A stretch of DNA of 30,881 bases from positions 1 to 30,881 of the IMG/VR virus record IMGVR_UViG_3300046002_003351; one strand, given 5' to 3'. Numbering within the stretch: position 1 is the first letter of the stretch; every line of letters begins with the position of its first letter. The stretch is from a virus. The position numbers and the translations under genes are program-made. This document shows, one piece after another, positions 1 to 30,881 of the stretch. The notes beneath the pieces are model-generated. The model saw nothing but the letters and a program-made list of their open reading frames with translations, did not search any database and was not told the DNA's origin.

Positions 1-285
1 GGGGATTATACAGATACTATTTTAACAGATGTAAATGGAAATTTCAGAGTTTATTTTGAGATGCCAAGTCAATTTTATTATAATAATTTTGATGTTGTAG
101 TTGGATGGCAAGATAGTCAATGGGCCGCTGGTGTTTTTACAAATAATAACATTGCATCAACTGTAGAACTTTCTCAATCTGCCACAAGCAAAGTTTACAC
201 CTACACAAACTTGTTAGGACAATCAACATTAGATTTAAAAGGCTTATTAATACGTTCTGATAAACGATTGATTTACTTTGAGTAA
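1..285 (+). CDS. C-terminal part of an unknown protein in the tail region (truncated by window edge)
   Basis: The reading frame is open from base 1 and ends at TAA 283-285, so the true start lies outside the window. About 94 residues are visible. They are rich in aromatic and polar residues and look beta-rich, with a DVNGNFRVYF stretch like those in Ig-like or fibre-like domains. I do not recognise the family. The gene directly precedes the tail genes and overlaps the next one by 8 bases, so it belongs to the same operon and is probably a structural protein. A fibre, adhesin or tail-tip component is possible, but there is no catalytic motif or membrane segment to narrow it down. Confidence 0.6.
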   Translation, partial: GDYTDTILTDVNGNFRVYFEMPSQFYYNNFDVVVGWQDSQWAAGVFTNNNIASTVELSQSATSKVYTYTNLLGQSTLDLKGLLIRSDKRLIYFE

Positions 286-1072
286 TATCACATTAAATAT
301 TGACTCAGATGAACTGCAAGCTTACATTAAGAAATTAAGAGGTATGCACAAGTCTGCATTTCCAAATGCAGTGAGAGAGACATTATCTAAGGCCGCTTTA
401 AATGTAAAGCAAAAGACAATGCCAAAGTCAGCGAAGAAAGAATTTACGCAACGCTCTCCTAATTTTTTCAAGGCCAACTCCAGTGTTGATTTTGCTAAGG
501 GTTATAATGTCGGGCAAATGAAAGCAGTGGTTGGTTTTGTTTCTACTAAATTAAAATTAGGTTCTAAAAACTTTGCAATTAAAGATTTGGAAAAGCAAGA
601 ATATGGAGGTTCAATTGGTGGGCGTTCATTAATTCCAATGAGTAGGGCAAGGACTGGCAATAATCCTAAAAAAAATGTAAAAAAAATAAATAGACTTTCT
701 GAAATTGATTTTAGCAAAGTAGTTAAATCTAATAGAATAGCATCAAAACTTGGGGGCAAAAATAAAAAGCAAGCATTTATAAGAGCAGCTATTATGGCAA
801 AGAAATTATATGGTGCTGAATCTTATGTTTTAGGCAATGCTAAAAATGGTAAAAAAACATTAAGTAGAATTGATAGCATTTCAACTAATTTACAAACAAA
901 AAAATTAGAAATAAAAAGAACACCTTTATATACTTACGCAAAAGGAAGAGTAGTAAAAGTACAATCAACTCATTTTATGAAACGTGCAAGTTTTGAAACG
1001 CAATCAAATATGAATGCAATATTTATTCAGGAGGCCCAAAAACAATTTGAACGAAATAATAATAGAAAATAA
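278..1072 (+). CDS. HK97 gp10-like / minor tail or tail-completion protein
   Basis: A 264-residue, very lysine-rich basic protein. Its first ~45 residues (SNITLNIDSDELQAYIKKL, then a helix with AVRETLSKAALNVKQK) resemble the start of HK97 gp10/gpZ-type minor tail and tail-completion proteins. These have a short beta strand, a helix of the 'L..YI..L' kind, and a second helix over the basic core. The long central insertion (residues ~100-220) is unusual for that family. The start is TTG at 278, overlapping the upstream stop. The next in-frame ATG (343) would cut off the conserved beginning, so TTG is preferred. It ends in a TAATG overlap with the gpN-like gene. The family call is by pattern only. 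Confidence 0.5.
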   Translation: MSNITLNIDSDELQAYIKKLRGMHKSAFPNAVRETLSKAALNVKQKTMPKSAKKEFTQRSPNFFKANSSVDFAKGYNVGQMKAVVGFVSTKLKLGSKNFAIKDLEKQEYGGSIGGRSLIPMSRARTGNNPKKNVKKINRLSEIDFSKVVKSNRIASKLGGKNKKQAFIRAAIMAKKLYGAESYVLGNAKNGKKTLSRIDSISTNLQTKKLEIKRTPLYTYAKGRVVKVQSTHFMKRASFETQSNMNAIFIQEAQKQFERNNNRK

Positions 1073-2301
1073 TGGCGTATACTGAAAACATAGAGCAAAC
1101 TTATAAAATTACTTGTGGAGAAGGAAGCACATTTCAAGTCCTATGGAAAAATGCTGATAAGGCATATGAGTTTAATATTGCACAGTTTGAATTTATAGAA
1201 ACAAAAGGTACACTAGTTGACAGAAGAGAAGTTAAGGGCCGTACATTTCCTTTAGAAATATATTTTGTTGGGGAGAATCATTTAATAGATTCATCAAGTT
1301 TTGAAATAGCAACGCTTGATAAAAGGCCGTGGACTATTGAGCATCCTTTATATGGCAAGCTAATAGTTCAGCCAATAACATTGTCTTTCAATAACAGTGA
1401 ATCAATATCCTACACAAAGATAACTGGCTCTGTGATGGAAACTATTACCAATGCTGGACTAGTAGTACAAGATAATCCAATTGATATTATTGAAGAATTA
1501 AATACAGAATCTTTAGATGCTGGCGCAGAAACATTTGCAACAGTAACGCCAAATCCAACAGATATGGCACAAAATGCAGATGTATTATATCAGCAAGGAA
1601 AGTCAATTACCACAACACAATTAATAGCGGAAACTTACTTTAATTTATTCAACGAAACGCAAGCTTTAATACTTGATGCAACTTCAGACCCATTAGCAGC
1701 TATGAGGTCATTGCAAGCTATGGCAGAAGCACCAGCGAGATTTGAAACATCTTTGCAAAATAGAATAGGTGCATTGACAAATGCATTTAATTCTTTGCTT
1801 ACATCTGTTTTAAATTTTATACCCAGTAACATTACATTAGCTGAAAAATTACTATTTGAAAATAGTGCTGGCCCATTAATAAATTCATTAGCATTAGCCG
1901 CAAGCTTACCACAGATTGAAGACTACCAAAATAGAAGCCAAGTATTATCCGCAATTAATACACTTATTACAAATTATAATTCATATGTGTCCGCTATTGA
2001 TGGACTGAGAAGTGGAGTGGCGGGCAATCCTAACACCTATTCACCAAGTTCAGGTTATCAAAATGGATTAAGCGCATTGGTAAATTTTACAATATCAAAT
2101 CTATTTAACATCGCATCAGGTGCAAGGCAAGAAAGAAATTTTATATTGACCGATGATGATAATTTAATTACATTGTCCCATCGATTTTATGGCCCAAGTT
2201 TAAATGATGCCAATGTCACTGAATTTAGGTTGATAAATAACATTGGGTTAAGTGAAATTTTAGGATTGAAAAAAGGGCGGTCTATAATTTATTATGTGTA
2301 A
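1072..2301 (+). CDS. Mu gpN-like DNA circularisation / tail baseplate protein
   Basis: A 409-residue protein. Residues ~10-130 look like the DNA-circularisation N-terminal domain found in Mu gpN (gp43) relatives: a beta-rich block with GRTFPLEIYFVGENHL (56-71) and a following KRPWTIEHPLYGKLIVQP segment. The middle (~150-330) is helical and alanine/asparagine-rich. The C-terminal part (DNLITLSHRFYG, ~361-371) matches the terminal segment of this family, which contacts the hub. In Mu-like contractile phages this protein bridges the tape measure and the baseplate hub. It starts by a 1-base TAATG overlap with the upstream gene and is followed after 3 bases by the hub gene, the same N-P order as in Mu. 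Confidence 0.8.
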   Translation: MAYTENIEQTYKITCGEGSTFQVLWKNADKAYEFNIAQFEFIETKGTLVDRREVKGRTFPLEIYFVGENHLIDSSSFEIATLDKRPWTIEHPLYGKLIVQPITLSFNNSESISYTKITGSVMETITNAGLVVQDNPIDIIEELNTESLDAGAETFATVTPNPTDMAQNADVLYQQGKSITTTQLIAETYFNLFNETQALILDATSDPLAAMRSLQAMAEAPARFETSLQNRIGALTNAFNSLLTSVLNFIPSNITLAEKLLFENSAGPLINSLALAASLPQIEDYQNRSQVLSAINTLITNYNSYVSAIDGLRSGVAGNPNTYSPSSGYQNGLSALVNFTISNLFNIASGARQERNFILTDDDNLITLSHRFYGPSLNDANVTEFRLINNIGLSEILGLKKGRSIIYYV

Positions 2302-2304
2302 AAA

Positions 2305-3339
2305 ATGATTTTAAAAGTTGGTAATAAAAAAATAGAAAAGTTTAATAGCATTGATATCACTTTAAAGTTTGATAGCGTTGCCAGCGTATTTGCATTCTCA
2401 TTTTATCACGATACAACTAATCCAAGTCCAATTGCACCATATAAGAGATGCACTATTGAAGATGATGGAGAGGTGTTGATTACTGGTGTATGTTTAAGTC
2501 CAGTATACCAAGATGGTGCTGTAAAATCATTGGCATCAATCAGTGGTTATTCAATCACTGGAGTGTTGGAAGATTGCGAAATTCCAATTAAATTATACCC
2601 CTTACAAAGTGATGGCAAAAGTTTAAAAGAAATTACTGAAGCTTTAATAAAGCCATTTGGATTTGGTTTGGTAATTGACCAAGGAAAAAATTTTACTCAA
2701 ATTATTGATGCGGCAAATGAGATTATTCCAACTAGCACAGCAGAAGCAAGTCAAACAATTAAAGCATATTTGGCAACTATTGCAAGTCAAAAAAATATTA
2801 TAATTGGGCATACAACTGGAGGTTCTTTAAGATTTACAAGAGCCTATGCAAGTGGTAAGTCAAAGTATTCTTTTAAAAGCGGTCAGCCAAACGTATCAAT
2901 AGATGTTGTATTTAGCGGTCAGCCTATGCATTCAGAAATTACTGTAGTAAAACAAGCGGATGTTGATGGTGGTAATGCTGGTGAGGCAACAGTAAAAAAT
3001 CCATATGTGACTAGCTATAGGCCAAGGGTGATTACGCAAAGTAGTGGCACTGATATTACAAGTATAGATGCCGCAAAAAATGCCTTGTCAGATGAATTGA
3101 AAAATATAAAAATAATTGTGAATATTGGAGGGTTAAATAAGTGGAGGTACAATGGCAATAAAATTAGACCTAATAATTTAATTGACATATTATCTCCTGA
3201 ATGTAACATTAATAAAAAAACACAATTTTTTGTGGAGGAGGTGCAATTAATTGAAGATGCAGCTGGCGCACAAACAGCAGTTTTGACTTGTGTTGTACCT
3301 GAAGTTCACAACGGCCAAACACCTTATAAAAGATTCTAA
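2305..3339 (+). CDS. Mu gp44 (gpP)-like baseplate hub protein
   Basis: A 344-residue protein of the usual length for the Mu gp44 / T4 gp27-type hub. It opens with a beta-rich barrel (MILKVGNKKIEKFNSIDITLKFD), then SGYSITGVLEDCEI and the characteristic SDGKSLKEITEALIKPFGFGLVID segment. A second barrel domain is followed by a DEL-containing helical region and the closing segment NLIDILSP...FFVEEVQLIED. The trimeric hub connects the tail tube to the spike at the centre of the baseplate. It lies 3 bases after gpN and 1 base before the spike gene, exactly the Mu N-P-45 order. This position and the family pattern make the call reliable, although residue-level identity is expected to be low. Confidence 0.82.
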   Translation: MILKVGNKKIEKFNSIDITLKFDSVASVFAFSFYHDTTNPSPIAPYKRCTIEDDGEVLITGVCLSPVYQDGAVKSLASISGYSITGVLEDCEIPIKLYPLQSDGKSLKEITEALIKPFGFGLVIDQGKNFTQIIDAANEIIPTSTAEASQTIKAYLATIASQKNIIIGHTTGGSLRFTRAYASGKSKYSFKSGQPNVSIDVVFSGQPMHSEITVVKQADVDGGNAGEATVKNPYVTSYRPRVITQSSGTDITSIDAAKNALSDELKNIKIIVNIGGLNKWRYNGNKIRPNNLIDILSPECNINKKTQFFVEEVQLIEDAAGAQTAVLTCVVPEVHNGQTPYKRF

Positions 3340-3340
3340 A

Positions 3341-3832
3341 ATGCTGACATTAGTAAAAACTATTTCCACAAGAATTGATGATGCTAAGAGGAGACTGCAA
3401 AAGTTTCTTGGATTAGGCTTGTCTGACATAAAAGAAAACTTTGTAATTGCTCCATTTGGATTTGATAGCAATGCGGTCAAAGATATGGTTGCAGTTTATT
3501 CTCCAACTATTGAACTTGGAAAAGGAGTTATAATTGGCTACATAAATAAAAATGCAATTGCTGAAATTGGTGGTAATAGAATGTATAGCACAAATGCAAA
3601 TGGTGTAGAGCAGTTCTATGTTTATTTACGCAATACAAATAACTTGGAGCTTGGAGGAAATGTTAGGCACTTAGCAAGATTTGAAGAATTAGAAATTGCA
3701 TTTAATCAATTGAAAACTGAGTTTAATGCACACACGCACACTGGCAATTTAGGTGCGCCTACAACGCCTCCATTAGTTCCAAGTGTAGCCAATATTTCAG
3801 GAGCAAAAATTAATAATATAAAAGTAGCATAA
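3341..3832 (+). CDS. Mu gp45-like baseplate spike (membrane-piercing) protein
   Basis: A 163-residue protein from the ATG at 3341, one base after the hub stop. A longer frame from 3290 would overlap the hub gene and is rejected. It has an N-terminal OB-like region (SDIKENFVIAPFGFDSNAVKDMVAVY) and a middle region with a membership pattern of gpV/gp45 spikes. Near the end is FNAHTHTGNLGAPTTPP (~129-145), the HxH metal-binding apex motif seen in contractile-tail spikes, where histidines of a trimer hold an iron ion. It would puncture the host envelope during tail contraction. It sits between the hub and a small co-transcribed gene. Confidence 0.85.
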   Translation: MLTLVKTISTRIDDAKRRLQKFLGLGLSDIKENFVIAPFGFDSNAVKDMVAVYSPTIELGKGVIIGYINKNAIAEIGGNRMYSTNANGVEQFYVYLRNTNNLELGGNVRHLARFEELEIAFNQLKTEFNAHTHTGNLGAPTTPPLVPSVANISGAKINNIKVA

Positions 3833-3833
3833 A

Positions 3834-4043
3834 ATGGCACTAAACCCAGCATTATTAACAGCAGATATTTTAGCGGACAACGCAATTGTTTCCCCTATTC
3901 CAGCAGATGCATTACCTCAATTTACAATATTCATTACTCAATTATCTATTCACATTACAGAACAAATTAAAAGAGGAAGTGTAAATGATGTGACTGTCAA
4001 TACTAGTACTGGAGTTCAGAATAATGTTGCTATGGTAGAGTAA
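3834..4043 (+). CDS. Small protein following the spike gene, function unknown
   Basis: A 69-residue protein starting 1 base after the spike stop, in a TAAAATG context, so it is translated with the baseplate genes. The sequence is a hydrophobic/polar helix pair (LLTADILADNAIVSP, then LPQFTIFITQLSIHITEQIKRG) ending in a threonine/asparagine-rich tail. There is no recognisable domain, signal peptide or clear membrane segment. Small alanine-rich proteins often occupy this place after the spike in phages of Bacteroidetes, and may be minor baseplate or chaperone-type proteins. That is positional inference only. The gene's last 14 bases overlap, tail to tail, the end of the glycosyltransferase gene on the other strand. 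Confidence 0.7.
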   Translation: MALNPALLTADILADNAIVSPIPADALPQFTIFITQLSIHITEQIKRGSVNDVTVNTSTGVQNNVAMVE

Positions 4044-4755
4044 TCAATTTCATATCATAATCTTTGATATAAAATCCATCAACATCATTTGCGCTAAGTA
4101 ACATTACAGCTTTATAGTCAAGTAACAACTGGCTAATTTCAATATTACATCTTGCAGTTGAGTTTCTAATTTTCCTTTCAATGTCATCTCTTACCCAGCT
4201 ATAATGATGCATTGAACCACTTTGTAATAAAGAGACATTGTTACTATTTATTTTTCGTGTAGGGTCAACATAAAATGGATACTGCCTACCTCCAGCTACA
4301 GTATCAGTATTTAACTTATGAATAAATGGAACGTAATAATTGTCAAATTTATCAAAGCAATAATTAGCTTTTCCAAAGTAAGTATTTATTTTGCATACAG
4401 AGCCATCATAACCACTATCAATAAACTCTTTTTTTAGCTCTTTAAAATTTGGATAAACTTCATCGCAATCTAAGTGCAAAAAATGAGTGCATCCTAATTT
4501 TAAAGCAATTTGTATTCCTATATTCCTTTTACTTTTTTCATTAAACGCTGGTGATGAATTAAGCTGAGGCTCATATAAAAATGTAACATCGTGCTTTATT
4601 TTTTGCAACTCAGAAAGTGGGTCATATTTTTCTCCATAGTTAGAAACATCTTGATAAACAAATATGATGTAATCAACATCATTTCTTATTGAATTCACAG
4701 ATGATTCTAAATGCTCAACGCCATCCCAAATATTATATATTGCTGCTAATTTCAT
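4030..4755 (-). CDS. Glycosyltransferase, GT-A fold (family 2-like)
   Basis: A 241-residue protein and the last gene of the minus-strand glycan island. The N-terminus (KLAAIYNIWDGVEHLESSVNSI) is the nucleotide-binding start of a GT-A protein. HFLHLDCDEVYP (92-102) holds the DxD motif (D96, D98) that binds the metal and the sugar-nucleotide diphosphate. A later segment, MHHYSWVRDDIERKIRNSTA (~182-201), recurs in a group of bacterial family-2-like transferases. There is no membrane segment, so it is cytosolic. It is linked to the upstream FkbM gene by a TAATG overlap and ends inside the opposite-strand small gene. Sugar and acceptor are not inferable. Confidence 0.78.
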   Translation of the reverse strand: MKLAAIYNIWDGVEHLESSVNSIRNDVDYIIFVYQDVSNYGEKYDPLSELQKIKHDVTFLYEPQLNSSPAFNEKSKRNIGIQIALKLGCTHFLHLDCDEVYPNFKELKKEFIDSGYDGSVCKINTYFGKANYCFDKFDNYYVPFIHKLNTDTVAGGRQYPFYVDPTRKINSNNVSLLQSGSMHHYSWVRDDIERKIRNSTARCNIEISQLLLDYKAVMLLSANDVDGFYIKDYDMKLITLP

Positions 4756-5363
4756 TATCTACCAATAAGTAAATTCTCAATGTTTTCATAAATAACATTT
4801 TGCATTCCAAAGCTTGATGTGTATTTTAATATTTCAATTTTATTTTGTTCATTACCATTCCATTCAATGCAAATCAATTTTGTACCTAGTAAATTAATCT
4901 GCTTTAAAATTTCAATATCCATTCCCTCCGCATCAATGGTTATAAAATCAAATGATTGATAACCAGCAAATGTTTTATAGTTCAACATTGATACATTTAC
5001 TGGATTAAATTTTACACCTGATTTTTTCCATTTGGCAGTTTCATTCTCAATTAATGAACTAACCAAAGCAATATCATTGCCTCCTCTAACGTGCGCTCCT
5101 GATTCGTGCAAAGTAATAGTGCCATTACTATTCCCTATTGCAATGTTAACGCAATGAACAAGCTTATTGCCTTTATGTAATAATTGTAATTTTGCAAAAG
5201 CATCAGGAGATGGTTCAACCAAAGTAGCTGACCATCCTAATTCAATTAATTTTAAAGCATTTGAGAATGTTTTGCCATCGTTTTCTCCTATGGATAGTAA
5301 AGAGCCAATAAATCCATTGAAATGCTTTACTATGAAATCTTCTTCATTATTTTGTGAGTACAT
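4755..5363 (-). CDS. FkbM-family SAM-dependent methyltransferase
   Basis: A 202-residue protein with the FkbM layout. It has a glycine-rich SAM-binding loop LLSIGENDG (22-30), the acidic motif VEPSP (49-53) that positions the ribose, and the family signature FDFITIDAEGMDIEILK (138-154). Family members O-methylate sugars or small molecules, often within glycan pathways. Here it lies between two glycosyltransferase genes, 1 base after the upstream one and overlapping the downstream one by 1 base. It therefore probably caps or decorates the sugar chain made by the island. The start is ATG at 5363. The N-terminus (MYSQNNEEDFIVKHFNG) is typical of FkbM proteins (SQ..ED..I...F), supporting that start. 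Confidence 0.88.
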   Translation of the reverse strand: MYSQNNEEDFIVKHFNGFIGSLLSIGENDGKTFSNALKLIELGWSATLVEPSPDAFAKLQLLHKGNKLVHCVNIAIGNSNGTITLHESGAHVRGGNDIALVSSLIENETAKWKKSGVKFNPVNVSMLNYKTFAGYQSFDFITIDAEGMDIEILKQINLLGTKLICIEWNGNEQNKIEILKYTSSFGMQNVIYENIENLLIGR

Positions 5364-5364
5364 T

Positions 5365-5994
5365 TTATTCTGTTATTGTGTTAGTAATTAGGTCGGCCTC
5401 CGAGTGTTTTCCGTGATTGTATTGAAATAATATTTTATCAGTATGGGCCTCAGTTGTGCAATGTGTTAAAACTTTTTCAAACCAAATATAGTCCTCAGCA
5501 TTGTTTATATCATCAAATTCATATAGTGATGCAAATTCTCTGCGAACTGGACAGATATGCCAAGGGGGTCTTCTCATTGTATATTCAGGAGAAAATTGGT
5601 CATTTTCTTTATAAAACAAACGCATATCAACCAATCCCCAAGCACTATCTAATTTTATAATTGAACGGAAGGTGCATACATCTAAATCAAAGTTACACAA
5701 GCGCAGCAAAGTTTCCGTATAATTAGGAGCAATGCTTTCATCATCATCCAAGAAACATAAGTACTTGCCATTTGCCTTGGAGACTAATGACTGCCTTTTT
5801 TTTCCTATGCTCAAACCGCCATCTAAAAATGATGGACTATCATCTACAACTACCTCAACTATTCCAAGCGTTTCGTGTTCACTAACCTGATTTATTTGCG
5901 CATTTAAAATTGCCAAAAGTCTATCAAGTTTATGTTTTCTTTTGGGAATTGATGGGATTAAAATTGAAAGGATAGTATTTCCAGTATTATTCAT
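5365..5994 (-). CDS. Family 2-like glycosyltransferase
   Basis: A 209-residue GT-A glycosyltransferase. It starts with the Rossmann-like TILSILIPSIPKRKHKLDRLLAIL and has VVVDDSP (48-54). The metal-binding DxD-type motif is in YLCFLDDDESIAPNY (78-92). A late acidic motif, NNAEDYIWFEKV (~164-175), corresponds to the usual ED catalytic-base region of family 2. It is shorter than stand-alone family 2 enzymes (~250-330 residues) and has no membrane anchor. The closest relative inside the window is the transferase at 7259-7819, with the same overall layout, suggesting an old duplication. The start overlaps the TylF gene by 8 bases. Confidence 0.85.
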   Translation of the reverse strand: MNNTGNTILSILIPSIPKRKHKLDRLLAILNAQINQVSEHETLGIVEVVVDDSPSFLDGGLSIGKKRQSLVSKANGKYLCFLDDDESIAPNYTETLLRLCNFDLDVCTFRSIIKLDSAWGLVDMRLFYKENDQFSPEYTMRRPPWHICPVRREFASLYEFDDINNAEDYIWFEKVLTHCTTEAHTDKILFQYNHGKHSEADLITNTITE

Positions 5995-6634
5995 TTATGA
6001 AATAGCAGATATTAGAAATTGATTTATAATTTGGGGTAAAGTTTATTGATTTAAAATAATCAACACAAGCTAATTGACACCCTTGCAATTGCCAGTCATC
6101 TATAATCACAATGCCGCCTTTTATCACCTTTGGAAACAAGTGTTGCAAACAAACTAAAGTTGAGTTATACAAGTCACCATCTAACCTAAGGATAGATATT
6201 TTATCAATCTTATTTTCTTGCAATGTATTTTCAAACCATCCTTTATAAACTTTAATATTTTCAATGTTTTTTACCTTAGAAATATTGGTCATAAAAGCAT
6301 CTAATGGCACAACAGTTGCCCCACTACTTACAAGCTCCTGATGACCAAAGTCAGGCAATTTATTCTGTTCTGATTTTGTAAAGTACTGAATCCCAGGCAT
6401 TTGGTCATCTTTATTGGATGGAAGTGGTATGCCCTCAAATGAATCAAATGCGTGTATTATTTTATCAGGTGCGCCCTCTGCCATTGCAATCATTTGCGCT
6501 CCAGCTGCTACTCCGCATTCCACATAGTCTCCATCAGCATCTTTCATTTTTTTTGCGCATTCATAACTAAACATTAAAGTCTCTTCAGATGAATAGGCAA
6601 TTTGCTTTGCAAATTTTAAGTTGTTAGTCTCCAT
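5987..6634 (-). CDS. TylF/MycF-family O-methyltransferase
   Basis: A 215-residue protein with the full set of TylF-type signatures: the SAM-binding loop GDYVECGVAAGAQ (35-47), FDSFEGIPLP (63-72), LRLDGDLYNST (149-159) and IIDDW (177-181). The two aspartates in LDGD and IIDD are the metal and catalytic positions of this family. Members such as TylF and MycF methylate hydroxyls of deoxysugars on macrolides, and relatives are common in polysaccharide and capsule clusters. It overlaps its upstream neighbour (a glycosyltransferase) by 11 bases and its downstream neighbour by 8, so all three are translationally coupled. It is probably a sugar O-methyltransferase; the exact acceptor is unknown. Confidence 0.9.
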   Translation of the reverse strand: METNNLKFAKQIAYSSEETLMFSYECAKKMKDADGDYVECGVAAGAQMIAMAEGAPDKIIHAFDSFEGIPLPSNKDDQMPGIQYFTKSEQNKLPDFGHQELVSSGATVVPLDAFMTNISKVKNIENIKVYKGWFENTLQENKIDKISILRLDGDLYNSTLVCLQHLFPKVIKGGIVIIDDWQLQGCQLACVDYFKSINFTPNYKSISNICYFINE

Positions 6635-7262
6635 ATTGGATATAAGTATTTGTGTTTAAATGTATTTTTGCGGCAATAAATCCGTAGTCTAATATATCAA
6701 TTTTATGCTTGTGAAATATTACAGAGTTTACACTTTGGTCGTGCCTTGCAGCAACAAAGCCATCTCTTGTAGATGTCCCATTATTAAATGAACCAATTAA
6801 AGATTGATAAAATATTTGACCAAGAATAATTTTAGGCAATTCCTTTTCAAAATTAAAACCTAAAGCTCCTCCCCAAGTATTTTTTACATCATTAATATAA
6901 TTAGCACATTCAAGATTATTAACAGCTAAATCAGTAATATATTTATACGTTGGATGTCCAATATTATCAAATGCTACAATGCCATCCTTGGCTTGGTCAA
7001 GCAATTCAAAAGGATTTTTTATTAAACGCATTGTGCTATCAAGCCAAAAAACTTTTTTATAGCCAACATTAAAAGCTTTGATTAGTAAATCATATTTAAA
7101 CTTGTATGGTATATCTTCCTGAGGTGTGACACCATTTGGATATTCGTTTAAAATCCAAGTGTCACAATCCCCAGCTATATGCAGAGTCTCAATTAGCTTT
7201 TTTTGTTTTTCAATGTAGTTGTCACGCCCATTTATAGCGAGAGAGATAATAAGTGGTTTCAT
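6624..7262 (-). CDS. Glycosyltransferase-like protein with WLDS motif
   Basis: A 212-residue protein that looks like a GT-A-fold transferase but outside family 2. It has an N-terminal strand KPLIISLAINGRDNYIEKQKKLIETL, then FKYDLLIKAFNVGYKKVFWLDSTMRLIKNP (~55-84) with a WLDS in the DxD position, and ARHDQSVNSVIFHK (~172-185), which resembles the 'DQ' motif of family 8/galactosyl-type transferases. There is only one acidic residue in the DxD site (D75, then S76 T77), so metal binding may differ from the neighbours. It is coupled to the upstream gene by a 4-base ATGA overlap. It could also be a sugar-nucleotide-binding protein without transfer activity. Confidence 0.68.
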   Translation of the reverse strand: MKPLIISLAINGRDNYIEKQKKLIETLHIAGDCDTWILNEYPNGVTPQEDIPYKFKYDLLIKAFNVGYKKVFWLDSTMRLIKNPFELLDQAKDGIVAFDNIGHPTYKYITDLAVNNLECANYINDVKNTWGGALGFNFEKELPKIILGQIFYQSLIGSFNNGTSTRDGFVAARHDQSVNSVIFHKHKIDILDYGFIAAKIHLNTNTYIQYGD

Positions 7263-7819
7263 TTGTATTCTTTATTTTTTGATAAGTAAACGTAATGATA
7301 CATCGGCAATGCAATAGTATATTCTGTCTTTAAAAAAACATTCACGGCATCAGAGTAAGCTTTATCCTCAGCATTAGATTTATGTGGGAATGGTGCTTTA
7401 ATTGCGTGTTCCCTCTTTACCGCAGTAATATGGTTGGTTTTTCTTAAATAAATATTTTTACCATTTTCTGTTATAGTTATATTTGGATTATCCTTGGATA
7501 GTCTCCAAGCAATTTCATCTTTCCCATCAGTAGTCATAATTCCATTTATTGCTATGCAGTCCATATCAGATAAACAAGCTTTCAACATTTCTTGAATATA
7601 ATAATTAGGCACAACATCATCATCATCAATAAATACAATGTACTTCCCTTTTGCTTGAGCAACAAGTTCATTTCTTTTTTGTCCAGTTGACTTTTCTTTT
7701 TTGTCAATGTTTATAAGAATTTCAACATCATTGGTTAGTTGTGAATCTAAATTTTGCAGCAAGGATGCTAATTTTTCTTTTCGTGAAAATAAGGAGCAGA
7801 TTAAAATACTTAAAATCAT
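7259..7819 (-). CDS. Family 2-like glycosyltransferase (short)
   Basis: A 186-residue GT-A glycosyltransferase. It begins ILSILICSLFSRKEKLASLLQNL, continues with EILINIDKKEKSTGQKRNELVAQAKGKYIVFIDDDDVVPNYYIQEML (~33-79) and carries the metal-binding run IDDDD (64-68). It ends with a KSNAEDKAYSDAV segment (~147-159) that holds the acidic ED catalytic region. The layout, including the G(K/Q)KR.(E/S)LV...A.GKY spacing, closely parallels the gene at 5365-5994. It is compact with no anchoring helix. It overlaps both neighbours by 4 bases (ATGA-type), as expected for a coupled operon. Donor and acceptor sugars cannot be deduced. Confidence 0.85.
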   Translation of the reverse strand: MILSILICSLFSRKEKLASLLQNLDSQLTNDVEILINIDKKEKSTGQKRNELVAQAKGKYIVFIDDDDVVPNYYIQEMLKACLSDMDCIAINGIMTTDGKDEIAWRLSKDNPNITITENGKNIYLRKTNHITAVKREHAIKAPFPHKSNAEDKAYSDAVNVFLKTEYTIALPMYHYVYLSKNKEYK

Positions 7820-8466
7820 AAGGGGAAATTTAAAGATTTATGTTTTGCAAATAGTTCTTTTCCTTGATTCCAATTGTCCGCACTTCTCTTGTATGTATCA
7901 TCATTTTCAGCAAGGCCATTGCAAGGGTGTTCGTGAGGAAATTTTAATTCAGGAGCAAACGATAGCCATTTATTATTATTGGTTATATGATATAAATGTT
8001 CATCAACAAACATTGATTTATATTCAGGATGCCAAAAGTACCCAAGTTTTTTATAAAGGTGAACATTCATAATTGGGATTGTCAAGACCGCAACATTAAA
8101 TTTTTGCAGAAGGTCATCAACTTTTATCAATAATGGTGAATTAATCCCTTGAAATTTTTCTATAATTAATTTGTCCCAATGCATCGGACATTTAAAGTCA
8201 TCTGATAAATAAACAAGTATGCTGCCTTTTGATTGCTTTGCAGCCACATTAGTCGCATCAACAACACTTGTGTTATCTGACACTATAATAATTGACTGTG
8301 AGCTTTTAAATGCATCTATGTACGCAGACATTTCTTTATCATCAGAATCTATTGATACTATATGCTCAATATTTTCTTTATTAGCGGCCAATGCCATCCA
8401 GTAGCAATAAGTTTTATATGACTTTGCGGCCCTACCTCTTGATGGGTGAATCAATGTTATATTCAT
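7816..8466 (-). CDS. Glycosyltransferase-like protein (GT-A fold)
   Basis: A 216-residue protein from the ATG at 8466. That ATG overlaps the stop of the SEC-C gene in a TAATG junction, which fixes the start; a longer frame from 8535 would run through that gene. It begins NITLIHPSRGRAAKSYKTYCYWMALA, then HIVSIDSDDKEM (~35-46), NVAAKQSKGSILVYLSDDFKCP (~73-94) and SMFVDEHLYHITNNNKW. The YLSDD (86-90) is in the DxD position, and FVDEH may be the catalytic acidic region. Similar proteins are annotated as phage or bacterial glycosyltransferases of family 2 type. It is cytosolic, with no membrane segment. The call is by fold pattern. Confidence 0.75.
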   Translation of the reverse strand: MNITLIHPSRGRAAKSYKTYCYWMALAANKENIEHIVSIDSDDKEMSAYIDAFKSSQSIIIVSDNTSVVDATNVAAKQSKGSILVYLSDDFKCPMHWDKLIIEKFQGINSPLLIKVDDLLQKFNVAVLTIPIMNVHLYKKLGYFWHPEYKSMFVDEHLYHITNNNKWLSFAPELKFPHEHPCNGLAENDDTYKRSADNWNQGKELFAKHKSLNFPL

Positions 8467-8627
8467 TACTTGCAATAATTGGCCCACTGGCATAGGCATT
8501 TTTTTATTTTTTCTCCTGAGCCACAATGTCTGCAAATTTCATTGCGACCTTGTTTTGGCATTAGAACAATTGGCCCACCAGTTTTAGACCTAAGCACTGT
8601 TACTTTTCTTGGTTCGTGATTTGCCAT
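8466..8627 (-). CDS. SEC-C zinc-motif mini-protein
   Basis: A 53-residue protein read on the minus strand. Its ATG (8627) lies 3 bases after the stop of the upstream transferase and its TAA forms a TAATG junction with the next gene, so it is inside the coupled operon. The core QGRNEICRHCGSGEKIKKC (26-44) clearly matches the SEC-C zinc motif (consensus GRN.PCPCGSGKKYKKCC) found at the C-terminus of SecA and in many accessory proteins. Cysteines 32, 35, 44 and 46 (and H34) could bind one zinc, with one extra residue in the first pair compared with the usual C-x-C. The N-terminal ~25 residues are basic (KVTVLRSKTGGPIVLMPK). SEC-C domains bind proteins such as SecB or ribosome-linked partners, so an adaptor role is conceivable but not shown. 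Confidence 0.8.
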   Translation of the reverse strand: MANHEPRKVTVLRSKTGGPIVLMPKQGRNEICRHCGSGEKIKKCLCQWANYCK

Positions 8628-8630
8628 ATT

Positions 8631-9329
8631 TTATTTGTTTTTAAACTGTTTATAAAATTCAAAACTTTCAGCATCAGTATTGGCGTATAGAAAAACATCC
8701 CCAATATCTTCTACCCCACTAGCAGATTCATTGCCTAAACCACCATCCATTTGATATCTGTTTAGTCTATCCTTATGATGCCTACCGCCACATAAGCCTA
8801 CTCCGTGCTTAATTCCTATTGAAATGATTTTGCTTGGTGTCCAAGTTTTTTTTGAGCCATTTAAAACGTGCGAGTGTAGCCATAAGTGCAAGTCAGTATA
8901 TACCTCATTATCATTGGGCCAAGAAATGTTTAGATTAGGTTTTATCATTGTGTTCATCGCACTTGCTCTCTCAGGGTGATTCATCATAAAATATGACCTG
9001 AGACCAACGTGATAGTAATATGTATATGAAGTGCCAAATAAATCAGGCTTACCATTATCAATCCAAGCGGCCAACATTTCTTCAATGTATGTTGGTGAAT
9101 AGTAATCATCATTTTCAATTAGAAATATTACATCAAAATTATCATATTTTGAAACCCATTCATAACCTCTTCTATAGCGTTGTGTAATGTCGGGTTTTTC
9201 AGATTCAGCTGGGTTATTTACCAAAAGCACATAATGAATTTGCGCAGTTTGTTTTTTCAGCATTTTTTGGCATTGCTCAAGAAATTGCGGCCTATCTGAG
9301 CGGTCAGGAATAATGCAAGCTATTTTCAT
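8631..9329 (-). CDS. Glycosyltransferase, GT-A fold (first gene of the island)
   Basis: A 232-residue protein from the ATG at 9329. The frame extends up to 9356, but that TTG lies inside the promoter. It starts KIACIIPDRSDRPQFLEQCQKML, typical of a family 2-like enzyme, with YVLLVNNPAESEKPDITQRYRRGYEWVS (~33-60) and the metal-binding motif FLIENDDYYSPTYIEEML (69-86). A later HSHVLNGSKKTWTPSKIISIGIKHGVGLCGGRHH region may form the acceptor or catalytic side. There is no membrane segment. It is the first gene behind the minus-strand promoter and is followed after 3 bases by the SEC-C gene. Confidence 0.8.
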   Translation of the reverse strand: MKIACIIPDRSDRPQFLEQCQKMLKKQTAQIHYVLLVNNPAESEKPDITQRYRRGYEWVSKYDNFDVIFLIENDDYYSPTYIEEMLAAWIDNGKPDLFGTSYTYYYHVGLRSYFMMNHPERASAMNTMIKPNLNISWPNDNEVYTDLHLWLHSHVLNGSKKTWTPSKIISIGIKHGVGLCGGRHHKDRLNRYQMDGGLGNESASGVEDIGDVFLYANTDAESFEFYKQFKNK

Positions 9330-9353
9330 TTTACTAAGTGGGTTTAGTTTTTG

Positions 9354-9381
9354 CAAATATATAAATTATATTGAAATGCAA
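9354..9381 (-). promoter_or_regulatory. Bacteroidetes-type promoter of the glycan island
   Basis: On the minus strand, TTG (9379-9381) and TATATTTG (9354-9361) are separated by 17 bases. This fits the Bacteroidetes sigma-factor pattern TTG-N17-23-TAnnTTTG. Transcription would begin near 9347, about 18 bases before the ATG at 9329. The same TATATTTGCAAAA string recurs upstream of the RHH gene at 11615-11622. Confidence 0.7.
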
Positions 9382-9401
9382 CACTACATAATTATTTTTC
9401 T

Positions 9402-9409
9402 TACATTTG
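9402..9409 (+). promoter_or_regulatory. -7 element of the head operon promoter
   Basis: TACATTTG matches TAnnTTTG and lies 18 bases before the ATG at 9428. No TTG stands at the usual -33 distance, so the upstream half is weak and activation by a phage factor is possible. It is back to back with the glycan-island promoter. The extended string TACATTTGCA recurs at 28070-28079 before another gene start. Confidence 0.5.
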
Positions 9410-9427
9410 CAAATAAAATGTTACAAA

Positions 9428-9736
9428 ATGACAGTATACGATAGTGCCGATATATATCTTGAGAGCCGTACTGGCGCAAGGGCAAAGATAACAGCAATTG
9501 ATGCTATTGTTGATGCATTGCTTTTGACCGCTGCAAAAGCAGCTGCTGGAGAAAACATCTTGGAGTATTCCTTGGATGATGGGCAAACAAAAATTAAAAC
9601 AGTTAGGAGGTCATCAAAAGAAATTGAGGCAAGTATTATGGCTTTTCAAAGGCTAAAACAATTATACATTAATCAACTTAATGGGCGTGTCTTCAGAATG
9701 ATTGATAGTAAAAACTTTAATATCGGGAGGATTTAA
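9428..9736 (+). CDS. gpW-like head-tail connector protein
   Basis: A 102-residue protein from the ATG at 9428. An upstream TTG at 9407 lies within the promoter and is rejected. The pattern is a helical start (TVYDSADIYLESRTGARAKITAIDAIVDALLLTAA), the SLDDGQTKIKTVRRSSKEIEASIMAFQRLKQLYINQL segment (~47-83), and a short basic tail. The 'slddG...i.tvrRs..eIe..i' stretch is like that of gpW-type joining proteins encoded just before the portal. Position supports this: the order here, W-like then portal, protease, decoration, capsid, is the lambda order. In lambda, gpW is needed to finish the head before tail joining. The identification rests mainly on position and pattern. Confidence 0.6.
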   Translation: MTVYDSADIYLESRTGARAKITAIDAIVDALLLTAAKAAAGENILEYSLDDGQTKIKTVRRSSKEIEASIMAFQRLKQLYINQLNGRVFRMIDSKNFNIGRI

Positions 9737-9737
9737 A

Positions 9738-11390
9738 ATGGGATGGCTAAATAATTTATTTGCAAGTAAAAATAGTGTTGAAAATGTAGTCAATCTTCCA
9801 CCAGCAAAATATGTTCCTCACAAACCAGTTGCAACTGCATCATCATTGTTTACTAATGACCAATTTAGCGGGAGCAGATTTATGTTTTCAGTTTCATTTG
9901 ATGGGGAAAAAAACTTGGGAGAGGCTGGCCCATTAATTGATTACAGAAATGATTATATTGGTTTACGTTTACGTTCTTGGCAGTTATTTTATGAATCAGA
10001 AATTGCGCAAACCATCATCAAGCGTGACACACTTTGGAAAATATCAAAAGGTCTAAAATTAGAGGCGCAGCCAAATGAAGAAGTGATTAAATCTGAAGGG
10101 TATAATGTATCTGATTTACAAGGCGTGGATGATTTGATAGAATACAGATGGGAAAACTTTGCAAACTCTCCAAGGACAAGTTATAATGGGCAAATGACAT
10201 TGCACCAATTGGCAAAAGAATGTTATAAAAATAGCCGCATTGGTGGAGATGTTCTTGTGGTTTTACGCATTGAAAATAAAAAATTAAATGTCCAGCTAAT
10301 AGATGGCTCAAGTGTGCAATCCCCATTGTTATCTGACACTCAATTTTTATCAGACACCACTAACGGAAATAAAACTGCAAATGGAATAGTTACCAATTCT
10401 AAAGGCCAGCACATTGCATATTGGGTGCAAACTGGAGTATTAACATTTGAGAGGATTGAAGCGGTGCAAAAAAGTACTGGTCTATTGATGGCATTTATGG
10501 TTAATGGTTTGCGTTATAAAATTACTGATAGTAGGTGTATGCCTTTGTTATCTGTGGTTTTAGAAACAGTTAAGAAAATAGAACGATACAAAGAGGCTAC
10601 AGTAGGCAGCGCAGAGAATGCTGCTAAAATTTCTATAGCCATCGAACACGATATTAATAGTAGCGGTGAGAACCCATTTATAGACCAGCTTTCAAACGCA
10701 CTGAACTATAATAATAATTTAGACATCCCAACTGATATCAATGGTATAGAGCTTTCTAAAACTGTTGCAGCGGTAACTACAAATCAAACTGTAAACTTAC
10801 CTCAAGGCGCAAAACTAAAGACCATTGAGCATAATGCTGAGGTTCATTTTAAAGACTTTTACAATACAAATAAAGATGCTATTGCAGCAGCTTGTGATAT
10901 TCCAAGCAGTGTGGTATTTATGAAGCACGATGGCAGCTACTCAGCAAGTAGAGCAGATTTGAAAGATTGGGAGCATACATTGATGGTAGGGCGTGATGAA
11001 TTTTCAATTCAATTTTATCAACGCATCTATAACGTATGGCTATGGCTTGAGGTAATGACATTGAAAATATCTTTACCAAATTACATAAGAGCATTTACAG
11101 ACAAGAACTATGTTGCAATTGATGCATATAACCAATCAAGATGGAAAGGGCCAACAGTGCCTCATATTGACCCGCTAAAAGAAGTTCAGGCAGTTAGATT
11201 AATGTTAGGAGTGCAAGGTGAAAGCTTACCATTAATAACAATGGAAGAGGCTACAGACTTTTTAAACACTGGAGATAGTGATGAAAATATGAAACAATTC
11301 AAGGAAGAGCTAGATGAAGCCAAAGCAAATGGTGTATATATTGAGCCTATTCGTGGAGGTGGTGCGCCAAGTGATACTCAAGGAAATTAG
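9738..11390 (+). CDS. Portal protein, lambda gpB-type
   Basis: A 550-residue protein. The ATG at 9738 follows a GGGAGGA Shine-Dalgarno-like stretch (9725-9731), favouring it over an in-frame start at 9702 inside the previous gene. Features of the lambda portal family are LRLRSWQLFYESEIAQTIIKRD (~75-96), RIGGDVLVVLRIE (~165-177), and the family signature AACDIPSSVVFMKHDGSYSASRADLKDWEH (~386-415). Twelve copies form the ring at one head vertex through which DNA is packaged and released and to which the neck binds. Length is close to lambda gpB (533). It is directly followed by a convergent regulator gene rather than the protease. Confidence 0.92.
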   Translation: MGWLNNLFASKNSVENVVNLPPAKYVPHKPVATASSLFTNDQFSGSRFMFSVSFDGEKNLGEAGPLIDYRNDYIGLRLRSWQLFYESEIAQTIIKRDTLWKISKGLKLEAQPNEEVIKSEGYNVSDLQGVDDLIEYRWENFANSPRTSYNGQMTLHQLAKECYKNSRIGGDVLVVLRIENKKLNVQLIDGSSVQSPLLSDTQFLSDTTNGNKTANGIVTNSKGQHIAYWVQTGVLTFERIEAVQKSTGLLMAFMVNGLRYKITDSRCMPLLSVVLETVKKIERYKEATVGSAENAAKISIAIEHDINSSGENPFIDQLSNALNYNNNLDIPTDINGIELSKTVAAVTTNQTVNLPQGAKLKTIEHNAEVHFKDFYNTNKDAIAAACDIPSSVVFMKHDGSYSASRADLKDWEHTLMVGRDEFSIQFYQRIYNVWLWLEVMTLKISLPNYIRAFTDKNYVAIDAYNQSRWKGPTVPHIDPLKEVQAVRLMLGVQGESLPLITMEEATDFLNTGDSDENMKQFKEELDEAKANGVYIEPIRGGGAPSDTQGN

Positions 11391-11392
11391 TT

Positions 11393-11593
11393 TTATTTTT
11401 CAGGATAATTTTTTTCTAAATAATCACTGATAATTAATTTCCCAAAATCTGATTTGCTAATTCCTTTTTTTAATCGAATATCTTCAAATCTTTGAGCCAT
11501 TTTCTTAGGCACATTTCTTATTCTTATTTCTGAAAAATTTGAATAGTCATACTTCCTGATGTTATCTTCCAGCTCATTAGTAAAATTTGTCAT
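11393..11593 (-). CDS. Ribbon-helix-helix DNA-binding protein
   Basis: A 66-residue protein from the ATG at 11593; the longer frame to 11659 runs through the promoter. Residues ~21-62 (SEIRIRNVPKKMAQRFEDIRLKKGISKSDFGKLIISDYLEKN) have the MetJ/Arc ribbon-helix-helix layout. A short beta strand (EIRIRNVP) would insert into the DNA major groove, followed by two amphipathic helices joined by a G-I-S-K/S turn. It should bind DNA as a dimer, usually repressing its own promoter. It is alone on the minus strand between portal and protease and has its own promoter, with an inverted repeat in the leader. Target genes other than itself are unknown. Confidence 0.75.
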   Translation of the reverse strand: MTNFTNELEDNIRKYDYSNFSEIRIRNVPKKMAQRFEDIRLKKGISKSDFGKLIISDYLEKNYPEK

Positions 11594-11596
11594 AGA

Positions 11597-11622
11597 ATAT
11601 TTGTTTTGATTTTGCAAATATA
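11597..11622 (-). promoter_or_regulatory. Promoter -7 element and candidate operator of the RHH gene
   Basis: On the minus strand TATATTTG (11615-11622) fits TAnnTTTG and precedes the ATG at 11593 by 21 bases. On the plus strand ATATTTG (11597-11603) and CAAATAT (11615-11621) form a 7-bp inverted repeat with an 11-base spacer. One arm overlaps the promoter element, a fitting place for self-repression. No -33 TTG is seen at the usual distance. Confidence 0.5.
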
Positions 11623-11673
11623 TAATTTTTCCCATAATGAGGTAAAATAAAATATACAATTAATTATCAATTT

Positions 11674-11681
11674 TACTTTTG
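11674..11681 (+). promoter_or_regulatory. -7 promoter element before the protease gene
   Basis: TACTTTTG fits TAnnTTTG and lies only 8 bases before the ATG at 11690, so any transcript would have a very short leader or none. No TTG is found at the -33 distance. It may restart transcription of the capsid genes downstream of the inserted minus-strand RHH gene. Confidence 0.35.
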
Positions 11682-11689
11682 TTTGCAAG

Positions 11690-12694
11690 ATGGCAAATGA
11701 AGTATTACTATACGGAAGAATTGATAGCGAAACAGCAACAATGTTTCACGAATCCTTGCAAGAAATTGAAGGAAACGATGAAATGATGCTGCGCATTAAT
11801 TCTATTGGTGGTTCTCCTGAATTTGGCTGGGGTATTATCTCAATGTGGAATGAAATAAAAACACCTAAAAAAATTCGTGTTGATGGTCAGGCGCATTCTA
11901 CAGCAGCATTTCTATTATGCTATGCTGAATATTCAGAATCATTAGATGTTGCAGAATTCTTAATACATCGTGCAGCTTATCCTGACTGGATGGAAAATTC
12001 AGTAGAATTTGATGATGCAACTAAAGGTAATTTAATGAGAGTTAACAAATCTATAGAGGCAGCATTTAGAGCAAAAGTTGATATAGTAAAATTTGAAGCA
12101 TTACCACAAATGGCTGGTAAGAAAACCAAAGATATTTTTTCAATGGATGCAAGAATTGATATTTATTTAACTGCCAAAGAAGCTAAATCTATTGGATTAA
12201 TAAATAAAGTTATCCCACTTACACCAAGTATTACAGCAGAAATTAAAGCTTATGCAAAAGCCGCATCAAGCAATGTTTTTGTTCCTAAAGAAACAACAGA
12301 AAAAGAATTACAAAATAAACCAATAAATAAAAAACAAATGACAGCAGACCAATTAAAATCAGAACACCCCGAAGTGTTCAACTCAATTGCTAAATCAGCG
12401 GTTGATGCTGAGCGTGATAGAGTGGGAGCGTGGATGGCATTCAATGATATTGATGCTGTCGCAGTAGCAAAAGGAATTACAGAAGGCAAGACTATGTCAC
12501 AAACAGATATGGCTGACTTTACACGCAAAGGCATTGCTAAAGGAGCAGTTGCAAAAGCGGAAACTGAAACTATCCCTCCAGTGAATGGTGCTGAAACAAA
12601 AACAGCAGACCAATTAGCTAATGAGGCAAAAGAAACAGCAACAAAGGATTTTTTAACCGCAGCAAAAGAAGCTGCAAAAATACACTTAAAATAA
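11690..12694 (+). CDS. ClpP-fold prohead protease with C-terminal scaffold domain
   Basis: A 334-residue protein. Residues 1-175 are a ClpP/SppA-like S14 protease that matures the head: the oxyanion-loop motif INSIGGSPEFG (36-46), the nucleophile region DGQAHSTAAFLL (65-76, S70), H93 in FLIHRAAYP, and D157 in DIYLTAKEAKSIGLI, the ClpP triad order. From ~217 onward the protein is a charged, alanine-rich helical segment like the scaffold part of Mu I/Z and lambda C/Nu3. An in-frame ATG at 12338 (M217), preceded by an A-rich stretch, could start a separate 118-residue scaffold protein. It sits between portal and decoration genes, as in lambda. Confidence 0.9.
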   Translation: MANEVLLYGRIDSETATMFHESLQEIEGNDEMMLRINSIGGSPEFGWGIISMWNEIKTPKKIRVDGQAHSTAAFLLCYAEYSESLDVAEFLIHRAAYPDWMENSVEFDDATKGNLMRVNKSIEAAFRAKVDIVKFEALPQMAGKKTKDIFSMDARIDIYLTAKEAKSIGLINKVIPLTPSITAEIKAYAKAASSNVFVPKETTEKELQNKPINKKQMTADQLKSEHPEVFNSIAKSAVDAERDRVGAWMAFNDIDAVAVAKGITEGKTMSQTDMADFTRKGIAKGAVAKAETETIPPVNGAETKTADQLANEAKETATKDFLTAAKEAAKIHLK

Positions 12695-12695
12695 G

Positions 12696-13109
12696 ATGGG
12701 AACATTAATAACAAACAACAATAATGCGAAAATCTTTATATGGGATAATCGTTATGAAGAAGGCACTTATACAAATGTAAGTGGAAGCGAAGTTTCTTTA
12801 ACAAAAGGAATGCTTATGGGCCGTATTTCGGCATCTCAAAAACTTGTTCCTTTAGCATCAGGAGCTAGCAATGGTAGTCAATTTCCAGTTGGAATTTTAG
12901 CTGATGATTACACTGTAGATTATGGTGAATCAGTAAATGTGACAATTTGCATCGGTGGAGATGTTGCTGAAGAACTTGTAACATTAAATGGTACAGACAC
13001 ACTTGCAACTGTAATTTCAAGCCGTTCTATTCGTGATAGAATTGCTGCTGATACACTTGGAATTAAATTAGTTCTTGGTGAACAAATGACCGCATACGAT
13101 AATCAATAA
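12696..13109 (+). CDS. Head decoration protein, lambda gpD-like
   Basis: A 137-residue protein 1 base after the protease stop and just before the capsid gene, the lambda D position. The central part KGMLMGRISASQKLVPLASGASNGSQFPVGILADDYTV (~37-75) has the gpD pattern: a 'G.vLGkit....P' strand, then 'A.GIL' and a following acidic/beta segment. A second segment holds VNVTICIGGDVAEELVTLNG. gpD trimers stud the capsid surface at three-fold sites and brace it after expansion. It is longer than lambda gpD (110), with an N-terminal extension of ~25 residues. Confidence 0.75.
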   Translation: MGTLITNNNNAKIFIWDNRYEEGTYTNVSGSEVSLTKGMLMGRISASQKLVPLASGASNGSQFPVGILADDYTVDYGESVNVTICIGGDVAEELVTLNGTDTLATVISSRSIRDRIAADTLGIKLVLGEQMTAYDNQ

Positions 13110-13135
13110 TCAACCTTAAAAATAAATAATACAAA

Positions 13136-14185
13136 ATGGGAGTAATACCAGCAAGTCAAGCAAGAGCGTTATTTACGCAAGGTTTGGTAGACATTTATAG
13201 AGAGCAAGTTCAAACAACTGCTTTTTTACGTTCATTCTTTCCTACAGAAGAATTTGGAACTAAGTACCTCAGTGTTGAGGTAGAACGTGGCTTTGAAAAA
13301 GTTGCCGTTGATATTCTTAGAGGCACAGAAGGCCAAAGAAATGTATTCAGCAAGTCAACTGAAAAAATTTGGGAGCCGCCTCTATATAAGGAGTTTTTCG
13401 ATATGACACAGTTAGATGTGTACGATAGATTATTTACCTCAACTGGAGATATTTCAGATGCCGATTTAGGTGGTTTAATTGCTGAAAGTGCCAAGAGATT
13501 AATGTCTCTACAACAAAAAATTGAACGTGCTTACGAATTGCAAGCATCACAAGTTTTGTTTGATGGTATCACAACTTTAAGTGCAGTTGAATCTATTGAT
13601 TGGAAGCGTAAAGCTGGGTCATTAGTTGACGAGTCTGCAACCACTTGGTTGACAAACACCAACAATCCATTTACAACTTTAGAAACTGGTGCGCAATTTA
13701 TCAGAACTAACGGAAAATCTCAAGGCGAAGTTTACAATGTAATTATGGCCGCAAATGTATTAACTGCATTCCTTGGTAATACTTATGTAAAAGAGCGTAG
13801 TGATATTTTAAATTTCAATTTAGGTAACGTAAATTTACCACAAAGAAATTCTGTTGGTGCTGCATATCACGGAAGAGTTTCTTCAGGTTCTTATTTGTTT
13901 GACATTTGGACTTACCCTGAAGAGTATACTAATTCTGCTGGTGTTGCAACTGGATATATTCCAACTAAAAAGTTGACAATTTTGCCTACAAATCCACGTT
14001 TCAAAATGGCTTTTGCAGCAGTTCCTCAATTAATTGAAAGTGGTGTTCAAAATATCAGAGGTGCTTACAAAGTTTCTGAGTATATTGACCAAAGAAAAGC
14101 AACTCACGAAATTGAGATTCAATCTGCTGGTTTAGCAATTCCAGTAGCTGTTGACCAAATTTTTACAGCACAAGTTTTAGCTTAA
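13136..14185 (+). CDS. Major capsid protein, lambda gpE-type (HK97 fold)
   Basis: A 349-residue protein, close to the 341 of lambda gpE. Recognised by LVDIYREQVQTTAFLRSFFPTEEFGTKYLSVEVERG (~18-53), FSKSTEKIWEPPLYKEFFDMTQLDVYDRLF (~71-100), and the C-terminal IPTKKLTILPTNPRFKMAFAAVPQ and QSAGLAIPVAVDQIF segments, all in the gpE family order. The extended FEKVAVDILRG region probably corresponds to the E-loop strand. Hundreds of copies form the icosahedral head. The ATG follows a 26-base gap with an A-rich stretch. A GC-rich hairpin lies just after the stop. Confidence 0.92.
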   Translation: MGVIPASQARALFTQGLVDIYREQVQTTAFLRSFFPTEEFGTKYLSVEVERGFEKVAVDILRGTEGQRNVFSKSTEKIWEPPLYKEFFDMTQLDVYDRLFTSTGDISDADLGGLIAESAKRLMSLQQKIERAYELQASQVLFDGITTLSAVESIDWKRKAGSLVDESATTWLTNTNNPFTTLETGAQFIRTNGKSQGEVYNVIMAANVLTAFLGNTYVKERSDILNFNLGNVNLPQRNSVGAAYHGRVSSGSYLFDIWTYPEEYTNSAGVATGYIPTKKLTILPTNPRFKMAFAAVPQLIESGVQNIRGAYKVSEYIDQRKATHEIEIQSAGLAIPVAVDQIFTAQVLA

Positions 14186-14191
14186 TCACTA

Positions 14192-14215
14192 GGGAGTAGT
14201 AGCAATGCTACTCCC
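14192..14215 (+). terminator. Hairpin after the major capsid gene
   Basis: GGGAGTAG (14192-14199) pairs perfectly with CTACTCCC (14208-14215) over an 8-base loop. It lies 6 bases after the capsid stop. The 3' flank (ATAATTTTA) is T-rich but not a clean U-tract, so it may be a partial terminator or a 3'-end stabiliser of the capsid message rather than a full stop. Confidence 0.55.
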
Positions 14216-14230
14216 ATAATTTTATACCCA

Positions 14231-14524
14231 ATGGATTATATAGTAAAAGCTTTGACAGTATCAGGTTTATCAAAAAAAATACATCGTTCAGGAGATATAG
14301 TTAATGACAATGACTTCCCAGCTAACAGAGCAAAAGAGTTGGTCAATAGCGGTTTTTTAGTTGAGGTTGTAGAGAAAAATATTGATGGCCCAATTGGCAA
14401 GAATAAGATTGAAGTTGCTAGTAAGAATCAAGAGTTAATAGTTGAGGAAAAAACTGAGACAAATAACATTCTTGAAGAGATGGCAAACAAATCAAGCTCT
14501 AAAAAAGGTAACAGTAAAAAATAA
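14231..14524 (+). CDS. Small head protein after the capsid gene, function unknown
   Basis: A 97-residue protein. The N-terminal half (MDYIVKALTVSGLSKKIHRSGDIVNDNDFPANRAKELVNSGFLVEVV) is a short domain of the type 'g....G.iv.e.dFp...a.eLv..GflVe', common in phage small head proteins. The C-terminal half is a charged tail ending in KSSSKKGNSKK. It takes the place of lambda FI or a related packaging/completion protein, but sequence similarity to FI is not evident. The position between two hairpins suggests its expression level differs from that of the capsid. No enzyme motif is seen. Confidence 0.7.
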   Translation: MDYIVKALTVSGLSKKIHRSGDIVNDNDFPANRAKELVNSGFLVEVVEKNIDGPIGKNKIEVASKNQELIVEEKTETNNILEEMANKSSSKKGNSKK

Positions 14525-14543
14525 TAAATTAAATTACAAATTT

Positions 14544-14579
14544 AAAAAGCGTTACTGGTTTTCATTAACGCTTTTTTTT
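14544..14579 (+). terminator. Intrinsic terminator
   Basis: A perfect 11-bp stem: AAAAAGCGTTA (14544-14554) pairs with TAACGCTTTTT (14566-14576), with an 11-base loop and a run of T (14572-14579). It is the strongest terminator-like structure in the window. It lies 20 bases after the previous stop and 12 bases before the next ATG, so it would reduce transcription of the completion and baseplate genes relative to the capsid gene. Confidence 0.85.
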
Positions 14580-14590
14580 ATACCGATAAA

Positions 14591-14974
14591 ATGGGATTGA
14601 TGGATGAAATAAAATTAGATATTCAAGACATAACTAGCAATAGTAATGAATTTGGAATTTCTATAACATTCACAAATCCTAGTGACACACAAACCATTCA
14701 AGTAGTAGGCACTGCATCAAATCATTTTATGCAATTTGATTTTGAAAGTGGAAAAAATATCAATTCGCAAAACACGCACGTTACTGTTAGTGAACAATTA
14801 TTTATTGATGCTGGTTACAAAATTAGAAATGTGGACAATAAGGTATCAATGAAAAAGCATAGGGTGTCTTGGATAGACACAACTGGTGTAAGTGGAAGCT
14901 ACGAAGTTATTGAAGCAATGCCTGACCAATCTGTAGGACTGATAGTATTCATTTTAGGCAACAGAAAAGCATAA
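14591..14974 (+). CDS. Head-completion / head-tail joining protein (lambda FII-like by position)
   Basis: A 127-residue, beta-rich protein: LDIQDITSNSNEFGISITFTNPSDTQTIQVVGTASNHFMQFD, then KHRVSWIDTTGVSGSYEVIEAMPDQSVGLIVFILGN. The strand pattern and the position (capsid, small protein, this gene, then a tail-terminator-like gene) fit an FII-type or neck beta-barrel joining protein. No motif gives the family securely. It starts 12 bases after the terminator and its last base overlaps the next ATG (TAATG), so it is coupled to the next gene. Confidence 0.55.
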   Translation: MGLMDEIKLDIQDITSNSNEFGISITFTNPSDTQTIQVVGTASNHFMQFDFESGKNINSQNTHVTVSEQLFIDAGYKIRNVDNKVSMKKHRVSWIDTTGVSGSYEVIEAMPDQSVGLIVFILGNRKA

Positions 14975-15624
14975 TGATACCATCAATTATACCTCAACAA
15001 AACTTTGAATTAATTCGTGACAGAATAGGTTTAATTATTTTTCAAGAGCTGGAGAATCAATATGACCTTACAAATAATTCTACGCTTGAAAAACCTAAAT
15101 TTAACCAAGGAGAATATCCTGAATCATTACTAGTATACATTGATAGAGTTGTTTCATTTGATGAAGCAGAAATGCCAGTAGTCAATGTAAGTTACAATGG
15201 TGGAGTGTATGATTTAAACAATCCAAAATATGCTGATGGTAATAATACATATTTTATTGATGTGTATGTGAAGAGTGATGCAAATGAAGATGGGGAAGAA
15301 ACTGATGCTGATAAATTAGCGGGAAGAAAACTTGCTAGCATCTTGGGAAAGATTGCATTTATTTTAAGATATTCAGCATATAAAACTTTAGGATTTGAAG
15401 CTGGCTTTATTGGCAATACAAAAGTTGCATCATTAACTAATTTAGGGCCATTGCAAAGTAACAATTTGCAAGACTCAAACAGATGCATTGTAGGTAGAAT
15501 AGTTTTTGAAGTTAGGGCCACTGAAAATGTTACTCCAATAGAACCAATTAATGCGATGGGTTTTTTAACAACAGTAAAATTAAGCTTGACTAATAAAGGC
15601 TATGTTTATATAGGAGATTATTAA
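14974..15624 (+). CDS. Tail terminator / neck protein, probable
   Basis: A 216-residue protein with a mixed alpha/beta pattern. It has a helical start (LIRDRIGLIIFQELENQ), strands VVNVSYNGGVYDLNN and NNTYFIDVYVKS, a helix DKLAGRKLASILGKIAFILRY, and a strand IVGRIVFEVRATENVTP. This is like tail terminators or gpU-like proteins that cap the tail tube and join it to the head in contractile phages. The basis is pattern and position only. It overlaps the previous gene by 1 base and is 1 base from the next. A neck connector of another family is the main alternative. Confidence 0.5.
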   Translation: MIPSIIPQQNFELIRDRIGLIIFQELENQYDLTNNSTLEKPKFNQGEYPESLLVYIDRVVSFDEAEMPVVNVSYNGGVYDLNNPKYADGNNTYFIDVYVKSDANEDGEETDADKLAGRKLASILGKIAFILRYSAYKTLGFEAGFIGNTKVASLTNLGPLQSNNLQDSNRCIVGRIVFEVRATENVTPIEPINAMGFLTTVKLSLTNKGYVYIGDY

Positions 15625-15625
15625 A

Positions 15626-16153
15626 ATGGATACAGTAATTTTAGAGACATATAATGGAGGTGATATCAGTAAAATCGGTAACGATGTACTTACTGTTAAT
15701 GGCTTTGAAAATATGCCTTATATTGCAATGTTTGGCGGCAATCCATCCCAATCAACTCCAACACAAAGAGTAGCTGGGGAACAGAACTTTGATTGGTTTG
15801 GTAATGCTTTTGAAACTGATGCTATTTTACAAACAAATTCTTTAACAGAAAGAACACTAAGAAGTGTTGCGTTAAATTCTGCTGGGCGTGTGCAAATTGA
15901 GCAAGCTGTTAATGCAGATTTGGAATTTATGCGTACATTTGCAAAGGTCACTGTGGTTGTAAGCATTATATCTGATGATAGAGTACAAATAGATATCAAC
16001 ATAGTTGAGTTAAACAATTTACAAAATACATCACAAAGATTTATTTGGGATGCAACATTTGAAGTTTTAAATGGCCCTTTTAATTGGATTGCACCATTAA
16101 TTGATGAGGGTATTGGTTATTGGTATATCGAAGATAATTTTATAATTTCTTAA
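15626..16153 (+). CDS. Mu gp46-like baseplate protein (T4 gp25-type)
   Basis: A 175-residue protein. It shows the gp46 family order: an opening ETYNGGDISKIGNDVLTVNGFENMPYIAMFGGN (~7-39), then a FDWFGNAFETDAILQTNSLTERTLRSVALN (~54-83) region corresponding to the 'WWg......GS.lw.l' part, a helix GRVQIEQAVNADLEFM (~86-101), and AKVTVVVSI and RVQIDINIVEL strands. In Mu-like phages this protein is part of the inner wedge of the baseplate, sheath-side. It normally follows gp45 directly; here it is ~11.8 kb away, behind the head genes, and is followed by the fibre gene rather than gp47. Confidence 0.7.
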   Translation: MDTVILETYNGGDISKIGNDVLTVNGFENMPYIAMFGGNPSQSTPTQRVAGEQNFDWFGNAFETDAILQTNSLTERTLRSVALNSAGRVQIEQAVNADLEFMRTFAKVTVVVSIISDDRVQIDINIVELNNLQNTSQRFIWDATFEVLNGPFNWIAPLIDEGIGYWYIEDNFIIS

Positions 16154-16165
16154 TAATAGAATAAA

Positions 16166-18838
16166 ATGGCAATAGTAACAATAGGAGAATTAAAAACATA
16201 TTTTGAAACTGGGGATAAGCCTACAGAGCAGCAATTTGTAAACTTAATTGACACATTGGCATCTTTACCAGCTGGAGGAGGTTCACAGACACTTGCACAA
16301 ACATTAGTATTAGGCAACACTTCGGGAGCAAACGATATTGAGTTTGATGCTACACAAGGTTTACTTTTTAACAACAGTTCAAGATTGCGTGAAGGCACTA
16401 CTGATGCTGGTTTAGGAGGAGCAAAAGGTGTTGCACAAGTTTGTTCATTAGACTATGAGTTGAAGTGGGAGGCTGGTAGGTTATATGTAATGGAACAAAC
16501 TGGTTCTTTTATTAGACAGTCTTTATATAACTTCACAACTACTCCAACAGCAACAGATGATACTGATAAAGGTTATATGGTTGGCTCGTTGTGGACATTA
16601 GATGATGGAACTACTTACGAATGTACTGATGCAACAAGTACTCAAGCGGTTTGGATTGAAAGAGGTATTGGCACTGGCATACTAGAAATAAGCTCAACAA
16701 ATTTAGCAGCATTAGAGGGAGCAGCAGCATTAAGTTTAAAAACTATTTACATCGTTACAGATGCTACTTATAGAATAGCATTACAAGCAGAGGCAGCTAA
16801 TAAAATAGGCGCAAATGGAACTATAATTGATTTGACTTATAGTGGCTCTGTTTATTATGATTTGGCTACCAACACGATTTTAAATGGCACTATGTCGGAC
16901 ATTGATGGCAACACTTGGAATGGATGTTTGCCAAGTGCAACAACATTAGGAGGAAGTTCTACTAAAAATACATTTAACCAAGGTGCAACAAGCAACTTAC
17001 TTGGAACTGGCAACTACCTAAATACATTTGAGCAAGATGCTGCAAACAATGAACTTGGTAATAATTGTGGAGCAAACACATTTAAACAATATGCTAACGG
17101 TTTTATTTTTGGCGGTGGTTTGCAAAATGTAACTATTGAAGCAAACACAACTGGCGCAAATTACACCGCATCTCCAGACTATGATTTTCTTTACAACAAT
17201 GCATATTCAGCAACAATTTTTACTGATGGAAGCCGTAACTACCATCGTTATTATGAGCCAGCAAATGATAGGATAGTTTTACGCAATTTATCTACACCAT
17301 TGGCAGCACCTACTTACATTGGCGGTGGAATACCCGACCTCCAACAAGTAACGGATGTAGGGAATGCAACAACAAATCCTATAAGAGTAGATGATGGAGT
17401 AGGAAACTCATCCATATTAGGTCTTGGCACATTAACATTAGCAACTGGCAATATAGGAAATGCAACTATTGATGCATCGTTGGTTACAGATATTTATACT
17501 GCACAACTACCCGACAAGGCAGCAGGTACAGAAACATTTGCGATGTTGAGTGATATAACGGCTGGAAGCATACCTCACGCAGTTGCAGCGGGAACTGACA
17601 CCTACACCGCAACGATTTCAGGAGTTACAGCTTACAACGATGGAGATGCTTACCTTATAAGATTCACAAATGGCAATACAACAGCGGCAACTTTAGACAT
17701 TAATGGTATAGGAGGTTTAACCCCAGCTCGTTTATATAGAAACAATGATATTAGAGTGTTAGGAGGTGATATTTTGGATGGTGCAGAAATGTTATGTATT
17801 TATAATTCTACATTAGGAGGATTTCAATGCATAGGGACTTCACCTAACAGTTTATTTGCGTATATTACCAATGCTGAAAGTATTGCTATTACCAAGGGTC
17901 AAGTGGTGTATGCTTTCGGAGGTATTGGAGATAGAATGACTGTAAAATTAGCTAACAATACAGCAGATGCAACATCTGCTAAAACCATTGGAGTTGTAGT
18001 GACATCAAGCATTGCAGCAAATCAAAAAGGTATTATTATTACACAAGGGTTACTTGACACTTTGAGTATATTACCAACTGCAACTTATGCAGATGGAGAT
18101 AGCATTTATTTAGGTGCAACTGCTGGCTCAATAACAAATGTTAAACCATATGCACCAAATCATTTAGTTTACGTTGGCACAGTAACAACTGCAAATAATG
18201 GTACATCGGGCAGAATGTATGTAAAAATACAGAATGGTTATGAATTAGATGAATTGCATAATGTTCAAGCGCAAAGTCCCACCGATAAAGATACGTTATA
18301 TTATGATAACACAGTAAGTCCACCACAATGGAAAACTGCATCAATAGCGACAATAAGTGGTTTAAAAGCACCAATAGTATCAGTAGGAAATGGAACTGTG
18401 GTAACTGGAACTATAGCTATCACAATTTGTAAAACATTGGCACTAGCTGCTAATTCAAGGGCTGTAGGTGATGCTCCTGAATTATTTGTTCAAACAACTA
18501 AAACTTTAATAAATGGCACTCAATTTGTGCGAGTGTATTGGAATACTTCTGCATCTTTAACTGGTGCAATTTTAATAGCAAGTACTGGTGCTGCTGCTGC
18601 TTCAACTTTATCTCAAGCACTTATAAGGCATATGGGAATTGAAGTTGCAAATGGTGGTGGCAATGGCACACAAATATTTCAACCAATATCAGGTGCTAAT
18701 AATCCTTATGTCCAAACTTCTTCAGCAATAGTAGCGGTAGCTATTGATTGGACATCTGCTACTGGATTTATAATAGTTAGCATACAAAATGGAAGCATTT
18801 TAGATTCATCAAATTGTAATTTAATATCTTTAAAATAA
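16166..18838 (+). CDS. Tail fibre protein
   Basis: An 890-residue protein. The N-terminal segment TIGELKTYFETGDKPTEQQFVNLIDTLASL (5-34) is a short attachment motif common at the start of fibre-type proteins in phages of Bacteroidetes. Residues ~130-170 form a small beta domain (GSLWTLDDGTTYECTD). Three rungs around residues 268, 285 and 303 share an NTF(N/E/K)Q...A pattern every ~17-18 residues, suggesting a short beta-helix. Residues ~570-720 (YITNAESIAITKGQVVYAF ... LDELHNVQAQSPTDKDTLYYD) match a domain widespread in phage fibres. The C-terminal ~150 residues are threonine-, alanine- and glycine-rich and probably hold the receptor-binding tip. Confidence 0.78.
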   Translation: MAIVTIGELKTYFETGDKPTEQQFVNLIDTLASLPAGGGSQTLAQTLVLGNTSGANDIEFDATQGLLFNNSSRLREGTTDAGLGGAKGVAQVCSLDYELKWEAGRLYVMEQTGSFIRQSLYNFTTTPTATDDTDKGYMVGSLWTLDDGTTYECTDATSTQAVWIERGIGTGILEISSTNLAALEGAAALSLKTIYIVTDATYRIALQAEAANKIGANGTIIDLTYSGSVYYDLATNTILNGTMSDIDGNTWNGCLPSATTLGGSSTKNTFNQGATSNLLGTGNYLNTFEQDAANNELGNNCGANTFKQYANGFIFGGGLQNVTIEANTTGANYTASPDYDFLYNNAYSATIFTDGSRNYHRYYEPANDRIVLRNLSTPLAAPTYIGGGIPDLQQVTDVGNATTNPIRVDDGVGNSSILGLGTLTLATGNIGNATIDASLVTDIYTAQLPDKAAGTETFAMLSDITAGSIPHAVAAGTDTYTATISGVTAYNDGDAYLIRFTNGNTTAATLDINGIGGLTPARLYRNNDIRVLGGDILDGAEMLCIYNSTLGGFQCIGTSPNSLFAYITNAESIAITKGQVVYAFGGIGDRMTVKLANNTADATSAKTIGVVVTSSIAANQKGIIITQGLLDTLSILPTATYADGDSIYLGATAGSITNVKPYAPNHLVYVGTVTTANNGTSGRMYVKIQNGYELDELHNVQAQSPTDKDTLYYDNTVSPPQWKTASIATISGLKAPIVSVGNGTVVTGTIAITICKTLALAANSRAVGDAPELFVQTTKTLINGTQFVRVYWNTSASLTGAILIASTGAAAASTLSQALIRHMGIEVANGGGNGTQIFQPISGANNPYVQTSSAIVAVAIDWTSATGFIIVSIQNGSILDSSNCNLISLK

Positions 18839-18839
18839 A

Positions 18840-19004
18840 ATGGAAATATACGGACTACAAGTTACAAGCAATTATTTTGAACAAATAGATTTAACTGGAT
18901 GCCATATTGAACTGGCTAATAGTATAAGGTTTGTTTATTTAGAGGATACAGAATACAGTACAATGGAAGAATTACAAACCGCCATTGAGGCTTTAATATT
19001 TTAA
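18840..19004 (+). CDS. Small protein after the fibre gene
   Basis: A 54-residue protein whose ATG lies one base after the fibre stop (TAAAATG context), so it is translated with the fibre. It reads MEIYGLQVTSNYFEQIDLTG followed by a short beta/helix segment ending TMEELQTAIEALIF. Acidic, with no membrane segment. I do not recognise a family. Fibre-assembly chaperones often sit here, but this one is smaller than known ones, so the role is only a guess. Confidence 0.65.
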   Translation: MEIYGLQVTSNYFEQIDLTGCHIELANSIRFVYLEDTEYSTMEELQTAIEALIF

Positions 19005-19011
19005 AATTTTT

Positions 19012-19293
19012 ATGATACATCACGATATTGAAAATGCACACAAAGGAATAGCCGAAATGCTTGGAGGCACTGTTATTGGTAATATATTAAATGTTACATT
19101 AGGATTTACTATATTAATGGTTGAGGCATATTTAAATATGGCAGCAATAGATGTATGGGCAGCGGCATTAATCAAATTGGGTTCTATTGTTGTCATTATT
19201 TTTGGTATAAGAAATGGACACCTAGCCTACAAAAAAAATAAGATAGAGTTAAAAAAGCTTGAAAATGAGCAATCAGGAAATAGCGGAAATTAA
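19012..19293 (+). CDS. Two-helix membrane protein, holin candidate
   Basis: A 93-residue protein with two clear hydrophobic segments: GGTVIGNILNVTLGFTILMVEAY (~18-40) and VWAAALIKLGSIVVIIFGI (~48-66), then a basic tail GHLAYKKNKIELKKLENEQSG. This size and topology fit holins, which form holes in the inner membrane to time lysis, and the basic C-terminus would stay in the cytoplasm. It opens a cluster of four small membrane-associated proteins near the lysis operon on the other strand. A tail-module membrane protein is the main alternative. Its last 29 bases overlap the next gene. Confidence 0.6.
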   Translation: MIHHDIENAHKGIAEMLGGTVIGNILNVTLGFTILMVEAYLNMAAIDVWAAALIKLGSIVVIIFGIRNGHLAYKKNKIELKKLENEQSGNSGN

Positions 19294-19444
19294 ACCATTT
19301 ATTCTAGCTTTTTTTATTTTGTTGGTCTTCGTACTTGGTATGCTCTATCAATATCGGCAAGTATGCAAAAGTATTGCTAATACATTTAAAGGAACTATTG
19401 TTGCGCTATTAGTAATGATAGGCATTATGGATGAAAAAAATTAG
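19265..19444 (+). CDS. Small single-span membrane protein
   Basis: A 59-residue protein from the ATG at 19265, overlapping the upstream gene by 29 bases. It has one strong hydrophobic segment (PFILAFFILLVFVLGMLYQY, ~11-30) followed by a second weaker one (GTIVALLVMIGIM, ~43-55). Such proteins can act as holins, antiholins or pinholins. Its reading frame overlaps both neighbours, so translation of this cluster is tightly linked. No family was recognised. Confidence 0.6.
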   Translation: MSNQEIAEIKPFILAFFILLVFVLGMLYQYRQVCKSIANTFKGTIVALLVMIGIMDEKN

Positions 19445-19529
19445 TGTTATCCTGATACTATTTTTACTTATAACTTGTAAGACAAAAAAGTATAAACAAT
19501 TTAAAAAAACTGTTGAATGTCCAAAATAA
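19431..19529 (+). CDS. 32-residue lipoprotein
   Basis: A 32-residue protein: MKKISVILILFLLITC then KTKKYKQFKKTVECPK. It has a classic lipoprotein signal (two lysines, a hydrophobic core, lipobox LITC with Cys16 as the lipidated residue) and a short 17-residue basic mature part. It overlaps the upstream gene by 14 bases and the downstream gene by 13, so it is nested between two membrane-protein genes in a third frame. It is placed like an outer-membrane spanin subunit (Rz1), but the mature part is much shorter than Rz1 (about 40 residues). It may therefore act with the larger spanin-like protein or have another role. Confidence 0.7.
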   Translation: MKKISVILILFLLITCKTKKYKQFKKTVECPK

Positions 19530-19762
19530 GAATTGGTAGATACTACAAGGATAGTACACCAGCAAAAGTTAGAAAAATAGCAGATTCAATTTTATACGGA
19601 TTTGGTGCAGTTGGAGCTTTAGGTTTAATTAGTTTTGATGAATTAAAAGTAATCTTTACTGAGGCCCAAATAAGATGGGGTGTAGGCATAATTTTAGTTA
19701 GTGCTTTTCTATGCAAATTTATTTCTAACTTTTTTAAGGACAATTCAGAAAAAGCGGAATAA
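19517..19762 (+). CDS. Two-helix membrane protein, holin-like
   Basis: An 81-residue protein with a basic start (SKIRIGRYYKDSTPAKVRK), a hydrophobic segment IADSILYGFGAVGALGLISF (~21-40) and a second one WGVGIILVSAFLCKFISNFF (~54-73), then an acidic tail. Small two-span proteins of this type occur in many Bacteroidetes phages near the lysis genes and are commonly holin candidates. It starts within the lipoprotein gene and is the last plus-strand gene before the convergent lysis operon. Two or three holin candidates in one cluster may mean holin/antiholin pairs. Confidence 0.62.
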   Translation: MSKIRIGRYYKDSTPAKVRKIADSILYGFGAVGALGLISFDELKVIFTEAQIRWGVGIILVSAFLCKFISNFFKDNSEKAE

Positions 19763-19779
19763 ATTCAAGGCAAATTCTT

Positions 19780-20361
19780 TTATTTGAATACAGTTGTATA
19801 AGTAACAACCGCAGCAAATCCTATTGCAAGGCCAGTTAATATTTTGTTTCCTATTTTTGCTATCTTCAATTTCTTATCTGATTTTTGCAAATCCTTTTTT
19901 AAATCTATCTTAACAATTGAATCATTGTGAATAACCTCATTTCTATTTGCTATAATGCCACTTTGCAAGTCAATTAATGTATCTTTACCCAATTCACTAT
20001 TAACGTGCGCCAAAACTAACGTATCGCACTCACGGCTCATTGCCAGTAAATATGGCTGGCAAGTATCAGGAGCTTGTTTAATAATTATTTTTGTTCGGGA
20101 AATATAAATAGTATCTCTTTTCCTTGCCATTTGTTCAGCTCTTGCGGCTCTTAAACCTTGAGCTTGTGCCTCTGCTGACATCATTCCGTATTGTTTGGAT
20201 AGAATGCTGTTAGCCCATATCAAAGAATCATTAGTTGCTAACTGTGGGCGTTGTTTCTGACATCCTTGCATCCAAATTAATAGCAGCATTACAAGTGATG
20301 CAAATATTATAGCAAATGCAAATAGTTGATTTTTTTGAGTTGTTTCGTTAGTTTCAGGCAT
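19780..20361 (-). CDS. Two-anchor envelope protein, unimolecular-spanin candidate
   Basis: A 193-residue protein with two membrane anchors. An N-terminal hydrophobic segment, FAFAIIFASLVMLLLIWMQG (~14-33), is followed by Cys34, a lipobox-like position. A long polar, helix-prone middle has LRAARAEQMARKRD and DTLIDLQSGIIANRNEVIHNDSIVKIDLKKDLQKSDKKLK. A C-terminal hydrophobic segment, ILTGLAIGFAAVVTYTTVF, lies near the end. A lipid-anchored N-terminus plus an inner-membrane C-terminus is the u-spanin plan (phage T1 gp11), which fuses inner and outer membranes at lysis. If Cys34 is not lipidated, it would simply be a membrane protein with two spans. It is the last gene of the lysis operon. Confidence 0.6.
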   Translation of the reverse strand: MPETNETTQKNQLFAFAIIFASLVMLLLIWMQGCQKQRPQLATNDSLIWANSILSKQYGMMSAEAQAQGLRAARAEQMARKRDTIYISRTKIIIKQAPDTCQPYLLAMSRECDTLVLAHVNSELGKDTLIDLQSGIIANRNEVIHNDSIVKIDLKKDLQKSDKKLKIAKIGNKILTGLAIGFAAVVTYTTVFK

Positions 20362-20384
20362 TATAGTTTTATTTTGCTTTAATA

Positions 20385-20441
20385 TTAATAAATCATTTCT
20401 AAGTGAATTAATGGGTCAATTGTGCTGTTTGATTGTTGCAT
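20385..20441 (-). CDS. Possible 18-residue peptide ORF
   Basis: An 18-codon frame (MQQSNSTIDPLIHLEMIY) in the gap between two lysis-operon genes, with an A/T-rich stretch before the ATG at 20441. It is too short to be judged by coding statistics. It is listed only because it fills most of an otherwise unexplained gap and has a codon and start context like its neighbours. Confidence 0.2.
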   Translation of the reverse strand: MQQSNSTIDPLIHLEMIY

Positions 20442-20447
20442 TATTTT

Positions 20448-20633
20448 TTATTTATTAGTTACTTTCCAGTCCAATTTCATTCTATCCCATTCACCTTTTG
20501 GATACTCAACTTCTTTTCCATTTTTTCTGAAGATGTAATGGTCTATGCGTAAGCCATACTTTATAGGTTCTATGCGCAGAAATGTCATTATTTCGTTGGT
20601 TTGTTCGTGGTGGAGGCGTGTTCCTTTTATCAT
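20448..20633 (-). CDS. Small hypothetical protein of the lysis operon
   Basis: A 61-residue protein from the ATG at 20633, which overlaps the endolysin stop by 4 bases (ATGA). An earlier TTG (20651) is less likely. It is basic and beta-prone: GTRLHHEQTNEIMTFLRIEPIKYGLRIDHYIFRKNGKEVEYPKGEW. No known domain, signal peptide or membrane span. It is co-translated with the endolysin, so it could tune lysis or bind the enzyme, but that is inference from position. Confidence 0.65.
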   Translation of the reverse strand: MIKGTRLHHEQTNEIMTFLRIEPIKYGLRIDHYIFRKNGKEVEYPKGEWDRMKLDWKVTNK

Positions 20634-21043
20634 TTGATTTTGTTTTTCCAATTGGTTAATTCAAAGTGAGGCATATCTTTGAAATTCTTAAAATTACCGC
20701 CCCAAGTAATATTTCCGTAAAGTGCAATAATTTTAGCAAACTCAGCAAAATATTTTGCTTTATAACTCAACTTTTTATTTTCCAAAAATGCGATATCAAA
20801 AGCTAATGAAGGATAATAATTATGTGGTGATTGCCCAGCTCTTGCATTGGTTATTTTAGGCCGCTTTTTAAAATAAACTTCTTGCATTGCATTGTTTCTG
20901 TATGTGCAAGTAAGAAATACATTTACGTTTCCGTATCGTTGATTAAATTCTTTTTCTGCCATTTCATAAGCTGCTATAATTCCAGTGCTTAAATCGTTCC
21001 TATCTCTGCTCTCAAATGGCTTGGTTTCATCTTTGGGTTTCAT
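20630..21043 (-). CDS. M15-type peptidase endolysin (VanY/L-Ala-D-Glu peptidase-like)
   Basis: A 137-residue zinc peptidase from the ATG at 21043, preceded by an A-rich stretch. The zinc ligands are H74 in GQSPHNYYPSLAFDIAF, D83 in the same segment, and H126 in DMPHFEL, the order HxxxxxxxxD...H of M15 enzymes. The Arg of the family's conserved T.R motif is R49 in TCTYRN, and TWGGNFKNF is typical too. It would cut the peptide stem of peptidoglycan during lysis. An ATG at 21124 would give 27 more residues (with CACYGS...CYC) but overlaps the previous gene by 23 bases. No signal peptide, so export depends on a holin. Confidence 0.85.
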   Translation of the reverse strand: MKPKDETKPFESRDRNDLSTGIIAAYEMAEKEFNQRYGNVNVFLTCTYRNNAMQEVYFKKRPKITNARAGQSPHNYYPSLAFDIAFLENKKLSYKAKYFAEFAKIIALYGNITWGGNFKNFKDMPHFELTNWKNKIK

Positions 21044-21101
21044 ATTGTTTTGATTATTGCAATAGCACTGGTGTATGTCAATTGAGCCATAACACGCACA
21101 A

Positions 21102-21293
21102 CTATTTGTTAAAGTTTTCTTCATAATACTCCTGAGCATTATACTCCTTGGGCATAATTGCCCTTGAATAGCCAACGTGGTAGGATTCTAAAATTTGATG
21201 TTTTTCTATTGCTTTCGCTAACTTTAACAATTTTTCATCAATAGCTATTTCATTTGCAAGCCAATCAACGGCACTTATTTGTTTTGTAGGCAT
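21102..21293 (-). CDS. Small helical protein, phage-typical
   Basis: A 63-residue protein: SAVDWLANEIAIDEKLLKLAKAIEKHQILESYHVGYSRAI, then KEYNAQEYYEENFNK. Short acidic/basic helical proteins with an N-terminal 'AV.WL' and a C-terminal 'YY.E.F' are frequent in phages of Bacteroidetes and have no assigned function. The start is ATG at 21293, 7 bases after the upstream gene's stop. It sits in the lysis operon immediately before the endolysin. Confidence 0.65.
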   Translation of the reverse strand: MPTKQISAVDWLANEIAIDEKLLKLAKAIEKHQILESYHVGYSRAIMPKEYNAQEYYEENFNK

Positions 21294-21300
21294 TTTACTG

Positions 21301-21774
21301 TTATGATATTTTTAAATTTCGTATGTCAACATTAAATTTAGTAGGCACATCATCAGGCCCATCAACCTCAGCATATGGGCGTAAAAGATATCCAATAGGA
21401 AAAGTTGCATTAAAACGTGGATAGTAAACATCGTGCGTTGGAAAGTTGATATTACTTGTATCATAAATCTCAATTGCAATCAAAGAGTTTAACCAATATA
21501 ATTTAGGGTGTATTTTAGTTCCAATTTTAAATTCTCCTATCATTTTTTCAATTCTCTCACTATTCACATAGGCGTACATCCATAATCTTACAAAGTCATC
21601 TCCTTGACTTCGATTATAACCCAACCTGATACTATTTCTATGGTGAAATCCTCTGCTAAATCCAACTATCTTTTGTATCCCTTGGCAAACTTGCCAGTTG
21701 CCTATAATAATATCACAAGTTAGTTCTGTTGGATTAATTAATAAACGTGGTAACATTTTACTATTATTACCCAT
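21301..21774 (-). CDS. Conserved-type hypothetical protein in the lysis operon
   Basis: A 157-residue protein. The ATG at 21774 follows a GGAGGAGG Shine-Dalgarno stretch and overlaps the upstream stop by 8 bases, so starts further up (21792, 21813) are rejected. The body is beta-rich, with FSRGFHHRNSIRLGYNRSQGDDFVRLWMYAYVNSERIEKMIGEFK (~40-85). The 'GFHH.NS.R.G......Y.YVN' pattern recalls a family of hypothetical proteins in Bacteroidetes chromosomes, by memory only. No catalytic motif, signal peptide or membrane span. Its role in the lysis operon is unknown. Confidence 0.65.
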   Translation of the reverse strand: MGNNSKMLPRLLINPTELTCDIIIGNWQVCQGIQKIVGFSRGFHHRNSIRLGYNRSQGDDFVRLWMYAYVNSERIEKMIGEFKIGTKIHPKLYWLNSLIAIEIYDTSNINFPTHDVYYPRFNATFPIGYLLRPYAEVDGPDDVPTKFNVDIRNLKIS

Positions 21775-21997
21775 AGCCTCCTCCTTTACCATTATTTTTT
21801 GCTTTTTTAGCAATCATCCATTGCTGCATAAAGCCAGCTCCACATACTGCACTAACAAGTGAGGCTGATAGTGCAATGGTAAAGGTTAACACTTCAGAGT
21901 TGTCAAAGAAAACTCCAGTCATAGCAAAGCCAACTGACCAAGAAGATAAAAATAATGATGCTGCTGCCCATAATATTAATGATAGTTTTGTTTTCAT
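21767..21997 (-). CDS. Small membrane protein heading the lysis operon
   Basis: A 76-residue protein with a signal-like or membrane segment LSLILWAAASLFLSSWSVGFAM (~5-26) and a second span FTIALSASLVSAVCGAGFM (~39-57), ending in a lysine- and glycine-rich tail (AKKAKNNGKGGGYG). Its TAA overlaps the next gene. It is the first gene behind the strong minus-strand promoter at 22022-22051. It is likely a membrane regulator of lysis or a further holin-type protein; no family recognised. Confidence 0.65.
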   Translation of the reverse strand: MKTKLSLILWAAASLFLSSWSVGFAMTGVFFDNSEVLTFTIALSASLVSAVCGAGFMQQWMIAKKAKNNGKGGGYG

Positions 21998-22021
21998 AGT
22001 ATTAATTATTGTTTATTTCTG

Positions 22022-22051
22022 CAAAGCTAAATAAAACATTTCTATACGCAA
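22022..22051 (-). promoter_or_regulatory. Promoter of the minus-strand lysis operon
   Basis: On the minus strand TTG (22049-22051) and TAGCTTTG (22022-22029) are 19 bases apart, a full match to TTG-N17-23-TAnnTTTG. It precedes the ATG at 21997 by 24 bases. Its -33 box overlaps the left arm of the 11-bp inverted repeat at 22050-22075. Confidence 0.72.
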
Positions 22052-22075
22052 ATTTTATTGTTAGCAATAAAATTT
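22050..22075. promoter_or_regulatory. Perfect 11-bp inverted repeat, candidate operator
   Basis: AAATTTTATTG (22050-22060), a 4-base spacer TTAG, and CAATAAAATTT (22065-22075) are exact inverted copies. The repeat touches the -33 box of the lysis promoter and the -33 box of a weaker plus-strand promoter. It is flanked by imperfect direct repeats starting TTTCTAT at 22039 and 22073. It could be a repressor operator or a small terminator hairpin; its place between divergent promoters favours an operator. Confidence 0.55.
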
Positions 22076-22084
22076 CTATCATTG
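22058..22084 (+). promoter_or_regulatory. Weak promoter candidate for the HTH gene cluster
   Basis: TTG (22058-22060) and TATCATTG (22077-22084) are 16 bases apart. The -7 part has one mismatch to TAnnTTTG and the spacing is short. It precedes the ATG at 22108 by 23 bases and overlaps the inverted repeat. A weak basal promoter that needs activation, or is normally repressed, fits this layout. Confidence 0.35.
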
Positions 22085-22107
22085 CAAAAATTTAAAAATC
22101 AAACCCA

Positions 22108-22359
22108 ATGAAACTACTTACAGAATTTAAACAACAATTTACTCTTAATGAGTGGATAAATGCTATGAAACAAGGCATCAAAGAACTATTTAATCAATGG
22201 TCATTTAGTGAGTTTGCGAAAGCTTTTTTTGCCTATATGCCAACGGCAACTGGTCAGCGAATTAAAGGAGGTTTTAAAACTATTAAAGGCGGCACATCTG
22301 ATGAAATTTTTACGGCATTAACTAAGTTGCAAAAGGAGGTTAAGGGTGAGCGCAATTAA
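22108..22359 (+). CDS. Small protein of the regulatory cluster, unknown
   Basis: An 83-residue, mostly helical protein (LLTEFKQQFTLNEWINAMKQGIKELFNQWSFSEFAKAFFAYM, then RIKGGFKTIKGGTSDEIFTALTKLQKEVKGERN). It has basic patches and aromatic residues but no known motif. It is the first plus-strand gene after the divergent control region, and its end overlaps the next, HTH-like gene by 14 bases. Adjacent placement suggests a regulatory or early function, which remains a guess. Confidence 0.6.
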   Translation: MKLLTEFKQQFTLNEWINAMKQGIKELFNQWSFSEFAKAFFAYMPTATGQRIKGGFKTIKGGTSDEIFTALTKLQKEVKGERN

Positions 22360-22651
22360 AGAGATTAATGAACTAAATATGATATTGGTTACAGAGTGGA
22401 ATGGAGGGATGCAATCGAAAGAAATATGCAAAACATACAATGTACCATCTTGGCGTTTAAAAAATGCAATAAAAGAATATTTTACAACACGCACGGCATT
22501 AATACTAAAAATTAAAGCAGAATCAGAAATACCTGATATTGAGCCAAAGATATTAGACATAGAAAATGTAATTTGTGCATCATTTGCTAATTTAACAGTA
22601 GGTGATGTTCTTTTCAATAATGGCAAAATAAAAGCATTAAAATTTAATTAA
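22346..22651 (+). CDS. Helix-turn-helix-like DNA-binding protein
   Basis: A 101-residue protein with a GTG start at 22346, clearly set by the Shine-Dalgarno AAGGAGG (22333-22339); this is one of the few genes here with such a site. Residues ~16-45 (VTEWNGGMQSKEICKTYNVPSWRLKNAIKEYF) form a helix-turn-helix of the 'm...eIak.y.vp...l...i' type seen in terminase small subunits and in transposase-like or phage regulators. The C-terminal half is predicted beta/helix without a recognised fold. It could be a regulator of the divergent promoters or a terminase small-subunit-like protein; context favours regulation. Confidence 0.55.
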   Translation: MSAIKEINELNMILVTEWNGGMQSKEICKTYNVPSWRLKNAIKEYFTTRTALILKIKAESEIPDIEPKILDIENVICASFANLTVGDVLFNNGKIKALKFN

Positions 22652-22665
22652 TTATAATTTAAAAA

Positions 22666-22920
22666 ATGAACATAACACAAGAGCAACCCAAAAAACAACC
22701 TAGCATTGAGAATTTAGAAAAAATGCACAAAGAATTATTAAAATTGGTGGTACACAGAGGCTCTAGGCCATCTAAATGCAATCCAATTAATGATGCTGCC
22801 AAAAAATTTGGCTACACTAGACAAGGCATTTCTCGAATTTTATATGGAAAAGTTAAGGATTGGAAGCCACATCATTACGAAATTTACAACTTTCTTAAAT
22901 TCTATTTGTCTGATAATTAG
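22666..22920 (+). CDS. HTH DNA-binding protein, small
   Basis: An 84-residue protein. After a polar N-terminus, residues ~40-65 (INDAAKKFGYTRQGISRILYGKVKDW) form a helix-turn-helix of the XRE-like kind (a 'aA.k.G.tr..is.il.G' pattern), then HHYEIYNFLKFYL as a final helix. Such small proteins act as Cro/CI-like regulators of early phage genes. It lies just upstream of the strong promoter at 22949-22978 that drives the replication genes, a good place for a regulator. Its true target and partners are unknown. Confidence 0.62.
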   Translation: MNITQEQPKKQPSIENLEKMHKELLKLVVHRGSRPSKCNPINDAAKKFGYTRQGISRILYGKVKDWKPHHYEIYNFLKFYLSDN

Positions 22921-22948
22921 TATTTTAAATAATTTGTGTGAAATAATA

Positions 22949-22978
22949 TTGCGGGGTAAATATTTATAGTTAGATTTG
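22949..22978 (+). promoter_or_regulatory. Promoter of the replication/recombination operon
   Basis: TTG (22949-22951) and TAGATTTG (22971-22978) are 19 bases apart, a full match to the Bacteroidetes pattern, and lie 25 bases before the ATG at 23004. It fits the main early promoter for the genes to 28060. Confidence 0.72.
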
Positions 22979-23003
22979 TACCCAACAAACAAAACCTAAT
23001 AAA

Positions 23004-23591
23004 ATGAATACAATTATTAAATTACTTAACGAAGCTGGTTACAAAAATACAAACACTAACAGAGAGAGAGCGGTTAGAAATATGAACTTGCTACTTGATA
23101 GCGGAGTGATGAGCATCCAATTTATCAATGCTGACGAGTACAATGCAAAACAAGGTGGCCGTTCATTTTGGTTTAAACATAATGAAAAAGACTTTTGCAC
23201 CGCATATCAAGTAACTCTTTTTGGAAAAACATATAATGGTCATTTTATTCAGAAGAAATCAACAACTAAATATTTAGCAAGTGTTGCTTTTGATGGGACA
23301 AGAGAGTATGCATTAGATATTGATTACTATGACAACTACATATTAAGCATTTCAGACATACAAATCAGAGTTGCACAATTAATTAGTGTTATTCGTAATG
23401 CTGTTGATTTCTTTGCGCCAAAGGTATTTGCAGCAAGAGGAGAATGTTCTTGTGGTAAATGCAACGGAAAAGGTGTTATCCCAGCTTTTGCTTACTATGC
23501 AAATGGTATCTGTTTTGACTGCGGTGGTTCAGGGATAGATAGAAATGTATTGAAGTCATTTATCAGCACATCAATAGCAAGTGTAAAGTAA
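23004..23591 (+). CDS. Protein with a DnaJ-type zinc finger
   Basis: A 195-residue protein. The N-terminal ~140 residues (start NTIIKLLNEAGYKNTNTNRERAVRNMNLLLDSG) are of unknown fold. The C-terminal part has CSCGKCNGKG (148-157) and CFDCGGSG (170-177), two CxxCxGxG-type repeats like those of DnaJ zinc fingers, here as a single pair that would bind one zinc. No J-domain is present. The role may be protein binding in replication or host takeover. It is the first gene of the early operon and is followed by a GC-rich hairpin. Confidence 0.75.
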   Translation: MNTIIKLLNEAGYKNTNTNRERAVRNMNLLLDSGVMSIQFINADEYNAKQGGRSFWFKHNEKDFCTAYQVTLFGKTYNGHFIQKKSTTKYLASVAFDGTREYALDIDYYDNYILSISDIQIRVAQLISVIRNAVDFFAPKVFAARGECSCGKCNGKGVIPAFAYYANGICFDCGGSGIDRNVLKSFISTSIASVK

Positions 23592-23598
23592 AAAAAAT

Positions 23599-23617
23599 GG
23601 GGAGCTAACAACTCCCC
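23599..23617 (+). terminator. Short hairpin after the first early gene
   Basis: GGGGAG (23599-23604) pairs with CTCCCC (23612-23617) over a 7-base loop, just after the stop at 23591. The following bases (TTGTATAAAAA) lack a clean U-tract, so it is probably a weak terminator or an mRNA-end stabiliser that sets apart the level of the first gene. Confidence 0.5.
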
Positions 23618-23653
23618 TTGTATAAAAATATAAATCCAATAAAACCAAATCAA

Positions 23654-23956
23654 ATGCACACAATACAAATCAACTACAAAGAATTTAAAGAGTGTCAATG
23701 GACAAATACTGACACTGGTGAAATTATTGTTTACAATGAAAAATTTGATAAAATTTTTATGTATTGTAAGGATAGACTTATAGACTCATTTAATTACAAA
23801 TACACAAGCCACATTCTTCACGCTTGCGACATTGCAGTATCCGAAGATAAGCACGATGTTGTAATTTCAGTAGAATTTGACACCGAAATTAGAGTAATGA
23901 ATACCTCATTCCTAAGTATGGCACTTACAGATATTTTATACAATCATAATAAATAA
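23654..23956 (+). CDS. Small early protein, unknown
   Basis: A 100-residue protein from the ATG at 23654; the TTG at 23618 is inside the hairpin region and rejected. It reads HTIQINYKEFKECQWTNTDTGEIIVYNEKFDKIFMYCKDRLID, then SHILHACDIAVSEDKHDVVISVEFDTEIRVMNTSFLSMALTDILYN. Beta-rich with a helical end; no motif recognised. It is followed by an A-rich leader and RecT, and probably belongs to the recombination set. Confidence 0.68.
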   Translation: MHTIQINYKEFKECQWTNTDTGEIIVYNEKFDKIFMYCKDRLIDSFNYKYTSHILHACDIAVSEDKHDVVISVEFDTEIRVMNTSFLSMALTDILYNHNK

Positions 23957-23973
23957 CCCAAAAACAAACAAAA

Positions 23974-24846
23974 ATGACAAATCAAGTCCAAACAACAGAA
24001 AATGGCGTAATTGCCACATTAAAGACTGCAATGCCAACATTGGTGCAGCTTGCCCAAATTAATGGAATCTCAGCAGAAAAAGCGGAAGCCCTGATGGCCC
24101 AAGAGGTCGAATTCCTTAGAGAAGCGGCAATGCTTAATCCTAAGATTCTTCAGTCAGCACCAGCAAGTGTTTTACTTGCCGTTAAACGTGCTATAAAGAA
24201 CAATCTGACATTAGACCCGCAAGCTGGGTTAATGTACATTAAAACACGCTCAATTAACGTATCTCAAGACCCTAAGGCGGCTCAATGGATTACGATTATG
24301 GAGACTCAGGAAACTTGTAATGGTTTACTTTCTAAAAATAGAATGCTTGGCCGCATCTTAGACCACAATGTTCCTCAGGTAGAATTTGATGCCGCTGGCA
24401 AAGTAAAATCAGTAACATTCTCATTTCAAAAAAATACTGGTAATTGGGAAACTATGACATTTTCTGAGTACGATTTTGAAAGATGGGGAAATAGTTCTCA
24501 TAAGGAGCGTTCAAGAGGCAAGAATGATGCCGCTACAACAGATTACAGAAATGCATTGTACACAGCTTGGAGAGGCGGCATTGACCCTGAATTTGCAAAA
24601 GCAAAAGCAATCAGGCATTCGCTTAAAAAATTAGGTACTAATCCTAATGAAAAAATGGCAAGCGGTATACAAATTTCGCCAGCTGAGTTTAAGGTTATTG
24701 ATACCAAAATTGCAAATAGTGAGGTGGAGGATGAAATGATGGGCAACACTTCCACATATCAGCACGAAAGCAAACCAATGGAAATAGTTGCACCAACCAC
24801 CAATGAAATGCCGACAACAGAAACAGAAGAAATGCCTTTTAATTAA
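23974..24846 (+). CDS. recT: RecT-family single-strand annealing protein
   Basis: A 290-residue protein. The family core runs from ~10 to 235: the helix EFLREAAMLNPKILQSAPASVLLAVKRAIKNNLTLDPQAGLMYIKTRSI (~42-95), NGLLSKNRMLGRILDH (~115-130), and a FSEYDFERWGN region, as in RecT/Bet-like annealing proteins. RecT pairs single-stranded DNA made by a partner exonuclease. The C-terminal tail is acidic and ends ETEEMPFN, much like the tip of SSB (acidic, then P-F), a site that binds many DNA-processing proteins. The likely partner nuclease is encoded at 25980-26597. Confidence 0.88.
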   Translation: MTNQVQTTENGVIATLKTAMPTLVQLAQINGISAEKAEALMAQEVEFLREAAMLNPKILQSAPASVLLAVKRAIKNNLTLDPQAGLMYIKTRSINVSQDPKAAQWITIMETQETCNGLLSKNRMLGRILDHNVPQVEFDAAGKVKSVTFSFQKNTGNWETMTFSEYDFERWGNSSHKERSRGKNDAATTDYRNALYTAWRGGIDPEFAKAKAIRHSLKKLGTNPNEKMASGIQISPAEFKVIDTKIANSEVEDEMMGNTSTYQHESKPMEIVAPTTNEMPTTETEEMPFN

Positions 24847-24864
24847 TCTTAAAAACTATACAAC

Positions 24865-26001
24865 GTGGAAAATAATAATCAAGAAAAAGGGGTAGCAATT
24901 GCTGCCCCAATTCAACAAACAATTGACAAAGTTTTAACATTGTCACCAGCAAGGCAATCAGCATTTATTGACTTTGGAAAGCAAGGCGTAAACATTGCCG
25001 TGTTAAATAGCAACCTATCAATTTTAGCCAACAATGCAACTTTAAAGTTTAATGAGCTGCCATCAACCATCACCGATATTTTACAAGCGGAAGAGACCTT
25101 GAAACTAATCAAAAAAACACAAGCTGATATTAATGATGCACGAATCAGTGGAGTTAAGCCAATTACTGATAGGCTGGCAACATTAATGGCATATGAAAAA
25201 AATTTAGCTGAACCCATAAAAACTTTGACTGAAAGGATTCTTGCTGCTAAGAAAATTAAAGAGGCCGCTGATAATGCTGCACGATTGCAAGATGATGAAA
25301 TAAAGCAATACCAAGGTTACATCACACGAATGGTTGCTGACACTGAGGCAAGATTTGCAAATTACATTAATGAACAAGTTTTGGCAGCCTATAATTATGC
25401 ACTTACCACTGGTAATATTCTTCCTGAAAAAGTAGAAGAATTTATAGACAAAGCTTGCAACGGAAGAGGCACTGAAAAGCATTTTACTAATTCGATAAAA
25501 CCATTTGATTGGAAGTACAATGTCCCATCCACAGAGATTCAGGATGACATTTACCAGCAGTTGTCATCACCAAAAACATTTGCTGACCAGTTCCGTGCAA
25601 AAATGATAGACCAATTTATGGATTATGATTTGGCCTATCAGAATAAAGAAATTGCATTACAAAGGGCCAAGGAAGATGCCGATAAAGAAGCTGCCGAAAT
25701 TAAGCAAACAAACTTAATGACAAACACAATGGCGGCCATTACAGAGGTAGCTACGGAGCTAAAGGTTGATGATGGAATTAAGCCTATTAAAAGAAGTTAT
25801 GCGGTTGACTTTGAAGAATCGTGGGAAGAATCACGCAAAATATCTATTGCCTTTTGGTCAACAACAAAATCATTTAAAGACCTTAGGATGTCACCATCTA
25901 AGATTACACCTATACAGATGGCTGATTACCTTGGAAAGATTAAAACTATTGACAATGCATTTGAAATAACTGGAATAAAATGGAAGGAAATAGAGAAGTA
26001 A
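24865..26001 (+). CDS. Coiled-coil protein between RecT and the nuclease
   Basis: A 378-residue protein with a GTG start at 24865. Large parts are heptad-like and charged: ADINDARISGVKPITDRLATLMAYEKNLAEPIKTLTERILAAKKIKEAADNAARLQDDEIKQYQ (~92-155) and ALQRAKEDADKEAAEIKQ (~262-280). A proline-containing terminal part (KISIAFWSTTKSFKDLRMSPSKITPIQMADYL) is globular. The pattern resembles the accessory, DUF1351-like coiled-coil proteins next to RecT genes in other phages, but I cannot assign a family. Position, and a 22-base overlap with the nuclease gene, support a recombination role. Confidence 0.6.
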   Translation: MENNNQEKGVAIAAPIQQTIDKVLTLSPARQSAFIDFGKQGVNIAVLNSNLSILANNATLKFNELPSTITDILQAEETLKLIKKTQADINDARISGVKPITDRLATLMAYEKNLAEPIKTLTERILAAKKIKEAADNAARLQDDEIKQYQGYITRMVADTEARFANYINEQVLAAYNYALTTGNILPEKVEEFIDKACNGRGTEKHFTNSIKPFDWKYNVPSTEIQDDIYQQLSSPKTFADQFRAKMIDQFMDYDLAYQNKEIALQRAKEDADKEAAEIKQTNLMTNTMAAITEVATELKVDDGIKPIKRSYAVDFEESWEESRKISIAFWSTTKSFKDLRMSPSKITPIQMADYLGKIKTIDNAFEITGIKWKEIEK

Positions 26002-26597
26002 TTGAATATACCAATTGCACACAAGTTGACTGTAGTGATTTTAAATACTACTTATCACTTGATGGCTATTCACATTCTTTTTTGAAGTCACAAAAAGCGG
26101 GGGTAGTACCTCCCTTTAATGTGACTGATAAAGTGATGGTGGGAAAAATAGTTGACCAAATTTTGACCAATAGTGGTGATGTTGATTATAGTCATCCCCA
26201 GTATAAAAAATCAGCAGTCATAGCCGAGTTTTTAAAAAACAATTTTGCGGCAATTCTTCCACAACTAAAAACCCAAGTTGCTTTTGTTGGCACTGCAAAA
26301 TATGCTGGACTTTCAATTAATGTAAAAGGGATTTTAGACTACCTACTTCCAAGGTATGCAGTGATTGATTTAAAGGTGACAGCTGAGAAGAATGTTGATG
26401 CCCTGATAGAATATATGGGATATAAAAATCAACTATGGAACTATGCACGTTTGGCCAATGTAAAATTTGCATACATACTGATATTCTCTACTCACAAAAA
26501 CAATCAAAACCATCCGTGCAGACTAATCAGAATTGATGTGTCGCAACCTATCAATGAGTTTTGGAAAAATGCAGTTTTAGATTTCGGAAGCATATGA
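25980..26597 (+). CDS. PD-(D/E)XK nuclease, RecE/Exo8-like
   Basis: A 205-residue protein. The nuclease core is visible in order: LSINVKGILDYLL (111-123, D120), YAVIDLKVT (126-134, D130 and K132, the D-x-K catalytic pair), and a later helix with YKNQLWNYARL (~147-157) that carries the family glutamine/tyrosine. An early YYLSLDGYSHSFLKS helix is like the substrate-facing start of Exo8/RecE-type exonucleases. The expected activity is 5'-3' resection of double-stranded ends, giving single strands for RecT. It is shorter than RecE. Overlaps: 22 bases upstream, 4 bases (ATGA) with the helicase. Confidence 0.82.
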   Translation: MEGNREVIEYTNCTQVDCSDFKYYLSLDGYSHSFLKSQKAGVVPPFNVTDKVMVGKIVDQILTNSGDVDYSHPQYKKSAVIAEFLKNNFAAILPQLKTQVAFVGTAKYAGLSINVKGILDYLLPRYAVIDLKVTAEKNVDALIEYMGYKNQLWNYARLANVKFAYILIFSTHKNNQNHPCRLIRIDVSQPINEFWKNAVLDFGSI

Positions 26598-28060
26598 TAC
26601 AACTAAGAGATTACCAAGTAAACTATATTGATTCTATAGTTGATGCATTCAAACAAGGGCATAAAAAAGTCATTCTATGCGCACCAACTGGAGCTGGCAA
26701 AACTGTTATTTTTTCGGAGATAGTCAGGAGGTCTTCCTTTCGTGGCACATCCACTTGGATTCTTACCGACAGAATTGAACTATTTGAACAGACTTGGAAA
26801 GCACTTGAAAAAGTAAATGTAGTACCTCAGCTAATAAATGCCGACACCAAAAAAAGCGCAATCTCCATTGATGCATTAATTAACGTGGGAATGGTAGAAA
26901 CTATCTTTAAAAGAAAAGGCATTAAACCACCACAGCTAATCATTTGCGATGAAGCTCATATGGGAAATTTTACAAAAATTCTTGAAAGATTCCCTGAAGC
27001 TTATATAATTGGCGCAACAGCTACACCTATTGGCAAGCATTTTTACAAGTACTACACATCTTTGATACAATGCATAGATGTACCAGCGTTAATTAGCAAT
27101 GGGTCACTTGCTCCTTGCAAGGCCATTGAAATGAGAGGTCAGGACTTTAGTGATTTAGAAATGAAAAATGGAGAATATACCGATGCATCTAATGCGGCCC
27201 ACTTTTCAAAGCCTAAATTATATGATGGATTGCTGGAGCAAATTAACATCCACATCCAACAAAAAAAGTCAATCGTTTATTGCGCAAATATTGAACACGC
27301 TTATGACACTTGTAATGTTTTAATTGCTGCTGGCTACACTGCAAAAGTTGTTACTGGAAAAACTCCCAAGGCAGAGAGAAAACTTATTTTTACTGAGTTT
27401 AAATTTGGGCAATTTCAATTTCTAATTAATGTTGGAGTAGCCACTAAAGGTTATGATGAACCAACAATTGAGGCTGTGATTATGTACCTGAAAACAACTT
27501 CATTAATTAAGTATCTGCAATGTGTTGGGCGTGGAGGTAGACCATCAGCAGAAACTGGTAAGAAACATTTCGTGCATTTGGATTTTGGTGAGAACGTAAC
27601 CTATCACGGCCTATGGTCTGCACATCGTAATTGGGAACTATCACCACCAAAGAAAAAGAAAGAAAATGCTGCGCCTATGAAAGATTGCCCAGTATGCAGC
27701 GCAATGGTTTATGCCTCCGTGAGAGTTTGTAACTTCTGCCAATACGAATGGCCTGAGAAAGAATTGAGATTACTTGAAGGTGTTGCCGTTGAGGTTACTG
27801 ACCAGTTAAGCAAAGAACTAATGTCTAAGAGGCACGGAGATTTAACCATTAAAGAAATTAAAAAACTTGTTGACTTTAAGAAAATTAAAGCTGTCTATGC
27901 TTGGAGATTGGTTAGATACAGAGGTGAAGATGCATTGCAAGAATATGCAAGTCTTTGTGGCTATAGCCGTGGGTGGATTCTTAGGCAATGGAGTATGCTG
28001 ACAGATATTGAACAGATGGAGGTTGAGCTAAGAAATAATGAAAGGATTGAAACAGTTTAA
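26594..28060 (+). CDS. SF2 DEAH-box helicase with C-terminal zinc finger
   Basis: A 488-residue protein from the ATG at 26594. Motifs: a Q-motif start RDYQ (5-8), Walker A APTGAGKT (30-37), DEAH (119-122), TAT (142-144, in GATATP), and motif VI QCVGRGGRPS in the second RecA-like domain. This is the UvsW/restriction-type SF2 layout. After the helicase domains, four cysteines in CPVCSAMVYASVRVCNFCQYEW form a C4 zinc finger, and the end is helical and basic. It would unwind or branch-migrate DNA in replication or recombination with the nuclease and RecT, whose operon it shares. Confidence 0.88.
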   Translation: MIQLRDYQVNYIDSIVDAFKQGHKKVILCAPTGAGKTVIFSEIVRRSSFRGTSTWILTDRIELFEQTWKALEKVNVVPQLINADTKKSAISIDALINVGMVETIFKRKGIKPPQLIICDEAHMGNFTKILERFPEAYIIGATATPIGKHFYKYYTSLIQCIDVPALISNGSLAPCKAIEMRGQDFSDLEMKNGEYTDASNAAHFSKPKLYDGLLEQINIHIQQKKSIVYCANIEHAYDTCNVLIAAGYTAKVVTGKTPKAERKLIFTEFKFGQFQFLINVGVATKGYDEPTIEAVIMYLKTTSLIKYLQCVGRGGRPSAETGKKHFVHLDFGENVTYHGLWSAHRNWELSPPKKKKENAAPMKDCPVCSAMVYASVRVCNFCQYEWPEKELRLLEGVAVEVTDQLSKELMSKRHGDLTIKEIKKLVDFKKIKAVYAWRLVRYRGEDALQEYASLCGYSRGWILRQWSMLTDIEQMEVELRNNERIETV

Positions 28061-28077
28061 AATAAATAATACATTTG
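28047..28077 (+). promoter_or_regulatory. Second promoter inside the replication region
   Basis: TTG (28047-28049) and TACATTTG (28070-28077) are 20 bases apart, a good match to TTG-N17-23-TAnnTTTG. It lies at the end of the helicase gene and 25 bases before the ATG at 28102. It would let the initiator and DnaB genes be expressed separately from the recombination genes. Confidence 0.65.
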
Positions 28078-28101
28078 CATTTAATATAAAAATATAATAA
28101 T

Positions 28102-28320
28102 ATGAAAAAAGGAGTGTTTATCACTAATCTTAGTGATTTTTTAAAGGCCGACATTGAAAGGCCATTTTCTATTTTATCAACTATAGAAAAATATGTTTTA
28201 GAGAACGAAGAGCAAATTCAAGAAAAGTTTGATACCGAAAATATTTTTTGCAGTCTTCAAAGAGTGCAATTCTATCAAGGAAAAAAGTATTTTTATGTTG
28301 AAATTATAAATGTAAATTAA
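28102..28320 (+). CDS. Small acidic protein before the initiator
   Basis: A 72-residue protein: GVFITNLSDFLKADIERPFSILSTIEKYVLENEEQIQEKFDTENIFCSLQRVQFYQGKKYFYVEIINVN. Acidic helical middle and a beta end (KKYFYVEI). No known domain. It is the first gene behind the internal promoter and ends 1 base before the initiator gene, so it is likely co-translated with it. Confidence 0.65.
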   Translation: MKKGVFITNLSDFLKADIERPFSILSTIEKYVLENEEQIQEKFDTENIFCSLQRVQFYQGKKYFYVEIINVN

Positions 28321-28321
28321 T

Positions 28322-28957
28322 ATGAAAGATACATTTATAATTCGTACGGAATGGTGGCCAGCTATTTCAAAACTTAACGATACCCAAAAGGCAAAAATCC
28401 TTACAAATTTATTTAATTTTCATTCCGATGGTGAAGTGGATTTATCTGACCCATTAATTGAATTGGTATGGTCATTCATTGAACCTAACTTAATGCGCAA
28501 TATTGCCAATTACGATAAGCGTGTAAAAATTGCTGCTGAAAATGGAAGTAAAGGCGGTAGACCAAAAGCAAATGGAAACCAAAATAACCAAGTCGGTTTT
28601 TTAGCTTCCGATAAAAAGCCAATTGAAACCCTAAATGTAAGTGTAAGTGATAGTGTTAGTGTAAGTGAAAATGATAGTGTGAGTGTGAGTGATAAAAATC
28701 GCACACCCGCCCGAGAGGAATTTCTTTCTTTTTGTAAAAGCTTGGATATAGATTATGAAAGTTTAAAAGAAACCATCAATGCAAAGTATGATACATTTGT
28801 TGCTGATGGTTGGTGCAATGGGTATGGTAAGCCAATAACAAACTGGGAGAATACAATCAGAAATGTTATTCCCCATTTGAAGCCGATGCCGAAAAAGAAG
28901 ATAATAGCTGATGCTAAAGCTAAAGGAAACTGGGGAGGAGGTAAAAATGCAAAATAA
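28322..28957 (+). CDS. DUF6291-like replication initiator / helicase-loader candidate
   Basis: A 211-residue protein. The first ~75 residues (DTFIIRTEWWPAISKLNDTQKAKILTNLFNFHSDGEVDLSDPLIELVWSFIEPNLMRNIANYDKR) match the DUF6291-type domain found in phage replication proteins of Gram-positive and Bacteroidetes hosts, followed by AAENGSKGGRPK. The middle (~104-125) is a serine/valine/aspartate repeat coded by a repeated DNA stretch. The C-terminal part (FVADGWCNGYGKPITNWENTIRNVIPHL, ~158-186) resembles the DnaB-loading end of such initiators. It ends 11 bases inside the DnaB gene, a typical initiator-helicase pair. Confidence 0.75.
   Translation: MKDTFIIRTEWWPAISKLNDTQKAKILTNLFNFHSDGEVDLSDPLIELVWSFIEPNLMRNIANYDKRVKIAAENGSKGGRPKANGNQNNQVGFLASDKKPIETLNVSVSDSVSVSENDSVSVSDKNRTPAREEFLSFCKSLDIDYESLKETINAKYDTFVADGWCNGYGKPITNWENTIRNVIPHLKPMPKKKIIADAKAKGNWGGGKNAK
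28637..28693 (+). repeat. Hexamer-type tandem repeat within the initiator gene, candidate origin
   Basis: About 57 bases built from near-repeats of GTAAGT/GTGAGT/GATAGT units inside the initiator gene, coding for NVSVSDSVSVSENDSVSVSD-type residues. In lambda and several other phages, the iterons bound by the initiator lie inside the initiator gene itself, so this is the best origin candidate in the window. A plain low-complexity linker is the alternative. Confidence 0.4.
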
Positions 28958-30395
28958 GAAAAAACCAATACTGAGAATTGATGAAGAAAATTTAGTTGAC
29001 TTCGGAAAAGTTGCTCCTCAAGCACAAGATTTAGAAGTTGTCATTTTAGGAGCATTGCTTTTAGAAAAAAGAGCCATTGACCAAATCGTTGATTTCTTTA
29101 ATCCTGAAATGTTTTACAATGAATCAAACAAAATAGTTGCCAAATCAATTTGGTCGCTTTACCAAAACAATGAGCCTATTGATATTTTAACTGTTGTAAA
29201 TAGGCTGAAGAAAAATGGTGAACTTGAAACAATTGGAGGAGCTTTTTTTATTGCAAGCCTAACAAACAGAATTGCCACATCTGCCAACATAGAATTTCAC
29301 GCACGGATAGTTTGTCAAGAATTCATCAAGAGAGAAATTATAATGATGTCAGCTGGAATGATTAAAGAAAGTTATGCTGATGGAACAGATGCTCTTGAGA
29401 TTTTAGAAACTGGACAAAAACTAATTAATGATGTTAGTAATAGTATCAACATTGGTAAGTCACAAACTGTGGAAGATTTATTTTTTGAATCTGAAAAGAG
29501 GAATATTGATATTAGAAATAAACAAGGTATGAGCGGAGTGCCTAGCGGATTTGTTGACTTAGATAAATTAACTGGCGGATGGCAAAGTTCTGATTTAATA
29601 ATCTTAGCCGCAAGACCAGCAATGGGGAAGACATCTTTGATGATGAACTTTGTCCGAAATGCTGCCGTTGATAACAACATCCCTACCGCAGTATTTTCTC
29701 TTGAGATGTCAGCTATGCAATTGTTTCAGAGATTACAATCCAGCGAAAGCGGAATACCTTTGGAGAAATATATGCGCAAAGGATTAAATGATGAAGAGGT
29801 GCAGAGAAATAGAATTAAGTGCGGTAAATTAACCTCAGCTCCAATTTACATTGATGACACTGGTGGACTATCTATTTTTGAGTTTAAGGTTAAATTGAGA
29901 AAGCTAAAGAAAGACCACGGAATAAAGTTTTGTGTTATTGATTATGTACAACTAATGACTGTTGGCAAAGGTGCAGACATAAATGGCCGTGAGCAAGAGG
30001 TTTCATACATCAGCAGAAATTTAAAATCAATTGCTAAAGACCTGAACATCCCAATATTAATTCTATCGCAGCTAAGTAGGGCGGTTGAAAAGAGGGAAGA
30101 CAAAGAACCAATACTTTCTGATTTGCGTGAATCAGGTTCACTTGAGCAAGATGCCGATATGGTAATGTTTATATACCGACCTGAATACTACGGAATAACT
30201 GAAGATGATGACAACAATAGCACATTAGGCAAAGCTAAATTGAGAATAGCCAAGCATAGAAATGGTTCACTAGATGATGTATTATTAGGATTCGATGGTG
30301 AGCTTACCAAGTTTACTGACCATAACCCATACTTTGAAGAACCATTGGAAAAAATGGATGGTGCTATGAAACCAGCTAATGAAGATTTTTTTTAG
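28947..30395 (+). CDS. dnaB: Replicative DNA helicase DnaB
   Basis: A 482-residue protein. The ATG at 28947 has an upstream GGGGAGGAGG Shine-Dalgarno, which settles it over a start 36 bases earlier. N-terminal domain: DLEVVILGALLLEKRAIDQIVDFFNPEMFYNESNKIVAKSIWSLY (28-72). C-terminal RecA-like domain: LAARPAMGKTS with Walker A (220-230), SLEMSAMQLFQRL, Walker B FCVIDYVQLM, LSQLSRAVEKR, and the DLRESGSLEQDADMVMFIYRPEYY end block, all typical of DnaB. Length matches the bacterial protein. It would act as the hexameric fork helicase, loaded by the upstream initiator. No intein or fusion is seen. Confidence 0.93.
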   Translation: MQNKKKPILRIDEENLVDFGKVAPQAQDLEVVILGALLLEKRAIDQIVDFFNPEMFYNESNKIVAKSIWSLYQNNEPIDILTVVNRLKKNGELETIGGAFFIASLTNRIATSANIEFHARIVCQEFIKREIIMMSAGMIKESYADGTDALEILETGQKLINDVSNSINIGKSQTVEDLFFESEKRNIDIRNKQGMSGVPSGFVDLDKLTGGWQSSDLIILAARPAMGKTSLMMNFVRNAAVDNNIPTAVFSLEMSAMQLFQRLQSSESGIPLEKYMRKGLNDEEVQRNRIKCGKLTSAPIYIDDTGGLSIFEFKVKLRKLKKDHGIKFCVIDYVQLMTVGKGADINGREQEVSYISRNLKSIAKDLNIPILILSQLSRAVEKREDKEPILSDLRESGSLEQDADMVMFIYRPEYYGITEDDDNNSTLGKAKLRIAKHRNGSLDDVLLGFDGELTKFTDHNPYFEEPLEKMDGAMKPANEDFF

Positions 30396-30773
30396 ATGGC
30401 ACAAATACTAGAGGCAAAAATACAACAGCAGTTTTATGTTTACTTCAACAACAAGTACTGTCTTAGATTCCATAAGCCAAGGTGGTTGATACTTCACATC
30501 CCTAACGAAGGAAAGAATAACAATCACTTGGTCAAGCTGGGGTTGTATGCTGGAGCTGGAGACAACTTAATAATTGACCCTAGCGGCACTGCATACTTTG
30601 TTGAACTAAAGGCAAAGGGTAAGAAGCAAATGCCTAATCAAATTGCCTTTGAGAATCATTGCAAACAAACTGGAATAGATTACTACATAGCTGACAACAT
30701 AGAAGATGCTATTAAAATAGCCGATATGATAGTGGATAAATATTTGGATGGCACATTACCTCAATCAACATAG
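30396..30773 (+). CDS. VRR-NUC domain nuclease
   Basis: A 125-residue protein starting on the base after the DnaB stop. It contains the VRR-NUC core: WLILHIPNEGKNNNHLVKLGLYAGAGDNLII (30-60, with D56), AYFVELKAKGKKQMPNQIAFENHCKQTG (66-93, E70 and K72 as the ExK pair, Q82), and YYIADNIEDAIKIADMI. This is the full-length stand-alone form, common in phage early regions, where it probably cuts branched or flap DNA (as relatives of Holliday-junction nucleases do). Its place after DnaB suggests a role in clearing replication intermediates. Confidence 0.87.
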   Translation: MAQILEAKIQQQFYVYFNNKYCLRFHKPRWLILHIPNEGKNNNHLVKLGLYAGAGDNLIIDPSGTAYFVELKAKGKKQMPNQIAFENHCKQTGIDYYIADNIEDAIKIADMIVDKYLDGTLPQST

Positions 30774-30881
30774 ATAGTTGCTTAAATCAAACAAAAAGGG
30801 CATAAATACACCATAATTAGACCCTATACCCCCCCTCATTCAAGGTACTGTCAGGATGCCATTTTTTTGCGCATCTCCTCC
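30774..30881. other. Non-coding tail of the window
   Basis: About 108 bases after the VRR-NUC stop. No supported gene, promoter or terminator is seen. It holds a C-run at 30829-30835 and an ATG at 30854 whose frame is open to the window end, which cannot be judged. Confidence 0.5.

Follow-up and report, generated by a model that had tools for sequence, protein, structure and literature searches.

Between the divergent lysis and early genes of this virus lies a perfect inverted repeat, and the question is whether it serves as an operator and, if so, for which protein. The window, i.e., the whole stretch of DNA analyzed here, is the entire virus record of 30,881 bases. Genes for structural proteins, including a lambda-type portal, a Clp-type protease, and capsid protein E, are located on the plus strand; amid them, positions 4030-9356 hold a minus-strand block of genes judged by eye to be glycosyltransferase/methyltransferase-like. 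The lysis operon is encoded on the minus strand and runs leftwards from 21997, and the early genes run rightwards from 22108, towards genes for a helicase and DnaB. The two gene sets are separated by 110 bases, within which the inverted repeat is found. Relatives of the major capsid protein occur in 102 phage records, 79 of them named Flavobacterium and 7 Cellulophaga; since these are mostly Flavobacterium phages, the host is probably a flavobacterium. Among named phages, we found neither similar DNA nor a relative of the first lysis protein or of the early regulator described below. No integrase was detected among the 20 window proteins scanned, and the window has no Rfam match.

The first gene of the lysis operon (21767-21997) encodes a hydrophobic protein of 76 aa, which was used as the query for finding relatives. 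It is followed by a conserved second gene for a 170-aa protein of unknown function (21301-21813; 41% to the relative L070) and by a gene for an M15 peptidase endolysin (20630-21175), which matches PF13539 with 38 bits (cut-off 25) as well as endolysin PHROGs. A 193-aa protein with an N-terminal hydrophobic segment, also encoded on the minus strand (19780-20361), is spanin-like by position only and has no family match in Pfam or PHROGs. On the plus strand, the early operon starts with a gene for an 83-aa protein (22108-22359), whose C-terminal half is similar to the KGG protein of relatives, followed by genes for a putative helix-turn-helix (HTH) protein of 101 aa at the position of HTH1 (22346-22651) and for an 84-aa HTH protein, HTH2 (22666-22920), which we propose as the cognate regulator of the repeat. 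A preliminary description of this DNA had already suggested a divergent control region here, and this part holds: genes of an M15 endolysin lysis operon lie on one side and early, regulatory genes on the other, an arrangement conserved in relatives.

Promoters of Bacteroidota carry a -33 box. By its sequence, the lysis promoter has the -33 box TTTG (22049-22052, minus strand) and the -7 box TAGCTTTG (22022-22029, minus strand), which lies 24 nt before the ATG at 21997; read as TTTG-N19-TAGCTTTG, it has the make-up of a Bacteroidota sigma-A promoter, i.e., TAnnTTTG preceded, at a distance of about 19 nt, by a -33 box of the TTG type. For Flavobacterium sigma-A, the available text of PMC9723704 gives TAnnTTTG as the -7 consensus; this text does not mention divergent phage promoters, nor does it contain the words 'spacer' and 'divergent'. 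The -7 box of the early promoter, TATCATTG (22077-22084, plus strand), lies 23 nt before the ATG at 22108 and has one mismatch to TAnnTTTG; its weak -33 box TTTA (22054-22057, plus strand) was placed by the 19-nt spacing and falls inside the repeat. Most relatives have TTTG or TTTA at this place and mostly TAGGTTTG at the early promoter. The stretch between both -7 boxes (22030-22076) is 47 bp long, a length kept in relatives. Judged by these elements, the region is predicted to be a compact divergent promoter of the Bacteroidota type, with back-to-back -33/-7 promoters and 47 bp between the -7 boxes.

The repeat at 22050-22075 consists of the arms AAATTTTATTG (22050-22060) and CAATAAAATTT (22065-22075), 11 bp each and 100% complementary, around the 4-nt loop TTAG; with the inner T-A pair counted, it forms a palindrome of 26 bp in which 12 of 13 positions pair. 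Its candidate half-sites are TTTTATTGTTA (plus strand) and TTTTATTGCTA (minus strand). It begins in the lysis -33 box, overlapping three of the four bases of TTTG, and fills the early promoter from the -33 box to just before the -7 box. The perfect 11-bp repeat and its contact with both -33 boxes, as previously described, are thus confirmed. Arms that pair perfectly over 11 bp or more, with a loop no longer than 12, arose in 26 of 3000 dinucleotide shuffles of 21998-22107, a region of 21% G+C. Across 30 shuffles of the whole window, the mean was 0.37 repeats of this kind; the real window contains two. We regard the repeat as moderately, not overwhelmingly, unlikely by chance; this is suggestive, but the region was selected post hoc. 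The other perfect 11-bp inverted repeat of the window (14544-14576; AAAAAGCGTTA / TAACGCTTTTT, 11-nt loop) sits just past a gene end at 14524 and resembles a two-way terminator.

The whole record has no second copy of the repeat with up to 3 mismatches, and single arms with at most 1 mismatch were observed 9 times versus 7.1 expected. Among viral_contigs, the exact repeat core was found in 15 stretches, none of them carrying genes of this phage family. The direct repeats TTTCTAT, which had been described as flanking elements, do exist at 22039 and 22073; since a direct repeat of at least 7 arises in 1806 of 2000 shuffles, they are uninformative, attributable to chance, and carry no weight.

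To find related loci, we used the 76-aa protein, which led to 67 viral loci, and the 22666 product, which added 3. Of these 70 loci, 64 carry the promoter pair CAAANNTA-N46/47-TANNTTTG, in 30 distinct units, with a distance between the -7 boxes of 47 bp in 58 loci and 46 bp in 6. Neither spacing was found in the remaining 6 loci, one of which, L005, has the pair apart from a single mismatch in its -7 box on the lysis side (seen in L227, from the same contig). Other spacings are less frequent, e.g., 36 bp in 16 loci and 70 bp in 15. Searches by pattern are uninformative about how frequent the module is: in genome_contigs the promoter pattern occurs in 74 stretches, 0 of them with a family gene, a count without control from which we draw nothing, and none of 98 pattern stretches in genome_contigs contains an HTH2 relative. 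In L006, L008, and L029, the 76-aa lysis gene follows a gene that by eye is recombinase-like and has its own TATATTTG promoter, without the divergent module.

Two relatives, L114 and L115, share the gene order of the window, i.e., lysis genes, divergent promoter, KGG, HTH1, HTH2, and next promoter, with one additional variable gene between the divergent promoter and KGG in L114. The KGG protein of relatives has 53-55 aa; residues 38-83 of the 83-aa window protein resemble it with 35% over 43 aa (E 5e-5, small set). Searching viral_contigs yielded no relatives of the 83-aa and 101-aa proteins, and within the fetched loci BLAST matched the 101-aa protein neither to HTH1 proteins of relatives nor to anything else. 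The structural model of the 101-aa protein is of low confidence (pLDDT 43) and unusable. The first early gene is highly variable among the otherwise similar phages L002-L068, which have unrelated small proteins and in one case a 464-aa protein at this position, a pattern resembling cassette exchange at the promoter. In L070, a gene of this variable set is found on the opposite side, and a 105-aa protein of the opposite operon (318-635) ends with NELLIMSEI, comparable to the LLIMSE ends of HTH1 in L114 and L115.

The HTH2 protein is better characterized by its model (pLDDT 81), which has four helices with a helix-turn-helix at residues 40-59. A second-look aligner placed POU, XRE, and lambda repressor domains first, with modest Z scores of 5.5 to 4.8 (5.5 for POU, 5.2 for XRE, 5.0 for a lambda repressor fragment, and 4.2 for P22 c2). 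Foldseek gave no match below 1e-3, the fold matches having E above 1; a sequence profile compared with solved structures reached a best E of 0.085, which is not significant; and the Pfam family HTH_3 scored 18 bits, under its cut-off of 23, so that no Pfam cut-off was reached. The 22666 product is probably a lambda-repressor-like DNA-binding protein. According to their early spacers and HTH2 proteins, the relatives fall into three classes, A, B, and C, types that were defined after looking at the data. The window HTH2 is 60-61% identical to that of class A, 23-27% to class B, and 31-32% to class C, and the motif V-x-x-W-K-P-x-H is common to the HTH2 of the window and all three classes. In L022, L028, L036, L038, L055, and L065, the HTH2 frames have an 18-aa N-terminal extension, 100 aa in total, and an inner ATG may be the true start.

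The preliminary description had named a lack of conservation of the arms in relatives as a finding that would speak against it. This lack is observed for the letters of the window repeat, which are not kept in relatives; what is kept is the position, i.e., the register in the early promoter spacer, and the letters change with the regulator. Class A relatives have TATTTTTAAAAATA in the same register as the window repeat, mostly with 7 pairs, a score that 4-18% of shuffles also attain. Class B spacers (TTTTAATAAAA or TTTTATTAAAA) and class C spacers (TTTATTTAAAA or a TTATATTAAAA-like form) have a symmetry that is weaker or centred elsewhere. The window repeat is the strongest palindrome of the compared spacers (0 of 300 shuffles), its perfect arms being peculiar to the window.

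Evidence on the identity of the binder comes from the comparison of spacer type and regulator type. Of the 64 module loci, L003, L011, L069, L070, and L086, where both HTH genes are not in reach, were left out, giving 59; the window, L114, and L115 were excluded as well, the latter two being duplicates of contigs already included. The early spacer class equals the HTH2 class in 59 of 59 loci (34 A, 18 B, 7 C) and in 50 of 50 distinct ones. The type of HTH1 disagrees with the spacer in 4 loci of class A, which have a B-type HTH1, and fails to separate class A from C, as one HTH1 type is common to both. In previously unused contigs, all 6 with HTH2 in reach agree (8 examined). Among 51 loci with a class A HTH2, most of which are contigs already used, the module is present in 43, with a class A spacer in 42 and a variant of it in 1; the other 8 have no true module in the available upstream sequence. 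The types of the regulator and of its presumed operator thus match and are exchanged together, and because the spacer type matches the HTH2 type and both switch together, HTH2 is the candidate binder. We consider it probable, mainly on these sequence comparisons, that the repeat is a putative operator of HTH2, which would regulate its own early promoter within a fixed divergent promoter pair.

The strongest competing explanation is a plain divergent promoter, whose A/T-rich core serves the promoters only, with a repeat produced by chance and with the spacer and HTH2 inherited in one recombining block. The 26 shuffles with arms of this kind and the absence of perfect arms from relatives are compatible with it, and HTH1, which lies in between, mostly switches along. 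Trees of neighbouring genes (the lysis genes, E_113, and E_96) speak for HTH2 as the binder: 13, 15, and 12 changes of the spacer class were counted on them, respectively, and the HTH2 class changes equally often. Only 6 switches fall on branches with good support. In the E_113 tree, such branches give 6 independent spacer/HTH2 pairs, and all 6 change in the same direction (sign test 0.031); in the lysis-gene and E_96 trees 3 of 3 pairs agree each, so that the value of 0.031 is reached by E_113 only. HTH1 co-switches on average in 2.7 of 3 (lysis genes), 4.6 of 6 (E_113), and 2.6 of 3 (E_96) of these pairs. Since most HTH1 genes, located between spacer and HTH2, co-switch, physical linkage may be a real part of the spacer-HTH2 match.

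A recombining block does not account well for the distances, however. Calculated on distances, without the classes, the correlation with the early spacer is r = 0.79 for HTH2, whereas KGG and HTH1, both inside the supposed block, follow it far less (0.38 and 0.47). With HTH1 removed, HTH2 keeps a partial correlation of 0.72, a value reached by 0 of 2000 permutations, and E_96, a gene for 96 aa located beyond HTH2, shows no such relation to the spacer (r = 0.06). Eight further genes gave r between -0.05 and 0.23 (18 to 50 loci each). Taken together, we regard the plain promoter as unlikely. Between the early spacer and the lysis spacer of one module there is hardly any correlation (r = 0.13); recombination therefore seems active even inside the module, and crossovers seem to fall inside its AATTTT core.

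The same correlations bear on the idea that the repeat is the operator of another protein, be it the product of 22346, a regulator of the host, or a phage protein that is not listed. In favour of this idea, HTH1, likewise a putative HTH protein encoded in this operon, correlates with the spacer at r = 0.47; against it, the partial correlation of HTH1 with the spacer given HTH2 is 0.04. We regard this reading as quite improbable. The preliminary description had named the products of 22346 and 22666 alike as possible binders; a DNA-binding protein of the early operon is indeed likely, and it is the 22666 product rather than the 22346 product that is favoured. That the repeat acts as a transcription terminator or RNA hairpin, a role also raised previously, is very improbable: its plus-strand form folds with -6.9 kcal/mol, but folding z scores are -1.4 and +0.25 on the two strands, the 11-bp stem has 1 G-C pair and is neither followed by a U run nor listed in the terminator scan, and, since the repeat is upstream of both -7 boxes, neither transcript would carry it. 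As an intrinsic terminator, defined by a G+C-rich stem and a T run, 22050-22075 was accordingly rejected.

A further candidate for HTH2 binding lies behind its gene. The promoter that follows HTH2 (22948-22978, plus strand) is composed of the -33 box ATTG (22948-22951) and, after 19 nt, the -7 box TAGATTTG (22971-22978), and TAATATTGC (22944-22952, plus strand) is a weak, post hoc candidate for a third half-site over this -33 box. The class A half-sites are TTTTATTTTTA and TAATATTTTTA; in the two half-sites of the window repeat, TTTT of class A is changed to TTGY. Downstream of HTH2, where the following promoter has its -33 box, TAATATTTTGA of some class A loci (L069, L086, L022) corresponds to TAATATTGCGG in the window, i.e., TTTTGA is changed to TTGCGG. 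The same change from TT to GC/GT at three places fits one protein with a shifted specificity, a comparison made post hoc. A second HTH2 contact at 22944-22952 is possible for the window and class A only; a general second site is disfavoured because classes B and C have an identical promoter behind HTH2 despite their different HTH2 proteins. In the window, the half-site TWWTATTGY is not enriched (8 found versus 11.5 expected).

If HTH2 is the cognate regulator of the repeat, an HTH2 dimer would bind the palindrome and thereby cover the -33 box of the early promoter and almost all of its spacer. Bound in this way, it would repress its own early operon, i.e., exert negative autoregulation by which early transcription is turned off. 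Since three bases of the lysis -33 box lie within the repeat, the bound protein may also hinder or alter lysis transcription. The control switch between lysis and regulatory genes proposed in the preliminary description is upheld only as far as the divergent region and a probable regulator from the early operon are concerned; most of the site belongs to the early promoter, and the spacer on the lysis side shows little relation to the regulator type (r = 0.17 with HTH2).

A more far-reaching possibility, which we put forward tentatively, is that operator-regulator types (A, B, C, and that of the window) are exchangeable and mutually incompatible at one divergent promoter. They would be immunity groups in effect, setting the timing from early to lysis genes and possibly excluding relatives of the same type, in a Bacteroidota phage family without known lysogeny. 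Little is known about gene timing in Bacteroidota phages. We found no description of the module in the literature on promoters and repressors of Bacteroidota phages, in which subscription journals were thinly covered. One 47-bp module and one 84-aa protein are directly testable, with natural variation offering matched and mismatched pairs. If the repeat is the operator of HTH2, Flavobacteriia would gain a set of regulator-operator pairs from phages, and a regulator and its distant binding site would stay together while the genes between them change.

Lambdoid phages have immunity regions with cI/cro and operators between divergent promoters. By analogy, the module would act as a repressor-operator pair, with the lambdoid immunity regions and the repressor/stoperators of cluster A mycobacteriophages as its nearest counterparts. 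It would share with the lambdoid region (cI/cro; P22, 434) a small HTH protein of the early operon and a palindromic operator over the early promoter of a divergent pair, and in both, regulator and operator change type together. The two differ in that three operators are present there and one here, and in that the opposite promoter drives the repressor there and the lysis genes here. Like the bidirectional promoters of E. coli, as far as described in the available part of PMC12825309, one short region serves divergent transcription, and in both cases RNA polymerase bound in one direction may compete with binding in the opposite direction. Those promoters share one symmetric -10 element, whereas here two separate -7 boxes lie 47 bp apart with back-to-back -33 boxes, so that a promoter with a shared element was rejected for this locus. 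The -7 box TAnnTTTG is common to the module and the Flavobacterium sigma-A promoters in the text available from PMC9723704. In cluster A mycobacteriophages, according to the accessible sections of PMC6550527, there are 20 to 30 sites per genome, unlike the window with its non-enriched half-site, and repressor and stoperator sequences diverge together across related phages.
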